Part shown: one piece after another, positions 1-64,000 of the stretch
Layout: each line of letters begins with the position of its first letter
Numbering within the stretch: the stretch's first letter is position 1
DNA from: Herbaspirillum sp. LeCh32-8
GTDB taxonomy: Bacteria > Pseudomonadota > Gammaproteobacteria > Burkholderiales > Burkholderiaceae_D
NCBI RefSeq assembly: GCF_017814915.1
Contig: NZ_JAGIPZ010000004.1
Span: forward strand, 188,442-252,441
Length of the DNA: 64,000 nucleotides
Direction: 5' to 3'
The notes under the pieces: model-generated
What the model saw: the letters and a program-made list of their open reading frames with translations, nothing else
Told to the model about the DNA's origin: nothing
Databases searched by the model: none
Translations under genes and position numbers: made by a program

Positions 1-144
1 TTGGCTGCAACCGGCTTCTTGGCGGCGACTGCCTTCTTGGCTGCAACCGGCTTCTTGGCGGCGACTGCCTTCTTGGCTGCAACCGGCTTCTTGGCGGCGA
101 CTGCCTTCTTGGCGGCGACCGGCTTCTTGGCAGCGACTGCCTTC
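1..144. repeat. 36-bp in-frame tandem repeat inside the histone-like gene
   Basis: Units at 1-36, 37-72 and 73-108 are identical, and 109-144 is a diverged fourth copy. Each unit encodes 12 residues (two AAKK blocks), so a gain or loss of units changes tail length without a frameshift. The array runs off the left edge, so the total copy number is unknown. Confidence 0.9.
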
Positions 145-263
145 TTCGGTGCTGCTGCCTTGGCGGCGACGGCCTTCTTCGGTGCTGCGGCTGCCTTGGC
201 GGCTGCCGGCTTCTTGGCAGCTGGCTTCTTAGCCGCTGCTGGCTTCTTTGCTGCTGTTGCCAT
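1..263 (-). CDS. histone H1-like Ala/Lys/Pro-rich DNA-binding protein (partial)
   Basis: Only the N-terminal ~87 residues are in the window; the gene continues past the left edge. The protein starts MATAAKKPAAAKKPAAKK and consists of AAKKP and AAKKAV repeats, as in bacterial histone H1-like proteins (AlgP/Hc1-like), which bind DNA non-specifically through lysine-rich tails. The ATG is preceded by AAGGAG. The opposite strand is also open here, but it would encode a hydrophobic Ala/Phe/Leu repeat with no start signal and is a shadow. A second protein with a similar tail lies at 12347, there joined to a SWIB domain. Whether this gene also ends in a folded domain cannot be seen. Confidence 0.75.
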   Translation of the reverse strand, partial: MATAAKKPAAAKKPAAKKPAAAKAAAAPKKAVAAKAAAPKKAVAAKKPVAAKKAVAAKKPVAAKKAVAAKKPVAAKKAVAAKKPVAA

Positions 264-692
264 TTTGTTTCTCCTTCTTCACGTGAATGGAAAAAATCAA
301 GCTTGATATAAGCAACCCTCCTGCGACATCGCGATGAACGCAAGCGGGCTATTCATCGGCGCAAGCAGCCTGTCGCTTGCGCTAATGAATTCGGCACCAG
401 CTGAACTGCTGCATCCCCTCACCTATGCAGCGCTTCAGCTATCTTGGCTACGCCCCTCCGGTAGTGCCCGCGCGATGGCGCAGGAGACAGTCGACTACGG
501 GAGCAGGCGCAAAGCCAAAAAAAACGCCAGCGTGTTCAAACGCCAGCGTCGGAATAGCACTCCTGAAAAACCATCAGGTTTTTCAAAGGAAAAGCCGCCT
601 GACCCGACACGATGGGGTTAAGCGGCAATAACAGAGAAGAATGATTCGGTCTCTGACTGTTCATTAATTTGGCGTATGCCTTTCAGTTTCAG
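264..692. other. intergenic region without a credible gene
   Basis: This lies between the start of the histone-like gene and the end of nrdB. Short open frames here have no good ribosome binding site and no recognisable sequence. A perfect 9-bp inverted repeat (TGAAAAACC, loop ATCA) sits at 564-585, and GCCAGCG is repeated near 530-548. The promoter of the histone-like gene should lie just to the right of position 263, but I could not pick it with confidence. Confidence 0.5.
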
Positions 693-722
693 CAGCCGGG
701 TATCTTGCAAGCTACCCGACTG
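693..722 (-). terminator. hairpin 3' of nrdB, possible terminator
   Basis: Ten-base-pair stem CAGTCGGGTA / TACCCGGCTG with one G-T pair and a 10-nt loop, 46 bases past the nrdB stop. No T-run follows, so it may stabilise the 3' end or be Rho-assisted rather than act as an intrinsic terminator. Confidence 0.4.
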
Positions 723-768
723 CCGTTTGTGCATCATGTCTCGCTGAAGAGTACTTCGAGACTGCACG

Positions 769-1938
769 TCATTCCCAACTCAGCGCGCCCCCGGTTTGGT
801 ATTCGATGACACGGGTCTCAAAGAAGTTGCGCTCCTTCTTCAAGTCGATCATCTCGCTCATCCAAGGGAACGGATTTTCTTCTTGTGCGAACAGCGGGTC
901 CAATCCGATTTGCTGCGCGCGTCGATTCGCGATGAATCGGAGGTAGCCCTTGAACATAGTTGCGTTCAACCCGAGCACGCCTCGCGGCATTGTATCCTCT
1001 GCGTAACGATATTCCAACTCCACCGCGCGTAAAAACAACGATTTGATCTCTTCGCGGAACTCCGGAGTCCACAGGTGCGGGTTCTCCATCTTCACAGTGT
1101 TGATCAAGTCGATGCCGAAGTTGCAGTGCATGGACTCGTCGCGCAGGATGTACTGATACTGCTCGGCGGCGCCCATCATTTTGTTCTGACGACCCAGCGC
1201 AAGAATCTGCGTGAAGCCGACGTAGAAGAACAGGCCTTCCATGATGCACGCAAAGACGATCAGCGACTTCAGCAGCGCCTGGTCAGTCTCGACGGTGCCG
1301 GTCTTGAATTCGGGATTGGTCAGCGTGTCGATGAAGGGAATCAGGAACTCGTCCTTGTCGCGGATCGACTCGACCTCGTGATAGGCGTTGAAGATCTCGG
1401 CTTCGTCCAGGCCCAGCGACTCGACGATGTACTGGTAGGCGTGAGTGTGGATCGCCTCTTCGAAGGCCTGGCGCAGCAGGTACTGGCGGCACTCCGGTGC
1501 GGTGATGTGGCGGTAGGTGCCCAGCACGATGTTGTTGGCGGCCAGCGAGTCGGCAGTCACGAAGAAGCCCAGGTTGCGCTTGACCAGACGACGCTCGTCT
1601 TCGGTCAGGCCGTTGGGGTTCTTCCACAGCTCGATGTCGCGCTGCATGTTGATTTCCTGCGGCATCCAGTGGTTGGCGCAGCCGGCCAGGTACTTGTCCC
1701 AGGCCCACTTGTACTTGAACGGCACCAGCTGGTTGACGTCGGTGTGGCCGTTGATGATGCGCTTGTCGGCGGCGTTCACGCGGCGGGTGGTGTCGACCGG
1801 AGCGTCACGGGTCACCAGCGCCGGGTTCAGCGCAGCCTCGGCGAACGGCGTGCCGAAGGTCGGTTGCAGCTGAGGCTGCGGCATGTGTTGCGGGCGCGGC
1901 TGCTGAGCCGGCTTTGCTTCATCGTCCCAAGAGAGCAT
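769..1938 (-). CDS. nrdB: ribonucleoside-diphosphate reductase, beta subunit (class Ia)
   Basis: Small subunit of aerobic ribonucleotide reductase; its di-iron/tyrosyl-radical cofactor starts reduction of NDPs to dNDPs in NrdA. The start is set at the ATG at 1938 ([10 protein letters not shown], 389 aa), preceded by AGAGGAA; the longer open frame upstream lacks a site. Metal and radical residues are visible: Glu160/161, His164 and Tyr168 in EEAIHTHAY match E. coli E115-H118-Y122, and later [10 protein letters not shown] and [10 protein letters not shown] supply the second Glu and Glu/His set. The Pro/Gln-rich first ~30 residues are not part of the fold. The C-terminal tail (GGALSWE) is the expected NrdA docking peptide. 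It lies downstream of nrdA in one operon. Confidence 0.95.
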
Positions 1939-2027
1939 GTGGGTTCCTCTTTTACTTGATCGGTTGGCGCCGTGCGGACCGAACCGGTGTCCAGGTTCAT
2001 CGCGGCGCATGTATGTTTAGGTGACAA

Positions 2028-2061
2028 CGGCGCATCCGGTGAAGTTCACCGCGATGCGCCG
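2028..2061 (-). other. intercistronic hairpin between nrdA and nrdB
   Basis: Near-perfect inverted repeat: CGGCGCATC plus CGGTG pairs with CACCG plus GATGCGCCG across a one-base bulge and a five-base loop, giving 14 bp. It sits 106 bases after the nrdA stop and 90 before the nrdB start. No T-run follows, so RNA processing or stabilisation of one cistron is more likely than termination. Confidence 0.55.
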
Positions 2062-2166
2062 GCTGAGAAGAGCGGCCCGGAAGATGCTATCTGCGGCTGT
2101 GAGGGACCGTGTTGATCGTCCTCATGAGCTGGAGATTTCCGGGCCATTCCTGGCTTTCTTGCAGAC

Positions 2167-5160
2167 TTACTGGCAGGCCTCGCACTCTTCGAAGCCGGCG
2201 TCGCCCGGACGCATGGTGCACACCGGACCGTCGGACTCGATCGAGCCGCCCGGATTGGGCATCACGTAGGCCGCCGATGCCGCAGCCGCCGAAGCGATCG
2301 GCGCCGCCGGCACAGCTTGCGCCGATGCCGCCGAACCGCCGCCCAGGCCGCCGTCCACCGCCACGGCGTTCAGCGCGCCGGCGCGGGAAGTCGACTTCTC
2401 GGTGTGGGTGGCGCCGATGGTGCGCAGGTAGTAGGTGGTCTTCAGACCGCGCAGCCATGCCAGCTTGTAAGTCTCGTCCAGACGCTTGCCGGAAGCGCCG
2501 GCCATGTAGATGTTCAGCGACTGGGCCTGGTCGATCCACTTCTGGCGACGCGAGGCGGCTTCCACCAGCCACGACGGATCCACTTCGAAGGCGGTGGCGT
2601 AGATGTCGCGCAGGTCTTGCGGGATGCGGTCGATCTTGGCCAGGCTGCCGTCGAAGTACTTGAGGTCGGAGATCATCACTTCATCCCACAGACCGCGCGC
2701 CTTCAGGTCACGCACCAGGTACTCGTTGATTTCGGTGAATTCGCCCGACAGGTTCGACTTCACGTACAGGTTCTGGTAGGTCGGCTCGATGCAAGCCGAC
2801 ACGCCGATGATGTTCGAAATGGTCGCGGTCGGTGCGATCGCCACGCAGTTCGAGTTGCGCATGCCGTGCTCGGCGATGCGTGCACGCAGGGCGCTCCAGT
2901 CCATGGTTTCGCTGCTGTCGGCTTCCAGGTAGCCGCCGCGCTCTTCTGCCAGCAGCTTCAGGGAATCCTGCGGCAGGATGCCGCGATCCCACAGCGAACC
3001 GCGGTAGGAGGTGTAACGGCCGCGCTCTTGCGCCAGCTCGGTCGAGGCCCAGTAAGCGTAGTAGCAGACGGCTTCCATCGAACGGTCGGCGAACTCGACG
3101 GCGTCCATCGACGCGTACGGCACGCGCTTCATGTGCAGGCAGTCCTGGAAGCCCATGATGCCCATGCCCACCGGACGGTGACGCAGGTTGGAATCACGCG
3201 CCTTCTTGACGGCGTAGTAGTTGATGTCGATGACGTTGTCCAGCATGCGCATCGCGGTGCGGATGGTGCGCTGCAGCTTGGCATGGTCCAGCTCGCCATT
3301 GACCAGGTGCGCCGGCAGGTTGACCGAACCCAGGTTGCACACCGCGATTTCGGAATCGTTGGTGTTCAGGGTGATCTCGGTGCACAGGTTGGAGCTGTGC
3401 ACCACGCCCACGTGCTGCTGCGGCGAACGGATGTTGCAAGGATCCTTGAAGGTGATCCAGGGGTGGCCGGTTTCAAACAGCATGGACAGCATCTTGCGCC
3501 ACAGGTCGTTGGCCTGGACCTTCTTGAACAGCTTCAGTTCGCCGCTGGCGGCCTTGGCTTCGTAGCCGGTGTAGGCTTCTTCGAAAGCCTTGCCGAACTT
3601 GTCGTGCAGATCCGGGGTGTCGGACGGCGAGAACAGGGTCCACTCGCCCTTTTCCATCACGCGCTTCATGAACAGGTCGGGAATCCAGTTCGCGGTGTTC
3701 ATGTCGTGGGTGCGGCGGCGATCGTCGCCGGTGTTCTTGCGCAGCTCGAGAAATTCCTCGATGTCCATGTGCCAGGTTTCCAGGTAGGCGCAGACCGCGC
3801 CCTTGCGCTTGCCGCCCTGGTTGACCGCCACAGCGGTGTCGTTGACCACCTTCAGGAACGGCACCACGCCTTGCGACTTGCCGTTGGTGCCCTTGATGTG
3901 GGCGCCCAGGGCACGCACCGGGGTCCAGTCATTGCCCAGGCCGCCGGCGAACTTGGCCAGCAGGGCGTTTTCCTTGATGGCTTCGTAGATGCCGTCGAGG
4001 TCGTCGGCCACGGTCGTCAGGTAGCACGACGACAGCTGCGAACGCAGGGTGCCCGAGTTGAACAGGGTCGGGGTCGAGCTCATGAAGTCGAACGAGGACA
4101 GCAGGTCGTAGAACTCGATGGCGCGGGCTTCGCGGTCGATTTCGTTCAACGACAGGCCCATCGCCACACGCATGTAGAACGCCTGCGGCATTTCGATGCG
4201 GGTGCCACGGATGTGCAGGAAGTAGCGGTCGTACAGGGTCTGCAGGCCGATATAGCCGAATTGCAGGTCGCGCTCGGGCTTTAGGGCGGCCGCCAGCTTG
4301 GCCAGGTCGAACTGGGCCAGCTTGGTGTCGAGCAGCTCGGCGTCGATACCCTTCTTGATATAGGCCGGGAAGTATTCCAGGTACTCGGCCGGCGCATCGG
4401 CCTGGGCCACTTCCTTGCCGAACACTTCCTTGCGGATGGTGTGCATCAGCAGACGCGAGGTCACCTGGCTGTAGGCCGGGTCCTTTTCCATCAGCGCGCG
4501 GGCAGCCAGGATGGCGGACTTGTACAGCTCTTCGACGGGCACGCCGTCGTACAGGTTCTTGACGGTTTCAGCCAGGATGGCGCCGCCGTCGACGTGCTTT
4601 TCCAGGCCGACGCAAGCGGCGTCGATCAGGGCGCGCACTTCGGCAATGTCCAGCGGACGGCTGCGGCCGTCTTCCACCACGTGCAGTTGCGGCGCGGCCA
4701 CTTCCGCCTTGGCGGTCGAGCCCTGCTGGGCGCGCTCTTCCATGCGCTTGGCGCGGTACAACACGTAGGCGCGCGCGACGTCGTGCTCGCCCGAACGCAT
4801 CAGGGCCAGTTCAACCTGGTCCTGGATGTCTTCAATATGGAAAGTCCCGCCGGTGGGCTGGCGACGCACCAGCGCCGACACCACGTTGGTGGTCAGCTGT
4901 TCCACCATCTCGCGCACGCGCGCCGAAGCGGCGCCCTGACCACCGTTGACGGCCAGGAAGGCCTTGGTCACGGCGATGGCGATCTTGGACGGTTCAAAAC
5001 CGACCACCGCGCCGTTGCGGCGGATGATGCGGTATTCGCCCAGGCCGGCGCCGGCCTTTGCGGCAGCTGCCTGAGCGGCGTCGGTGGACGCCTCCAGGTC
5101 AGCAGCGGACACGCCAAACGCGGCAGGAGATTTGACGGAAATTTCTTGAGTTGAGCGCAC
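2167..5160 (-). CDS. nrdA: ribonucleoside-diphosphate reductase, alpha subunit (class Ia)
   Basis: Catalytic subunit reducing ribonucleoside diphosphates for DNA synthesis. The start is a GTG at 5160, four bases after a perfect AGGAGG. At 997 aa it is much longer than E. coli NrdA (761) because the N-terminus holds two ATP-cone-like regulatory regions (about 42-140, starting YRIIRRNGAVVGFEPSKI, and about 158-250) ahead of the barrel. Catalytic elements are visible: the STPTLFNSGT/SQLSSC cysteine, NLCTEI (Asn-Cys-Glu), and the C-terminal redox pair in ECEACQ. The doubled cone suggests dATP control like that of Pseudomonas-type NrdA; this is inference. Probably repressed by NrdR (boxes at 5470-5515) and co-transcribed with nrdB. 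Confidence 0.95.
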   Translation of the reverse strand: MRSTQEISVKSPAAFGVSAADLEASTDAAQAAAAKAGAGLGEYRIIRRNGAVVGFEPSKIAIAVTKAFLAVNGGQGAASARVREMVEQLTTNVVSALVRRQPTGGTFHIEDIQDQVELALMRSGEHDVARAYVLYRAKRMEERAQQGSTAKAEVAAPQLHVVEDGRSRPLDIAEVRALIDAACVGLEKHVDGGAILAETVKNLYDGVPVEELYKSAILAARALMEKDPAYSQVTSRLLMHTIRKEVFGKEVAQADAPAEYLEYFPAYIKKGIDAELLDTKLAQFDLAKLAAALKPERDLQFGYIGLQTLYDRYFLHIRGTRIEMPQAFYMRVAMGLSLNEIDREARAIEFYDLLSSFDFMSSTPTLFNSGTLRSQLSSCYLTTVADDLDGIYEAIKENALLAKFAGGLGNDWTPVRALGAHIKGTNGKSQGVVPFLKVVNDTAVAVNQGGKRKGAVCAYLETWHMDIEEFLELRKNTGDDRRRTHDMNTANWIPDLFMKRVMEKGEWTLFSPSDTPDLHDKFGKAFEEAYTGYEAKAASGELKLFKKVQANDLWRKMLSMLFETGHPWITFKDPCNIRSPQQHVGVVHSSNLCTEITLNTNDSEIAVCNLGSVNLPAHLVNGELDHAKLQRTIRTAMRMLDNVIDINYYAVKKARDSNLRHRPVGMGIMGFQDCLHMKRVPYASMDAVEFADRSMEAVCYYAYWASTELAQERGRYTSYRGSLWDRGILPQDSLKLLAEERGGYLEADSSETMDWSALRARIAEHGMRNSNCVAIAPTATISNIIGVSACIEPTYQNLYVKSNLSGEFTEINEYLVRDLKARGLWDEVMISDLKYFDGSLAKIDRIPQDLRDIYATAFEVDPSWLVEAASRRQKWIDQAQSLNIYMAGASGKRLDETYKLAWLRGLKTTYYLRTIGATHTEKSTSRAGALNAVAVDGGLGGGSAASAQAVPAAPIASAAAASAAYVMPNPGGSIESDGPVCTMRPGDAGFEECEACQ

Positions 5161-5452
5161 TTAGCCTCCTAGATACATAAAGTCAGGCAACCATTCAGGC
5201 TGCCCCGAGTTGCTAAATTAGAACCCCCTACCTGCCGGGAGGTTCGCGAACGGACAGAAGCGTCCAACAATGAGCGTCCCCTTGCGCGGACATTCATGCT
5301 GACGCAAACACTGCTTGAAACTGATGAGTAGAACGACTGGAAGAAGGAAGCAACGTGAGACGTTGTAGGACTTGGTTACTGCCTCACGAACCTTTCACCT
5401 TCTGAAGCACTGCCACTGCTGATCCGGTTGTGGACGGGAATCAGAGAATACA
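5161..5452 (-). promoter_or_regulatory. long nrdA 5' leader with hairpins
   Basis: About 290 bases separate the predicted transcription start (~5452) from the nrdA GTG. Just before the ribosome binding site is a 7-bp stem with one G-T pair (GGCAGCC, loop TGAAT, GGTTGCC), and further up lies the palindrome GTTCGCGAAC. I recognise no known riboswitch or small gene here. Confidence 0.4.
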
Positions 5453-5458
5453 CCTTGA

Positions 5459-5488
5459 ATCTTACAAGAACACTACATCTAGTACCAA
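5459..5488 (-). promoter_or_regulatory. predicted sigma-70 promoter of nrdAB
   Basis: Reading leftwards, TTGGTA (5483-5488), an 18-base spacer and TAAGAT (5459-5464). The first NrdR-like box lies in this spacer, as expected for repression. Confidence 0.55.
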
Positions 5489-5515
5489 AAGATCGATTGA
5501 GACTAATTCTAGTAT
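5470..5515. promoter_or_regulatory. two NrdR-box-like operators
   Basis: ACACTACATCTAGTAC (5470-5485) and AGACTAATTCTAGTAT (5500-5515) both resemble the NrdR consensus ACACWATATATWGTGT, keeping the central CTA...TAG core. Their centres are 30 bp apart, close to the three helical turns typical of paired NrdR boxes. NrdR is the usual repressor of nrd genes. Confidence 0.7.
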
Positions 5516-5537
5516 TGGCATTCTGATGTTGCAACCG

Positions 5538-6185
5538 CTATTTCTCGAATTTTTCTCCGGTGGCGGCTTGACTTTCAGGAAGCCCTGAAGGGAAGCGCAA
5601 TTGCGCGCCGTTAATTATTTTCGCGAATTCATGGCGATAGCGTCGCCAGTCAAAAAACGGTCCGGGATCTGTCTTGCGCACCGGCGCGATGTGCTCGTGC
5701 CCGGCCACGTCAGTGAGCGCATAGCGCTCCACCAAGGCCGAAGTCAGGCGCGCCAGGGCCGAGTACTGGGCCTCGGCGAAGGGTTCGAAGTCCGTCCCTT
5801 CCAGCTCGATGCCGATGGAGAAGTCATTGCAGCGCTCGCGCCCGTCGAACACCGACACGCCCGCATGCCAGGCGCGGCGATTGGCGGAGACGAACTGCAC
5901 CACCTCGCCGTCGCGCCGGATCAGGAAGTGGGCCGACACCCGCAGGGGGCGCAACTGGTCGAAGTAAGGATCGACCTCATAGTCGAGCCGGTTGCAGAAC
6001 AGGTCGGCGATGTACGGCCCGCCGAACACCCCGGGCGGCAGGCTGATGTTGTGCACCACCAGCAGGTCGGTGATGCAGCCGTCGGGCCGCTCGTCACAGT
6101 TGGGCGAAGGCTCGCGGCGGGCGGCGCTGCACCAGCCGTCGCCGTCGATGAACCATGCGCCGGCGTCGGTAGCAGACTGGCTCAT
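5538..6185 (-). CDS. ampD: 1,6-anhydro-N-acetylmuramyl-L-alanine amidase
   Basis: Cytosolic zinc amidase of wall recycling; it cuts the stem peptide from anhydro-muropeptides and thereby affects AmpR-type beta-lactamase induction. The start is taken at the ATG at 6185 (MSQSATDAGAW, 215 aa), because the longer frame covers the neighbouring gene. Amidase_2 signatures are visible: LLVVHNISLP (His45 as first zinc ligand), the SAHFLIRRDGEVVQFV core, the AWHAG segment, and GHEHIAPVRKTDPGP with the later His and Asp ligands. It starts 4 bases after the stop of the PP0621-like gene, in an operon with ypjD. Confidence 0.93.
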   Translation of the reverse strand: MSQSATDAGAWFIDGDGWCSAARREPSPNCDERPDGCITDLLVVHNISLPPGVFGGPYIADLFCNRLDYEVDPYFDQLRPLRVSAHFLIRRDGEVVQFVSANRRAWHAGVSVFDGRERCNDFSIGIELEGTDFEPFAEAQYSALARLTSALVERYALTDVAGHEHIAPVRKTDPGPFFDWRRYRHEFAKIINGAQLRFPSGLPESQAATGEKFEK

Positions 6186-6189
6186 GGGA

Positions 6190-6483
6190 TCAGAACGAGG
6201 CCTGGCGGCGGTGTTCTTCGGAGCAGTAGTGCGCGCCCGAGGCGTGCACCACGGCTTCCGAGACGGGGAAGTGAATGCCGCAATGCGCGCACTGCACCAT
6301 GGTTTCCGTGCTGCCCTCGGCGCTTCGGCGAAAGCGCGAGGTCTTGGACTTGGGCATGCCGGCCTCGGCCGCATCGCGCGCCGGATCACGACCGGCGTCG
6401 CTGCCTGCCAGCATGGATTTCTTGGCGCGCTGGAACCACACCACCACGGCCAGCAATACCACCAGCCAGATCAGATATTTCAT
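6190..6483 (-). CDS. PP0621 family membrane protein
   Basis: A 97-residue protein with one N-terminal membrane helix (YLIWLVVLLAVVVWF) and a C-terminal zinc-ribbon-like part: CAHCGIHFPVSEAVVHASG followed by YCSEEH. This fits the PP0621 family, whose function is unknown. Its ATG overlaps the ypjD stop by four bases, and ampD follows after four bases, so the three are probably translated as one coupled unit. Confidence 0.8.
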   Translation of the reverse strand: MKYLIWLVVLLAVVVWFQRAKKSMLAGSDAGRDPARDAAEAGMPKSKTSRFRRSAEGSTETMVQCAHCGIHFPVSEAVVHASGAHYCSEEHRRQASF

Positions 6484-7292
6484 GTCAGTACCCGATGCAG
6501 CACGACTTCAAGCACGAACCGGCTGCCTACATAAGCCAATAAAAGGATGGCGAAACCGGCCAGCGTAAAGCTCAGCGCGGTGCGCCCACGCCACCCCTGC
6601 CAGCGCCGGCCGGCGAGGAGCAGGCCGAACAGCAGCCAGGACAGCATGGTGAAGACCGTCTTGTGGTCCCACCGGAACGGCGTCCCGAACAACTGCTCGG
6701 AGAAACCCACACCCGAGAGCACGGTCAGCGTCAGCAGGACGAAACCGAAGGCGATCAGGCGAAACAGCAATTTTTCCATCGTCAGCAGCGCTGGCAGGCG
6801 ATCCAGCGCCGCCGCGAACCAGCCGGTCTGCGCCGCAGGACCCGGGCGCGTATGCAGGCGCGACTCCTGCAGCACCATCAATACCGCGTGGAAGGCGGCG
6901 ATGGTCAGGGTGCTGTAGGCCAGGATGGAGATGGCGATGTGCGCCAGGAACCAGTCTGACTTGCCGGCCAAAACGATCATGTTACCCGGGAAGATACTGG
7001 GCAGAACCACCGACACCGCCGCCACCGGCAGCACCAGCACGCGCATGCTGTCCAGCGAGAAGTTGCGGTTCTCCAGCCAGTAGGCCGCCACCGAGATCCA
7101 CAGCGTGGCCGAGAGCATCACCGCGAAACCGACTCGCATGGCTTCCGGCGCGAACATGTCCGACAGCAGCGCCCCGCCATGCAGGATCCAGCCGAGCACG
7201 ATCCCCAGCGAAATCGGCAGGCGCCGCTCCGAGGGCATGAAAGCGCATCCCAGGTAGAGCAGCGCGGCCAGAATGAAAAAATAAGTTTGCAT
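6480..7292 (-). CDS. ypjD: YpjD/CcsA-like inner-membrane protein (cytochrome c assembly family)
   Basis: A 270-residue polytopic membrane protein, about eight hydrophobic segments from the first residue (MQTYFFILAALLYLGCAF) to the end. It matches the CcsA/HemX-like family usually called YpjD, found beside ffh in many proteobacteria. A middle tract reads GKSDWFLAHIAISILAYSTL, resembling the haem-handling segment of CcsA proteins; haem binding here is not shown. First gene of the ypjD-PP0621-ampD operon. Confidence 0.8.
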   Translation of the reverse strand: MQTYFFILAALLYLGCAFMPSERRLPISLGIVLGWILHGGALLSDMFAPEAMRVGFAVMLSATLWISVAAYWLENRNFSLDSMRVLVLPVAAVSVVLPSIFPGNMIVLAGKSDWFLAHIAISILAYSTLTIAAFHAVLMVLQESRLHTRPGPAAQTGWFAAALDRLPALLTMEKLLFRLIAFGFVLLTLTVLSGVGFSEQLFGTPFRWDHKTVFTMLSWLLFGLLLAGRRWQGWRGRTALSFTLAGFAILLLAYVGSRFVLEVVLHRVLT

Positions 7293-7407
7293 CGGCTAAG
7301 TTTACACCATCTCGGCACGCCCCCCCTGCGGCGCGGCCCTGTCCCGGCGGGGACTTGCGGCGGATGAGCGCCGCTCGCGGCCGGGCGACGGGATGCCGGC
7401 GGCGCAT

Positions 7408-7439
7408 CCTCTATATATAGAGGCGAATCGCTACGGCAA
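7408..7439 (-). promoter_or_regulatory. ypjD promoter overlapping a 16-bp palindrome
   Basis: CCTCTATATATAGAGG at 7408-7423 is a perfect palindrome. On the minus strand TTGCCG (7434-7439) lies 16-18 bases before TATATA/TATAGA inside it, so the palindrome probably covers the -10 element of the ypjD operon. It may be an operator or just a symmetric -10. Confidence 0.5.
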
Positions 7440-7508
7440 AAGCCCTCTTTGCTACTGACGGCCCGGCAGCCGGCGGGGCGCGCATTTTACACGTGCAAAC
7501 GACACGCG

Positions 7509-7540
7509 CAAACGAAACACGGCAGGAAGACCTGCCGTGT
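7509..7540 (-). terminator. terminator of the ABC importer operon
   Basis: Ten-base-pair stem ACACGGCAGG / CCTGCCGTGT with a four-base loop (7517-7540), followed on the minus strand by TTTCGTTTG. It sits 28 bases past the ATPase gene stop. Confidence 0.75.
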
Positions 7541-7567
7541 CCGGGTTGACTGCCGATCGCGGCGCGT

Positions 7568-8377
7568 TCAGTCGACCGCAGCCGCCTTCATTTCAGCATT
7601 GTGGTGGCGCTGCTGCTCCTCCATCACCAGCTGGCCGAGTTCGCGCTTCAAGGCATTGAACTCGGGATCGGCCGGATCGCGCAGGCGCGGTAGGTGGACC
7701 ATCATGTCGCGCTTGATGGTGCCGGGGCGATACGTCATGACCACGATACGGTCGGCCAGGTAGATCGCCTCCTCGATGCTGTGGGTGACGAAGACGATGG
7801 TCTTCTTGAACTCGTCCCAGATGCGCAGCAACTCATCCTGCAGGTTGCGCCGGGTCAGCGCATCGAGCGCGCCGAAGGGCTCGTCCATCAGCATGATGGG
7901 CGAATCCAGCGCCAACACGCGGGCGATTGCCACCCGCTGGCGCATACCGCCCGACAGGTCCTTGGGGAAGCGGGTGCGGAAGTCGATCAGGCCCAGCTTG
8001 TCCAGCAGCTGGGTCACGCGCGCGGCGATCTCGGCCTTGGGCGTGCCCTTGATCTCCAGGCCGAAGGCCACGTTCTGCTCCACCGTCATCCAGGGGAACA
8101 GCGCGTATTCCTGGAACACCATGCCGCGGTCCGGCCCCGGCTCTTCCACCACCTTGCCGCCGGTGGTGATGTCGCCCGAGGATGGCAGCGCGAAGCCGGC
8201 GATGGCGTTGAGCAGCGTCGACTTGCCGCAGCCGGAGGGCCCCAGCAGGCAGACGAACTGGCCGTCGGGGATGTCGAGGTTGATGTCCTTCAGGGCCACG
8301 ACCTCGCGGTCGTCGGTCTTGAAGACCTTGTGCACGCCAGACACGCGGATCTGGGGCGAAGAAGTATGGGTGCTCAT
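7568..8377 (-). CDS. ABC importer ATP-binding protein (nitrate/sulfonate/taurine type)
   Basis: A 269-residue ATPase of the SsuB/TauB/NrtD class that powers uptake with the permease and binding protein encoded upstream. Walker A GPSGCGKST, Q-loop, signature LSGGMRQRVAIARVLA, Walker B IMLMDEPFGALD and switch FVTHSIEEA are all intact. The ATG comes one base after the permease stop. Substrate cannot be told from the ATPase. Confidence 0.92.
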   Translation of the reverse strand: MSTHTSSPQIRVSGVHKVFKTDDREVVALKDINLDIPDGQFVCLLGPSGCGKSTLLNAIAGFALPSSGDITTGGKVVEEPGPDRGMVFQEYALFPWMTVEQNVAFGLEIKGTPKAEIAARVTQLLDKLGLIDFRTRFPKDLSGGMRQRVAIARVLALDSPIMLMDEPFGALDALTRRNLQDELLRIWDEFKKTIVFVTHSIEEAIYLADRIVVMTYRPGTIKRDMMVHLPRLRDPADPEFNALKRELGQLVMEEQQRHHNAEMKAAAVD

Positions 8378-8378
8378 T

Positions 8379-9200
8379 TCAGTTCTCCAACCCGCGGTGC
8401 CAGCGCAGCATGTAGTTGTTCAGGCGGCTCATGCCGAGGTCGATCGCCAGGCCCAAGAGGCCGATGGTGATCATGCCCGCGATGATCTTGTCCGACCAGA
8501 AATACTCGCGCGCCTCCATGATGCGAAAACCCAGGCCGTTGCTGACCGCGATCATCTCGGCCACGATCACCACGATGAAGGCGGTGCCGATGCCGATGCG
8601 CACGCCCGACAGGATGTAAGGCACGGCCGCCGGCAGCATCACGCGCAGGAACAGCGTGCTCTGCTTGGCGCCCAGGTTGCGCGCCGCGCGCAGGTAGATG
8701 CTGTCGACCTGGCGCACGCCGGCGATGGTGTTCATCAGCACCGGGAAGAACGCACCCAGCGAGATCAGGAACAGGGCCGGCGGGTTGCCCAGCCCGAACC
8801 ACAGGATCGCCAGCGGAATGTAGGCGATCGGCGGGATCGGGCGGATCACCTGCACGGTCAGGTTCATCAGGCCGTAGACGCGCTGGCTGGACCCCATCAG
8901 CAGACCCAGCGGCAAGGCCAGCCCGGCACCGATCAGGAAGCCGGCCACCACGCGGTACAGGCTGCCGATGGCGTCCATCACCAATTCGCCCGAGAAGGCC
9001 CAGGCCAGCCAACTGCCATCGGTCGGGTCGTAGGGCTTCATCGGCGTGGCGTATTCATACCACTTGTGCAGCACCGCCCAGGGCGAAGGCAGGATCTGGG
9101 GATTGATCCAGCCTGCCCGGGATGCCCCCTCCCAGATCGCGATCACGATCAGGGGCACCAGCAGCCCCTGCAGGACGCCCCCCGTTTTTTGTTTTGCCAT
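8379..9200 (-). CDS. ABC importer permease (SsuC/TauC-like)
   Basis: A 273-residue inner-membrane permease with about six helices and the BPD_transp_1 coupling loop near its middle (RAARNLGAKQSTLFLRVMLP, the EAA-type motif). It forms the channel of the importer with the ATPase downstream. The start lies 12 bases after the binding-protein stop, and the first helix follows a short KQKTGG leader. Confidence 0.9.
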   Translation of the reverse strand: MAKQKTGGVLQGLLVPLIVIAIWEGASRAGWINPQILPSPWAVLHKWYEYATPMKPYDPTDGSWLAWAFSGELVMDAIGSLYRVVAGFLIGAGLALPLGLLMGSSQRVYGLMNLTVQVIRPIPPIAYIPLAILWFGLGNPPALFLISLGAFFPVLMNTIAGVRQVDSIYLRAARNLGAKQSTLFLRVMLPAAVPYILSGVRIGIGTAFIVVIVAEMIAVSNGLGFRIMEAREYFWSDKIIAGMITIGLLGLAIDLGMSRLNNYMLRWHRGLEN

Positions 9201-9212
9201 GAGTTCGCCGCC

Positions 9213-10172
9213 TTACTTGAGGTTCATGCTCTTCTTAGCGTCATCGAGCAGGTCCAGCTTCACCCAATCCTTGGCCACCGGCGGCTTGGCCATCTTGCCG
9301 GTGCCGTACTTGGCCATGGTGTCGGTGGTGACCTGGATGTGCTCGGCCGTGATGTTGTAGGCGTAGGGCGAGTTGCCGATCGCGTCGTAGAAGTCTTCCT
9401 TGGTGATCTGGTTCTTGAAGATCACTTCACGCACGTACTTCTCGGCGGTTTCCGGCTTGTCCATGAAGGTCTTGGTGGCTTCCAGGAAGCACTTCATGAA
9501 CTTCTCGGCCAGCGGGCGCTTCTCCTTGTAGAACTTCTCGGTCATCACCATGGTGCGGTACGGCTCGCCGATCGGGGTGTCGTAAGGCTTCATCACCTCC
9601 ACGCCGAAGCCCTTGTTGATGGCCTGCGAGGACTGCGGCTCGCTTTGCATCATCGCGTCGATGTTCTTGCCCAAGAGCGCCTGGTTCAGGTCGGCGAAGG
9701 CCAGGTAGACGATGGTCACGTCCTTGGCGGTCAGGCCGTTCTGGCCCAGCTCGGCGTCCAGCAGCACTTCATGGATGCCGCCGCGGGTCACGCCGACCTT
9801 CTTGCCCTTCAGGTCCTTGACCGACTTGATGCCGGAGTCCTTGCCCGCCACCAGGCGCGCGCCGCCCTTGGCGAAACCGGCCACCACATAGATCGGGGCG
9901 CCGTTGGCGCGGCCCGAGATGGCGGCTTCGGACGCGGTGGTGCCCACGTCCAGTTCACCGGCCAGGATACCCTGCATCACGTCCGGGCCCTTGGGGAAGA
10001 CTTTTTCGTCGACCTTGATGCCGCATTTCGGGGCGATCTCCTTGATATAGGACACCGCGCCGTAGTGGGCAAACTTCAGGTTGCCCAGGCGGATGACTTC
10101 ATCGGCGGCCTGGCTGCTTGCCGAAAAACCGACGGACGCCAGCAGGGCCAAAGCGATCAGCTTCTTTTGCAT
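9213..10172 (-). CDS. ABC importer substrate-binding protein (SsuA/TauA/NMT1-like)
   Basis: A 319-residue periplasmic protein. The signal peptide MQKKLIALALLASVGFSASSQA is followed by a cut site near AADEVIRLG. The rest fits the NMT1/OpuAC-like fold of nitrate/sulfonate/taurine binding proteins: an early GELDVGTTASEAAI, then DLKGKKVGVTRGGIHEVLL and NIDAMMQSEPQS. A strong AGGAGAAGGA precedes the ATG. First gene of the three-gene importer operon. The ligand (sulfonate, taurine, pyrimidine precursor or other) is not decided by the sequence. Confidence 0.88.
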   Translation of the reverse strand: MQKKLIALALLASVGFSASSQAADEVIRLGNLKFAHYGAVSYIKEIAPKCGIKVDEKVFPKGPDVMQGILAGELDVGTTASEAAISGRANGAPIYVVAGFAKGGARLVAGKDSGIKSVKDLKGKKVGVTRGGIHEVLLDAELGQNGLTAKDVTIVYLAFADLNQALLGKNIDAMMQSEPQSSQAINKGFGVEVMKPYDTPIGEPYRTMVMTEKFYKEKRPLAEKFMKCFLEATKTFMDKPETAEKYVREVIFKNQITKEDFYDAIGNSPYAYNITAEHIQVTTDTMAKYGTGKMAKPPVAKDWVKLDLLDDAKKSMNLK

Positions 10173-10240
10173 TTCCTTCTCCTCTTGTGTTCATTATTGT
10201 TTCGTTGGCCGGTGCGCTCCGGCGGGTCTCGATGCTTGGT

Positions 10241-10257
10241 GTCCCGCTGGGCGGGAC
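10241..10257. other. short hairpin in the leader of the importer operon
   Basis: Perfect 7-bp inverted repeat GTCCCGC-TGG-GCGGGAC, about 70 bases upstream of the binding-protein ATG and inside the predicted 5' UTR. No T-run follows on the minus strand, so it is not a plain terminator. Confidence 0.45.
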
Positions 10258-10292
10258 TTTATGTTTTGGTTGCGCTTGGAAATTCAGGCAAA

Positions 10293-10321
10293 TGTATACA
10301 CAAAGTCTGCCCCCAGTACAA
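10293..10321 (-). promoter_or_regulatory. predicted promoter of the ABC importer operon
   Basis: On the minus strand TTGTAC (10316-10321), a 17-base spacer and TATACA (10293-10298). The predicted start is near 10286, giving a leader of about 113 bases. Confidence 0.6.
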
Positions 10322-10371
10322 GCTGTTAATTTCCCTTACAACCACCATATGGACAGCTGCGGCAACGCAGG

Positions 10372-10396
10372 CGCTGCGGGGCCGATCGGTTAAAAT
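10372..10396 (+). promoter_or_regulatory. predicted ffh promoter with a block shared with secA
   Basis: CGCTGCGGGGCC (10372-10383), seven bases, then TAAAAT (10391-10396), 75 bases before the ffh ATG. The same 12-mer with the same seven-base gap to TAAAAT occurs upstream of secA. There is no good -35 hexamer, so the block may take its place. Confidence 0.5.
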
Positions 10397-10470
10397 GCGG
10401 GATTGCCCGCTCCCCTGCCGCCTTCGCACCATCTCCGGCGGCCGCAGCTCACTCATTTGCAGACATCACC

Positions 10471-11841
10471 ATGCTAGACAACCTGACCCAACGCCTCGCC
10501 AAAGTCGTCAAAACCATGCGCGGCGAGGCGCGCCTGACCGAATCGAACACCGCCGAGATGCTGCGCGAAGTGCGCCTGGCGCTGCTGGAGGCCGACGTCG
10601 CCCTGCCGGCCGTGCGCGACTTTGTCGCCAAAGTGAAGGAAAAAGCCCTGGGCGAAGAGGTGATCGGCTCACTGACCCCCGGCCAAGCGCTGGTGGGCGT
10701 GGTGCAGCGCGAACTGGCCAGCCTGATGGGTGCCGACCTCGGCCCCGAAGCCTCGCAGCTCAACTTCGCCACCCAGCCGCCGGCGATCATCCTGATGGCC
10801 GGCCTGCAGGGCGCCGGTAAAACCACCACCGTAGGCAAACTCGCCAAATACCTGCGCGAAACCAAGAAAAAGAAGGTCCTGACCGTCTCCGCCGACGTCT
10901 ACCGTCCGGCCGCGATCGGCCAGCTGCAGACCGTGACCGGCCAGGCCGGCGCCGACTTCTTCCCCAGCCAGCCGACCGACAAGCCGGTCGACATCGCGCT
11001 GGCCGCGCTGGACTGGGCCAAGAAGCACCACCATGAAGTGCTGATCGTCGACACCGCCGGCCGTCTGGGCATCGACCAGGCCATGATGGATGAAATCCGC
11101 GCCGTGCACGCCGCCATCAACCCGATCGAAACCCTGTTCGTGGTCGACGCCATGCTGGGCCAAGACGCCATCAACACCGCCAAGGCCTTCAGCGACGCCC
11201 TGCCGCTGACCGGCGTAGTGCTGACCAAGCTGGACGGCGACTCGCGCGGCGGCGCTGCGCTGTCGGTGCGCCACATCACCGGCAAGCCGATCAAGTTCGC
11301 CGGCGTAGCCGAGAAGCTCGACGGCCTGGAAGCCTTCGATCCCTCGCGCATGGCCAACCGCATCCTGGGCATGGGCGACATCCTGGCGCTGGTCGAGGAA
11401 GCGCGCAAAGGCGTGGACATGGCCGCCGCCGAAGGCCTGGCCAACAAGATCAAGGGCGGCGGCAAATTCGACCTCAACGACTTCAAGGCCCAGCTGTCGC
11501 AGATGAAGAAGATGGGCGGCCTCACCGGCCTGCTCGACAAGCTGCCGGCGCAAATGCAGGCGGCCGCCGGCAACGCCAACATGGACCAGGCCGAGAAGAA
11601 CGTGCGCCGCATGGAAGGCATCATCAACTCGATGACCCCGGCCGAACGCGCCAAGCCCGAGCTGATCAAGGCTGCGCGCAAGCGCCGCATCGCCGCCGGC
11701 GCCGGCGTGCAGGTGCAGGAAGTGAACCGCATGCTGTCGCAATTCGAGCAGATGCAGTCGATGATGAAAAAGCTCAAGGGCGGCGGCATGATGAAGATGA
11801 TGCGCGGCATGAAGGGCATGCTGCCGGGCGGCATGCGCTGA
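10471..11841 (+). CDS. ffh: signal recognition particle GTPase Ffh
   Basis: Protein part of the SRP, which binds signal sequences of inner-membrane proteins at the ribosome and delivers them to FtsY. The 456 residues show the N-domain (1-~90), the NG GTPase with GLQGAGKTTT (G1), DVYRPAAI, DTAGRLG (G3) and TKLDGD (G4), and a methionine-rich M-domain from about 300 to the end (MMKKLKGGGMMKMMRGMKGM). Transcribed divergently from the ABC importer and ended by a terminator five bases past the stop. Confidence 0.97.
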   Translation: MLDNLTQRLAKVVKTMRGEARLTESNTAEMLREVRLALLEADVALPAVRDFVAKVKEKALGEEVIGSLTPGQALVGVVQRELASLMGADLGPEASQLNFATQPPAIILMAGLQGAGKTTTVGKLAKYLRETKKKKVLTVSADVYRPAAIGQLQTVTGQAGADFFPSQPTDKPVDIALAALDWAKKHHHEVLIVDTAGRLGIDQAMMDEIRAVHAAINPIETLFVVDAMLGQDAINTAKAFSDALPLTGVVLTKLDGDSRGGAALSVRHITGKPIKFAGVAEKLDGLEAFDPSRMANRILGMGDILALVEEARKGVDMAAAEGLANKIKGGGKFDLNDFKAQLSQMKKMGGLTGLLDKLPAQMQAAAGNANMDQAEKNVRRMEGIINSMTPAERAKPELIKAARKRRIAAGAGVQVQEVNRMLSQFEQMQSMMKKLKGGGMMKMMRGMKGMLPGGMR

Positions 11842-11845
11842 TTGG

Positions 11846-11868
11846 GCGGGCCTTTGCGGCCCGCTTTT
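11846..11868 (+). terminator. ffh intrinsic terminator
   Basis: GCGGGCC, five-base loop TTTGC, GGCCCGC, then TTTT. Confidence 0.85.
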
Positions 11869-12346
11869 CATCGTTCTTTCCAACGCTGTTCCTGCGTTGA
11901 TCCCGCGCTTTCCTTCCTGTTTTTCCCTTCTGCGCTCCCCCTCACTCCGGCGGCTTTCATGCCGCCGGATGCATTTCTCCCTCCCGCAATCCTTCCGTAT
12001 CCTCCCTCGGTTTCTCGCGCGCGCCGCCGGCGCTGCAAAAAAACCGCATGATCGGTGTGCCTGCACCGCAAAAAACACCTTACCGAAAATCCGAAAATCG
12101 GCGCGTCTTTACATCGCCCCATGAGGCGAATCGATGATGCTCCGACAAGCGTTTTCCGGCCTCGCCCGATCCGCCGCGATCCCTTTACCGGCGCGGCTTG
12201 ACGCCGAATCGACAAGTCCCGTTGTTTCCCGGATGTTTTGGCCTGAAAACCCGTAAAAAATACTTGCATGGCCGCGCAATCCACACCACTATTAGCGGTG
12301 CGTAATTGACGCATCCAATCCATTCCTTGTCGAAGGAGTCTTTCAG
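11869..12346. other. gene-free region before the SWIB gene
   Basis: No reading frame here has both a start signal and protein-like sequence. It holds an 8-bp stem (CCGGCGGC...GCCGCCGG, 11947-11968), a short direct repeat of CCGAAAAT near 12077-12094, and an AT-richer end (12240-12310) that probably carries the SWIB gene promoter. GAAGGAG lies just before the ATG. Confidence 0.45.
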
Positions 12347-12829
12347 ATGGCCACAGCAAAAAAACCAGCAGCCGCAGCAAAGAAGCCCGCAGCAAAAGCA
12401 GCAGCCAAACCGGCAGCCAAGAAACCCGCAGTGAAGGCCGCAGCGCCCAAGGCGGCACCCAAGGCAGCCGCAAAGCCCGCAGCGAAAACCGCAGCAAAGG
12501 CAGCTCCCAAAGCAGCACCGAAGAAAGCAGCAGCAAAACCCGCAGCCAAGCCGGCAGCCAAAAAACCCGCTGCCAAGCGCACTCCCAACGCCGCCTTCAT
12601 GAAGCCGCTGACCCCGTCGGCAGCACTGGGCGAAGTGGTCGGTTCCAAGCCGTTGCCGCGCACTGAAGTCACCAAGAAGGTCTGGGAATACATCAAGAAG
12701 CACAAGCTGCAAAACGCCGAGAACAAGCGCAACATCGATGCCGATGACAAGCTCAAGGCCATCTTCGGCGGCAAGAAGCAGGTCACCATGTTCGAAATGA
12801 CCAAGCTGATTTCGGCCCACCTGAGCTGA
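12347..12829 (+). CDS. SWIB/MDM2-domain protein with histone H1-like N-terminal tail
   Basis: A 160-residue protein in two parts. Residues 1-80 are a lysine/alanine/proline tail of AAKKP-type repeats resembling histone H1. Residues ~84-160 (FMKPLTPSAALGEVVG... to TMFEMTKLISAHLS) form a SWIB domain, the fold known from eukaryotic SWI/SNF subunits and from chlamydial and other bacterial chromatin-like proteins. A nucleoid or DNA-condensing role is inferred from the tail; no partner is known. GAAGGAG precedes the ATG by nine bases, and a strong terminator follows. A related tail is encoded at 1-263. Confidence 0.9.
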   Translation: MATAKKPAAAAKKPAAKAAAKPAAKKPAVKAAAPKAAPKAAAKPAAKTAAKAAPKAAPKKAAAKPAAKPAAKKPAAKRTPNAAFMKPLTPSAALGEVVGSKPLPRTEVTKKVWEYIKKHKLQNAENKRNIDADDKLKAIFGGKKQVTMFEMTKLISAHLS

Positions 12830-12865
12830 TTTCCACCGTTCGCGGTTTGCAAGCCTCTTGCAAAC

Positions 12866-12895
12866 AAAAACGCCCGCGCAGTTGCGGGCGTTTTT
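12866..12895 (+). terminator. terminator after the SWIB gene
   Basis: AAAAACGCCCGC, a six-base loop and GCGGGCGTTTTT, perfect over 12 bp and usable in both directions. Confidence 0.9.
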
Positions 12896-13188
12896 GTTTC
12901 CGAGTGTTTCAGAACACATCCGTACGCCATTTTCCTGCGCCGGCATGCCGCTTGTCCGACCCGACAACGGCCGTTTCTCTGATGGCTGAGCCGCTACATC
13001 CCCAGCTATGATGGCATTACTTAGCGGCGGTGCCGCCGCCGTTGTCCCATCCTGCGGCAGATCGCCGAAACATCCTGTAATGATTGCCCCGTCGCAAGGC
13101 CGAACTCGGTAGCGCGCGCAGGTCTATCTGTATGCCATTCAACGATGAGCCTGTGCCCATCCCTGATCCCATAAGAAAGGAAATGACC
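12896..13188. other. gene-free gap with a GCC-repeat hairpin
   Basis: Contains GCGGCGGTGCCGCCGC (about 13024-13039) and the presumed promoter of the small exported protein. I found no convincing -35/-10 pair. An in-frame ATG at 13084 is too far from any ribosome binding site to be the start. Confidence 0.4.
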
Positions 13189-13611
13189 ATGGCAAACCAG
13201 CAACCCAAATTCCCTCACCAGATCGCCCGCTCCGCCTGTGCACTGGCGATCGGCTTGGCCGCCCTGGGCGGCACGTCGCACGTGTTCGCCGCGGGCAAGA
13301 CAGATGCCGGCAGCTCGACCTACAAGCAGGAGGTCGCCGCCTGTAACAACGGCACCTCCAACCAGGATCGCGCCACCTGCCTGCGCGAAGCCGGCGCGGC
13401 GCGCTACGAAGCCGGCCGAGGCAACCTGACCGACCCAGGCTCGGCCCAATTGAAAGAGAACGCCATGAAGCGCTGCGAGGGCCTGCCCCAGGCCAATCGC
13501 ATGGATTGTGAAAAACGCATGAACGGCGGCGGCGTGGCCGACGGCAACGCCCGTGACGGCGGCATCTATCGCGAGACCGTAACGATCGTGCCGGGTACGC
13601 CCAGCCAGTAA
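13189..13611 (+). CDS. small exported cysteine-containing protein of unknown function
   Basis: Start taken at the ATG at 13189 (MANQQPK, 140 aa), eight bases after AAAGG; an ATG six bases earlier is too close to that site. A signal peptide runs to about residue 35 (SACALAIGLAALGGTSHVFAAG). The mature part has four cysteines (VAACNNG, ATCLREAG, KRCEGLP, MDCEKRM) spaced to allow two disulfides, then a Gly/Asn/Asp-rich tail and VTIVPGTPSQ. It resembles small periplasmic proteins common in Burkholderiales, but I do not recognise a named family. It has its own terminator and faces proS. Confidence 0.75.
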   Translation: MANQQPKFPHQIARSACALAIGLAALGGTSHVFAAGKTDAGSSTYKQEVAACNNGTSNQDRATCLREAGAARYEAGRGNLTDPGSAQLKENAMKRCEGLPQANRMDCEKRMNGGGVADGNARDGGIYRETVTIVPGTPSQ

Positions 13612-13644
13612 TCACTGATGCGCCGTCCGGCGCGCCCAAAAAGA

Positions 13645-13676
13645 AAGGCGGATGCCATTTGGCACCCGCCTTTTTT
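13645..13676. terminator. shared terminator between the exported-protein gene and proS
   Basis: AGGCGG-A-TGCC / GGCA-C-CCGCCT stem (one mismatch) with TTTTTT on the plus side and a T-rich run on the minus side, so it can serve both converging genes. Confidence 0.8.
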
Positions 13677-13703
13677 ATTGCTGCTTGCTGAAGACTTAAG
13701 CCA

Positions 13704-15431
13704 TCAGGCCGCCAGCTTGCCCTGGATGAAGGCCAGCGCGTCGGCCAGCGCAACCTGGGTCGCCTCGGTGTCGCGACGGCCCTGGTATTCGACATTGCCG
13801 TCCTTCAGGCCGCGGTCTCCCACCACGATGCGATGCGGCACACCGATCAGCTCCCAGTCGGCGAACATCGCGCCCGGGCGTTCGCCGCGGTCGTCCAGCA
13901 CCACGTCCACGCCGGCGGCGGTGAGCTGCTCGTAGAGCTTGTCGATCTCGGTCTTGACCGCTTCGCTGCGGTCGTAGCCCATCGGGCACAGCACCACCTG
14001 GAACGGCGCGATCGAGGTCGGCCAGATGATGCCGCGCTCGTCGAAGTTCTGCTCGATGGCCGCACCCAGGATGCGGGTCACGCCAATACCGTAGCAGCCC
14101 ATCACCAGCGGCTGCGGCTTGCCGGCCTCGTCCAGGTAGGTCGCCTTCATCGATTCCGAATAGGTGGTGCCCAGCTGGAACACATGGCCCACTTCGATGC
14201 CGCGCTGAATGGCAAGCACGCCTTTGCCGTCCGGCGAGGCGTCGCCTTCGACCACGTTGCGGATGTCGGCCACCAGCGGCTCGGGCAGGTCGCGGCCCCA
14301 GTTGGCGCCGGTGTAGTGGAAGTCGGTCTCGTTGGCGCCGCAGACGAAGTCGGCCATGTTGGCCACGGTGCGGTCGGCCACCACCTTGACCGGCTTCTTG
14401 GTGCCGATCGGTCCCAGGTAGCCCGGCGGCGTGCCGAAGTATTCGACGATCTCGCCTTCGTTGGCGAAACGGTAGGTGCCCAGGCCAGGGATCTTGCTGG
14501 CCTTGACCTCGTTCAGCTCATGGTCGCCGCGCAGCATCAGCAGCCAGATTTCCTTCTTGGCCGGATCTTCGTTATCCACCGCCAGCACGATGGACTTGAC
14601 GGTGCACGCCAGCGGCAGGCCCAGCAGCTCGGCCACGGCTTCGCACTTGGCCTTGCCCGGGGTGGCGGTCTTCTTCAGCGCTTCCTGCGCGGCGCCGCGC
14701 GCGGCGTCGACGGCCACGGCTTCGGCCGCTTCCATGTTGGCGGCGTAGTCGGAGGTCGGGCAGTACACCAGCGCGTCTTCGCCGGTGGCGGCGATCACGT
14801 GGAACTCATGCGAGCCGGAGCCGCCGATGGCGCCGTTGTCGGCGGCCACCGCGCGGAACTCCAGGCCGAAGCGGGTGAAAATGCGCACATAGGCGTCGTA
14901 CATGGCCTGATAGGACTTCTTCAGGCCGTCGACGTCGCGATCGAAGGAGTAAGCGTCCTTCATGGTGAATTCGCGGCCGCGCATCAGGCCGAAGCGCGGG
15001 CGGCGCTCATCGCGGAACTTGGTCTGGATATGGTAGAAGTTGACCGGCAGCTGCTTGTAGCTGCGCAGCTCGGTACGCGCCACGTCGGTGATGACTTCTT
15101 CCGAGGTCGGCTGGATGGCGAAGTCGCGGCCGTGGCGATCCTTCACGCGCATCAGCTCGGCGCCCATCTTGTTCCAGCGGCCGGTCTCCTGCCACAGCTC
15201 GGCCGGCTGCACCACCGGCATCAACAGTTCGACGGCGCCGGCGCGGTTCATTTCTTCGCGCACGATGGCCTCGACCTTGCGGATCACGCGCAGTCCCATC
15301 GGCATGTAAGTGTAGATGCCGGCCCCGAGGCGCTTGATCATCCCGGCCCGCATCATCAGCTTGTGGCTGACGATTTCAGCGTCGGAAGGAGCTTCTTTCA
15401 GGGTGGAAATAAAAAAACGTGAGGCGCGCAT
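13704..15431 (-). CDS. proS: prolyl-tRNA synthetase
   Basis: Class II aminoacyl-tRNA synthetase charging tRNA-Pro. The 575 residues begin [30 protein letters not shown], the conserved bacterial N-terminus. Motif 2 region [20 protein letters not shown] is intact. An editing (INS) domain lies between motifs 2 and 3 (about 230-400), and motif 3 ([17 protein letters not shown]) precedes the anticodon-binding domain. Weak Shine-Dalgarno. Divergent from rppH. A tRNA-Pro gene lies about 6 kb away. Confidence 0.97.
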
Positions 15432-15442
15432 GACGGTCGGTT

Positions 15443-15468
15443 CTTTTTAAAAAGAGGAGGGTTATAAT
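15443..15468 (+). promoter_or_regulatory. TATAAT box and palindrome in the proS-rppH divergent region
   Basis: TATAAT at 15463-15468 with a weak -35 (TTCTTT, 16 bases away) could start rppH transcription, giving a long leader of about 185 bases. CTTTTTAAAAAG (15443-15454) is a perfect 12-bp palindrome just upstream of proS. Confidence 0.35.
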
Positions 15469-15658
15469 CGACCTAATTTTAAAGGATTAGCTGGCTGATG
15501 CGCCCACTCTTTGCAGAATTGGTCCTCGTTTCAATGACATCCGCAGATCGATGTGATTGCTCCTGACGCGCACGGCGCGCCGCCGTTTCGGCCGCGCGCG
15601 CAGTCGCACGAGTCCGCCTGAGAGGGTCATCCGGCCGCAGAAAGTTTTGAGGTACACC

Positions 15659-16243
15659 ATGCTGGATCGAGAAGGCTTTCGCCCGAACGTCGGCATCATT
15701 CTGCTCAATGCCAATAATGAGGTCTGGTGGGGCAAGCGCGTACGGGAGCATTCCTGGCAGTTTCCGCAAGGCGGCATCAAGCACGGGGAGACCCCCGAAC
15801 AGGCCATGTTCCGCGAGCTGGAAGAAGAAATCGGCCTGCGCGCCGAGCACGTCAAGATCATCGGCCGCACGCGCGATTGGCTGCGCTATGAAGTCCCCGA
15901 CCACTTCATCAAGCGCGAGGTGCGCGGCCATTATCGCGGCCAGAAACAGATCTGGTTCCTGCTGCGCATGGTCGGGCGCGATTGCGACGTCAACCTGCGC
16001 GGCACGTCGCATCCCGAGTTCGACGCCTGGCGCTGGCACGACTACTGGGTGCCGCTGGACGTGGTCATCGAGTTCAAGCGCGAGGTTTACCAACAGGCGC
16101 TGCAGGAGCTGTCCCGCTTCCTGAATCGTCCGTCGCACGGCCCGCGTCGCGTGGAGCCGGGCGCTCGCGCCGCCCATCCGCCCAAAAAACAAACCCAACA
16201 GGCCCTGTCGCCTAATGCGGCGCCCGCGCCCGACACCAAGTGA
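15659..16243 (+). CDS. rppH: RNA 5'-pyrophosphohydrolase (Nudix)
   Basis: Removes pyrophosphate from 5'-triphosphate mRNA ends and so starts RNase E-dependent decay. The start is set at the ATG at 15659 ([13 protein letters not shown], 194 aa), preceded by GAGG; upstream in-frame codons encode Arg-rich nonsense. Nudix box [20 protein letters not shown] continues IGL and is perfect. The WQFPQGG and [10 protein letters not shown] segments are typical of RppH. A disordered Pro/Ala tail of ~40 residues follows the domain. The CNP1-like gene starts 4 bases later. Confidence 0.95.
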
Positions 16244-16247
16244 GCAA

Positions 16248-16847
16248 ATGAGTCCCATGCCATTGTCCCCGCAGTCCCAACAAGCCAAGACGTCGACCTT
16301 CTCCCTGTTCAACCCGCGCGCGCTGCGTCGCGCGGTGCTGGCCTGCTCGCTGCTGGCGGCCTGCGCAGGCGCGCTGGCCCAGAGCTTCGACGAAGAGTTC
16401 GACGACGAAGAAAAGCCCTGGCAAGAAATCGCCCTGCACCTGCCGCCGGCGCCGCAGGAGCAGAACCTGTCCGAGTTCTATCTCAGCCCGCGCGCCACCA
16501 TGAAGGCCTACATCGACACCAGTTCGGTCTCGATCGGCGCCGACCAAGTGGTCCGCTACACGGTGGTGACCAAAACCGAAGGCGGCGCGGTGAATGTAAT
16601 GTACGAGGGCATGCGCTGCGCCACCTGGGAAAAGAAGACCTACGCCTTCGGCCACCCCGACGGCAAATGGTCGCGCTCCCGTCGCGACAAGTGGCAGCCG
16701 ATCCAGGATATCGGCGTCAACCGTATCGACGGCGCGCTGTTCCGCGACTATTTCTGCGAAGGCCGGAGCATCGCCGACAACGAGAACCTCAAGAGCCTGG
16801 TCAACCGCATCAAGACCCAGACCCGCATCGACCCGGTGCGCCGCTGA
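16248..16847 (+). CDS. CNP1-like family exported protein
   Basis: About 199 residues from the ATG at 16248; an ATG nine bases later is also possible. An N-terminal hydrophobic stretch ends in LLAACAGALAQS, so it is exported; LAAC could be a lipobox (Cys39) or a signal peptidase I site may follow ALA. The mature part (FDEEFDDEEKPWQEIALHLP, YLSPRATMKAYIDTSSVSIG) fits the CNP1-like family, named after a Neisseria cryptic protein and of unknown function. Co-directional with rppH, four bases away, and probably co-transcribed. Confidence 0.8.
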   Translation: MSPMPLSPQSQQAKTSTFSLFNPRALRRAVLACSLLAACAGALAQSFDEEFDDEEKPWQEIALHLPPAPQEQNLSEFYLSPRATMKAYIDTSSVSIGADQVVRYTVVTKTEGGAVNVMYEGMRCATWEKKTYAFGHPDGKWSRSRRDKWQPIQDIGVNRIDGALFRDYFCEGRSIADNENLKSLVNRIKTQTRIDPVRR

Positions 16848-16877
16848 CGCGATCCCGGATCCGCTGCGGCGGGCAAC

Positions 16878-16906
16878 AAAAAAGCGCGGCATGCCGCGCT
16901 TTTTTA
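16878..16906. terminator. bidirectional terminator between the CNP1-like gene and proB
   Basis: Stem AGCGCGGC / GCCGCGCT with A6 before and T6 after. Confidence 0.88.
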
Positions 16907-16930
16907 TCGTTTATGCAATGTGTCCCGTGC

Positions 16931-18049
16931 TCAGAGCAGCACCATGTTGTCCCGGTGCACCAGCTCCGGCTCCTCCACGAAGCCGAGGATGGCGTGAATC
17001 TCCGACGACGCGTGGCGGATGATGCGGCGCGCATCCGAGCTGGCGTAATTGCTCATGCCACGCGCGACCGGCTTGCCCGATTCATCCACGCAGGTGATGA
17101 CGTCGCCGCGGCCGAATTCACCCGACACTTCCACCACGCCGATCGGCAACAAGGACTTGCCTTCCGAGCTCAGCTTCTGCACCGCGCCAGCATCCAGCAC
17201 CACACGGCCGGCGGTCTGCAGGTGGTCGGCCATCCATTGCTTGCGGGCGGTCAGTTGCGCGGTTTCGGCATTGAGTTGCGTGCCGATCGCCTCGCCTGCG
17301 GCAAGGCGCGTGAGCACGCTGTCCTCGCGGCCCCAGGCAATCACGGTATGCGCGCCCGACGTGGCAGCGCGCTTGGCCGCCAGGATCTTGGTCAGCATGC
17401 CGCCGCGGCCGATGCCGGTGCCGGTGCCGCCGGCAATCAGCTCCAGCGACGGATCGCCGGCGCGGGCTTCTGCAATCAGGGTGGCGGCAGGATCCTTGCG
17501 CGGATCAGCGGTAAACAAACCGGGTTGGTCGGTCAGGATCACCAGCGCGTCGGCTTCGATCAGGTTGGCCACCAGCGCGCCCAGGGTGTCGTTGTCGCCG
17601 AACTTGATTTCGTCGGTGACCACCGTGTCGTTCTCGTTGATGACGGGCACCACGCCCAGTTGCAGCAGCGCAAACAGCGTGGAGCGCGCATTCAGGTAGC
17701 GCTCGCGATCGGCCAGGTCGGCGTGGGTCAGCAACACCTGGGCGGTGTGCAGGTCATGCTTGCGAAAGCTGGTCTCGTAGATCTGCGCCAGGCCCATCTG
17801 GCCGACGGCGGCGCAGGCCTGCAGGTGGTGGATCCCGGTCGGGCGCTTGTCGAAGCCCAGGCGCTGCATGCCCTCGGCCACGGCGCCGGAGCTGACCAGC
17901 ACCACTTCCTTGCCGAGCGCGCGCAACTGCGCGATCTGCTCGGCCCAGCGGGCGATGGCGGCGGCGTCCAGCCCACGGCCGTCATTGGTGACCAGCGATG
18001 AACCTACCTTGATGATCAGCCGTTTGGCGCTTTGAATGACCGATTGCAT
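16931..18049 (-). CDS. proB: glutamate 5-kinase
   Basis: First step of proline synthesis: phosphorylates L-glutamate to glutamyl 5-phosphate. The 372 residues have the amino-acid kinase fold, starting [19 protein letters not shown], with [13 protein letters not shown], the NENDTV segment and [16 protein letters not shown]-terminal PUA domain (from about 275, [22 protein letters not shown]) is present, as in the full-length form. It is the last gene of rplU-rpmA-obgE-proB, 94 bases after obgE. The usual partner proA is not in the window. Confidence 0.96.
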
Positions 18050-18143
18050 ATTGTTCTGAGACGCGAAATCCGAAAGCGAAGATGATAGCCTGAACGCAAC
18101 GGCCGCGCAGCGCCCGGAGGCAGTGCGCGGCCGCAGCAGGAAG

Positions 18144-19334
<1,191 letters not shown>

Positions 19335-19343
19335 TTAAAAAAC

Positions 19344-19376
19344 TAAAAAGGCCCCACCACCGGCAGAGCCTTTTTT
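19344..19376 (-). terminator. partial terminator between rpmA and obgE
   Basis: On the minus strand AAAGGCTC...GGGCCTTTTT with an interrupted stem. It may reduce read-through so ribosomal protein genes exceed obgE expression. Confidence 0.6.
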
Positions 19377-19414
19377 GATGCCCGATTCCGGCGATGCCGG
19401 ATGGCGCGAAACGC

Positions 19415-19672
19415 TTAAGCCGTCACGACGGTAGCGTATTGGCGCTGTTGCAGGCCCTTGACAACGAACTTCACCTTGCCGTCCTTCAGGGCGAACAGGG
19501 TGTGGTCCTTGCCGATGCCGACGTTTTCGCCAGCGTGGACACGGGTGCCGCGTTGACGGACGATGATGCCGCCTGCGTTGATCACCTGGCCGCCGTAAAC
19601 CTTGACGCCGAGGCGCTTCGATTCTGAATCACGGCCGTTGCGCGTAGTGCCGCCGCCTTTTTTGTGTGCCAT
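19415..19672 (-). CDS. rpmA: 50S ribosomal protein L27
   Basis: 85 residues, [20 protein letters not shown], the classical L27 start whose N-terminal tail reaches the peptidyl-transferase centre. [17 protein letters not shown] is the conserved core. AAGGAG precedes the ATG. Second gene of the rplU operon. Confidence 0.98.
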
Positions 19673-19725
19673 TTAAGACTCCTTGATAACTTTGAATTGA
19701 ACTGGTGGGTCAGACTCGGACGCGA

Positions 19726-20037
19726 TTAGGCGTTGATCGAGACGATTTGCAGTTCGGTGTAGTTCTGACGGTGGCCTTGGCGCTTTTGATAGTGCTTACG
19801 GCGACGCATCTTGAAGATACGGACCTTGTCATGGCGACCTTGTGCTACCACAGTAGCCAGCACCGTTGCACCTGCGACCAGCGGCGCACCGAACTTCACG
19901 GTTTCGCCGGCGCCCACTGCGAGCACCTGATCCAAAGTGATTTCGGAGCCAATGTCAGCCGGTATCTGTTCTACTTTGAGTTTTTCGCCAGCAGCAACTT
20001 TGTATTGTTTGCCGCCGGTTTTTATGACCGCGTACAT
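19726..20037 (-). CDS. rplU: 50S ribosomal protein L21
   Basis: 103 residues starting [20 protein letters not shown]. An in-frame ATG 12 bases further up is rejected because the GAGG site is correctly spaced for 20037. The conserved [20 protein letters not shown] tail is present. The operon starts here; its promoter is at 20121-20149. Confidence 0.98.
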
Positions 20038-20120
20038 GTGAAACCTCATCGAATGATTAATGAACGATTTTCTCCCTGCCCCGCGCAGTAAAAATCGCTG
20101 GCGAAAGAGGAAAACCCCAA

Positions 20121-20149
20121 ATTATACATAGACTTAGCTGCTCGGTCAA
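20121..20149 (-). promoter_or_regulatory. strong sigma-70 promoter of rplU-rpmA-obgE-proB
   Basis: TTGACC (20144-20149), exactly 17 bases, TATAAT (20121-20126). It is among the best promoter matches in the window and gives a leader of about 77 bases. Confidence 0.85.
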
Positions 20150-20260
20150 AAGGGATTGGGCCTTCGTAGACCGCGGCGCAACACAGTTTCCGCAAGGACA
20201 ACGGCGCGCCGCATTGTCCGCACAGCAACATGTCGCCCATCCCCAGCCAGCGGGAAGCTG

Positions 20261-20312
20261 CCCGGCACGCCGTTAAGGCCTTTGGCGTGCCGGGCCGTTG
20301 TCATCGTATAAT
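20261..20312 (+). promoter_or_regulatory. ispB promoter region with an 11-bp inverted repeat
   Basis: CCCGGCACGCC (20261-20271) and GGCGTGCCGGG (20284-20294) form a perfect inverted repeat around an AAGGCCTT palindrome. TATAAT follows at 20307-20312. The only -35-like hexamer (TTGGCG, 20282-20287) lies in the right arm with a long 19-base spacer, so the repeat could be an operator. Confidence 0.5.
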
Positions 20313-20344
20313 CTCGCGAATAACCATTTCTCACAGGTTTCGCC

Positions 20345-21334
20345 TTGTCTGCCGCCGTACACACCGCCTCGCAACAAACCATCCTGCAACCGATCGTCGC
20401 CGACATGGAAGCGGTCAATGCCGTCATCCGCCGCCAGTTGTATTCGGAGGTGCCGCTGGTCAACCAGGTGGCCGAATACATCATCAGCGCCGGCGGCAAG
20501 CGCCTGCGCCCGGTGCTGGTGCTGCTGGTCGCCAACGCCTTCGGCTACAAGGGCGAACACCATCATTCGCTGGCTGCGGTGATCGAGTTCATCCATACCG
20601 CCACGCTGCTGCATGACGACGTGGTCGACGAATCCTCCCTGCGCCGCGGCAAGCAGACCGCCAACGCCCTGTTCGGCAACGCCGCCTCGGTGCTGGTGGG
20701 CGACTTCCTGTACTCGCGCGCCTTCCAGATGATGGTCGCCGTGGGCAACCCGCGCGTGATGGAAATCGTGGCCGACGCCACCAACGTCATCGCCGAAGGT
20801 GAAGTGCTGCAGCTGCTCAACATGCACAACCCCGACGTGGACGAAGCCGGCTACCTGCAAGTGATCCGCTCCAAGACCGCCAAGCTGTTCGAGGCCGCCA
20901 GTCAGATCGGTGCGCTGATTGCAGGCGCCGACGAGGCCGGCATCGAAGCCGCCGCCGAATACGGCCGCTCCATCGGCACCGCCTTCCAGCTGATCGACGA
21001 CGTGCTGGACTACTCGGGCAACAGCGACGAAATCGGCAAGAACGTGGGCGACGATCTGCGCGAAGGCAAACCGACCCTGCCCTTGATCTGGCTGATGCAG
21101 CACGGCACCGCGCAGCAGCGCGAACTGGTGCGCAGCTGCATCGAGAACGGCGACGAACAGCATTTCGACGAAGTGCTGGCCGCCATCACCCACTCCGGCG
21201 CGCTGGCCTACACCCGCGAGCAAGCCGAGATCGCCGCGCGTCGCGCGGCCGACGCAATAGTTTCACTTCCGGATAGCCAATTCAAAAAATCCCTGTTAGA
21301 ATTGTCGGCTTTCGCAGTAGACCGGAATCATTGA
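20345..21334 (+). CDS. ispB: octaprenyl diphosphate synthase
   Basis: Makes the C40 side chain of ubiquinone from FPP and IPP. The start is taken as the TTG at 20345 (329 aa), since the residues that follow (QTILQPIVADMEAVNAVIRR) match relatives; an ATG at 20405 would cut them off. The first aspartate motif (LLHDDVVDESSLRRGK) and second (QLIDDVLDYSGNSDEIGKN) are intact. The tRNA-Pro gene begins 16 bases past the stop. Confidence 0.95.
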   Translation: MSAAVHTASQQTILQPIVADMEAVNAVIRRQLYSEVPLVNQVAEYIISAGGKRLRPVLVLLVANAFGYKGEHHHSLAAVIEFIHTATLLHDDVVDESSLRRGKQTANALFGNAASVLVGDFLYSRAFQMMVAVGNPRVMEIVADATNVIAEGEVLQLLNMHNPDVDEAGYLQVIRSKTAKLFEAASQIGALIAGADEAGIEAAAEYGRSIGTAFQLIDDVLDYSGNSDEIGKNVGDDLREGKPTLPLIWLMQHGTAQQRELVRSCIENGDEQHFDEVLAAITHSGALAYTREQAEIAARRAADAIVSLPDSQFKKSLLELSAFAVDRNH

Positions 21335-21350
21335 TTCAGTTCTCACTCGA

Positions 21351-21427
21351 CGGGGTGTAGCTTAGCCTGGTAGAGCGCTACGTTCGGGACGTAGAGGCCG
21401 GAGGTTCGAATCCTCTCACCCCGACCA
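21351..21427 (+). tRNA. tRNA-Pro (anticodon CGG)
   Basis: 77 bases. Acceptor arms CGGGGTG / CACCCCG, D-arm AGCTTAGCCTGGTAGAGC, anticodon stem CTACG / CGTAG with loop TTCGGGA (anticodon CGG, reading CCG), T-arm GAGGTTCGAATCCTC and an encoded CCA end. It lies between ispB and an intrinsic terminator, so it may come from ispB read-through. Confidence 0.96.
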
Positions 21428-21438
21428 GATTAAGATGA

Positions 21439-21477
21439 TAAAAAAGCCTAAGTGATCGCTCACTTAGGCTTTTTTTC
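21439..21477 (+). terminator. terminator after tRNA-Pro
   Basis: AGCCTAAGTGA, loop TCGC, TCACTTAGGCT: a perfect 11-bp stem, with A-run before and T7 after. Confidence 0.92.
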
Positions 21478-22187
21478 TTTAGGCCGCCGTTTCAGCCGCC
21501 CCCTTATTATTGGCGCTCCGAGCTGTCGTCGCGCCGGTTCAATTCTCCCGATCACAACCAGGCTTGTGAACAGCGGCGGCGCCCCGACCATCCTGCCCGC
21601 AGCCCATACCAGATTTGCAGCAAGACAAGACGCCGAGGGGCCTTGATCATCATTACGACTCCATTCTTGGATTGCCAATGACAATGCAACGCGGGAGCGT
21701 CTTGCGCCCGTCTCTGCGGCATTGCCGAGCCGCGTCAAAGTCGGCGTATGTTGTCCAGAAAGGCGGCTGCGACTTACTTAACCTCTTCAGGCCAACGCGC
21801 CGCTTGCCTGACCCGCCGCCAACTGGATCTCGACTTTTCCCGGCTGGGCAGTAAGACCGGCCCCGGAGGCACGTTCCCTTGGATAAATTGGATTTATGAC
21901 ATCTCTTTTTAAACAGAGAGATGTTCTTTGGCGCGCGTCCAACGTGGAGCCTTGTTTGGAGAACGGCAAAATAAGAGAGGAGGGAGATCAGTATTTTTTT
22001 CTGATTTTATAAAAATAATTTCCATTTACTTCTTTATTGCCAAGGCACGCCGCCGCGCCGACGATTCGTCATTACCATCTGGCAACGGCTTCATCTTGAT
22101 CGGACCGCTGGCTGCAGCATCATCCCGATCCCATTCGACTCCACCTGATTCCACCGATTTCATCTCTCACGCCAGTGAGACGTCTGC
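21478..22187. other. 710-base gene-poor region upstream of the type I secretion genes
   Basis: Open frames here lack start signals and recognisable sequence. An 8-bp inverted repeat (ACATCTCT / AGAGATGT, 21899-21924) is followed by a marked AT-rich tract (about 21965-22045), the most AT-rich of its length that I noticed here. This probably holds the promoter of the secretion operon and could be a site for an H-NS-like silencer (inference). No integrase remnant or copy of the tRNA 3' end was seen. Confidence 0.5.
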
Positions 22188-24352
<2,165 letters not shown>

Positions 24353-24356
<4 letters not shown>

Positions 24357-25696
24357 CGCTCCGCCACAGCATCGGCGCCTGGAAGGATTTGTGCAAGCGC
24401 TATCACGAAGTCTGGTCGCATTTCTGGCGGCAGCGCGAGCAACTGTCCCCGCCCGCCCTGCAGGCGCACGAGGCAGAGTTCCTGCCGGCCGCACTCGCGC
24501 TGCAGGCGCAGCCGGTGTCGCCGATGGGACGCTGGGTCGCGCGCATCCTGATGGCGCTCATTCTGGTGCTGCTGCTCTGGTCCACGCTGGGCAGGATCGA
24601 CATCATCGTCAACGCGCAAGGCAAGATCATCCCCTCCGACCGCACCAAGACCATCAGCGCCGTCGAGGTCGCCAGCGTGCAGGCGATTCACGTGAAGGAA
24701 GGACAAGCCGTCAAGGCTGGCGATGCGCTCATTGAGCTCGATGCGCGCAGCAGCAATGCCGAAGAAAGCAAGGCCGAAGGCGAATGGCAAAACGCCTTCC
24801 TGCAGGCGGCCCGTTCGCGCGCCTTGTTGCAGGCGCTGCAAGGCGGCGCCGCGCCGGTGCTTCCGGCGAACCGGGAGATCGCGCCGGCGCGCTGGCGTGA
24901 CGCCGACAACCAGTTGCTGGATGAGTGGCGTGACTTCACCGCCAAGCGGGAACGGCTGGACGGCGACATCCAGCGCTACGGGCAAGCCCTGCCGCTGGCG
25001 GCGCAGCAAGCCGACAGCTATGCCGACCTGGCACGCAGCCACGACGTCGCCGAGCATGCCTGGCTGGACAAGGAGCAGCAGAAGATCGACCTAGAAGGAC
25101 AACTGCGCGGCGCGCGCAACCAGCGCAACGCCCTGTTGGCGGAAACCCGCAAGCAAGCGCAGGACAGCCTGAACGAAGCCCTGCGCGCGATGGCTGCGGC
25201 GCGCCAGGATGCGCAGCGCGCCTCCGCGCACGGCGACCTGCTGCGACTGGTCTCGCCCATCGACGGCACCGTCCAGCAATTGAAGACCTATACCGTCGGC
25301 GCGGCGGTCCCGGCCGCACAGCCGTTGATGGAAATCGTCCCCGCGCGCGGCGTGGTGGAAATGGAAGCCGCCATCGAGAACAAGGATGTCGGCTTTGTCG
25401 AAGAGGGACAGACTGCCGCAGTGAAGATCGACGCCTTCGAATACACCAGGTACGGCACGCTCCCCGCCAAGGTCACGCATGTCTCCCGCGATGCCATCCA
25501 AGATGAAAAGCGCGGGCTGATCTATACCGTCAAGGTCGAGCTGGAACGCCCGGACATAATGGTCAATGGCCGCGCGATGCCGCTGTCGGCGGGCATGTCC
25601 GGCACGGTCGAAATCAAGACCGGCACACGCCGCGTCATCGAATACGTACTGTCGCCGCTGCTCCAGCACGGCCGGGAAAGCCTGCATGAGCGCTGA
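24353..25696 (+). CDS. type I secretion periplasmic adaptor (HlyD family)
   Basis: A 447-residue membrane-fusion protein linking the ABC exporter to the outer-membrane channel. One N-terminal membrane helix (RILMALILVLLLWSTLG, about 63-79) is followed by a lipoyl half (IIPSDRTKTISAVEVASVQA), a long coiled-coil (about 150-290) and the second half with DGTVQQLKTYTVGAAVPAAQ. The C-terminal PLSAGMSGTVEIKTGTRRVI is the usual HlyD ending. Confidence 0.92.
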
Positions 25697-27143
25697 TCCG
25701 ATGTCCACGCCCGGCAAGCGCAACGCCGCGCTGGCGGCCGGCCTTTTCTGCTGCCTGCTGGCGGGCCTCGGCAATCAGGCGCACGCGCTCGACTTTCCCG
25801 ATGCGCTCAAGGATCCCTTGCTGGCGGTGCCACCCAAGCTGGATGAGGGCGTACGCCTGCCGCGCGACGACAAGCCGCTGACCTGTCCATCGTCGGTCGA
25901 TCTGAGTGCGCCGTTGTCGCTAAGCGACGTGGTCGACCTGACGCTCTGCCGCGACCCGCAAATCCAGGCCGCTTGGGCGGACATCAAGATACAGGCCAGC
26001 TCCGTCGGCGAGGCGCGGTCGGCCTATCTACCCACCGTTACGGGAGCGACTACCCAATTGCACAACCGCGTTCGCTATCCCGGCTCCTCGCAGCCTGCCT
26101 CGACCACACAGGGGCAGACCGTTTATGCCGGCCTGGGCTGGCGTCTGTTCGATTTCGGCGGGCGCGCCGCCAACCTGGATGCGGCCAACCGGCAGCTGAC
26201 GGCGGCTCTGCTCAGTCACGACGCCGCACTCCAGAAGGCACTGACCACTGCCGTCGGCGCCTATTTCGACGTATTGACCGCGCAGGCCCAAACGCAAACC
26301 GGAGAAGAGGCAGTGCGCCTGGCCGAACAAACCGTGGCCGTCACGACGCGGCGCTTCGCCAGAGGCGCTGCCGCGCAAAGCGACACCCTGCAGGCCGACG
26401 CCGCGCTGGCCAAGGCGCAGCTGGCGGCGCAGCGCGCCTTGGGCGAGCAGAAAAAGGCTCTGTCGGTGCTGGTGTACACGATGAACCTGCCGTCCGGCAC
26501 GCCGCTGCTGCTGGCTGCCGCAGCGCAAGCGCCGACAGCCGAATCGATACAGGGCCTGAGCTACTGGCTGACGCAGGCGCAAGCACAGCATCCCGAGATC
26601 CTCGCGGCCCGGGCCCAGTGGGAGGCGTCCAAGGCAAAGGTCACTGCGGCCCGCTCCGAAGGGCTACCCACGATCGACTTTACCGCCAACCATTACCGCA
26701 ACGGCTACCCCAATCAAGGCCTGCAGACCACCCGCTCCAACACGACCACTTGGGGCATCGCCTTGAACATCCCGATATTCGAAGGCTTCTCGCGTACCTA
26801 TAAGATCCGCGGCGCGCAGGCGCAGGCCGAACAAAACGAGGCGCGCCTGGCCGACGTCGAGCGGCGGACCCTGCTGGAAGTGGTCAAGGCGCATGCCGAT
26901 GCGGTATCGGCACAGGAAAACCTGAGCTCCTCCACCAAGCTGCTGGACGCCGCGCGCGCGGCGGTAGAGTCGTCGGAAAGGCGCTACGCCAAAGGTGCGG
27001 CGGATATCCTGGAACTGCTGCAGCAGCAAAATGCACTGGCCGAGGCGCGCCGGGAGCGCATCCGCTGCCTGTCCGAATGGCGCTCGGCGCGCCTGCGCCT
27101 GATGGCCAGCACCGGCGTGCTCGACAGCCTGTCTCTGCAATAG
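25686..27143 (+). CDS. TolC-like outer-membrane channel protein
   Basis: About 485 residues from the ATG at 25686, which has GGGAAAG seven bases before it and overlaps the adaptor end; a second ATG at 25701 is possible. A signal peptide ends near NQAHA, and two OEP repeats follow (from LSLSDVVDLTLCRDPQIQAA and LSYWLTQAQAQHPEILAARA). Long helical stretches are rich in Ala and Gln. It completes the export tunnel for the two genes upstream. I saw no clear terminator after it. Confidence 0.9.
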   Translation: MSADPMSTPGKRNAALAAGLFCCLLAGLGNQAHALDFPDALKDPLLAVPPKLDEGVRLPRDDKPLTCPSSVDLSAPLSLSDVVDLTLCRDPQIQAAWADIKIQASSVGEARSAYLPTVTGATTQLHNRVRYPGSSQPASTTQGQTVYAGLGWRLFDFGGRAANLDAANRQLTAALLSHDAALQKALTTAVGAYFDVLTAQAQTQTGEEAVRLAEQTVAVTTRRFARGAAAQSDTLQADAALAKAQLAAQRALGEQKKALSVLVYTMNLPSGTPLLLAAAAQAPTAESIQGLSYWLTQAQAQHPEILAARAQWEASKAKVTAARSEGLPTIDFTANHYRNGYPNQGLQTTRSNTTTWGIALNIPIFEGFSRTYKIRGAQAQAEQNEARLADVERRTLLEVVKAHADAVSAQENLSSSTKLLDAARAAVESSERRYAKGAADILELLQQQNALAEARRERIRCLSEWRSARLRLMASTGVLDSLSLQ

Positions 27144-27284
27144 CGCGCCACGCCGCAGCTTGCGGTAAGCCTGCCCATCGTCTAGACTTTGCCGCTCCGT
27201 GGCCGCCCTGTCGGCGTTGCTCTCGATGCAACATCACAGGCCCGCCGACTCCCCCCACGAGGGCAACTAATCTGACGGCAACGT

Positions 27285-28595
27285 TTGGAAACCGTACCCA
27301 TATGGGTGCAAGTTCTTGCACTCTTCATCCTGATTCTGCTCTCGGCCTTCTTTTCCATGACCGAGACGGCGCTGATGGCCGCCAACCGCCATCGCCTGCG
27401 GCACCTCGCCAAGCAGGGCAACCGCGCCGCCATCACCATCCTGTGGTTGCTTGACCGTACCGAACGCCTGCTCTCGCTGGTGCTGATCGCCAATACCGCG
27501 ATCAACGCGCTGGCCACCGCATTGGTCACCGCGCTGGCCATCGCCGCCTTCGGCAACCACCAGCGTGTGATCACCGCAGCCACCGCTTGCGTGGCGGGCC
27601 TGTTGATCATCTTCGCCGAGATCGTGCCCAAGGTCATCGGCGCCACGTATCCGGAACGCATCTCGCTGTTCACCAGCTTCATCCTCAAGCCGTTGATGCG
27701 CGTGGCCAAGCCGCTGATCTGGTTCGTCAACATCTTCGTCTCGGCGGTGCTGAAACTGCTGCGCATCAAGACCGGCGCGCGCGCCCGGGATCAGCGCATC
27801 TCACCCGACGAGCTGCGCTCCATCGTGCTGGAGGGCGGCAGCTTCATCCCGCAGAAGCACAAGAGCATCCTCCTGAACCTGTTCGACCTGGAAAAGATCT
27901 CGGTGGAAGACGTCATGACCCCGCGCGCCCAGGTTGAAGCGCTGAACCTGGCCGCGCCCATCGAAGACATCCTGCACCAGCTGGCGACCTGCTATCACAA
28001 CAAGCTGCCGGTGTTCGAGGGCGAGATCAATCACATCGCCGGCATCCTGCACGTGCGCAAGACGGTATCGCTGTTCAACCGCGAAGACGACATCACCCAC
28101 GAGGACATCCGCGCACTGCTCTCGGCGCCGTATTTCGTGCCGGTGGAAACCGATGTCTTCACCCAGTTGCAGTATTTCCAGGAGAACCACGAGCGCCTGG
28201 GCATCGTGGTCGACGAATACGGCGAAGTGCAAGGCCTGGTGACGCTGGAAGACATCATCGAAGAGATGATCGGCGAATTCACCACCTCCTCGCCGGGCAC
28301 CTCCGGCGAAGGCTTCGGCTGGGACAAGGAAGGCATGTGCCTGCTCGAAGGCAGCACCACGCTGCGCGACATCAACAAGCGCCTGGGCCTGCAGCTGCCG
28401 CTGGATGGCCCCAAAACCATCAACGGTCTGCTGCTGGAATACCTACAGGACATCCCCGAAGCCAACGTGGCCATGAAGATCGCCGGCTGCGTGATCGAGA
28501 TCGTCCAGGTGCAGAACCAGGCGATCCGCATGGTCAAGCTGATCGCCCCGACCCAGACGGAGGGCGACGCCGGGGAAGGTACGCTGCTCCAGTAA
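27285..28595 (+). CDS. HlyC/CorC family protein (DUF21-CBS-CorC)
   Basis: A 436-residue inner-membrane protein with a DUF21 domain (helices to about 140), a CBS pair (about 200-330, VEDVMTPRAQVEALN, HERLGIVVDEYGEVQGLVTL) and a CorC_HlyC domain. Such CNNM-like proteins are tied to magnesium/cobalt efflux; the ion is unproven here. The TTG at 27285 gives METVPIWVQVLALFIL, matching relatives; a GTG seven codons later is the alternative. It is not a haemolysin despite older names. Confidence 0.88.
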   Translation: METVPIWVQVLALFILILLSAFFSMTETALMAANRHRLRHLAKQGNRAAITILWLLDRTERLLSLVLIANTAINALATALVTALAIAAFGNHQRVITAATACVAGLLIIFAEIVPKVIGATYPERISLFTSFILKPLMRVAKPLIWFVNIFVSAVLKLLRIKTGARARDQRISPDELRSIVLEGGSFIPQKHKSILLNLFDLEKISVEDVMTPRAQVEALNLAAPIEDILHQLATCYHNKLPVFEGEINHIAGILHVRKTVSLFNREDDITHEDIRALLSAPYFVPVETDVFTQLQYFQENHERLGIVVDEYGEVQGLVTLEDIIEEMIGEFTTSSPGTSGEGFGWDKEGMCLLEGSTTLRDINKRLGLQLPLDGPKTINGLLLEYLQDIPEANVAMKIAGCVIEIVQVQNQAIRMVKLIAPTQTEGDAGEGTLLQ

Positions 28596-28782
28596 GCGGC
28601 CGGGAGCAGCCCATCGCCACAGGCGCCGATGGGTACGTTGCTGAGTGCTTGTCGAATTAAATCGAAAATTCCAGGCTAAGCGATGCAGCATGTCTGTGCC
28701 GAATGATCGCTGTGGGAGACTTTTCAGCTCCTCATACTGCCCGCGACTGACCGCCGGCGGCCCTCACCGAGAGGCGATCATC

Positions 28783-30033
28783 ATGGAAACTCATCAGCAG
28801 ATCCCGGCCGCACTACCATCCCAGGCCGGCGCCGGCCGTTCCACGCACCTCGCTGCCCATCCGGCGGCCCGCATCGACGATGCCCCGGTGGTGCGCCTGC
28901 TGCACAAGATGCTGGCCGATGCCGTCAGCATGGGCGCCTCCGACTTGCATTTCGAGCCGTTCGAGCATTTCTGCCGCGTGCGCATGCGCATCGACGGCGT
29001 GCTGCAGGAAACCGCGCAGCCGCCGCTGGCGCTCAAGGACAAGCTGTCGACCCGGCTCAAGATCCTCTCGCGCCTGGACATCGCGGAAAAACGCCTGCCG
29101 CAGGATGGCAAGATGCGCCTGGCGCTGGACGGTCGCGAAGTGGACTTCCGGGTCTCGACGCTGCCGACGCAGTTCGGCGAAAAGATCGTGCTGCGCATCC
29201 TCAACAGCGACCACGCCAATCTGGACATCGCGGCATTGGGCTACGAACAGGAGCAGCATGAAGCTTTGCTGCGCGCCCTGCGCAAACCCCAGGGCATGGT
29301 GCTGATGACCGGGCCCACCGGCTCGGGCAAGACGGTTTCCTTGTATGCCTGCCTGCAGCTGCTCAACCGCCCGGGCGTGAATATCGCCAGCGCTGAAGAT
29401 CCAGTCGAGATCAACCTGCCCGGCATCAACCAGGTCAGCATCAACGAGCGTACCGGCCTTTCCTTTGCGGTCGCGCTGCGCGCCTTCCTGCGCCAGGATC
29501 CGGACGTGCTGATGGTCGGCGAGATCCGCGACCTGGAGACTGCCGATATCGCCGTCAAGGCTTCTCAAACCGGTCACCTGGTGTTTTCCACGCTGCATAC
29601 CAACGATGCGCCGGCCACCCTGACGCGCCTGCTCAACATGGGCGTGCCGCCCTTCAACATCGCCTCCTCCGTGAGCCTCATCGTGGCGCAGCGGCTGGTA
29701 CGCAAGCTGTGCCACTGCCGCGAGGAAGTGCGCGCATCGCCCGATACCCTGCGACGCGCGGGTTACGCCGACGCCGATATCGAGCGCACGCCCAGCCTGT
29801 TCAAGCCGCGCGGTTGCCCGCATTGCAACGGCAACGGCTACCGCGGCCGCACCGGCATTTACCAGGTGATGCCGATAAGCCCGGCGATCGAAGCCCTGAT
29901 CCTGGCCCATGGCAACACGCCCGACATCGCCCGCCAGGCCCGTAGCGAAGGCGTAGCGGATTTGCGCCGCGCCGGCCTGCTCAAGACCTTGCGCGGCGAA
30001 ACCAGCCTGAGGGAAATCCTTGCCTGCACCTGA
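28783..30033 (+). CDS. pilB: type IV pilus assembly ATPase PilB, N-terminally short
   Basis: Hexameric ATPase driving pilus extension. ATG at 28783 with GAGAGG; 416 residues. Sequence begins close to the catalytic core ([20 protein letters not shown]), so the N-terminal MshEN/T2SSE_N domain of ~150 residues found in usual PilB (~560-570 aa) is missing, and the 187 bases upstream cannot encode it. Walker A GPTGSGKT, Asp box, Walker B LMVGEIRD, the [11 protein letters not shown] His box and the zinc tetracysteine (LCHC...CPHC) are intact, so it is probably functional. TTG-started pilC overlaps its end by 14 bases. Confidence 0.88.
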
Positions 30034-31276
30034 AACGCACGCCGGGCGCACGCGTTTCCAATGGCATGGCCTGGATCGCCAGGGGCAACCGCAAAGCGGC
30101 ACGCTGGCCGCCGACGACGAAGCATTGGCGCGCGCCCTGTTGCGTCGCCAGGGCATCCGCGTGGGGCGTATGCGAGTCGCCTCCCCCGAATCCTCTCAAG
30201 GGTCGATCGCCGCGGCGGCCTCCGCCCGCGTCGCGCGCGCCCGCATTCCCGAAAAGCAGATCGTGCTCTTCACGCGCCAGCTCGCGACCATGCTGCAGGC
30301 CGGCCTGCCCCTGCTGCAGGCGCTGGACATCGCCGCGCGCGGTGCCGGCGCAGGCCCATTGGCCACGCTGCTGCGCACCGTGCGCGCCGACGTGATGCAA
30401 GGCGAAAGCCTGCATGCCGCCCTGGGCCGCCATCCTCGCCATTTTGACAGCCTGTTTTGCAACCTGGTGCATGCAGCTGAGCAGGCCGGCCTGCTCGACA
30501 GCATGCTGGAGCGCATCGCCGCCTATCGCGAGAAATCGCTGGCGTTGAAGGGCAAGATCCGTTCGGCGCTGGCTTATCCCTGCGCCGTGGTGGTGGTCGC
30601 GGTAGTGGTGACGGCGATCATCATGCTGTGGGTGGTGCCTGCCTTTGAACAGATGTTTCGCAATTTCGGCGCAGAACTGCCGCTACCCACCCGCATCGTG
30701 CTGGAGGCATCGCGCCTCTTTGGACGCTGCTGGCCCGGCTTGCTGGGTGGAATCGCCATCGTCGCCGTCGCCGCCGTGCAGGCCTGGCGGCGACAGCCGG
30801 CATGGCGCGCCCAGGTCGAGCGCACCAGTCTGCGGCTGCCGCTGTTCGGCCCGCTGCTGCGCCAGGCGGTGATTGCGCGCTGGAGCCGCACCTTCGGCAC
30901 TCTGCTCGCCGCCGGCGTGCCGCTGCTGGAAACGCTGGAGACAGTCGCCGGCGCCGCCGGCAACGCGGCTTATGCCGAGGCCAGCCTGGCGATCCGCGAT
31001 GCCGCGCGCAACGGCGCCTCGCTGAACGCCGCGATGCAGGCCAGCGGCGTCTTCCCCGACCTCGCCGTGCAGATGGCGGCGGTGGGTGAGGAGGCCGGCA
31101 CGCTCGACGCCATGCTGATCCGAATCGCCGAACTCAACGAACGCGAGGTCGACGACGCCGTCGCCACGCTTACCAGCCTGATGGAACCGTTTATCATGGC
31201 GGTGTTGGGTGTCCTGATCGGCGCGCTGGTAGCGGCCATGTACCTGCCGGTGTTTCGCATGGGATCCGTCGTCTGA
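30020..31276 (+). CDS. pilC: type IV pilus inner-membrane platform protein PilC
   Basis: A 418-residue GspF-family platform. The TTG at 30020 has GAGGGAAA before it; no later start keeps the N-terminal [15 protein letters not shown]. Two T2SSF repeats (about 75-195, [20 protein letters not shown], and about 275-395, [20 protein letters not shown]) and three membrane helices are visible. It sits with pilB and pilD, the standard pilBCD order. Confidence 0.93.
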
Positions 31277-31317
31277 ACCCCGCTCCCTTCGGAGCGGCAC
31301 CACTGCTCGCCACTCCG

Positions 31318-32181
31318 ATGCTCCTGCCCGAGGCCTACGCCGTACCGAACAACTGCGCCATCACGCTGGCCGCCGCCCTGCTGGGGCTGCTGGTGGGCAG
31401 TTTCCTGAATGTGGTGATCCATCGCCTGCCGAAGATGATGCAGCGCGAGACCGCCAATTTCGTCGCGCTGGAACGCGGCGAGGCCTTGCCGCACGCCGGG
31501 CGCTACGACCTGCTGCTGCCGCGCTCGGCCTGCCCTCACTGCAACACGCGCCTGCCGGCCCACCACAATGTGCCGATTTTGAGCTGGCTGCTCCTGCGCG
31601 GGCGCTGCAGCCAATGCCGCGCGCCGATAGGGCTGCGTTACCCCGTCGTCGAATTGCTGGGCGCAGCCCTGTTCGCGCTGGCGGCGTGGAAATTCGGCGC
31701 CGGCATCACCGGCCTGGCCGTCATGTGCTGCTGCGCCGTCCTGGTCGCGCTGGCCTTCATCGATGCCGAGACCATGCTGCTGCCCGATGCCCTTACACTG
31801 CCCTTGTTGTGGTTGGGCCTGCTGGTCAACCTCGGCCACCGCATCGCGCCGCTGCCCGACGCAGTGCTGGGCGCGGCCGGCGGCTACGCCGCGCTGTGGC
31901 TGATCTTCTGGGCCTTCAAACTGGCCACCGGCAAGGAAGGCCTGGGTTACGGCGACTTCAAGCTGATGGCGGCGCTGGGCGCCTGGCTGGGCTGGCAGGC
32001 GTTGCCGCTGGTGCTGCTGACGGCCTCGGCCCTGGGCGCGGCCGTCGGCATCGCGCTGGTGGTGAGCGGTCGCCACGAGCGCGGCCAGGCTATCCCCTTT
32101 GGCCCCTATCTGGCCATCGCGGGTATGCTGGCGCTGCTCTACGGCAGCGACTGGCTAGCCTTCGGCATCTACGATTACTAA
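31318..32181 (+). CDS. pilD: type IV prepilin peptidase/methyltransferase
   Basis: Cleaves prepilin leaders and N-methylates the new N-terminus. The 287 residues have a cytoplasmic zinc loop with CPHC and CSQC, the first active Asp in FIDAETMLLPD and the second in the GYGDFKLMAALG motif. About seven to eight helices. No pilin gene is in the window. Confidence 0.95.
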   Translation: MLLPEAYAVPNNCAITLAAALLGLLVGSFLNVVIHRLPKMMQRETANFVALERGEALPHAGRYDLLLPRSACPHCNTRLPAHHNVPILSWLLLRGRCSQCRAPIGLRYPVVELLGAALFALAAWKFGAGITGLAVMCCCAVLVALAFIDAETMLLPDALTLPLLWLGLLVNLGHRIAPLPDAVLGAAGGYAALWLIFWAFKLATGKEGLGYGDFKLMAALGAWLGWQALPLVLLTASALGAAVGIALVVSGRHERGQAIPFGPYLAIAGMLALLYGSDWLAFGIYDY

Positions 32182-32190
32182 GACATTCCA

Positions 32191-32811
32191 ATGACATCCT
32201 CAGCGCAACGCTTCACCGTCGGCCTGACCGGCGGCATCGGCAGCGGCAAGACCACCGTGGCCAACCTGTTCGGCGAACTGGGCGCATCGCTGGTCGACAC
32301 CGACGCCATCGCCCATCAGCTGACCGCCCCCGGCGGCCTGGCCATTGCCAGCATTCGCGCGCACTTCGGCGCCGAATTCATCGACCCGCAAGGCGCCATG
32401 GATCGCGCCCGCATGCGCAGCCACGTGTTCGGCAATGCCGGCGCACGCCAAGAGCTGGAAGCCATCCTGCATCCCCTGATCCGCAGCGAAACCGTACGCG
32501 CGGCCGAGGCCGCCGAGGGCGACTATGTGATCTTCGTGGTGCCGCTGCTGGTGGAATCCGGCACCTGGGTCGGTCGCACCTCGCGCATCCTGGTGGTGGA
32601 CTGTGAGGAAGACGTACAGATCGAGCGCGTCATGCGCCGCAACGGCCTGCAACGCCACGAGGTGGAGGCCATCATGGCGGCCCAGGCCAGCCGTTTTGCG
32701 CGCCTGGCGGTGGCCGACGACGTCATCGAGAACAACGGCGACAGCGAAGCCCTGCGTGCGCCGGTGCAGGCGCTGCACGCGCGCTATCTGGAACTGATGC
32801 GGGCGGCCTGA
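32191..32811 (+). CDS. coaE: dephospho-CoA kinase
   Basis: Last step of coenzyme A synthesis. The 206 residues start with [17 protein letters not shown] (P-loop) and carry [11 protein letters not shown] and a [19 protein letters not shown] lid. Follows pilD as in many beta- and gamma-proteobacteria. Confidence 0.96.
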
Positions 32812-33006
32812 AGCCGCAGGGAAATTCTTTATACTCGCCGCGCATCGCCGCCGGCGGAAAATGATGGCGCGCGCATGCGCCATTCATTTGTAATTTTCCT
32901 CTGCATGGGTCAGAATCACAAAAATTGCAATGCAGCTGATCGTGCTTCACACCCGCGCTGCCAGTAGCTCTATCGAATCCGGTTCAACCAATAAAGGGAT
33001 CATGCT

Positions 33007-33762
33007 TTGATCGTCTACGAATACCCTTTCAACGAGCGTATTCGCACGCTGTTGCGACTGGAAGACCTGTACGAGAAGTTCGTCTTCTTCTTGCACCAGG
33101 AAAGCCCGCAACAGCATCACATCGCCCTTGCCACCATTTTCGAAATGCTGGAGGTGGCCGGACGCGCCGACCTCAAGTCCGACCTGCTGCAAGAACTCGA
33201 ACGCCAGAAGCAGATCCTGCTGGCCTACCAGTCCAATCCCAATGTCGAGCCCGAGATGCTCAACGCCATCCTGTCCGAAGTCGACAAGGCCAGCAGCGCG
33301 CTGGCAGCGGCCCAGGGCAAGACCGGCCAGAACATCCGCGACAATGAGTGGCTGATGAGCATCCGCGGCCGCACCATCATCCCGGGCGGCGCTTGCGAGT
33401 TCGACCTGCCGGCCTACTACGCCTGGCAACAGCACCCATTCGAGCGTCGTTTCAACGATATTTCCAACTGGTTTGCGCCGCTGATCCCGCTGTTCGACGC
33501 CATTTCCATCGTGATGCGCCTGCTGCGGGAATCCGGCCACGCCGTCAAGATCAATGCCGAAGGCGGCAGTTACCAGCAGATGCTGCAAGGCAAGGTCTAC
33601 CAGATGCTGCGCCTGTCGCTGGACATCGAGCTGGGCGCCATCCCCGAGATTTCGGCCAACAAATACATGCTGTGGGTGCGCTTCACCCAGCAGGATGGCG
33701 ACGAGAAGCCGCGCTCCTTCGAAGGCGAAGTGCCGTTCGAACTGGCGCTGTGCGGGTTCTGA
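33007..33762 (+). CDS. zapD: cell division protein ZapD
   Basis: FtsZ-bundling protein. The TTG at 33007 (preceded by AAGGGA) gives [20 protein letters not shown], the conserved start; an ATG at 33002 opens only a two-codon frame. 251 residues, with the [20 protein letters not shown] core. The 195-base gap before it has a TATACT box (32830-32835), so it may have its own promoter. Confidence 0.92.
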
Positions 33763-33771
33763 GGGGACGTC

Positions 33772-33957
33772 ATGGCGACTGTCGTCGACTGCCCGACCTG
33801 CGGCGCCAAGGTGGAATGGAACGAGAAGAACAAATTCCGCCCGTTCTGCTCCGAGCGCTGCAAACAAATCGACCTGGGCGCCTGGGCCGAGGAGAAATAT
33901 ACGATTCCCGCCGTCAACCTGCCGCTTGAGGGCGAAGACGACAAACCGCTGCAATAA
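33772..33957 (+). CDS. yacG: DNA gyrase inhibitor YacG
   Basis: 61-residue zinc protein. [20 protein letters not shown] followed by [15 protein letters not shown] carries the four cysteines of the YacG fold, which in E. coli binds GyrB. It lies 9 bases after zapD. Confidence 0.93.
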
Positions 33958-33999
33958 GCTCAATCAGCAGCCGGCTGCCGGAATTATTCGCAGATCAAC

Positions 34000-34027
34000 A
34001 AAAAAGCCGCTTGAAGCGGCTTTTTTG
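34000..34027. terminator. terminator between yacG and mutT
   Basis: AAGCCGC, loop TTGAA, GCGGCTT, flanked by A- and T-runs; serves both converging genes. Confidence 0.85.
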
Positions 34028-34058
34028 TTGCCCGAAAAGGCTTGAATTGCAGCGACCG

Positions 34059-34481
34059 TCAGGACTGCCTGTCGCCATAGCGCAGCTGGTCCAGCCACGC
34101 GATCAGCGGAATGGTGGCCGGCAGCAAAGGCTCTACGCCGACCTCGCCCTGCCAGGCGAACGCCTGTCCTTCCAGGCTCTGCGGTTCGCCGCGCCAGCTA
34201 CGGCTGATGTAGAAATGCAAACGCACGTGGGCATGCTCATAGACATGCTCGACACCGCACCAGCCCTCGCCGTCCAGCACCTCGATGCCCAGCTCTTCCT
34301 TGAACTCGCGCTGCAGGGCCGCGAAGATGCTTTCGCCGCCCTCCACCTTGCCGCCGGGGAACTCCCAATAGCCGGCATAGGGCTTGCCCTCCGGACGCTG
34401 TCCCAACAGCACGTCGCCGTTAGGCCGCATCAGGATGCCAACTGCCACGTCGATCGGACGGGTCTTGACGGTCTCGCTCAT
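34059..34481 (-). CDS. mutT: 8-oxo-dGTP diphosphatase (MutT, Nudix)
   Basis: Cleans oxidised dGTP from the nucleotide pool. 140 residues with a complete Nudix box (GGKVEGGESIFAALQREFKE, then ELGI) and the WEFPGGK lead-in typical of MutT. Its ATG overlaps the stop of the DUF815 gene by one base. Confidence 0.92.
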   Translation of the reverse strand: MSETVKTRPIDVAVGILMRPNGDVLLGQRPEGKPYAGYWEFPGGKVEGGESIFAALQREFKEELGIEVLDGEGWCGVEHVYEHAHVRLHFYISRSWRGEPQSLEGQAFAWQGEVGVEPLLPATIPLIAWLDQLRYGDRQS

Positions 34482-35356
34482 CAGCCTTGCGCCTTGCCGG
34501 CGTAGTCACGCGCAAACTGCCAGGCCACGCGGCCCGAGCGCGAGCTGCGTTGCAGCGCCCAACGCAGCGCATCGGCGCGCGCCTCGTCGATCTGCTGGTC
34601 GTTGCAGCCGAAATGGCGCAGCCAGTGGGCGACGATGTCCAGGAAATCATCCTGCTTGAACGGATAGAACGTGACCCACAGGCCGAAACGCTCGGACAGC
34701 GAGATCTTTTCTTCGACCGTCTCGCCCGGGTGCAGGTCGCCGTCGTCGGTATGGGTATAGGTGCTGTTGTCGGACAGGCGTTCCGGCATCAAATGGCGGC
34801 GGTTGGACGTGGCGTAGATCAACACGTTGTCCGACTGCGCGGCGATGCTGCCGTCCAGCGCCACCTTCAGCGCCTTGTAGCCGCCCTCGCCTTCCTCGAA
34901 GGACAGGTCGTCGCAGAACACGATGAAGCGCTCCGGGCGCGCCGAGACCAGCTCGACGATGTCCTGCAGGTCGTGCAGGTCGTCCTTGTCGACTTCGATC
35001 AGGCGCAGGCCGCGATCGGCGTACTGGTTCAGGCAAGCCTTGATCAGCGAGGACTTGCCGGTGCCGCGCGCGCCGGTCAGCAGCACGTTGTTGGCCGGAC
35101 GGCCTTCGACGAACTGCCTGGTGTTCTGGTCGATCTGCTCTTTCTGCGGGCCGATATTGTGCAGGTCGGACAAGCCGATCTTCGAGATATGGCCGACCGG
35201 CTGCAGGTAGCCCGGACGCTGGGCGGTGGCGCCGCGCCAGCGGAAGGCGACGCCGGCGTTCCAGTCCGGCTCGCGGCCGGCGGCGGTGGGCAGAATGGCT
35301 TCAACGCGCGCCAGCAAGGCTTCGGCGCGCTGCAGGAATTGGTCCAACTGGGTCAT
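34481..35356 (-). CDS. DUF815 family AAA ATPase
   Basis: 291 residues from the ATG at 35356 (MTQLDQFLQRAEALLARV); the open frame upstream has no site. Walker A GARGTGKSSLI and Walker B RFIVFCDDLSFE are clear, followed by a sensor region (LIYATSNRRHLMPERL). The DUF815 family is widespread and of unknown function; the next gene, mutT, is co-translated. Confidence 0.9.
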   Translation of the reverse strand: MTQLDQFLQRAEALLARVEAILPTAAGREPDWNAGVAFRWRGATAQRPGYLQPVGHISKIGLSDLHNIGPQKEQIDQNTRQFVEGRPANNVLLTGARGTGKSSLIKACLNQYADRGLRLIEVDKDDLHDLQDIVELVSARPERFIVFCDDLSFEEGEGGYKALKVALDGSIAAQSDNVLIYATSNRRHLMPERLSDNSTYTHTDDGDLHPGETVEEKISLSERFGLWVTFYPFKQDDFLDIVAHWLRHFGCNDQQIDEARADALRWALQRSSRSGRVAWQFARDYAGKAQG

Positions 35357-35710
35357 GATGGTTTGTCTCGCAATGATGGTTGACGCCATTGTGGCGCAAT
35401 GCGGCTGGAAGCTGGATGAAAAAATTTCCGAAGGAGCCAGGCATTCATGTTGCCGCCACCACCACGGGACAGCGTTCGGGACCGGTAGGCGCAACGCTGT
35501 CGATGTCTTACAGCACAGCAAATAACATAACTCTTGTTTGCTATTCGTCTATTGCCCGCTTACTACCCGCATATTGCCCATTGTTGCTCGCTTCGTGGAC
35601 GTTGAACGGGTGCCGGGAGGGATGAGATGCAAGGCGTAAACCGCAGCCAGGCTGGAGCCTGGCGAGGATTTACAACGCAGCAGATCGCCCACCCGGCGCC
35701 CGTACAACGT
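35357..35710. other. 354-base gap with no gene
   Basis: Between the start of the DUF815 gene and the end of argJ. A 7-bp stem (GCCAGGC, loop TGGA, GCCTGGC, 35646-35663) may end argJ transcription. The T-rich stretch 35520-35580 may hold the DUF815 promoter. No credible coding sequence. Confidence 0.45.
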
Positions 35711-36946
35711 TCACGAACGGTAGTCGGCGTTGATGGAAACGTAATCGTGCGACAGGTCGCAGGTCCAGACCGAAGCCTTGGCCGCGCCGCGCGCCAGCTT
35801 CACGCGCACCACGATCTCGGCCTTCTTCATCACGCGCTGGCCGTCTTCCTCGCGGTACTCGGGATTGCGGCCACCGTCCTTGGCCACCCAGACGTCGTCC
35901 AGCCACATGTTGAGCTTCGACACGTCTAGGTCGTCCACGCCGGCATAGCCGATAGCGGCCAGGATGCGGCCCAGGTTCGGATCAGAGGCGAAGAAGGCGG
36001 TCTTGACCAGCGGCGAGTGCGCGATGGAATACGCGATCTGGCGGCACTCTTCGACGTTCTTGCCGTCTTCCACGGCGACTTCGATGAACTTGGTGGCGCC
36101 TTCGCCGTCACGGATGATCTGGTGCGCCAGGTTCTGCGACAGCGCGGTCACGGCCGCGGCCAGCTCCTTGTATTCGGCGCTGTCGGCGCTGGTAATCTCC
36201 AGCTCGCCGGCGCCGGTGGCCACCAGGATGAAGGAGTCGTTGGTCGAGGTGTCGCCGTCGATGGTGATGCAGTTGAACGACTGGTCGGCGGCATCCTTGA
36301 CCAGCTGGTTCATCAGCGCCTGCGGCAGCTTGGCGTCGAAGGCCAGGAAGCCCAGCATGGTCGCCATGTTGGGCTTGATCATGCCGGCGCCCTTGCTGAT
36401 GCCGGTCATCACGACCTGCTTGCCGCCGATGGCGATCGTGCGCGACGCCGCCTTGGGCTGGGTGTCGGTGGTCATGATCGACTCAGCGGCGTTGAACCAG
36501 TTGTCGGCCTTCAGGTTGCCGATGGCTTGCGGCAGGCCGGCGATGATGCGCTCCACCGGCAGCGGCTCCAGGATCACGCCGGTCGAAAACGGCAGGATCT
36601 GCTTGGCGTCACAGCCCAGCTGCGCGGCCAGCGCGTCGCAGGTGGCGTGGGCGCGCTTCAAGCCCTCTTCGCCGGTGCCGGCGTTGGCGTTGCCGGTGTT
36701 GATCACCAGCGCGCGGATCGGCTTGTCGGCGGAAAGCGCTTCCAGGTTGGCCTTGCAGATCTGCACCGGCGCGGCGCAGAAACGGTTCTTGGTGAATACG
36801 CCGGCCACGGTCGCCGTCGGCGCCAGCTTCAGCACCAGCAGGTCCTTGCGGTTGGCCTTGCGCACGCCCGCCTCGGCATGGCCGAGTTCGATGCCGGCGA
36901 CGGCTTTCAGGTCGGAAGAGACGGGGATTGGGGAATTGACGGCCAT
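35711..36946 (-). CDS. argJ: bifunctional glutamate N-acetyltransferase / ornithine acetyltransferase
   Basis: Moves the acetyl group from N-acetylornithine to glutamate, allowing the cyclic arginine pathway. 411 residues; self-cleavage before the nucleophilic Thr occurs in [14 protein letters not shown] (ATML motif). The ending [19 protein letters not shown] is conserved. Only 46 bases separate it from the SGNH gene upstream. Confidence 0.96.
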
Positions 36947-36992
36947 GGCGCGCTTTCAGCTTAAAAATTCGGAACGCGTATTTTAAACAAAT

Positions 36993-37736
36993 TCAGTCTC
37001 GTCCTGATGACAAGCCGATGAACTCGGCCTCGATGATCTCGGCCGCCATACGTGCCCACCGGGCGTACTGACCTTGTCCGGGATGAAACTTGTCGATCGC
37101 CATCTCGTGCGGCAGCGCCCATTGCAGCGAGCAATAACGCAATGCCGGATCCTGCGCGATCCAGGCCCGCAGTGCACGGTCCAGCTTGCGGGCATAACGG
37201 CCGAGGTACCAGCGCAGCGGCTGCGGCGCAGCCGGCAACGTGTGCAAGGGCGGCAAGCCGGTGAAGACGATGTGCTCGACGCCGGCCTGGTGCATCAGGC
37301 GCTCGGCCAGCAGCTTCAGGTTGGCGACGTATTGCCGCGGCGGCACCTGGGAGGTGGCGTCGTTCACGCCCAAGGCCACCACCAGCACCGTGGCCGGACC
37401 GATTTCATGCTGCGCCAGCAAGGCCAGCGCCTCCAGTGAATTGACCCCGCTCTGCGCCACCAGCCGCCAAGCCACCGGACGGCCGCTGCGCACGGCCAGA
37501 TGGCGCGCCAGCGGCAGGGCCAGGGCTTGCTCCTGATGCGCCACACCGACGCCGGCGGCCGAAGAATCGCCCACCACCAGCAGGTTCAGCGGTTCGTTGT
37601 GGCTCGCTCCGGTCGGCGGCAGCTCCACACCCAGGCGCGGGCCGGCGGCCTCGGGCAAACGCAGGGCGGTCTTGCGCAGCCATTTACCCTGCGCCAGCAG
37701 CACGGGGCCCAACAGGATCTTGGACAGCAGCAGCAT
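36993..37736 (-). CDS. SGNH/GDSL-type esterase or lipase
   Basis: 247 residues with block I VVGDSSAAGVG (nucleophile Ser), block III GVND (oxyanion) and block V DKFHPG (Asp and His). An N-terminal hydrophobic stretch (MLLLSKILLGPVLLAQG) may anchor it to the membrane. Substrate unknown. Its ATG overlaps the stop of the DUF2272 gene by one base. Confidence 0.87.
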   Translation of the reverse strand: MLLLSKILLGPVLLAQGKWLRKTALRLPEAAGPRLGVELPPTGASHNEPLNLLVVGDSSAAGVGVAHQEQALALPLARHLAVRSGRPVAWRLVAQSGVNSLEALALLAQHEIGPATVLVVALGVNDATSQVPPRQYVANLKLLAERLMHQAGVEHIVFTGLPPLHTLPAAPQPLRWYLGRYARKLDRALRAWIAQDPALRYCSLQWALPHEMAIDKFHPGQGQYARWARMAAEIIEAEFIGLSSGRD

Positions 37737-38539
37737 CAGGGCAGCAGGTTCTTGACCACCGCCAGCCAGGGCCGCTGGGCGATCGGCAAGGCCCGTCCCT
37801 GGTCGTCGACCGGGATCAGCGACTCGGACACCGAGTTGAACACGTTGCCGCCGATGGCCCCGGCCCAGCCTTCATCGGCATGCACCTCTACCACGAGATC
37901 GCAGTGGCCGGCCAATCCGGGGCGAATCTCGTCCAGTGTGGTGGCGTTGTTGTTTCCGCGCGGCGCGCAGATCAGGTCGCCGGGAGCGATCGGCTCAGTG
38001 GCCGCCGGGCGCAGTACGAACTGCGGCGACGGCCGCGCCTCGCGCTCCTTGAGGAAGCTCAGGTAGTTGAAGTGGGTTTCATTGGGTGCAAAATCCTGCG
38101 GCGCCACGTTGGTCGACACCATCAGCCAGGAGATGAAGGCGGCCGACCAGGCCTGCTGGCAGTCGGCTCCGGTCAGGTTTTTGCCCACCGCGTGCCAGTA
38201 TTCAGCCACGCGCTGCACCGCCTCGCCCTCGTCTTCCAGCAAACCCAGGCGCGGCGCGCTGAAGGGGTCGTGGCGCATGTCGATCTGCTGGTTGCCGAAG
38301 AAATCCCACTCGGCTTTGGCCGCGGCCACCAGCGCGGCACGCGTGGGCGGCGCGGTGCTGATGGCCACCGGCGGCACCGCCGTGACGGTGGGTTCAGCCT
38401 GCGCCGGGCGCACCGGCGCATAGCCGGGGTCGCCCGATTCGCGCCAGCTCGGCATCGGGCTGGAGGCGCAACCGGCCAGCAGCACGGCTGCAAGGGTAGC
38501 GGCAGCGGCGTTAATCAGGGAAGCGTTAGCGGCTTGCAT
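37736..38539 (-). CDS. DUF2272 domain lipoprotein
   Basis: 267 residues from the ATG at 38539, which has GGGAG nine bases before it; the ATG six codons earlier overlaps that site. The N-terminus carries a lipobox (AAVLLAGCASS). The remainder fits DUF2272 (CQQAWSAAFISWLMVSTNVA, and a Cys/His pair in DLICAPRGN and GHCDLVVEV), a fold with CHAP/NlpC-like amidase character. Probable envelope protein working with the SGNH hydrolase; the role is inferred. Confidence 0.82.
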   Translation of the reverse strand: MQAANASLINAAAATLAAVLLAGCASSPMPSWRESGDPGYAPVRPAQAEPTVTAVPPVAISTAPPTRAALVAAAKAEWDFFGNQQIDMRHDPFSAPRLGLLEDEGEAVQRVAEYWHAVGKNLTGADCQQAWSAAFISWLMVSTNVAPQDFAPNETHFNYLSFLKEREARPSPQFVLRPAATEPIAPGDLICAPRGNNNATTLDEIRPGLAGHCDLVVEVHADEGWAGAIGGNVFNSVSESLIPVDDQGRALPIAQRPWLAVVKNLLP

Positions 38540-38565
38540 CTTGTTGTTCTCCCACATGGCGAGCT

Positions 38566-38605
38566 CAAAAAAAGGCCGTTCACCACGGTGATGGTGAACG
38601 GCCTT
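38566..38605 (-). terminator. secA terminator
   Basis: A perfect 13-bp stem AAGGCCGTTCACC / GGTGAACGGCCTT followed on the minus strand by T7, 24 bases past the secA stop. Confidence 0.93.
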
Positions 38606-38628
38606 GGTTCAGGCTGACGGCGGCTGGA

Positions 38629-41382
<2,754 letters not shown>

Positions 41383-41468
41383 GCTTGGATTCTATAAAAG
41401 CGCCGATGAAAGATCCGGCAGGCAGACGTCTGGCACCCAGCCGAAAGAACGCCCGATAATAAACCGCC

Positions 41469-41493
41469 GATTTTAGCACGCAGGCCCCGCAGC
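41469..41493 (-). promoter_or_regulatory. predicted secA promoter with a block shared with ffh
   Basis: On the minus strand CGCTGCGGGGCC (41482-41493), seven bases, TAAAAT (41469-41474), giving a leader of about 80 bases. The ffh promoter has the same 12-mer at the same distance. A CAGACGTCTG palindrome (41423-41432) lies in the leader. Confidence 0.5.
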
Positions 41494-41563
41494 GACGCGC
41501 TGCCGGGCCGATGCGGCGGGCCGAACCGCATGTAGATCGGGCCCAACCCCAAAGATTCAATAG

Positions 41564-41588
41564 AAAAACCCGCCGGGAGGCGGGTTTT
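41564..41588 (-). terminator. terminator at the end of the M23 peptidase transcript
   Basis: AACCCGCC, loop, GGCGGGTT, followed on the minus strand by TTTTT. It comes directly after the 40-bp tandem repeats. Confidence 0.8.
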
Positions 41589-41700
41589 GCGCGTGTGAAG
41601 AATGCGAAAAACACAAATCAGGGGTTTTGCGCGTCTGGAAGGGCCGAAAATCCCCGGCTAGGGGTATTGCGCGTCTGGAAGGGGCGAAAAGCCCCGATTC
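41581..41700. repeat. 40-bp tandem repeat, three copies
   Basis: Units 41581-41620, 41621-41660 and 41661-41700 share GGGTTTTGCGCGT, AAG and CGAAAA at the same offsets. Units 2 and 3 are closest; unit 1 is diverged. Unit 3 also holds a GGGGC-GAAAA-GCCCC hairpin (41681-41695). It fills the 3' UTR of the M23 gene. Confidence 0.85.
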
Positions 41701-41702
41701 GC

Positions 41703-42680
41703 TCAACGACCGGCCACGAACACCGGCATCTGCTTGGGCTGGTTGCCGCCGGTGGCGCCCAGCGCCAGGAATTTGCGCGGATCTTGGGCCACGCCGCGGA
41801 TGCGCACCTCGAAATGCAGGTGCGCGCCGGTCGAGCGGCCGGTCGAGCCGACGTCGGCCACGTGCTGGCCGCGCTTGACGATGTCGCCCACCTTCACGTA
41901 CAGCTGCGAAGCGTGCGCGTAACGGGTGATGATGTTGTTGCCGTGGTCGATCTCCAGCATGTTGCCGAACTGATAATGATATTCGGAGGCGATCACCACG
42001 CCGGCGGCTGCGGCCACGATGCGGGTGCCGACCGGCGCCGGGAAGTCGAGGCCTTCGTGGAAGGCGTTGTGACCGGTGAAGGGATCGAGGCGCCAGCCGA
42101 AACTCGACGAATTGTAGGCAACATTGACCGGCTGATTGGTCGGCAGCAGGCGCGACTTGATCTTGTCGCCCATCAGGGTGGATTCGACCGCGTTGAGGTA
42201 ATCGGTGCGATGACCGGCGTCCTGCGCCAGCGAGTCGAGCATGCGGCGCAGCTCGTCCATGCCGACCTCGCGGCCGGGGCCGGCGCGGCTGGATTGCTCG
42301 GCGCCGCCGCGTCCGGGCAGCTCCTTGAAGTTGAATTCCTCGGGACGGATGCCGGCCAGGCCTTGGACGCGCTCGCCCAGCGCATCCAGGCGCATCATCT
42401 GGGCCTGCATCTCGCCGACCTTCACGGCCATCATGGCCAGGTTTTCCTTGAGGTATTTTTCCTTGCGGTCGTCTTCCTGCTGGCTCATGGACATGGCCAG
42501 CTTGCGGAACATGGGCGAGGCGTCGGCATCGGCGGCGTGACGCAGCACCAGCCAGCACACCAGCGCGGAGCAGGCGGCGACGGTCACCGCCATGAGGAGA
42601 AACAGCGCCATCAGGTGCTTCGAACCCAGCGTGACGGATCGCGCCTTGGTGAAACGGGGGTGCAGCAGGATAATTTGCAT
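41703..42680 (-). CDS. M23 family metallopeptidase (LytM-like)
   Basis: 325 residues. An N-terminal membrane helix (about 24-46), a coiled-coil (about 60-105) and a C-terminal lysostaphin-type domain with FHEGLDFPAP (first zinc His/Asp) and GAHLHFEVRIRG (HxH) and GYVTV-like strands. An active periplasmic endopeptidase or amidase activator is likely, since the metal ligands are intact. AAGGAG precedes the ATG. Lies between secA and dciA, the usual beta-proteobacterial place. Confidence 0.9.
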   Translation of the reverse strand: MQIILLHPRFTKARSVTLGSKHLMALFLLMAVTVAACSALVCWLVLRHAADADASPMFRKLAMSMSQQEDDRKEKYLKENLAMMAVKVGEMQAQMMRLDALGERVQGLAGIRPEEFNFKELPGRGGAEQSSRAGPGREVGMDELRRMLDSLAQDAGHRTDYLNAVESTLMGDKIKSRLLPTNQPVNVAYNSSSFGWRLDPFTGHNAFHEGLDFPAPVGTRIVAAAAGVVIASEYHYQFGNMLEIDHGNNIITRYAHASQLYVKVGDIVKRGQHVADVGSTGRSTGAHLHFEVRIRGVAQDPRKFLALGATGGNQPKQMPVFVAGR

Positions 42681-42775
42681 CTTTGCTCCTTAGGATCCGT
42701 CATCCGGCGGCGCGGCCGCACAAACGCATCCCTAGACTCCAGCCGCCTGACAGGCGGATGTGATAAGGTTTAAAG

Positions 42776-43285
42776 ATGAAGTACGCATCCACTTTCACCC
42801 CTTATCGACCGGCCCCCACGAGCGCTCAACGCATGGCGAAGAGCACGAAGGGAGCCTCGGATTTTTTGCGGTCGAATTCGACGATGGCGGCGCTGTTGCC
42901 CGCCCTCTCGCGCATGGCCACGCTGCAAAAGGCAGTAGCGGCCGGCTTGCCCGCGATGTTCACCGCGTGCGAGATATTGAATTTCGAAGCTGGCGTACTG
43001 GTGATGAGTTCGCCCAATGCGGCATTGGCGGCCCGACTCAAACAACAGCTCCCCAAGCTGCAAGACCGCCTGCAAAATGATGGATGGCAGGTTAATTCAA
43101 TCCGTATCAAAGTGCAAGTTGGCAAGATTGCTCCGCCGCCAACGCCCAAGCGGGTGGTCGAACTGACGGACAATGCATTGACGTCCTTTGCCGAGCTCAG
43201 CAGTTCGCTGTCGACCGACCCGCGCAGCCAGGGCCTGAAGGATGCCATCGACGCCATGATACGGCGTCGCCAGGCGCGCGCATAA
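42776..43285 (+). CDS. dciA: DciA-like protein (DUF721), replicative helicase-loading factor
   Basis: 169 residues with the DUF721 region (about 30-115, STMAALLPALSRMATLQKAV, then FEAGVLVMSSPNAALAARLK). DciA is the ancestral loader of DnaB in bacteria lacking DnaC. Divergent from the M23 gene and convergent with lpxC. Confidence 0.87.
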   Translation: MKYASTFTPYRPAPTSAQRMAKSTKGASDFLRSNSTMAALLPALSRMATLQKAVAAGLPAMFTACEILNFEAGVLVMSSPNAALAARLKQQLPKLQDRLQNDGWQVNSIRIKVQVGKIAPPPTPKRVVELTDNALTSFAELSSSLSTDPRSQGLKDAIDAMIRRRQARA

Positions 43286-43398
43286 GCCGAACAGGGAAAG
43301 GAAAGCGGGTTTATTTCCCTCGAGCAATCCGATGCGCGTGCAATCTTGTAAAAGATTTACGCCGCCGAATTCCCGTCCCGATACAAGGACACAAAGAC

Positions 43399-43426
43399 AA
43401 ACGCCCCGGCATGCCGGGGCGTTTTG
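43399..43426. terminator. terminator between dciA and lpxC
   Basis: CGCCCCGGC-AT-GCCGGGGCG with A- and T-runs on both sides. Confidence 0.88.
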
Positions 43427-43451
43427 CATTGCACGGTAAAGCGGGCGCGGG

Positions 43452-44387
43452 TCAGTTCAGCGCCCACTCCTGCTTGGCCTGCATCACATAGGTCTGCGGC
43501 GCGGTATCCAGCGAGTCGAAGGTGACGATCTCGTAGGCGTCCGGGTTGTTGAGCAACTCGCGCAGCAGCAGGTTGTTCAGGCCGTGGCCGGACTTGTGCG
43601 CGTCGTAGCTAGCCAAGAGCGGATGGCCGATGATATAGAGGTCGCCGATGGCGTCCAGGATCTTGTGGCGCACGAACTCGTTGTCGTAGCGCAGGCCGTC
43701 GGCGTTCAGGATGCGGTACTCGTCCATCACGATCGCGTTCTCGAACGAGCCGCCGCGCGCCAGGCCCATGCCGCGCAGGGTTTCCACGTCCTGCATGAAG
43801 CCGAAGGTGCGCGCGCGGGCGATTTCCTTGACGTAGGAGTCGATGCCGAAGTCGACCTCGGCCACCTGGCCGGTGCCGTCCACCGCGGGGTGGTTGAATT
43901 CGATGAAGAACTTCAGGCGGAAGCCGTTGTACGGCTCCAGGCGCGCCCATTTTTCCTTGTCGCCGGTGCCTTCGCGCACTTCCACGGGCTTTTTCACGCG
44001 GATGAATTTCTTGGCGGCGTTCTGCTCTTGCAAGCCGGCCTGCTGCAGCAGGAACACGAAGGAGGACGCCGAACCGTCCATGATCGGAATTTCTTCCGCG
44101 GTCAGGTCGATGTAGAGGTTGTCGATACCGAGGCCGGCGCAGGCCGACAGCAGATGCTCGACGGTGGAGACCTTGGCGCCGTCCTTGGTCAGGGTCGATG
44201 CCATGCGGGTATCGCCCACGCCGGTGGCCACCATCGGCAGCTCGACCACCGGGTCGAGGTCGATGCGGCGGAAGATGATGCCGGTGTCCGGCGCAGCCGG
44301 ACGCAGGGTCAGCTCGACCTTGGTGCCGGAATGCAGACCGACGCCGGTGGACTTGACCAGATTCTTGATTGTGCGCTGTTTCAACAT
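43452..44387 (-). CDS. lpxC: UDP-3-O-acyl-N-acetylglucosamine deacetylase
   Basis: First committed step of lipid A synthesis; target of known inhibitors. 311 residues starting [20 protein letters not shown]. Zinc and catalytic residues are visible: STVEHLLSA (His), [13 protein letters not shown] (His, Asp) and HKSGHGLNN (His). An AGGG abuts the ATG with no spacing, and TATAAT is only six bases before the ATG. Confidence 0.96.
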
Positions 44388-44393
44388 CCCTGC

Positions 44394-44399
44394 ATTATA
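44394..44399 (-). promoter_or_regulatory. TATAAT box six bases before the lpxC ATG
   Basis: A perfect -10 hexamer with only a weak -35 upstream. Initiation at the usual distance would fall at or next to the ATG, giving a leaderless mRNA. Confidence 0.45.
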
Positions 44400-44512
44400 G
44401 CCAAGCCATGGGCGCCAAGCCTGCGGGGTGTTGCAAATCTGAGGCGTGCGTCACCGGAGTTGCCGCGGTGACAATGATTGAATTAAACGGTGCCGTCGGG
44501 GCACAAAACGAC

Positions 44513-44612
44513 ACTGGATCCCGGCCTGCGCCGGAACGACAGCGGGGAGGCGGCCGACATTCGTCGGTTCAAGCATCTCCCTCCTGTCGTCCTGACGAAG
44601 GTCAGGACCCAG
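44513..44612. repeat. inverted pair of REP-like elements
   Basis: Copy 1 (44513-44540, minus) and copy 2 (44586-44612, plus) share GTCGT, a short stem (TTCCGGC-GCAG-GCCGGGA or TCCTGAC-GAAG-GTCAGGA) and CCAG. This is the dispersed palindromic repeat seen in many proteobacterial gaps, here as a doublet between lpxC and the peroxiredoxin gene. Confidence 0.75.
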
Positions 44613-44638
44613 CATCGTTCAACGCAACGTGAACCGAA

Positions 44639-45142
<504 letters not shown>

Positions 45143-45203
45143 GGTGTTTCCTCGTCTGGTTGTGTCTGTTTGTGTTGGTCGGCGGCTTCGGCGGCGACGC
45201 CGG

Positions 45204-45235
45204 AAAAACCAACGCCGCGCACGAGGCGCGGCGTT
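45204..45235 (-). terminator. ftsZ / dcw cluster terminator
   Basis: Stem AACGCCGCGC / GCGCGGCGTT with a five-base loop, then GGTTTTT on the minus strand, 93 bases past ftsZ. Confidence 0.85.
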
Positions 45236-45327
45236 AGTATGCCCTGTTCTTTCCCGTCGCGCCGAATTGCTGGAAATCGGACAAGCCGACGCGGCGGGAA
45301 AGAGATCGGTGCGGGATCAGCCTGCGA

Positions 45328-46515
45328 TCAGTCGGCCTGCTTGCGCAGGAATGCCGGGATGTCGTAGGTTTCCATGCCGTTCTTTTCCAGCGCGCGCACG
45401 GTGTCGGAAGCCGACTCGCGACGCCACACCGCCGGCGCCTTCAGGCCGCCGAAAGCGGCAGCCGGTTGCGCCACGCCTTGCATCACGGTGCCGGTGGCGG
45501 CCATGATCGGCTCGTTGTGGGTACCGGTACGCATCACCGGTGTCTGTACCAGCTGCACGGTCTTGCGTGCGCGGCCCAGGCCGGTGGCCACCACGGTGAC
45601 GCGGATCTCGTCGCCCATGGTGTCGTCGTAGGCGATGCCCTGGGCGATGGACGCGTCAGGAGCGGCGAAGGCGCGCACGGTCGCCATCACTTCCTTGATT
45701 TCCTTACCCTTCAGGCTGCGCGAAGCGGTCACGTTGACCAGCACGCCACGCGCGCCGGACAGGTCGATGCCGTCCAGCAGCGGCGAGGCCACGGCCTGCT
45801 CGGCCGCCACGCGCGCGCGGTCGACGCCGGAAGCGGTCGCGGTGCCCATCATGGCCTTGCCCTGCTCGCCCATGATGGTCTTGACGTCGTTGAAGTCGAC
45901 GTTGATATGGCCCGGCACGTTGATGATCTCGGCGATACCGGCGACGGCGTTGTTGAGCACGTCGTCAGCGTGGGACAGCCACTCGATCATGCTGTCGTCT
46001 TCGTAGATCTCTTCCAGCTTCTCGTTGAGGATGATGATCAGGGAATCGACGTGCTGCGACAGCTCTTCCAGGCCGGCGTCGGCGATGTCCATGCACTTCT
46101 GGCCTTCGTAGGAGAACGGCTTGGACACCACGGCCACGGTCAGCGCGCCCTGCTGCTTGGCGACCTGCGCCACCACGGGAGCAGCACCGGTGCCGGTGCC
46201 GCCGCCCATGCCGGCAGCGATGAAGACCATGTGCGCGCCGCGCAGCGAGTCTTCGATGCGCGAGCGGGTTTCTTCGGCCAGGCGACGGCCGACTTCCGGC
46301 TGCATGCCTGCGCCCAGGCCGGTCTCGCCGATCTGGATGACGTTATGCGCGCGCGACTGCTTCAGCGCTTGCGCATCGGTGTTGGCGGCGATGAATTCGA
46401 CGCCGGACACACCCTTGTTGATCATATGCTGCACAGCGTTGCCGCCGGCGCCGCCAACGCCGACGACCTTGATGATCGTACCGAGCGTCGCATTGTCGAC
46501 CATATCGATTTCCAT
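45328..46515 (-). CDS. ftsZ: cell division protein FtsZ
   Basis: Tubulin-like GTPase that forms the division ring. Start at the ATG at 46515 (MEIDMVDNATLGTIIKVVGV, 395 aa), eight bases after AAGGAGT; an open frame reaches further up but has no site. The tubulin signature GGGTGTGAAP, NAALQ-like ANTDAQALKQ, and the C-terminal peptide DIPAFLRKQAD (binding FtsA/ZipA) are present. The linker before it is short. Last gene of the dcw cluster. Confidence 0.97.
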   Translation of the reverse strand: MEIDMVDNATLGTIIKVVGVGGAGGNAVQHMINKGVSGVEFIAANTDAQALKQSRAHNVIQIGETGLGAGMQPEVGRRLAEETRSRIEDSLRGAHMVFIAAGMGGGTGTGAAPVVAQVAKQQGALTVAVVSKPFSYEGQKCMDIADAGLEELSQHVDSLIIILNEKLEEIYEDDSMIEWLSHADDVLNNAVAGIAEIINVPGHINVDFNDVKTIMGEQGKAMMGTATASGVDRARVAAEQAVASPLLDGIDLSGARGVLVNVTASRSLKGKEIKEVMATVRAFAAPDASIAQGIAYDDTMGDEIRVTVVATGLGRARKTVQLVQTPVMRTGTHNEPIMAATGTVMQGVAQPAAAFGGLKAPAVWRRESASDTVRALEKNGMETYDIPAFLRKQAD

Positions 46516-46678
46516 GATGACTCCTTTAAATATATGTATCCGCAGCTGGCAGTTGATAGGCATCACGCGGTGTGACGACTAGCAACTGATCACTGCCTGA
46601 CTATCCAATAAATGAATGCTGATGAGTGCTGCCTGATACTGCAATTCCAAAAAACCGATCCTGCCAATTACTTGCCCA

Positions 46679-46761
46679 TACCGCCGAATACCGTCCGAAC
46701 AACGTTACCGCCATGAAACACAAACTCCCAGAACCGTACCGCCGTTGACTTCTTTACCGCC
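46679..46761. repeat. four GGCGGTA repeats upstream of ftsZ
   Basis: TACCGCC on the plus strand at 46679-46685, 46706-46712, 46737-46743 and 46755-46761, all in one orientation, in the 298-base ftsA-ftsZ gap. Spacings are 27, 31 and 18 bases. This gap probably carries ftsZ promoters; the repeats may bind a regulator. Confidence 0.6.
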
Positions 46762-46813
46762 AAAACTTTTACATCCTGATGCACTCGCCGCTACGCCGCG
46801 TTGAAACCGCCGC

Positions 46814-48046
46814 TCAGAAATTGCCGAGGAACCATTCCTTCATGCGCTGCCAGACCGCCTTTACCGAGCCTTCCTGGCGCGTCACGATGTAGCCGCGCAG
46901 GTATTGCTTCTTGGCTTCCTGCAGCAGACCCAGCACAGTCGAGTAGCGCGGGCTGCGCACCACGTCGGCCAGCTGGCCGCTGTACTCCGGCGTGCCCAGG
47001 CGCGCCGGCTTGAGGAAGATGTCTTCGGCCAGCTCGGTCATGCCCGGCATCAGCGCCGAACCGCCGGTGAGCACGATGCCCGAGGACAGCACTTCTTCGT
47101 AGCCCGACTCGCGCACCACCTGGTGCACCAGCGCAAACAGCTCTTCCACGCGCGGCTCGATCACCGCCGCCAGCGCCTGGCGCGACAAGGTGCGCGGATT
47201 GCGGTCGCCCAGGCCGGGGACTTCCAGCGTCTCGGTCGGGTCGGCCAGAATCTGCTTGGCCACGCCGTAGCGCAGTTTGATTTCTTCCGCTTCCAGCGTC
47301 GGCGTACGCAGCGCCATCGCGATGTCGTTGGTGATCTGGTCGCCGGCGATGGGGATCACCGCGGTGTGGCGGATCGCGCCTTCGGTGAACACCGCCACGT
47401 CGGTGGTGCCGCCGCCGATGTCGACCAGCACCACGCCCAGTTCGCGCTCGTCGGTGGTCAGCACGGCGTCGGCCGAGGCCATCGGCTGCAGGATCAGGTC
47501 CGACACTTCCAGGCCGCAGCGACGCACGCACTTGACGATGTTCTGCACGGCCGAGACCGCGCCGGTCACGATATGCACTTTGACTTCCAGGCGGATGCCG
47601 CTCATGCCGATGGGCTCGCGCACGTCTTCCTGGTTGTCGACGATGAATTCCTGCGGGACCGTGTGCAGCAGCTGCTGGTCGGTCGGAATGTTGACGGCCT
47701 TGGCGGTTTCGATCACGCGCGAGACGTCGGCCGCCGTCACTTCCTTGTCCTTGATCGCCACCATGCCGCTCGAATTGAAGCTGCGGATATGGCTGCCGGC
47801 AATGCCGGTATAGACGTTTCTGATCTTGCAGTCGGCCATTAGTTCGGCCTCTTCGAGCGCGCGCTGGATGGATTCGACAGTGGCCTCGATATTGACCACC
47901 ACGCCCTTCTTGAGCCCCTTGGATTCGGACTGCCCCAGGCCGATCACTTCATGGCGGCCGTCAGCCAGCACCTCGGCCACCACCGCCACCACCTTGGAGG
48001 TGCCGATGTCGAGACCGACGATCAGATTTTTTGCGTCTTTTGTCAT
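46814..48046 (-). CDS. ftsA: cell division protein FtsA
   Basis: Actin-like ATPase that anchors FtsZ to the membrane. 410 residues: GLDIGTSKVVAVVAEV (phosphate 1), VDIGGGTTDVAVF (phosphate 2), and a C-terminal amphipathic membrane helix (AVWQRMKEWFLGNF). Eleven bases after ftsQ. ATG with a weak site, so coupling to ftsQ is likely. Confidence 0.97.
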   Translation of the reverse strand: MTKDAKNLIVGLDIGTSKVVAVVAEVLADGRHEVIGLGQSESKGLKKGVVVNIEATVESIQRALEEAELMADCKIRNVYTGIAGSHIRSFNSSGMVAIKDKEVTAADVSRVIETAKAVNIPTDQQLLHTVPQEFIVDNQEDVREPIGMSGIRLEVKVHIVTGAVSAVQNIVKCVRRCGLEVSDLILQPMASADAVLTTDERELGVVLVDIGGGTTDVAVFTEGAIRHTAVIPIAGDQITNDIAMALRTPTLEAEEIKLRYGVAKQILADPTETLEVPGLGDRNPRTLSRQALAAVIEPRVEELFALVHQVVRESGYEEVLSSGIVLTGGSALMPGMTELAEDIFLKPARLGTPEYSGQLADVVRSPRYSTVLGLLQEAKKQYLRGYIVTRQEGSVKAVWQRMKEWFLGNF

Positions 48047-48057
48047 ATCGTTGTCGC

Positions 48058-48828
48058 TTATTTCTTCTTTCCGTTCAATGCCGCCAGCACCATTCCATCC
48101 GCCTTGAGCGCCATCCCGTTGGGGTAACGCATGTCGACGCTCTCGATCTTGCCCTGCAATCTTTCCATCAGCTGCGGATACACCGCCACCAGCCGATCAA
48201 TTCTTTCCTTCAATACCGCGTCGCCCAGGTCGCGACCCAGTTCGACCGTCATGCCGTTGTCCAGCTTCACCGTCCAGGCGTAGCGGTTGGACAGCACCAG
48301 CGACTCCGGCTCCAGCTTCAGCGGCGCGAACCACTGGCGGAACTGCGCCAGCCGCGTCACCACCTGCTTCTCGCTGCCCTCGGGGCCGTCGAACTCCAGC
48401 AGGTCGCCGTCATCCTCGGCCTCGGCCAGGTTGGCGGTGAACACATCACCCTTCTGCGACAGCAACTTGCCGTCTTCGCCCCAGGTGCCCAGGGCCTTGT
48501 GTTCCTCGATCTTCACCACCAGCCGGTCCGGCCACTCGCGCCGCACCATCGCACGGCGCACCCACGGCACCGCCTCGAAGGCCGCGCGCACCGCCGACAA
48601 GTCGGTGGTGAAGAAATTGCCATGGATGCGCGGCACCGCCGTGGCCCGCACCGTCAGCGCATTGACCTTTTCCAGCGGCAATTCGCTGGCGCTTTCAATG
48701 CGTATCGTGTGCAGCGTAAACATCGGCCGCTGCGCCACCCACCACAAACCCGATGCCACCAGGGCCAGCAGCACCAGCGCAAGCAGCGCGCTGCTGACCG
48801 CGTTAAGCATCTTGACGTCTTGCCACAT
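48058..48828 (-). CDS. ftsQ: cell division protein FtsQ
   Basis: 256 residues; bitopic divisome protein. One membrane helix (about 10-30, AVSSALLALVLLALVASGLW) is followed by a POTRA domain (FTLHTIRIESASELPLEKVN) and the FtsQ beta-domain. It links to FtsB/FtsL. Follows ddlB after 24 bases. Confidence 0.93.
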   Translation of the reverse strand: MWQDVKMLNAVSSALLALVLLALVASGLWWVAQRPMFTLHTIRIESASELPLEKVNALTVRATAVPRIHGNFFTTDLSAVRAAFEAVPWVRRAMVRREWPDRLVVKIEEHKALGTWGEDGKLLSQKGDVFTANLAEAEDDGDLLEFDGPEGSEKQVVTRLAQFRQWFAPLKLEPESLVLSNRYAWTVKLDNGMTVELGRDLGDAVLKERIDRLVAVYPQLMERLQGKIESVDMRYPNGMALKADGMVLAALNGKKK

Positions 48829-48852
48829 TCCTTCGCGAGCTCCCCTGCCGCC

Positions 48853-49857
48853 TTAAGGTTGAGACGCTTGCGGCGTCCAATCCTTGGAGGGCGTCATGTC
48901 GAGCGCCGCCAGCTGCAGGATTTCGCAGCACAACTCTTCGTAGCTCATCCCCTCCGCCTTGGCCGCCATAGGCACCAGCGAATGACCGGTCATGCCGGGC
49001 GAGGTATTGATTTCCAGCAAATAAGGTTCAGCCTTGCCGTCCTGCTCGCGCAGCATGAAGTCGACACGGCTCCAGCCGCGGCAACCCAGCGCGTTGAACG
49101 CCTGCACTGCCAGTTCCTGCAGGCGCCGGGTCAGCTGCTCGTCGAGCGGGGCCGGGCACAGGTACTTGGTGTCGTCGGTGAAATACTTGTTCTGGTAGTC
49201 GTAATTGCCTTCCGGCGCACGGATCTCGATCACCGGCAGGGCGCGCGCATTGCGACCGCTACCCAGTACCGGCACCGTCAGCTCGCGGCCGCGGATGAAT
49301 TCCTCGGCCAGCACCACGTCGTCGTACTTGGCGCACAGGTCGAACCCGGCCTGCACATCCGAATAACCGTTGACCTTGGCGATGCCGATGGTCGAGCCCT
49401 CATGCGGCGCCTTCAGCATCAGCGGCAGGCCCAGCTCGTCGGGCACGACGCGCAGCTGCTCGCGCGTGGTGGCCTTGGCGTCCAGCACCGCAAAACGCGG
49501 CGTCGGCAAGCCATGCGCCAGCCAGATGCGCTTGGTCATGATCTTGTCCATGGCGATCGACGACGCCATCACGCCGGGGCCGGTGTAGGGCAGGCCCATC
49601 TGCTCCAGCGCGCCCTGCAGCGTGCCGTCTTCACCATAGCGGCCGTGCAGCGCGATGAACACGCGGTCAAACTTCTGCGCCTGCAGCTCGCCCAGCGTGT
49701 GTTGCGCCGGATCGAACGGATGGGCGTCGACGCCCTTGCTGCGCAATGCCTGCAGCACGCCGGTGCCGGACATGTTGGACACTTCGCGCTCGGCCGAGCG
49801 GCCGCCGTAGAGCACGCCGACGCGGCCGAATGCCTTGATCTGTTCCTGGCTGATCAT
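48853..49857 (-). CDS. ddlB: D-alanine--D-alanine ligase
   Basis: 334 residues; ATP-grasp enzyme making D-Ala-D-Ala for murein. [20 protein letters not shown] start, [10 protein letters not shown] and [18 protein letters not shown] (metal site) are intact. Overlaps the murC stop by four bases (ATGA). Confidence 0.96.
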
Positions 49858-51281
49858 GCGGCCCCCTGTTCGCTCTTTTCGCTGGCCTGCGCCGTCAGGC
49901 GGCCAGGCACGCCGGAGATCGATCCGGCGCCCATGGTCATCACCACGTCGCCGTCGCGCACCACGTTGCGGATGGTCTCGGGCATGTCGACGATATCGTC
50001 CACGAACACCGGCTCAACCTTGCCGGCCGCGCGCAGCGCGTGCGCCAGCGAACGGCCGTCGGCCGCCACGATGGGCGACTCGCCGGCGGAATACACCTCG
50101 CCCAGCACCAGCACGTCGGTTTGCGAGAGCACCTTGACGAAGTCCTCGAACAGGTCGCGCGTGCGGGTGTAGCGGTGCGGCTGGAACGCAAGCACCAGGC
50201 GGCGGCCCGGATAGGCGCCGCGCGCGGCCGAAATGGTGGCCGCGGTCTCAACCGGGTGGTGGCCGTAGTCGTCGACCAGCGTGAAATGGCCGGCCGGCTT
50301 GCCGTCGGCATCGAACAGCGGCACCTCGCCATAGCGGGTGAAGCGGCGGCCGACGCCGTTGAATTCGGTCAGCGCCTTCTGGGTAGCGGCGTCGTCCACG
50401 TCGAGCTCACGCGCGATCGCAATCGCGGCGCAGGCGTTTTGCACGTTGTGCATGCCGGGCTGGTTCAGGCTCACCTGCATCGGCGCGTAGCCTTCCTGGA
50501 TCACGGTGAACTCCATCTTGCCATCGACCGCCTTGGCGTCCACCGCGCGCACTTCGGCGTCTTCGTGGAAACCGTAGGTAAGGATGGGCTTGGACACCAT
50601 CGGCATGATCTCGCGCACGTGCGGATCGTCCAGGCACAGCACCGCCACGCCGTAGAACGGCAGGCGCTGGGTAAACTCGACGAAGGCCTGCTTCAGGCGC
50701 GCGAAGTCATGGTTGTAGGTCTCCATGTGGTCGGCGTCGATGTTGGTGATCACCTCGATCACCGGCGTCAGGTTCAGGAAGGACGCGTCTGATTCGTCGG
50801 CCTCGGCCACGATGAATTCGCCGGTGCCCAGCTTGGCGTTGGCGCCGGCTGACGTCAGTCGGCCGCCGATCACGAAGGTCGGATCCAGTCCGCCTTGGGC
50901 CAGCACGCTGGCCACCAGCGAGGTGGTGGTGGTCTTGCCGTGGGTGCCGGCAATGGCGATGCCCTTCTTCAGGCGCATCAGCTCGCCCAACATCACCGCG
51001 CGCGGCACGATGGGGATATGTTTCTTGCGCGCTGCCAGCACCTCGGGGTTGTCGCCCTTGACAGCGGTGGAGGTGACGATGGCGTCGGCGCCGTCGATGT
51101 TCTCGGCCGCGTGGCCGTAGCGGATGCAGGCGCCCAGCTGCGCCAGGCGTTGGGTCGCGGCGTTGCTGCCCAGGTCCGAGCCGGACACGCCGTAGCCCAG
51201 GTTGAGCATGACCTCGGCGATGCCGCTCATTCCTGAGCCGCCGATGCCTACGAAATGGATATTTTTGACTCTATGTTTCAT
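49854..51281 (-). CDS. murC: UDP-N-acetylmuramate--L-alanine ligase
   Basis: 475 residues; adds L-Ala to UDP-MurNAc. Starts [21 protein letters not shown]-loop [19 protein letters not shown] motif near 330. The ATG (51281) has only a weak purine tract (GTAAAGAAC) upstream, and its first 14 residues occur a second time in a mini-gene just before it (51287-51391). The codons at this start are unusually AT-rich (AAA, CAT, AGA, AAA, AAT) for this genome. Confidence 0.97.
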
Positions 51282-51286
51282 GTTCT

Positions 51287-51391
51287 TTACTCGCTGGCGG
51301 ACCGGCTTCGCCCAAAACTAAAAAGCGCCGCGCGACCGCGCGGCTCAGCGCCGATGCCTACAAAGTGAATGTTCTTGACGCGATGCTTCAT
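51287..51391 (-). CDS. 34-codon reading frame repeating the murC N-terminus
   Basis: Begins [15 protein letters not shown], identical to MurC for 14 residues, then [19 protein letters not shown] and TAA. Its ATG overlaps the murG stop (ATGA), as expected of a murG-murC junction. The stop lies five bases before the real murC ATG, in another frame (110 bases between the ATGs). Seven of the first 14 codons differ from murC and all seven changes are synonymous. Its end crosses a terminator-like hairpin. It may be a regulatory upstream frame or a duplication remnant. Confidence 0.65.
51320..51344 (-). terminator. terminator-like hairpin between murG and murC
   Basis: On the minus strand GCCGCGC, loop GGTC, GCGCGGC, then GC and TTTTT. 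It lies inside the 34-codon frame, within an operon that must read through to ftsZ, so it could be an attenuator. Confidence 0.65.
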
Positions 51392-52470
51392 GGTGTTACC
51401 AGTCCTTCCAGCACGCGCGCGATCGCCTCATTGGCGTCGCGCCGGCCTTGTTCGTATGCCGCCTGCGCCATCTCCTGGCATGCAGCGCGGTCCATTGTCT
51501 GCAGCAAACCCGCCAGCGCTTCGGCAGTGAGTTCGCGTTGCGGCAGATGAATCGCTGCGCGCTTGTCTGCCATCCATTTTGCGTTGTCGATCTGGTGCGA
51601 GGTGGTCGACACCGCCAGCGGCACCAGCACGCTCGCCACGCCGGCGGCGGTCAACTCGGACACCGTAATGGCGCCGGCGCGGCAGATCACCAGATCGGCC
51701 TCGGCGTAGCGGCGCGGCATGTCGTCGATGAAATCCACCACCTCGGCCTGCACGCCGGCTTGCGCGTACGAGGCGCGCAAGGCTTCGATGTGCTGCTTGC
51801 CCGACTGGTGCGTGACCAGCGGGCGCAGCTCCGGCGCCAGCCTGGCCAGCGCCGCCGGAACGTTGTCGTTCAATACCTTGGCGCCCAGGCTGCCGCCCAC
51901 CACCAGGATCCGCAACGGGCCGCTGCGGCCTGCATAGCGCTGCGCCGGCAGCGGCAACGCCACAATTTCCTTGCGTACGGGGTTGCCGGTGACCTCGGCC
52001 TTGCCGGCGGCACGGCCGAAATCGGCCGGGAAACCGAACAGCACGCGGTCGGCCAGCGGCGTCAGGGTCTTGTTCGACAGCAGCAGCGCGGCGTCGGCGT
52101 TGACCAGCACCAGCGGCTTGCCGCGCAGGCGCGCCATGGCGCCGCCCGGCACCGTCACATAGCCGCCCATGCCCAGCACTACGTCCGGACGGCGGCGGCC
52201 GAGGATGGCGAAGCAGGTCAGGAAACTCGCCGCCATGCGGAACACGCCCTTGACCGTATGCATCAGGCCCTTGCCGCGCAGGCCGGCGAAGACGATGGTG
52301 TCCATTTCCACGCCATGGCGCGGAACCAGATCGCGCTCCATGCCGTGCGAAGTGCCCAGCCAGCTCACCTGCCAGCCGCGCGCACGCATGGTGTCGGCAA
52401 TCGCCAGGCCGGGGAAGATATGGCCGCCGGTGCCGGCCGCCATGATCAGCAATTTGCGGGAGGCGCTCAT
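51388..52470 (-). CDS. murG: lipid II synthase (UDP-GlcNAc transferase) MurG
   Basis: 360 residues from the ATG at 52470 ([20 protein letters not shown]), overlapping the ftsW stop by four bases; the longer open frame covers ftsW. It adds GlcNAc to lipid I on the inner face of the membrane. [11 protein letters not shown] and [20 protein letters not shown] are the typical C-domain motifs. Confidence 0.97.
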
Positions 52471-53732
52471 AGCCGCCCTCCCCGCATCAGCACGCGGTTC
52501 TCGTAATCGATGCGCAGCAGGATCGCCAGGCCGACGCAATTGAGCAGCACACCGGAGCCGCCGTAGCTCATCAGCGGCAGCGTCAGGCCCTTGGTCGGCA
52601 GCAGGCCCAGGTTCACGCCCATGTTGATGAAGGCCTGCACGCCCAGCCAGATACCGATGCCCTTGGCCACCAGGCCGGCAAAGGTCAGGTCCAGTGCGAT
52701 GGCCTGGCGGCCGATCTCGAAGGCGTGCTTGACCAGCCAGTAGAACAACAGCACCACCACCAGCACGCCGACGAAACCCAGCTCCTCGCCGATCACCGCC
52801 AGCAGGAAGTCGGTGTGCGCCTCCGGCAGGTAATGCAATTTCTCCACGCTGCTGCCCAGGCCCACGCCGAACAGTTCGCCGCGACCGAAGGCGATCAGCG
52901 AGTGCGACAACTGGTAGGCCTTGCCCAGCGCGTTTTCTTCTTCCCACGGGTTCAGGTAGGCGAAGATGCGCTCGCGCCGCCACGGCGACATCACGATCAC
53001 CAGGGTGAACACGCCGCCCAGCATGGCGCTGATGCCGCCGAACCAGATCCCGTTGATGCCGCCCAGGAACAGGATGCCCATGGCGATGCAGACGATCACG
53101 CCGAACGCGCCCAGGTCGGGCTCCAGCAGCAGCAGCAGGCCGACCAGGCCGACTGCGGCCGCCATCGGCGCGAAGCCCTTGATCAGCTTGTGCATCACCG
53201 CCTGCTTGCGCACCGTGTAGTCCGCCGCGTACAGCACAATGAACAACTTCATCAGCTCGGACGGCTGCAGGTTGATGATCTTCAGCGACAGCCAGCGCTT
53301 GGCGCCGTTGACGCCCTTGCCCACCCCGGGAATCAGCACCATCAGCAGCAGGATCAGCGTGATGGCGAACAGGTAGGGCGCCCACTTCTGCCAGGTCTCA
53401 ATCTTCACGCGGAAGGCCAGCGCGCCGGCGATGATGGACAGCACAATGAAGATCGCCTGGCGGGTCAGGAAGTGATAGTTCGAGTAGGACGCATACTTGG
53501 GCGAATCGGGCAGGGCCACCGAGGCCGAGTACACCATCACCATGCCGAACAGCATCAACAGCAGCACCACCCAGATCAGTGGCTGGTCGTACTCCATCAT
53601 GCGCGAGCGCTGCTCAAAGCCGACACTGCCGCCACGGTTGCCCATGCCGCCGGCAAGGCGACCGGCCGCGGCCGGGGCGGCGTCTTTCACGCTGCCCAGC
53701 AATCCACGCAGTGACGACAGTCCGAGCTTCAT
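52467..53732 (-). CDS. ftsW: lipid II polymerase FtsW (SEDS family)
   Basis: 421 residues, about ten helices; septal glycan polymerase working with FtsI. An N-terminal cytoplasmic stretch of ~50 residues precedes the first helix ([20 protein letters not shown]). The EELGFVG loop and [12 protein letters not shown] are conserved. Overlaps murD by four bases. Confidence 0.95.
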
Positions 53733-55903
53733 GCGATCACCTCGCCGCGCGACAGCGCCAGCTCACGCACCGAGTCCACGAACACTTCGGCCCGGTGCGC
53801 ATAGTTGCGGAACATGTCCAGGCTGGCGCACGCCGGCGAGAGCAGGACGATCTCGCCCGCACGCGCCATGTCGCCGGCCTTCTGCACAGCCTCTTCCAGC
53901 GTCGCGCAGTCGATCAGCTCGACGCCGGTATCGGCCAGCGCGGCGCGGATGGCCGGGCCGTCGCGACCGATCAGGAACACTGCGCGGCCGTACTTGCTGA
54001 CCGGCAGCGCCAGCGGCGAAAAATCCTGCCCCTTGCCGTCGCCGCCGGCGATCAGCAGGATGCGATTGGGGCGACCGCCCAGGCCCAGGCCGTTCAAGGC
54101 CGCCACGGTGGCGCCGACGTTGGTGCCCTTGCTGTCGTCGTAGTAATCCACGTCCTGCACCACGCCCACCAGCTCCACGCGATGCGGCTCGCCGGTGTAG
54201 TCACGCAGGCCATGCAGCAGTGGCGCCATCGGCAGGTCGACCGCGCGGCACAGCGCCAGCGCGGCCAGCGCGTTCATGGCGTTATGGGCGCCGCGGATCT
54301 TCAGGGCGTCGGCCGGCATCAGACGTTTGACGGTGACCGGTGGCGGCGCCAGCTCCTTTTGCTTGCGGCGGCGTTTGCCTTCCGGCTGCTCGTCGTCTTC
54401 ATGCACGAAGGCGTTGGCCAGCCACAGCATGCCGTTGTCGTTGACCAGGCCGAAGCTGTCCGGCACGCTCGGCTCGTCCAGGCCGAACGAGGACTGCGGC
54501 GCGGCCGCCGACGCCATCGCCATCACGGTGGCGTCGTCGCGATTGAGCACGCGCACGGTCTTTTCACCGAAGATGCGCGCCTTGTCGGCGGCATAGGCGT
54601 CCATGCTGCCGTGCCAGTCCAGGTGGTCCTGGGTGACGTTCAACACGGTGGCGGCGTCGGCCTGCAGGCTGTGCGTGGTGTGCAGCTGGAAGCTCGACAG
54701 CTCCAGCACCCAGGCCTGCGGCATCGAGCCGCGATAGACCGGCTCCGGCGGCGGAGGCGGCGGCACGGCGGCCAGCGCATCCTCTTCGGCGGTGCGCGAG
54801 ACTTCCATGAAATCGCCCAGGTTCAGCACTTCGGCCGGGGCTGCCGACATTTCGGCAGCGGGCGCTTCCAGTTCATTGCCGGCGACGTCGGTCTGCAGGC
54901 CGGCGTCGGTGGATTCGTCGGCGTTGGCGGCTTCGGCCGGCACATGCGCGACGCCTTCAGTGATTTCGTGCGCGACGGTGACGTGCTGCTCCTGTACAGC
55001 GGGTTGTTCGGACTGTTCAGCGTGGACCTGCGACTGATCCTGCGCTTGCCCGGCAGGCGCGCCTTCAGTCTCGACAGCGATAGCGGATTCGGCCTCGACC
55101 GGCTGCGCCGACGCGGCTTCCTGTGCCGCCGATTCCTGCTGGTCCTGAGGCTGCGGCGCCTCGACAATCTGCTCGTCATTGGCTGCCGGCAATTCGGCTT
55201 CCGGCACCGGCACGGCAATCGCCATGGCTTCCTCGATGCGGGCGGCGGCGCGCTTGTGGCGTGCCTCTTCGGCCGCTTGTTGTTCCGCCAGCTCGGCCTG
55301 GCGCGCGGCTTCGGCCTCAGCCTCGGCTTGCGCCTGGGCGGCGGCGAGGGCGTCCTGCTCGGCCAGTTCGGCGAGGAACACCTTGTCCTTGATCAGCGCC
55401 TCGCGCAGCACGTCCAGCGCGGCCGGGCTGATGTTGCCGGCCACCTTGACCGACAGGCCGGCGCGTTGGCACAGCTGGCCGGTCAGGCTGGTCACGGTGG
55501 TCTTGCCGTTGGTGCCGGTGATGGCCAATACCTTGGGCTTGTACAGCGTTTCTTCGCGCAGCGCAGCCAGCGCCTGGGCGAACAGTTCGATCTCGCCCCA
55601 CAGCGGCAGGCCGCGTTCGGCGATGGCCGGCATCAACGGCGCCAGCTCGCCCTCGGGCGCCAGGCCCGGGCTGACCGCGACGAAATCGATGCCATCGAGC
55701 AAAGCCGGCGCCAGCGCCTGGCCCAGCACGGTCTGCGCTTCGGGCGCGTCGGCGCGCAAGGCGGCCAGGCGCTCGGACAGCGCCTGTTCGCCACGCGTAT
55801 CGGCCACGCGCACGCCGGCGCCGCAGTAGACCAGCCACCGCGCCATTGCCAGGCCGGACTCGCCGAGTCCGAGCACCAGAACGTGTTTGCCCGAGTAATT
55901 CAT
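53729..55903 (-). CDS. murD: UDP-N-acetylmuramoylalanine--D-glutamate ligase with a large insertion
   Basis: 724 residues against the usual ~440-500. The N-domain ([20 protein letters not shown]) and P-loop ([12 protein letters not shown], ~130) are normal, and after [13 protein letters not shown] the frame runs into residues ~167-396: a coiled-coil-like AE/AQ-rich part ([20 protein letters not shown]), then an acidic Gln/Ala/Val tract and PPPPPPEP. The ligase resumes at [13 protein letters not shown] and ends with the [11 protein letters not shown] and [12 protein letters not shown] motifs. A second small insertion with KRRRKQK lies at ~500-520. The frame is intact and overlaps ftsW. Confidence 0.93.
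54716..55405 (-). other. insertion within MurD (residues ~167-396)
   Basis: In-frame low-complexity block of about 230 codons rich in Ala, Glu and Gln, poor in aromatic residues, ending in a run of six prolines. It falls between the conserved GNI..LDVL and VLELSSFQL elements of the central ATPase domain. Base composition appears like its surroundings, so there is no sign of a recent foreign insert. Confidence 0.8.
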
Positions 55904-56006
55904 TCGTTAAAGCTCACTTCCAAAACTTCCGATTCAACCAACCGCCAAGGGCGCCGCCTTGCATCGTTCGCGAGGGGCGCCGTGTTTTTCATCCGCTGTA
56001 TCTGCC

Positions 56007-57176
56007 TCAGCGCAGCTTCAGCGTCGACAAGCCCACCAGCACCAGCATCATGGTGATGATCCAGAACCGCACCACCACCTGTGTTTCCTTCCAGCCCTTC
56101 TGTTCATAGTGATGGTGCAGCGGCGCCATCAGCAGAACGCGGCGGCCGGTGCCGAAGCGCTTCTTCGTGTACTTGAAATAGGCCACCTGGATCATCACCG
56201 AGAGCGTCTCCACCACGAAGATGCCGCCCATGATGAACAGCACGATCTCCTGGCGCACGATCACGGCGATGGTGCCCAGCGCGCCGCCCAGCGCCAGCGC
56301 GCCGACGTCGCCCATGAACACCTGCGCCGGATAGGCGTTGTACCAGAGGAAAGCCAGGCCCGCGCCGCCCATGGCGCCGCAGAAGATCAACAGCTCGCCG
56401 GCGCCGGGAATGTGCGGGATGAACAGGTATTTGGCGTAGTTGGCGCTGCCGGTCAGGTAGGCGAACAGGCCCAGCGCGGCGCCCACCAGCACGGTCGGCA
56501 TGATGGCCAGTCCGTCCAGGCCGTCGGTCAGGTTGACCGCGTTGCTGGTGCCGACGATGACGAAATAGGTCAGCGCGATGAAGCCCCACACGCCCAGCGG
56601 ATAGCTGACGCTCTTGAAGAACGGCACGATCAGGTCGGCCTTGGGCGGCAGGTCGAGGCTGAAGCCGGACTGCACCCAAGCGACGAACAGGTCGATCACC
56701 TTCATGTTGCTCACCTCGGACACCGAGAACGCCAGGTAGACCGCAGCCACCAGGCCGATCAGCGATTGCCAGAAATACTTTTCGCGCGAACGCATGCCCT
56801 GCGGATCGCGATAGACCACCTTGCGGTAATCGTCGACCCAGCCGATGGCGCCGAAGCCCAGCGTCACGATCAGCACGATCCAGACGAAACGGTTGGAGAG
56901 ATCGGCCCACAGCAGGGTCGAAATGCCGATGCCGATCAGGATCAGCACGCCGCCCATGGTGGGGGTGCCGGATTTGATCAGGTGGGTCTGGGGACCGTCG
57001 GTGCGCACCGCCTGGCCGACCTTCATGCGCGTCAACATGCGGATCACGGCCGGACCGGCGATCATGCCGATCAGCAGCGCCGTCAGCGTGGCGAACACCG
57101 CGCGGAAGGTGATGAAGCTGAACAGGCGCAGGAAACCGAAGTCCTGTTGGAAATTCTGAGCGAGCCAGAGCAGCAT
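56007..57176 (-). CDS. mraY: phospho-MurNAc-pentapeptide translocase
   Basis: 389 residues, about ten helices; makes lipid I on undecaprenyl phosphate. Conserved [17 protein letters not shown] and the [12 protein letters not shown] loop are seen. Two bases after murF (TAA-AC-ATG). The 103 bases before murD have a GGCGCC inverted repeat and no gene. Confidence 0.96.
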
Positions 57177-57178
57177 GT

Positions 57179-58645
57179 TTAGTGGGTCTCCTGTTGATGT
57201 TGCGTGACTGATTCAACGTTGACCAGATGCTGTACAACTCGCTCCATCTTCATGAAGCGTGAACCTTTTACCAAAACGGTCGCGCCCTGCGGCGCGGCCT
57301 GCTCCACCGCCGCGCTGAGCGCGGCGATGTCGTCGAAGTGCACGGCCTGCTGCTCGCCTGCGTCTTGTCCTTGTGTTTCCTGATAGGCCTGCACCGCGTG
57401 GCGCATCAGCTCGCCCATGCCGTACAGGCGCGCGATGCCGCGGCTTCGGGCATATGCGCCGATCTCGCGGTGGAATTGCGGCCCCTGATCGCCAACCTCG
57501 CCCATGTCGCCCAGCACCAGCAGGCGCTGGCCGTTCAGGCCGGCCAGCACGTCGATGGCGGCGCGCACCGAGTCGGGATTGGCGTTGTAGGTATCGTCGA
57601 TCACCAGCGCGCCGCTTCTTGCCTGCTTGCGCTGCAGGCGGCCGTTGACCGGTGCAAAACTTTCCAGCCCGCGCACCACGGCCTCGACCGCAATGCCCGC
57701 GCCCAGCGCGCAGGCGGCAGCCGCCAGCGCATTGCGCACGTTGTGCTCGCCCACCGCCGCCAGTTCGACCTTGAACTGTGCGGACGGCGCCGAGATACCC
57801 TTGACCGTCACCGACAACGTGCTGCCGAAAGCACCCGCCTGATAGGTAGCGCCGACGTCGGCCTGGTCGTTCAGGCCGAAAGTCAGCACGCGGCGCGAGC
57901 CGGCCTCTTCGCGCCACAGCGCGGTGAAATCGTCGTCGGCCGGGAACACCGCCACGCCGTCGGCCGGCAGATGGCGGATCACCGCACCGTTCTCGCGCGC
58001 CACCGCTTCCACGGTGGCCATGAATTCCTGATGCTCGCGCTGGGCGTTGTTGACCAGGCCCAGCGTCGGCGCGGCGATGCGTGACAAGACCGCGATCTCG
58101 CCCGGATGGTTCATGCCCATCTCGATCACCGCGGCCTGGTGCGACGGCTGCAGGCGGAACAAGGTCAGCGGCACGCCGATCTCGTTGTTGAAGTTGCCGC
58201 GCGTGCCCAGATAACCCTCGTCGCCGAAGGCGGCGGCCAGAATGGAGGCGATCATTTCCTTGACCGTGGTCTTGCCGTTGCTGCCGGTCACGCCGATCAC
58301 CGGCACGCGGTACAGCGAGCGCCAGCCGTGGGCGATCTGGCCCAGCGCGGCGCGCGTGTCCGGCACCACGATGGCGGGAACGGACAGGCCCGGCGTGACG
58401 CGCTCGACGATCACCGCCGACGCGCCCTGCGCAGCCACGGCCTCAAGGAAGTCATGGGCGTCGAAACGCTCGCCGCGCAGCGCGACGAACACATTGCCCG
58501 GCTTGACCGCGCGGCTGTCGGTGACGACATCGTTCAGCGCCAGCACGCCGGCCGGGGCATTGACCACGGTCGGCACCGTATGCGCTGACGCAGCCGCCTC
58601 GGCGGCGCGGATCCATTCCAGCATCTGGCTGAATTCAAACTGCAT
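57179..58645 (-). CDS. murF: UDP-MurNAc-tripeptide--D-alanyl-D-alanine ligase
   Basis: 488 residues from the ATG at 58645 ([18 protein letters not shown]); the longer open frame covers murE. Adds D-Ala-D-Ala. P-loop [14 protein letters not shown]; the [12 protein letters not shown] and [12 protein letters not shown] motifs are intact. TGATG overlap with the murE stop. Confidence 0.96.
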
Positions 58646-60174
58646 CACGCGCCTCCCATCATGGTCGAACGCGCGGCCAAGGCCAGCGCGACGTGGTCGG
58701 CATCGAGGAAAGGCAGCTTCTTGCCGGCGATTTCCTGGTAGGCCTCGTGACCCTTGCCTGCCAGCAGCACCACATCGGCGCGCGTGGCATGGCGGATCGC
58801 CCACAGGATGGCGCCGGCGCGGTCTTCCAGCACCACCGGTTCGATGCGGCTCATGCCGGCGCGAATCTGCTCGATGATGGCCTTGGGGTCTTCGCTGCGC
58901 GGATTGTCGCTGGTCAGCACCACATGATCGGCCAGCTCGGAGACGCCGCCCATCTGCGGGCGCTTGCCCGGATCGCGGTCGCCGCCGCAGCCGAACACGC
59001 ACCACAGCTCGCCGCCGCGCTGCGTAGCGACCTGGCGCAAGGTGGTGAGCGTCTTGTCCAGCGCATCCGGGGTGTGTGCGTAATCGATCACGATCAACGG
59101 CACGTCCGGGCCGCCGAACTGCTGCATGCGACCGGGCGCGGCGGTCAGCGCGGCGGCGGCGGCCACCACGGCCTCCCATGCCACGCCCTTGGCCAGCAGC
59201 ACGCCCATGATGCCCAGCACATTGCTAACGTTAAAGCGGCCTACCAGCTGCGTCTTGACCTGGCCGCTGCCGAACGGCGAGTCGACCTGGAACACGGTGC
59301 CGGCATGGCTGCTGCGAATATTGCTGGCGCGCAGCGCCGGGACGCCGGCGGCGCCGGCATCGATGTCGTCTTCCAGCGCGTAGCCGATCACCGGCACCTG
59401 GCGCGCCTGCACCAGCGGCAACAGGCGCACGCCCATCGGATCATCGAGGTTGACCACCGCGTGCTTCAGGCCGTCCCATTCGAACAGCTTGCGCTTGGCG
59501 GCTTCGTAGGTCTGCATGTCGCCGTGGTAGTCCAGGTGATCACGCGTGAAATTGGTGAACAGCGCCACGTCCACGTGCATGCCGTTCATGCGGCCCTGCG
59601 CCAGCCCGATCGAGGACGCCTCGATCGCCAGCGCGGCCACCTTGGCCTTGGCCAGCATGGCCAGGTTACGCTGCAGCAGCACGGCGTCCGGCGTGGTGTA
59701 GCCGGTCACGTCGAAGGCCTGCGCCCGCCCGCCCAGGAAGGTGCCCACGCCCAGCGTGCCGACCACGCCGGCCAGGCCGGTGCCGGGCAAGCGCGACAGG
59801 GCCGAGCCCAGCCAGTAGGAGCAGGAGGTCTTGCCGTTGGTGCCGGTGATGGCCACGGTAAACATGTCGCGGTCAGGCTGGCCGTACCAGGCGGCGGCGA
59901 TATCGCCGGCCCTGGCCTTGAGGTCGTCCACCGCCAGATGCGGGACGTCCAGCTGCTGCGCCGGCCAGTCGAAGCCGTCGGCCTCGTACACCACGGCGGC
60001 GGCGCCGCGCTCGACCGCGTCCGCTATATAAGAGCGTCCGTCGGCGTCGCCCACGTAGGCGAAGAACACATCGCCCGCCGCCACGCGACGCGAGTCGGCG
60101 GTGAGCTGCGCTTGCGGCGCGGCCTGGCTGAGCCAGGCCTGGATTTGATCGATGCTCAGAACGCGCCCGGACAT
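58645..60174 (-). CDS. murE: UDP-MurNAc-L-Ala-D-Glu--meso-diaminopimelate ligase
   Basis: 509 residues from the ATG at 60174 (MSGRVLSIDQIQAWLS), following GAGGAG by nine bases; a GTG three bases earlier is less likely. P-loop [21 protein letters not shown] contains the DNPR motif that selects meso-diaminopimelate, as expected in a Gram-negative. TGATG junction with ftsI. Confidence 0.96.
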   Translation of the reverse strand: MSGRVLSIDQIQAWLSQAAPQAQLTADSRRVAAGDVFFAYVGDADGRSYIADAVERGAAAVVYEADGFDWPAQQLDVPHLAVDDLKARAGDIAAAWYGQPDRDMFTVAITGTNGKTSCSYWLGSALSRLPGTGLAGVVGTLGVGTFLGGRAQAFDVTGYTTPDAVLLQRNLAMLAKAKVAALAIEASSIGLAQGRMNGMHVDVALFTNFTRDHLDYHGDMQTYEAAKRKLFEWDGLKHAVVNLDDPMGVRLLPLVQARQVPVIGYALEDDIDAGAAGVPALRASNIRSSHAGTVFQVDSPFGSGQVKTQLVGRFNVSNVLGIMGVLLAKGVAWEAVVAAAAALTAAPGRMQQFGGPDVPLIVIDYAHTPDALDKTLTTLRQVATQRGGELWCVFGCGGDRDPGKRPQMGGVSELADHVVLTSDNPRSEDPKAIIEQIRAGMSRIEPVVLEDRAGAILWAIRHATRADVVLLAGKGHEAYQEIAGKKLPFLDADHVALALAARSTMMGGA

Positions 60175-61952
60175 CACATGCTCTCCTCAAGCGGTTCTTT
60201 GGGGATGATGATGTTGGTCACGCTGGAGTCCGGCGGCACGTTGAGCGCACGCAGCGCGTTGGCGGCCACGTTGGCGAAGATCGGGCCGGCCACCGGGCCG
60301 CCATAGTGCTGGCCCTGCGGCTCGTCGATCATCACCGAGATGATCAGGCGCGGATCGGACATCGGCGCGATGCCGGTGAAGCCGGCCACGTACTTGCGCA
60401 CGTACTTGCCGCCTTCGATCTTGTAAGCGGTGCCGGTCTTGCCGCCCACGCGGTAGCCGGGCACCTGAGCCTGCGGGGCGGTACCGCCGGGGGCAACCAC
60501 GGTTTCCAGCATGCGGCGCATCTGCAAGGCGGTGTTTTCGGAGATCACGCGCTGGCCGATCGGCGAGTCGTTCACCTTGGTGAAGGACAGCGGGATGATG
60601 TCGCCGTTGCGGGCGAAGATCAGGTAGGCGTGCGCCAGCTGGATCAGCGACACCGAAATGCCGTGGCCGTAGCTCATGGTGGCCTGCTCGATCGGGCGCC
60701 ACGATTTGTACGGACGCACGCGGCCGGCCACGGCGCCGGGGAAGCCGAACTTGGGCTGCTGGCCGAAACCGACGGTGGTGAACATCTCCCACATCTCTTC
60801 CGGCGGCATGCCCAGCGCGATCTTGGCGGTGCCGATATTGGACGACTTCTCGATGATCTGCGCCACCGTCAGCGCGCCGTGAGCGTGCGAGTCGCCGATG
60901 GTGGCGGTGCCGATGGTCATCTTGCCAGGCGCGGTCTGGAACACCGTGGAGGGCGTGACGCGATGGGTGTCCAGCGCCAGCGCCACGGTGAAGGGCTTCA
61001 AGGTCGAGCCCGGCTCGAAGGTGTCGGTGACGACGCGGTTGCGCAGCTGCGCGCCGGTCAGCACCGAGCGATCGTTCGGGTTGTAGGTCGGCATGTTGGC
61101 CAGCGCCAGCACCTCGCCGGTCTTGGCGTCGACCACGATGATGCCGCCGGCCTTGGCCTTGAACTTTTCCACCGCTTCCTTCAGCTGGGTGAAGGCAATG
61201 TACTGGATCTTGCTGTCGATGGACAGCGTCAAGTCCTTGCCGTCATGCGGATCGCGAATGGACTCGATGTCTTCCACCACCCGGCCCAGGCGATCCTTGA
61301 TCACGCGGCGGCTGCCGGTCACGCCCGCCAGGGTCTTCTGCGCGGCCAGCTCCATGCCGTCCTGGCCGGCGTCTTCGATGTTGGTGAAGCCGACCACGTG
61401 CGCCATCACCTCGCCTTCAGGATAGAAGCGCTTGTATTCCTTGCGGGTCTCGATGCCGGGGATGCCCAGCTTGGCGATCTTGTCGGTGACGTCCTGCTCG
61501 ACCTGGCGCTTCAGGTAGACGAAGCTGCGGTCGGAGTCGAGCTTCTTGCGCAGCTCGGCGTCGCTCATCTCCAGCAGCTTGGCCAGCTCGCGCAGCTTGT
61601 CCTTGGGCGCAGCCTGCACGTCTTCGGGAATGGCCCAGACGGCCTTGACCGGCACCGAGGACGCCAGCACCTGGCCGTTGCGATCGGTGATCTTGCCGCG
61701 CGTGGCCGGCAACTCCAGCGTACGCGCATAACGCGAGGCGCCCTGCTTTTGCAGGAAGTCGGTCGAGACGCCCTGCAGCCACAGCGCACGCACCACCAGC
61801 GCCAGGAAGGCCGCGAACAGCACAAACAGCACGAAGCGCGAGCGCCACGCCGGCAACTTCACCTGCAGGATAGGATTGGAAGAGAATGCGACACCCTTGG
61901 ACGCTGCGACACGGCCGCCGTTGACATTGGTGCGCGGTGGCATCCGGGTCAT
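60174..61952 (-). CDS. ftsI: penicillin-binding protein 3 (FtsI), septal transpeptidase
   Basis: 592 residues from the ATG at 61952 ([17 protein letters not shown]), which overlaps the ftsL stop. One membrane helix (~40-60, FVLFVLFAAFLALVVRALWL), the pedestal domain and the transpeptidase with STLKPF (nucleophile Ser), SSN and KTGTA motifs. Beta-lactam target; partner of FtsW. Confidence 0.97.
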   Translation of the reverse strand: MTRMPPRTNVNGGRVAASKGVAFSSNPILQVKLPAWRSRFVLFVLFAAFLALVVRALWLQGVSTDFLQKQGASRYARTLELPATRGKITDRNGQVLASSVPVKAVWAIPEDVQAAPKDKLRELAKLLEMSDAELRKKLDSDRSFVYLKRQVEQDVTDKIAKLGIPGIETRKEYKRFYPEGEVMAHVVGFTNIEDAGQDGMELAAQKTLAGVTGSRRVIKDRLGRVVEDIESIRDPHDGKDLTLSIDSKIQYIAFTQLKEAVEKFKAKAGGIIVVDAKTGEVLALANMPTYNPNDRSVLTGAQLRNRVVTDTFEPGSTLKPFTVALALDTHRVTPSTVFQTAPGKMTIGTATIGDSHAHGALTVAQIIEKSSNIGTAKIALGMPPEEMWEMFTTVGFGQQPKFGFPGAVAGRVRPYKSWRPIEQATMSYGHGISVSLIQLAHAYLIFARNGDIIPLSFTKVNDSPIGQRVISENTALQMRRMLETVVAPGGTAPQAQVPGYRVGGKTGTAYKIEGGKYVRKYVAGFTGIAPMSDPRLIISVMIDEPQGQHYGGPVAGPIFANVAANALRALNVPPDSSVTNIIIPKEPLEESM

Positions 61953-62217
61953 TTGCCCCCCACCGTCAGGTACTGCGTACGCGCCGCGGTCAGCGGCATC
62001 ATGCTGAGGTCGCGACGGGCGAGTTCTTCGATACGGGAATTCTTGCCCAGCGTGGACTGATCCAGCTGCAACTGCGCCCAATCCACATCAAGCTGGCGCG
62101 CCGCGGTCTGGGCGCGCTCGAGCTCGATGAACAGGCTGCGCGCACGGTACTGGGCGCTCACCACCGACAGGGCGCACGCCACCAGCACGGCGGTCAGCAG
62201 GATGCACAGGCGACCGG

Positions 62218-62221
<4 letters not shown>
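61949..62221 (-). CDS. ftsL: cell division protein FtsL
   Basis: 90 residues: one helix ([20 protein letters not shown]) and a short coiled-coil ([20 protein letters not shown]). Bitopic divisome protein binding FtsB and FtsQ. Overlaps rsmH and ftsI by four bases each. Confidence 0.9.
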
Positions 62222-63183
<962 letters not shown>

Positions 63184-63195
63184 GTCGTCCGGCCG

Positions 63196-63624
63196 TCAGA
63201 AGGAAAAGTTGCTCAACACATCCGGCATGCCGCCCGCCACAGCCTCAGCTTCGCTTTCGGCGAGCTTGGCGGCATCCCAGATTTCAAAATGGCTGCCCAT
63301 ACCCAGCAGCATCACGTCGCGCTGCAGGCCGACGGCGGCGCGCAGCTCCGGCGCCACCAGGATGCGGCCGGCGGTGTCCAGCTCCACGTCCTGGGCGTTG
63401 CCCAGGAAAATGCGCTGCCACGCCCGGGCCGACATCGGCCAGGCGGCGATCTGCTCGCGATGCGCCTCCCAGGTCGGACGCGGGAAGAACAGCAGGCAGC
63501 CATGCGGATGGCGCGTCAGCGTGGCGCGCCCTTCGCACTGCACAATCAGGGCGTCACGATGCTTGGCCGGAATGGTCATCCGTCCTTTGGCATCGAGATT
63601 GAGTGCTGACGCGCCCTGAAACAC
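63196..63624 (-). CDS. mraZ: transcriptional regulator MraZ
   Basis: 142 residues starting at the GTG at 63624 ([20 protein letters not shown]), with AAGGAAA before it; the longer frame upstream is the leader. Two MraZ/AbrB-like repeats with [16 protein letters not shown] and [13 protein letters not shown]. MraZ represses its own dcw promoter by binding spaced repeats, which are present at 63708-63747. Confidence 0.95.
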
Positions 63625-63707
63625 TGTGTTTTTCCTTCGCCCGTAGCGAGTGAGATTGCTGATGGGGTGTTCGTCGATGGAGCGGAATGCAAATGAATTT
63701 GCAAAAT

Positions 63708-63747
63708 GCCCCACAAAAAAACACTTTTTGACACTGCCGCCCACTTT
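63708..63747 (-). promoter_or_regulatory. four 10-bp MraZ-box-like direct repeats
   Basis: On the minus strand AAAGTGGGCG, GCAGTGTCAA, AAAGTGTTTT and TTTGTGGGGC follow one another without gaps, all sharing GTG at the same place. Outer units carry the TGGG of known MraZ sites, and the inner two are degenerate. The first overlaps the -10 of the promoter. Confidence 0.75.
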
Positions 63748-63771
63748 AGAGGATGCACTAATACAGGTCAA
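63743..63771 (-). promoter_or_regulatory. promoter of the dcw cluster (mraZ)
   Basis: TTGACC (63766-63771), exactly 17 bases, TAAAGT (63743-63748). The start near 63736 gives a leader of about 112 bases before the mraZ GTG. Confidence 0.75.
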
Positions 63772-64000
63772 GCGGTATACGTGCGCAGAAACGGGGATTT
63801 TGCCAATAACTTCAAAGACTTAGCGCACATCCTTAAAACGCGGCCGCGGGGAGTTTTTCGAGGAAAATGAAGGACTTAGAATTTACATTGAATGTGCAAC
63901 CTGAGATATACACATGTGTTTATCGTCAAAATTGCGTAACGGCGCGGATTTGCGCGCGATGCCCGGGCCCTCACGCCGGGGTCGTCATGACCGCAGGCCG
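63772..64000. other. gene-free edge of the window upstream of mraZ
   Basis: No credible reading frame. Contains the palindrome ACACATGTGT near 63911-63920 and an AT-rich tract around 63880-63930. The next gene upstream of mraZ lies outside the window. Confidence 0.4.

Follow-up and report, generated by a model that had tools for sequence, protein, structure and literature searches.

In leader-peptide transcription attenuators, a biosynthetic gene is preceded by a short frame that covers a hairpin. Integrative elements such as SXT, found at prfC, replace the 5' end of the target gene and supply a new start, and the mobile bypassing elements of yeast mitochondria are small hairpin inserts in coding regions that leave the product intact. 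In termination-reinitiation at ATGA overlaps (PMC10666635), the stop of one gene and the start of the next form a 4-nt overlap or are a few nucleotides apart. Ribosome termination structures (RTS), according to PMC7518266, are mRNA structures located immediately downstream of stop codons.

The unit analyzed here, which separates murG from murC in some members of the family Oxalobacteraceae, shares one or more features with each of these systems. Like the leader-peptide attenuators, it presents a short, translated-looking frame over a hairpin in front of a biosynthetic gene but, unlike them, it has no conserved T-run and no conserved tail peptide, and its frame abuts or overlaps the murC start. 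As in the SXT-type elements, a replacement start is brought in at the start of a gene, and element sequence apparently takes the place of the 5' end of the target gene in five of the six carriers that have close element-less relatives (one tie); unlike these elements, however, the unit is only about 110 bp long, has no integrase, and leaves the displaced, apparently native start open in frame up to the new one. With the yeast mitochondrial elements, it shares the small hairpin insert and the intact product, a second start codon being present instead of bypassing. The successive stop-start contacts are those of termination-reinitiation as characterized in PMC10666635, except that the upstream partner is a mini-ORF that originates in the downstream gene's own start and contains a conserved hairpin. 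Similarly to the RTS of PMC7518266, the unit has a putative mRNA structure where re-initiation would matter, but its stem starts 43 nt past the murG stop, within the next frame. The best reading of the unit appears to be a variant of the coupled leader ORF, in the form of a horizontally shared, tandem-capable cassette without a known match; among the open-access papers listed in our literature searches, no title or opening of an abstract describes it.

Two murC starts in Herbaspirillum sp. LeCh32-8

The window, that is, the whole 64,000-nucleotide stretch of the Herbaspirillum sp. LeCh32-8 genome that we analyzed, contains murG, the mini-frame, the hairpin and murC, all on the minus strand, with the following features:

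51388..52470, minus strand: murG, identified from the sequence with the start picked by eye; its TGA (51390..51388) overlaps the ATG of the mini-ORF as ATGA
51350..51391, minus strand: copy 1, 14 codons of an apparently displaced murC start that form the 5' portion of the mini-ORF
51287..51391, minus strand: mini-ORF, 34 codons plus TAA, open through the hairpin, with the stop 5 nt upstream of the murC ATG
51282..51349, minus strand: spacer of 68 bp separating the two murC starts
51327..51344, minus strand: hairpin GCCGCGC-GGTC-GCGCGGC, 7-bp stem with a GGTC loop, identified by a terminator scan and by conservation with compensatory changes
51320..51324, minus strand: T5 run downstream of the hairpin
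51240..51281, minus strand: copy 2, the opening 14 codons of the real murC
49854..51281, minus strand: murC, UDP-N-acetylmuramate--L-alanine ligase, 475 aa (Pfam Mur_ligase, Mur_ligase_M, Mur_ligase_C)

Residues 1-14 of the mini-frame are identical to residues 1-14 of MurC, and the real murC ATG, at 51281, lies 110 bp downstream of the start of copy 1. The first-pass annotation had described the 34-codon mini-frame with its ATG on the murG stop and its 14 repeated MurC residues (51391..51287, minus strand), as well as the hairpin followed by T5 within the mini-frame and the stop five bases before the murC ATG (51344..51327 and 51324..51320), and all these features were recovered in the present analysis. 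It had further noted seven codon differences between the copies, all synonymous, and considered them incompatible with random decay. Indeed, with the start codon excluded, 7 of the 13 codons differ, all 7 differences are synonymous, and the synonymous share of random single changes in those codons is about 19-26%, so that random decay of one copy does not explain the pattern.

Such an arrangement is unique along the 350-kb contig, where murC is the sole one of 4471 candidate starts to be preceded, within 320 bp, by a repeat of 11/11 residues, the next best being 9/11. The terminator scan lists the window hairpin (2 sites in the region vs 0.5 expected). The 110-nt unit as a whole shows no unusual RNA stability (z of +1.0; 165 of 200 shuffles fold as well or better), and a search of 51100..51500 against Rfam gave no match at an E value of 1 or less. 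The mini-ORF has no Pfam match, and the unit carries no other frame and hence no integrase of its own.

Elsewhere in the window, MurD (53729-55903, minus strand; 724 aa) contains a long low-complexity stretch rich in Ala, Glu and Gln within the middle domain of the Mur ligase, at approximately residues 174-395 as read by eye. Across the Herbaspirillum genomes in which the locus is not split between contigs, the open frames at the murD locus are between about 515 and 748 aa long.

Distribution of the unit among relatives

A search for two murC starts 95-125 bp apart, with the spacer left free, detected this layout in 17 of the 392 Oxalobacteraceae genomes, representing 6 of the 44 genera, at 19 places owing to the two units in each of G052 and G150 (1 match in the reversed control). 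Outside the family, the layout was found in none of 386 genomes of the order (399 in the set, 13 of which are family members) with a start pattern that is typical of this group and blind to units with another start peptide; here, the reversed control matched once. The first-pass annotation had taken absence from all close relatives as the sign of a neutral remnant. The 17 family genomes show no such general absence, whereas G031 and G010, the nearest sisters of the window genome (G000) on the tree of the flanking sequences, do lack the unit.

Within Herbaspirillum, the unit is present in 5 of 34 genomes (G000, G020, G016, G028 and G008, the last with a partial copy at a contig end), and most genomes of the genus have a single murC start that overlaps the murG stop. 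The same -4 gap, that is, an ATGA overlap of murG with murC itself, is found in 48 of the 67 named loci that could be scored (of 80 in total, 12 lacked the murG motif and 1 the murC motif). In the genus g5, 10 of the 19 readable junctions contain the unit, two of them in decayed form (G181 and G247); the other two of the 21 genomes were dropped, G274 because the start was not found and G239 for lack of a murC match. In g23, the proportion is 2 of 13. Judged by these occurrences, the unit is a recurring element and not a one-off scar.

Tandem pairs of units precede murC in G052 (locus L148) and G150 (L156), and the second unit of G052 contains the start of murC together with the junction of the first unit, as expected from unequal exchange between repeats. 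MurC of G269 (L180) has an insertion of six residues, QVHFVG, after residue 12, which resembles what a second tandem unit would leave behind on collapse. These three genomes suggest that units can multiply in tandem and collapse through exchange between repeats.

Some other loci depart from the common layouts in different ways. A distinct insert of about 214 bp with long inverted-repeat arms (by eye) occupies the murG-murC junction of Noviherbaspirillum galbum (L098, 2787-3000) and contains no copy of the murC start. An Oxalobacteraceae MAG (L078, 2878-3000) has a 123-bp murG-murC gap, also without such a copy. In G008 (L116), the sequence to the left of the hairpin, near the contig end, is unlike murG, which may reflect an assembly fault or a rearrangement.

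The identical site in six genera, the tandem units and the patchy distribution would all be compatible with selfish DNA, namely, a minimal mobile unit that is recognized through its hairpin as DNA and inserts only at the murC start, together with a replacement start, with host selection maintaining the open frame. This explanation requires no benefit, and it agrees with the position of the left boundary: where copy 1 is intact, the spacer starts directly after a glycine codon of murC (12, 14 or 15). Against it, the spacer was found at the murC locus only, save for short weak matches, in the 34 Herbaspirillum and 21 g5 genomes, and each of the four off-locus hairpin matches that we inspected in Herbaspirillum lies inside the open frame of another gene; the unit is thus not multi-copy in the manner of dispersed mobile repeats (REP, MITE or IS-derived). 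Furthermore, the mini-ORF is the only gene of the unit, its neighbors are murG and murC, and the right boundary is ragged, with the imported tract passing codon 14 in four of the five Herbaspirillum carriers.

The search for a vehicle among viral contigs, phages and plasmids produced no carrier, which also weighs against selfish DNA. The degenerate murC-start pattern matched no viral contig, and comparison of the unit with phages and plasmids gave 3 and 8 weak matches, respectively (E of 0.03 or more), some in murC, some in other genes and some in unannotated records. A longer query against the plasmid collection retrieved murC genes on its records. The sole viral contig with the spacer-tail pattern was rejected as a chance match given the phage-like gene surroundings and the lack of a murC start nearby. 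Altogether, we consider selfish DNA an unlikely explanation.

Conservation of the mini-frame stop and the hairpin

In all 21 units, the first in-frame stop ends between positions -5 and +11 relative to the ATG that follows, compared to 6.1 units expected from shuffled spacers with free phase. With a single unit per lineage, the product is near 10^-7.7 over 13 lineages, a value that is overstated because several of these lineages share the spacer by descent. The distinct unit lengths (103, 104, 106, 110, 112, 113, 122 and 125 bp) indicate that indels happened. Five of these eight lengths equal 2 mod 3, which puts the TGA of the next ATGA in frame, and the remaining three have a stop of their own at -1 or +11. 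The mini-ORF is 33-42 codons long across the units, and its frames and stop types vary. That 21 of 21 mini-frames end at the next start despite their different lengths, frames and stops supports, at the sequence level, the proposal of the first-pass annotation that translation is coupled from murG through the mini-frame to murC.

The stem is paired in 135 of 135 cells across the units, although the rows behind this count, as well as those behind the codon and stop-position counts, share ancestry and are not independent. Changes on both sides are observed in four of the seven pairs (matched by 3 of 500 shuffles), and the covariation score was reached by none of the 500 shuffles; the number of further pair types, one of five measures, is unremarkable (137 of 500). 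All four one-sided changes produce G-U on the mRNA strand, with zero A-C mismatches, which is a small hint that RNA could be the relevant form of the stem. The reading frame of the hairpin differs between genera and the peptide tails are dissimilar, suggesting that the hairpin is kept as a structure rather than as a peptide. Thus, by these comparisons, the stem and the stop position are conserved and the tail peptide is not.

Copy 1 contains non-synonymous codons in six genomes, namely, 6 in G181, 3 in G226 and one each in G247 (which also has a GTG start), G264, G201 and G052; given this decay, the mini-peptide is, as far as the codons indicate, not generally constrained. In copy 2, the ATG and the start peptide are intact in the 19 genomes compared, with K4R in G283 as the sole change. 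Selection on the mini-peptide, which we also considered, was rejected: it is unneeded once copy 1 is taken as the former native start, and the decay in G226, G181 and G247 contradicts it.

The non-synonymous decay of copy 1 could also be read as the mark of a neutral scar, an old insertion or duplication without function that stays open only because closure of its frame would deprive murC of ribosomes. The absence of the unit from most relatives and the apparent collapsed remnant in G269 fit this possibility as well. A mere scar would not be expected, however, to show compensatory stem changes in several genera or to be present repeatedly in distant lineages, and we assign this explanation a low probability, similar to that of selfish DNA.

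Origin of the two murC starts

For six carriers, the nearest element-less relative has a flank identity of at least 0.85; in five of them, copy 1 resembles the murC start of this relative more closely than copy 2 does, and the sixth is a tie. When all 17 carriers are included, copy 1 is closer in 7 and copy 2 in 6, with 4 ties, most of the additional carriers having no close element-less relative (the flank score of 0.32 for G269 probably just reflects the effect of its 18-bp scar on an ungapped comparison). For carriers in other genera, where close relatives are few, window-by-window nearest-neighbor scores were mostly uninformative. The element-less counterparts within Herbaspirillum are G031 or G010 for G000, G003 for G020 and G009 for G016. 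In four Herbaspirillum carriers, copy 1 is identical to the nearest element-less relative at 29-33 of 33 nt, with G016 matching its sister at 33/33.

Copy 2 is identical at 42/42 positions among G000, G020 and G016, the flanks of which differ at 20-34% of third positions. Similarly, the spacers of G028 and G008 differ by 3%, compared to 34% at the third positions of the flanks (for G055 and G037, the spacers of which are shifted relative to the others, spacer distances are meaningless). Moreover, murC codon 15 is GGA in four of the five Herbaspirillum carriers but in none of the 23 element-less genomes shown, which suggests that the foreign tract extends slightly beyond the repeat.

In carriers with a close sister, copy 1 therefore resembles the native start, and the real start (copy 2) has the look of an import. 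The alternative offered in the first-pass annotation, a duplication scar in which the second copy drifted at third positions, finds no support as worded, given that copy 2 is the invariant copy in G000, G020 and G016 and copy 1 matches the sister species of each lineage. If each of the two starts had been under purifying selection as a working murC, the differences between them would be all-synonymous without any selection on the mini-peptide, and copy 1, once displaced, could decay freely, G226 and G181 being examples.

On the flank tree, the four Herbaspirillum carriers are scattered among element-less sisters and require 4 changes. A single clade of carriers is rejected (p-AU 8e-89), as is the grouping of G000 with G020 alone (2.3e-5), in a quick tree that excludes G008, G015 and G023 and includes five rows, among them G028, with deviating base composition. 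Taken together with the copy 2 and spacer identities, this pattern suggests horizontal transfer of a short tract at the murG-murC locus. We estimate the imported tract at only about 110-140 bp, which is short for ordinary homologous recombination.

Vertical inheritance of an ancestral unit, with many losses, would account for the fact that the spacer subfamilies G000/G020 and G016/G028/G008 roughly track two host groups of Herbaspirillum, and the AGA at codon 4 of copy 2 is also found in basal members of the genus (L051, L052 and L055). Nevertheless, by our count on the flank tree, this scenario involves about 12 losses within Herbaspirillum vs 4 gains. In addition, simple repeat deletion in a carrier with GGATCC would leave GGATCC behind, which is seen in none of the 23 element-less genomes shown, although G000 itself is without GGATCC. 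Vertical inheritance hence appears improbable, somewhat more so than the two preceding explanations.

Predicted ribosome binding and transcription at the murC start

In the window, weak anti-SD pairing is predicted ahead of the murC ATG (-3.1 kcal/mol, compared to -7.7 upstream of copy 1), in line with the first-pass statement that murC has no good ribosome binding site of its own. The values for murC in four Herbaspirillum carriers are -3.1, -3.1, -3.7 and -7.6, vs a mean of -7.0 in 25 element-less loci of the genus. Across genera, the statement does not extend to the carriers overall, the mean being -5.2 in the 16 carriers computed and -5.3 in 82 element-less loci; since carriers overall show no weaker predicted SD, murC may be independent of a relay from the mini-ORF. 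We also considered whether the recoding of copy 2 had served to open the RNA around the start; this idea fits G000 (MFE of -4.0 vs -14.5 for copy 1) and G020 (-3.1 vs -16.3), but it was dropped because it fails in G016, G028, G058 and G331 and the means are equal.

Transcription attenuation, the function put forward in the first-pass annotation, would have the hairpin and T-run terminate transcription before murC-ddlB-ftsQAZ whenever the mini-frame is not translated. The window genome has the parts for it, a terminator-like hairpin and T5 covered by the mini-frame. However, an uninterrupted T5 follows the hairpin in only 2 of 20 units (G000 and G020), and 8 of 20 have, more loosely, 5 T in 8 positions; the stem is conserved without the T-run. 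As a general function, attenuation is unsupported, and we regard it as very unlikely.

Programmed ribosome bypassing from the glycine codon of copy 1 to the same codon of copy 2 would resemble the case of gene 60 of phage T4 in that the take-off and landing codons match and a hairpin follows shortly after the take-off site. A landing site needs no start codon of its own, however, and bypassing would relax copy 2, the ATG and start peptide of which are kept in the 19 genomes compared while copy 1 decays in six; we give this reading a probability of next to nil.

A mini-ORF that may relay ribosomes to murC

On balance, we lean towards the explanation that the unit is a recurring, horizontally shared, locus-specific cassette of the Oxalobacteraceae murG-murC junction, the mini-ORF of which relays ribosomes over an RNA hairpin to murC. 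Most relatives have a murC start that lies on the murG stop as ATGA, presumably with translation by termination-reinitiation. The cassette would insert, behind the native start, a hairpin spacer and a second, foreign murC start, turning the native start into the head of a mini-ORF. Ribosomes that end murG would then restart at copy 1, translate the mini-ORF through the hairpin, terminate where the new murC ATG lies and begin again at that codon. In this way, the mini-ORF would act as a translational relay that preserves murG-murC coupling over the inserted hairpin, and the hairpin, if it acts as RNA, probably sets the number of ribosomes that reach murC and so might tune the level of MurC. The cassette itself may spread by horizontal recombination of short tracts.

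A need for such a relay is suggested by experiments in E. coli and Haloferax, in which, according to PMC10666635, coupling is almost lost when the gap is about 20 nt. If the same holds here, an insert of 110 bp would uncouple murC unless spanned by a frame; in every unit examined, a frame does span the insert and reaches either the start of murC or the unit that follows. More tentatively, and with considerable doubt, the cassette might install, in any species that receives it, a tunable translational valve between murG and murC that comes with its own, synonymously different start, moves horizontally and can be stacked in tandem.

MurC opens the peptide branch of cell-wall synthesis, and murC belongs to the division and cell-wall cluster, in which gene order and coupling are usually considered fixed. 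The unit calls for caution in that a gene start repeated with only synonymous changes can reflect import rather than selection acting on that repeat. The natural pairs of genomes with and without the unit provide a ready test of the effect of a coupled mini-ORF and hairpin on downstream output. A recurring insert that parts murG from murC and yet keeps their stop-start contact would show how an essential operon with tight coupling can take up foreign DNA and stay intact.
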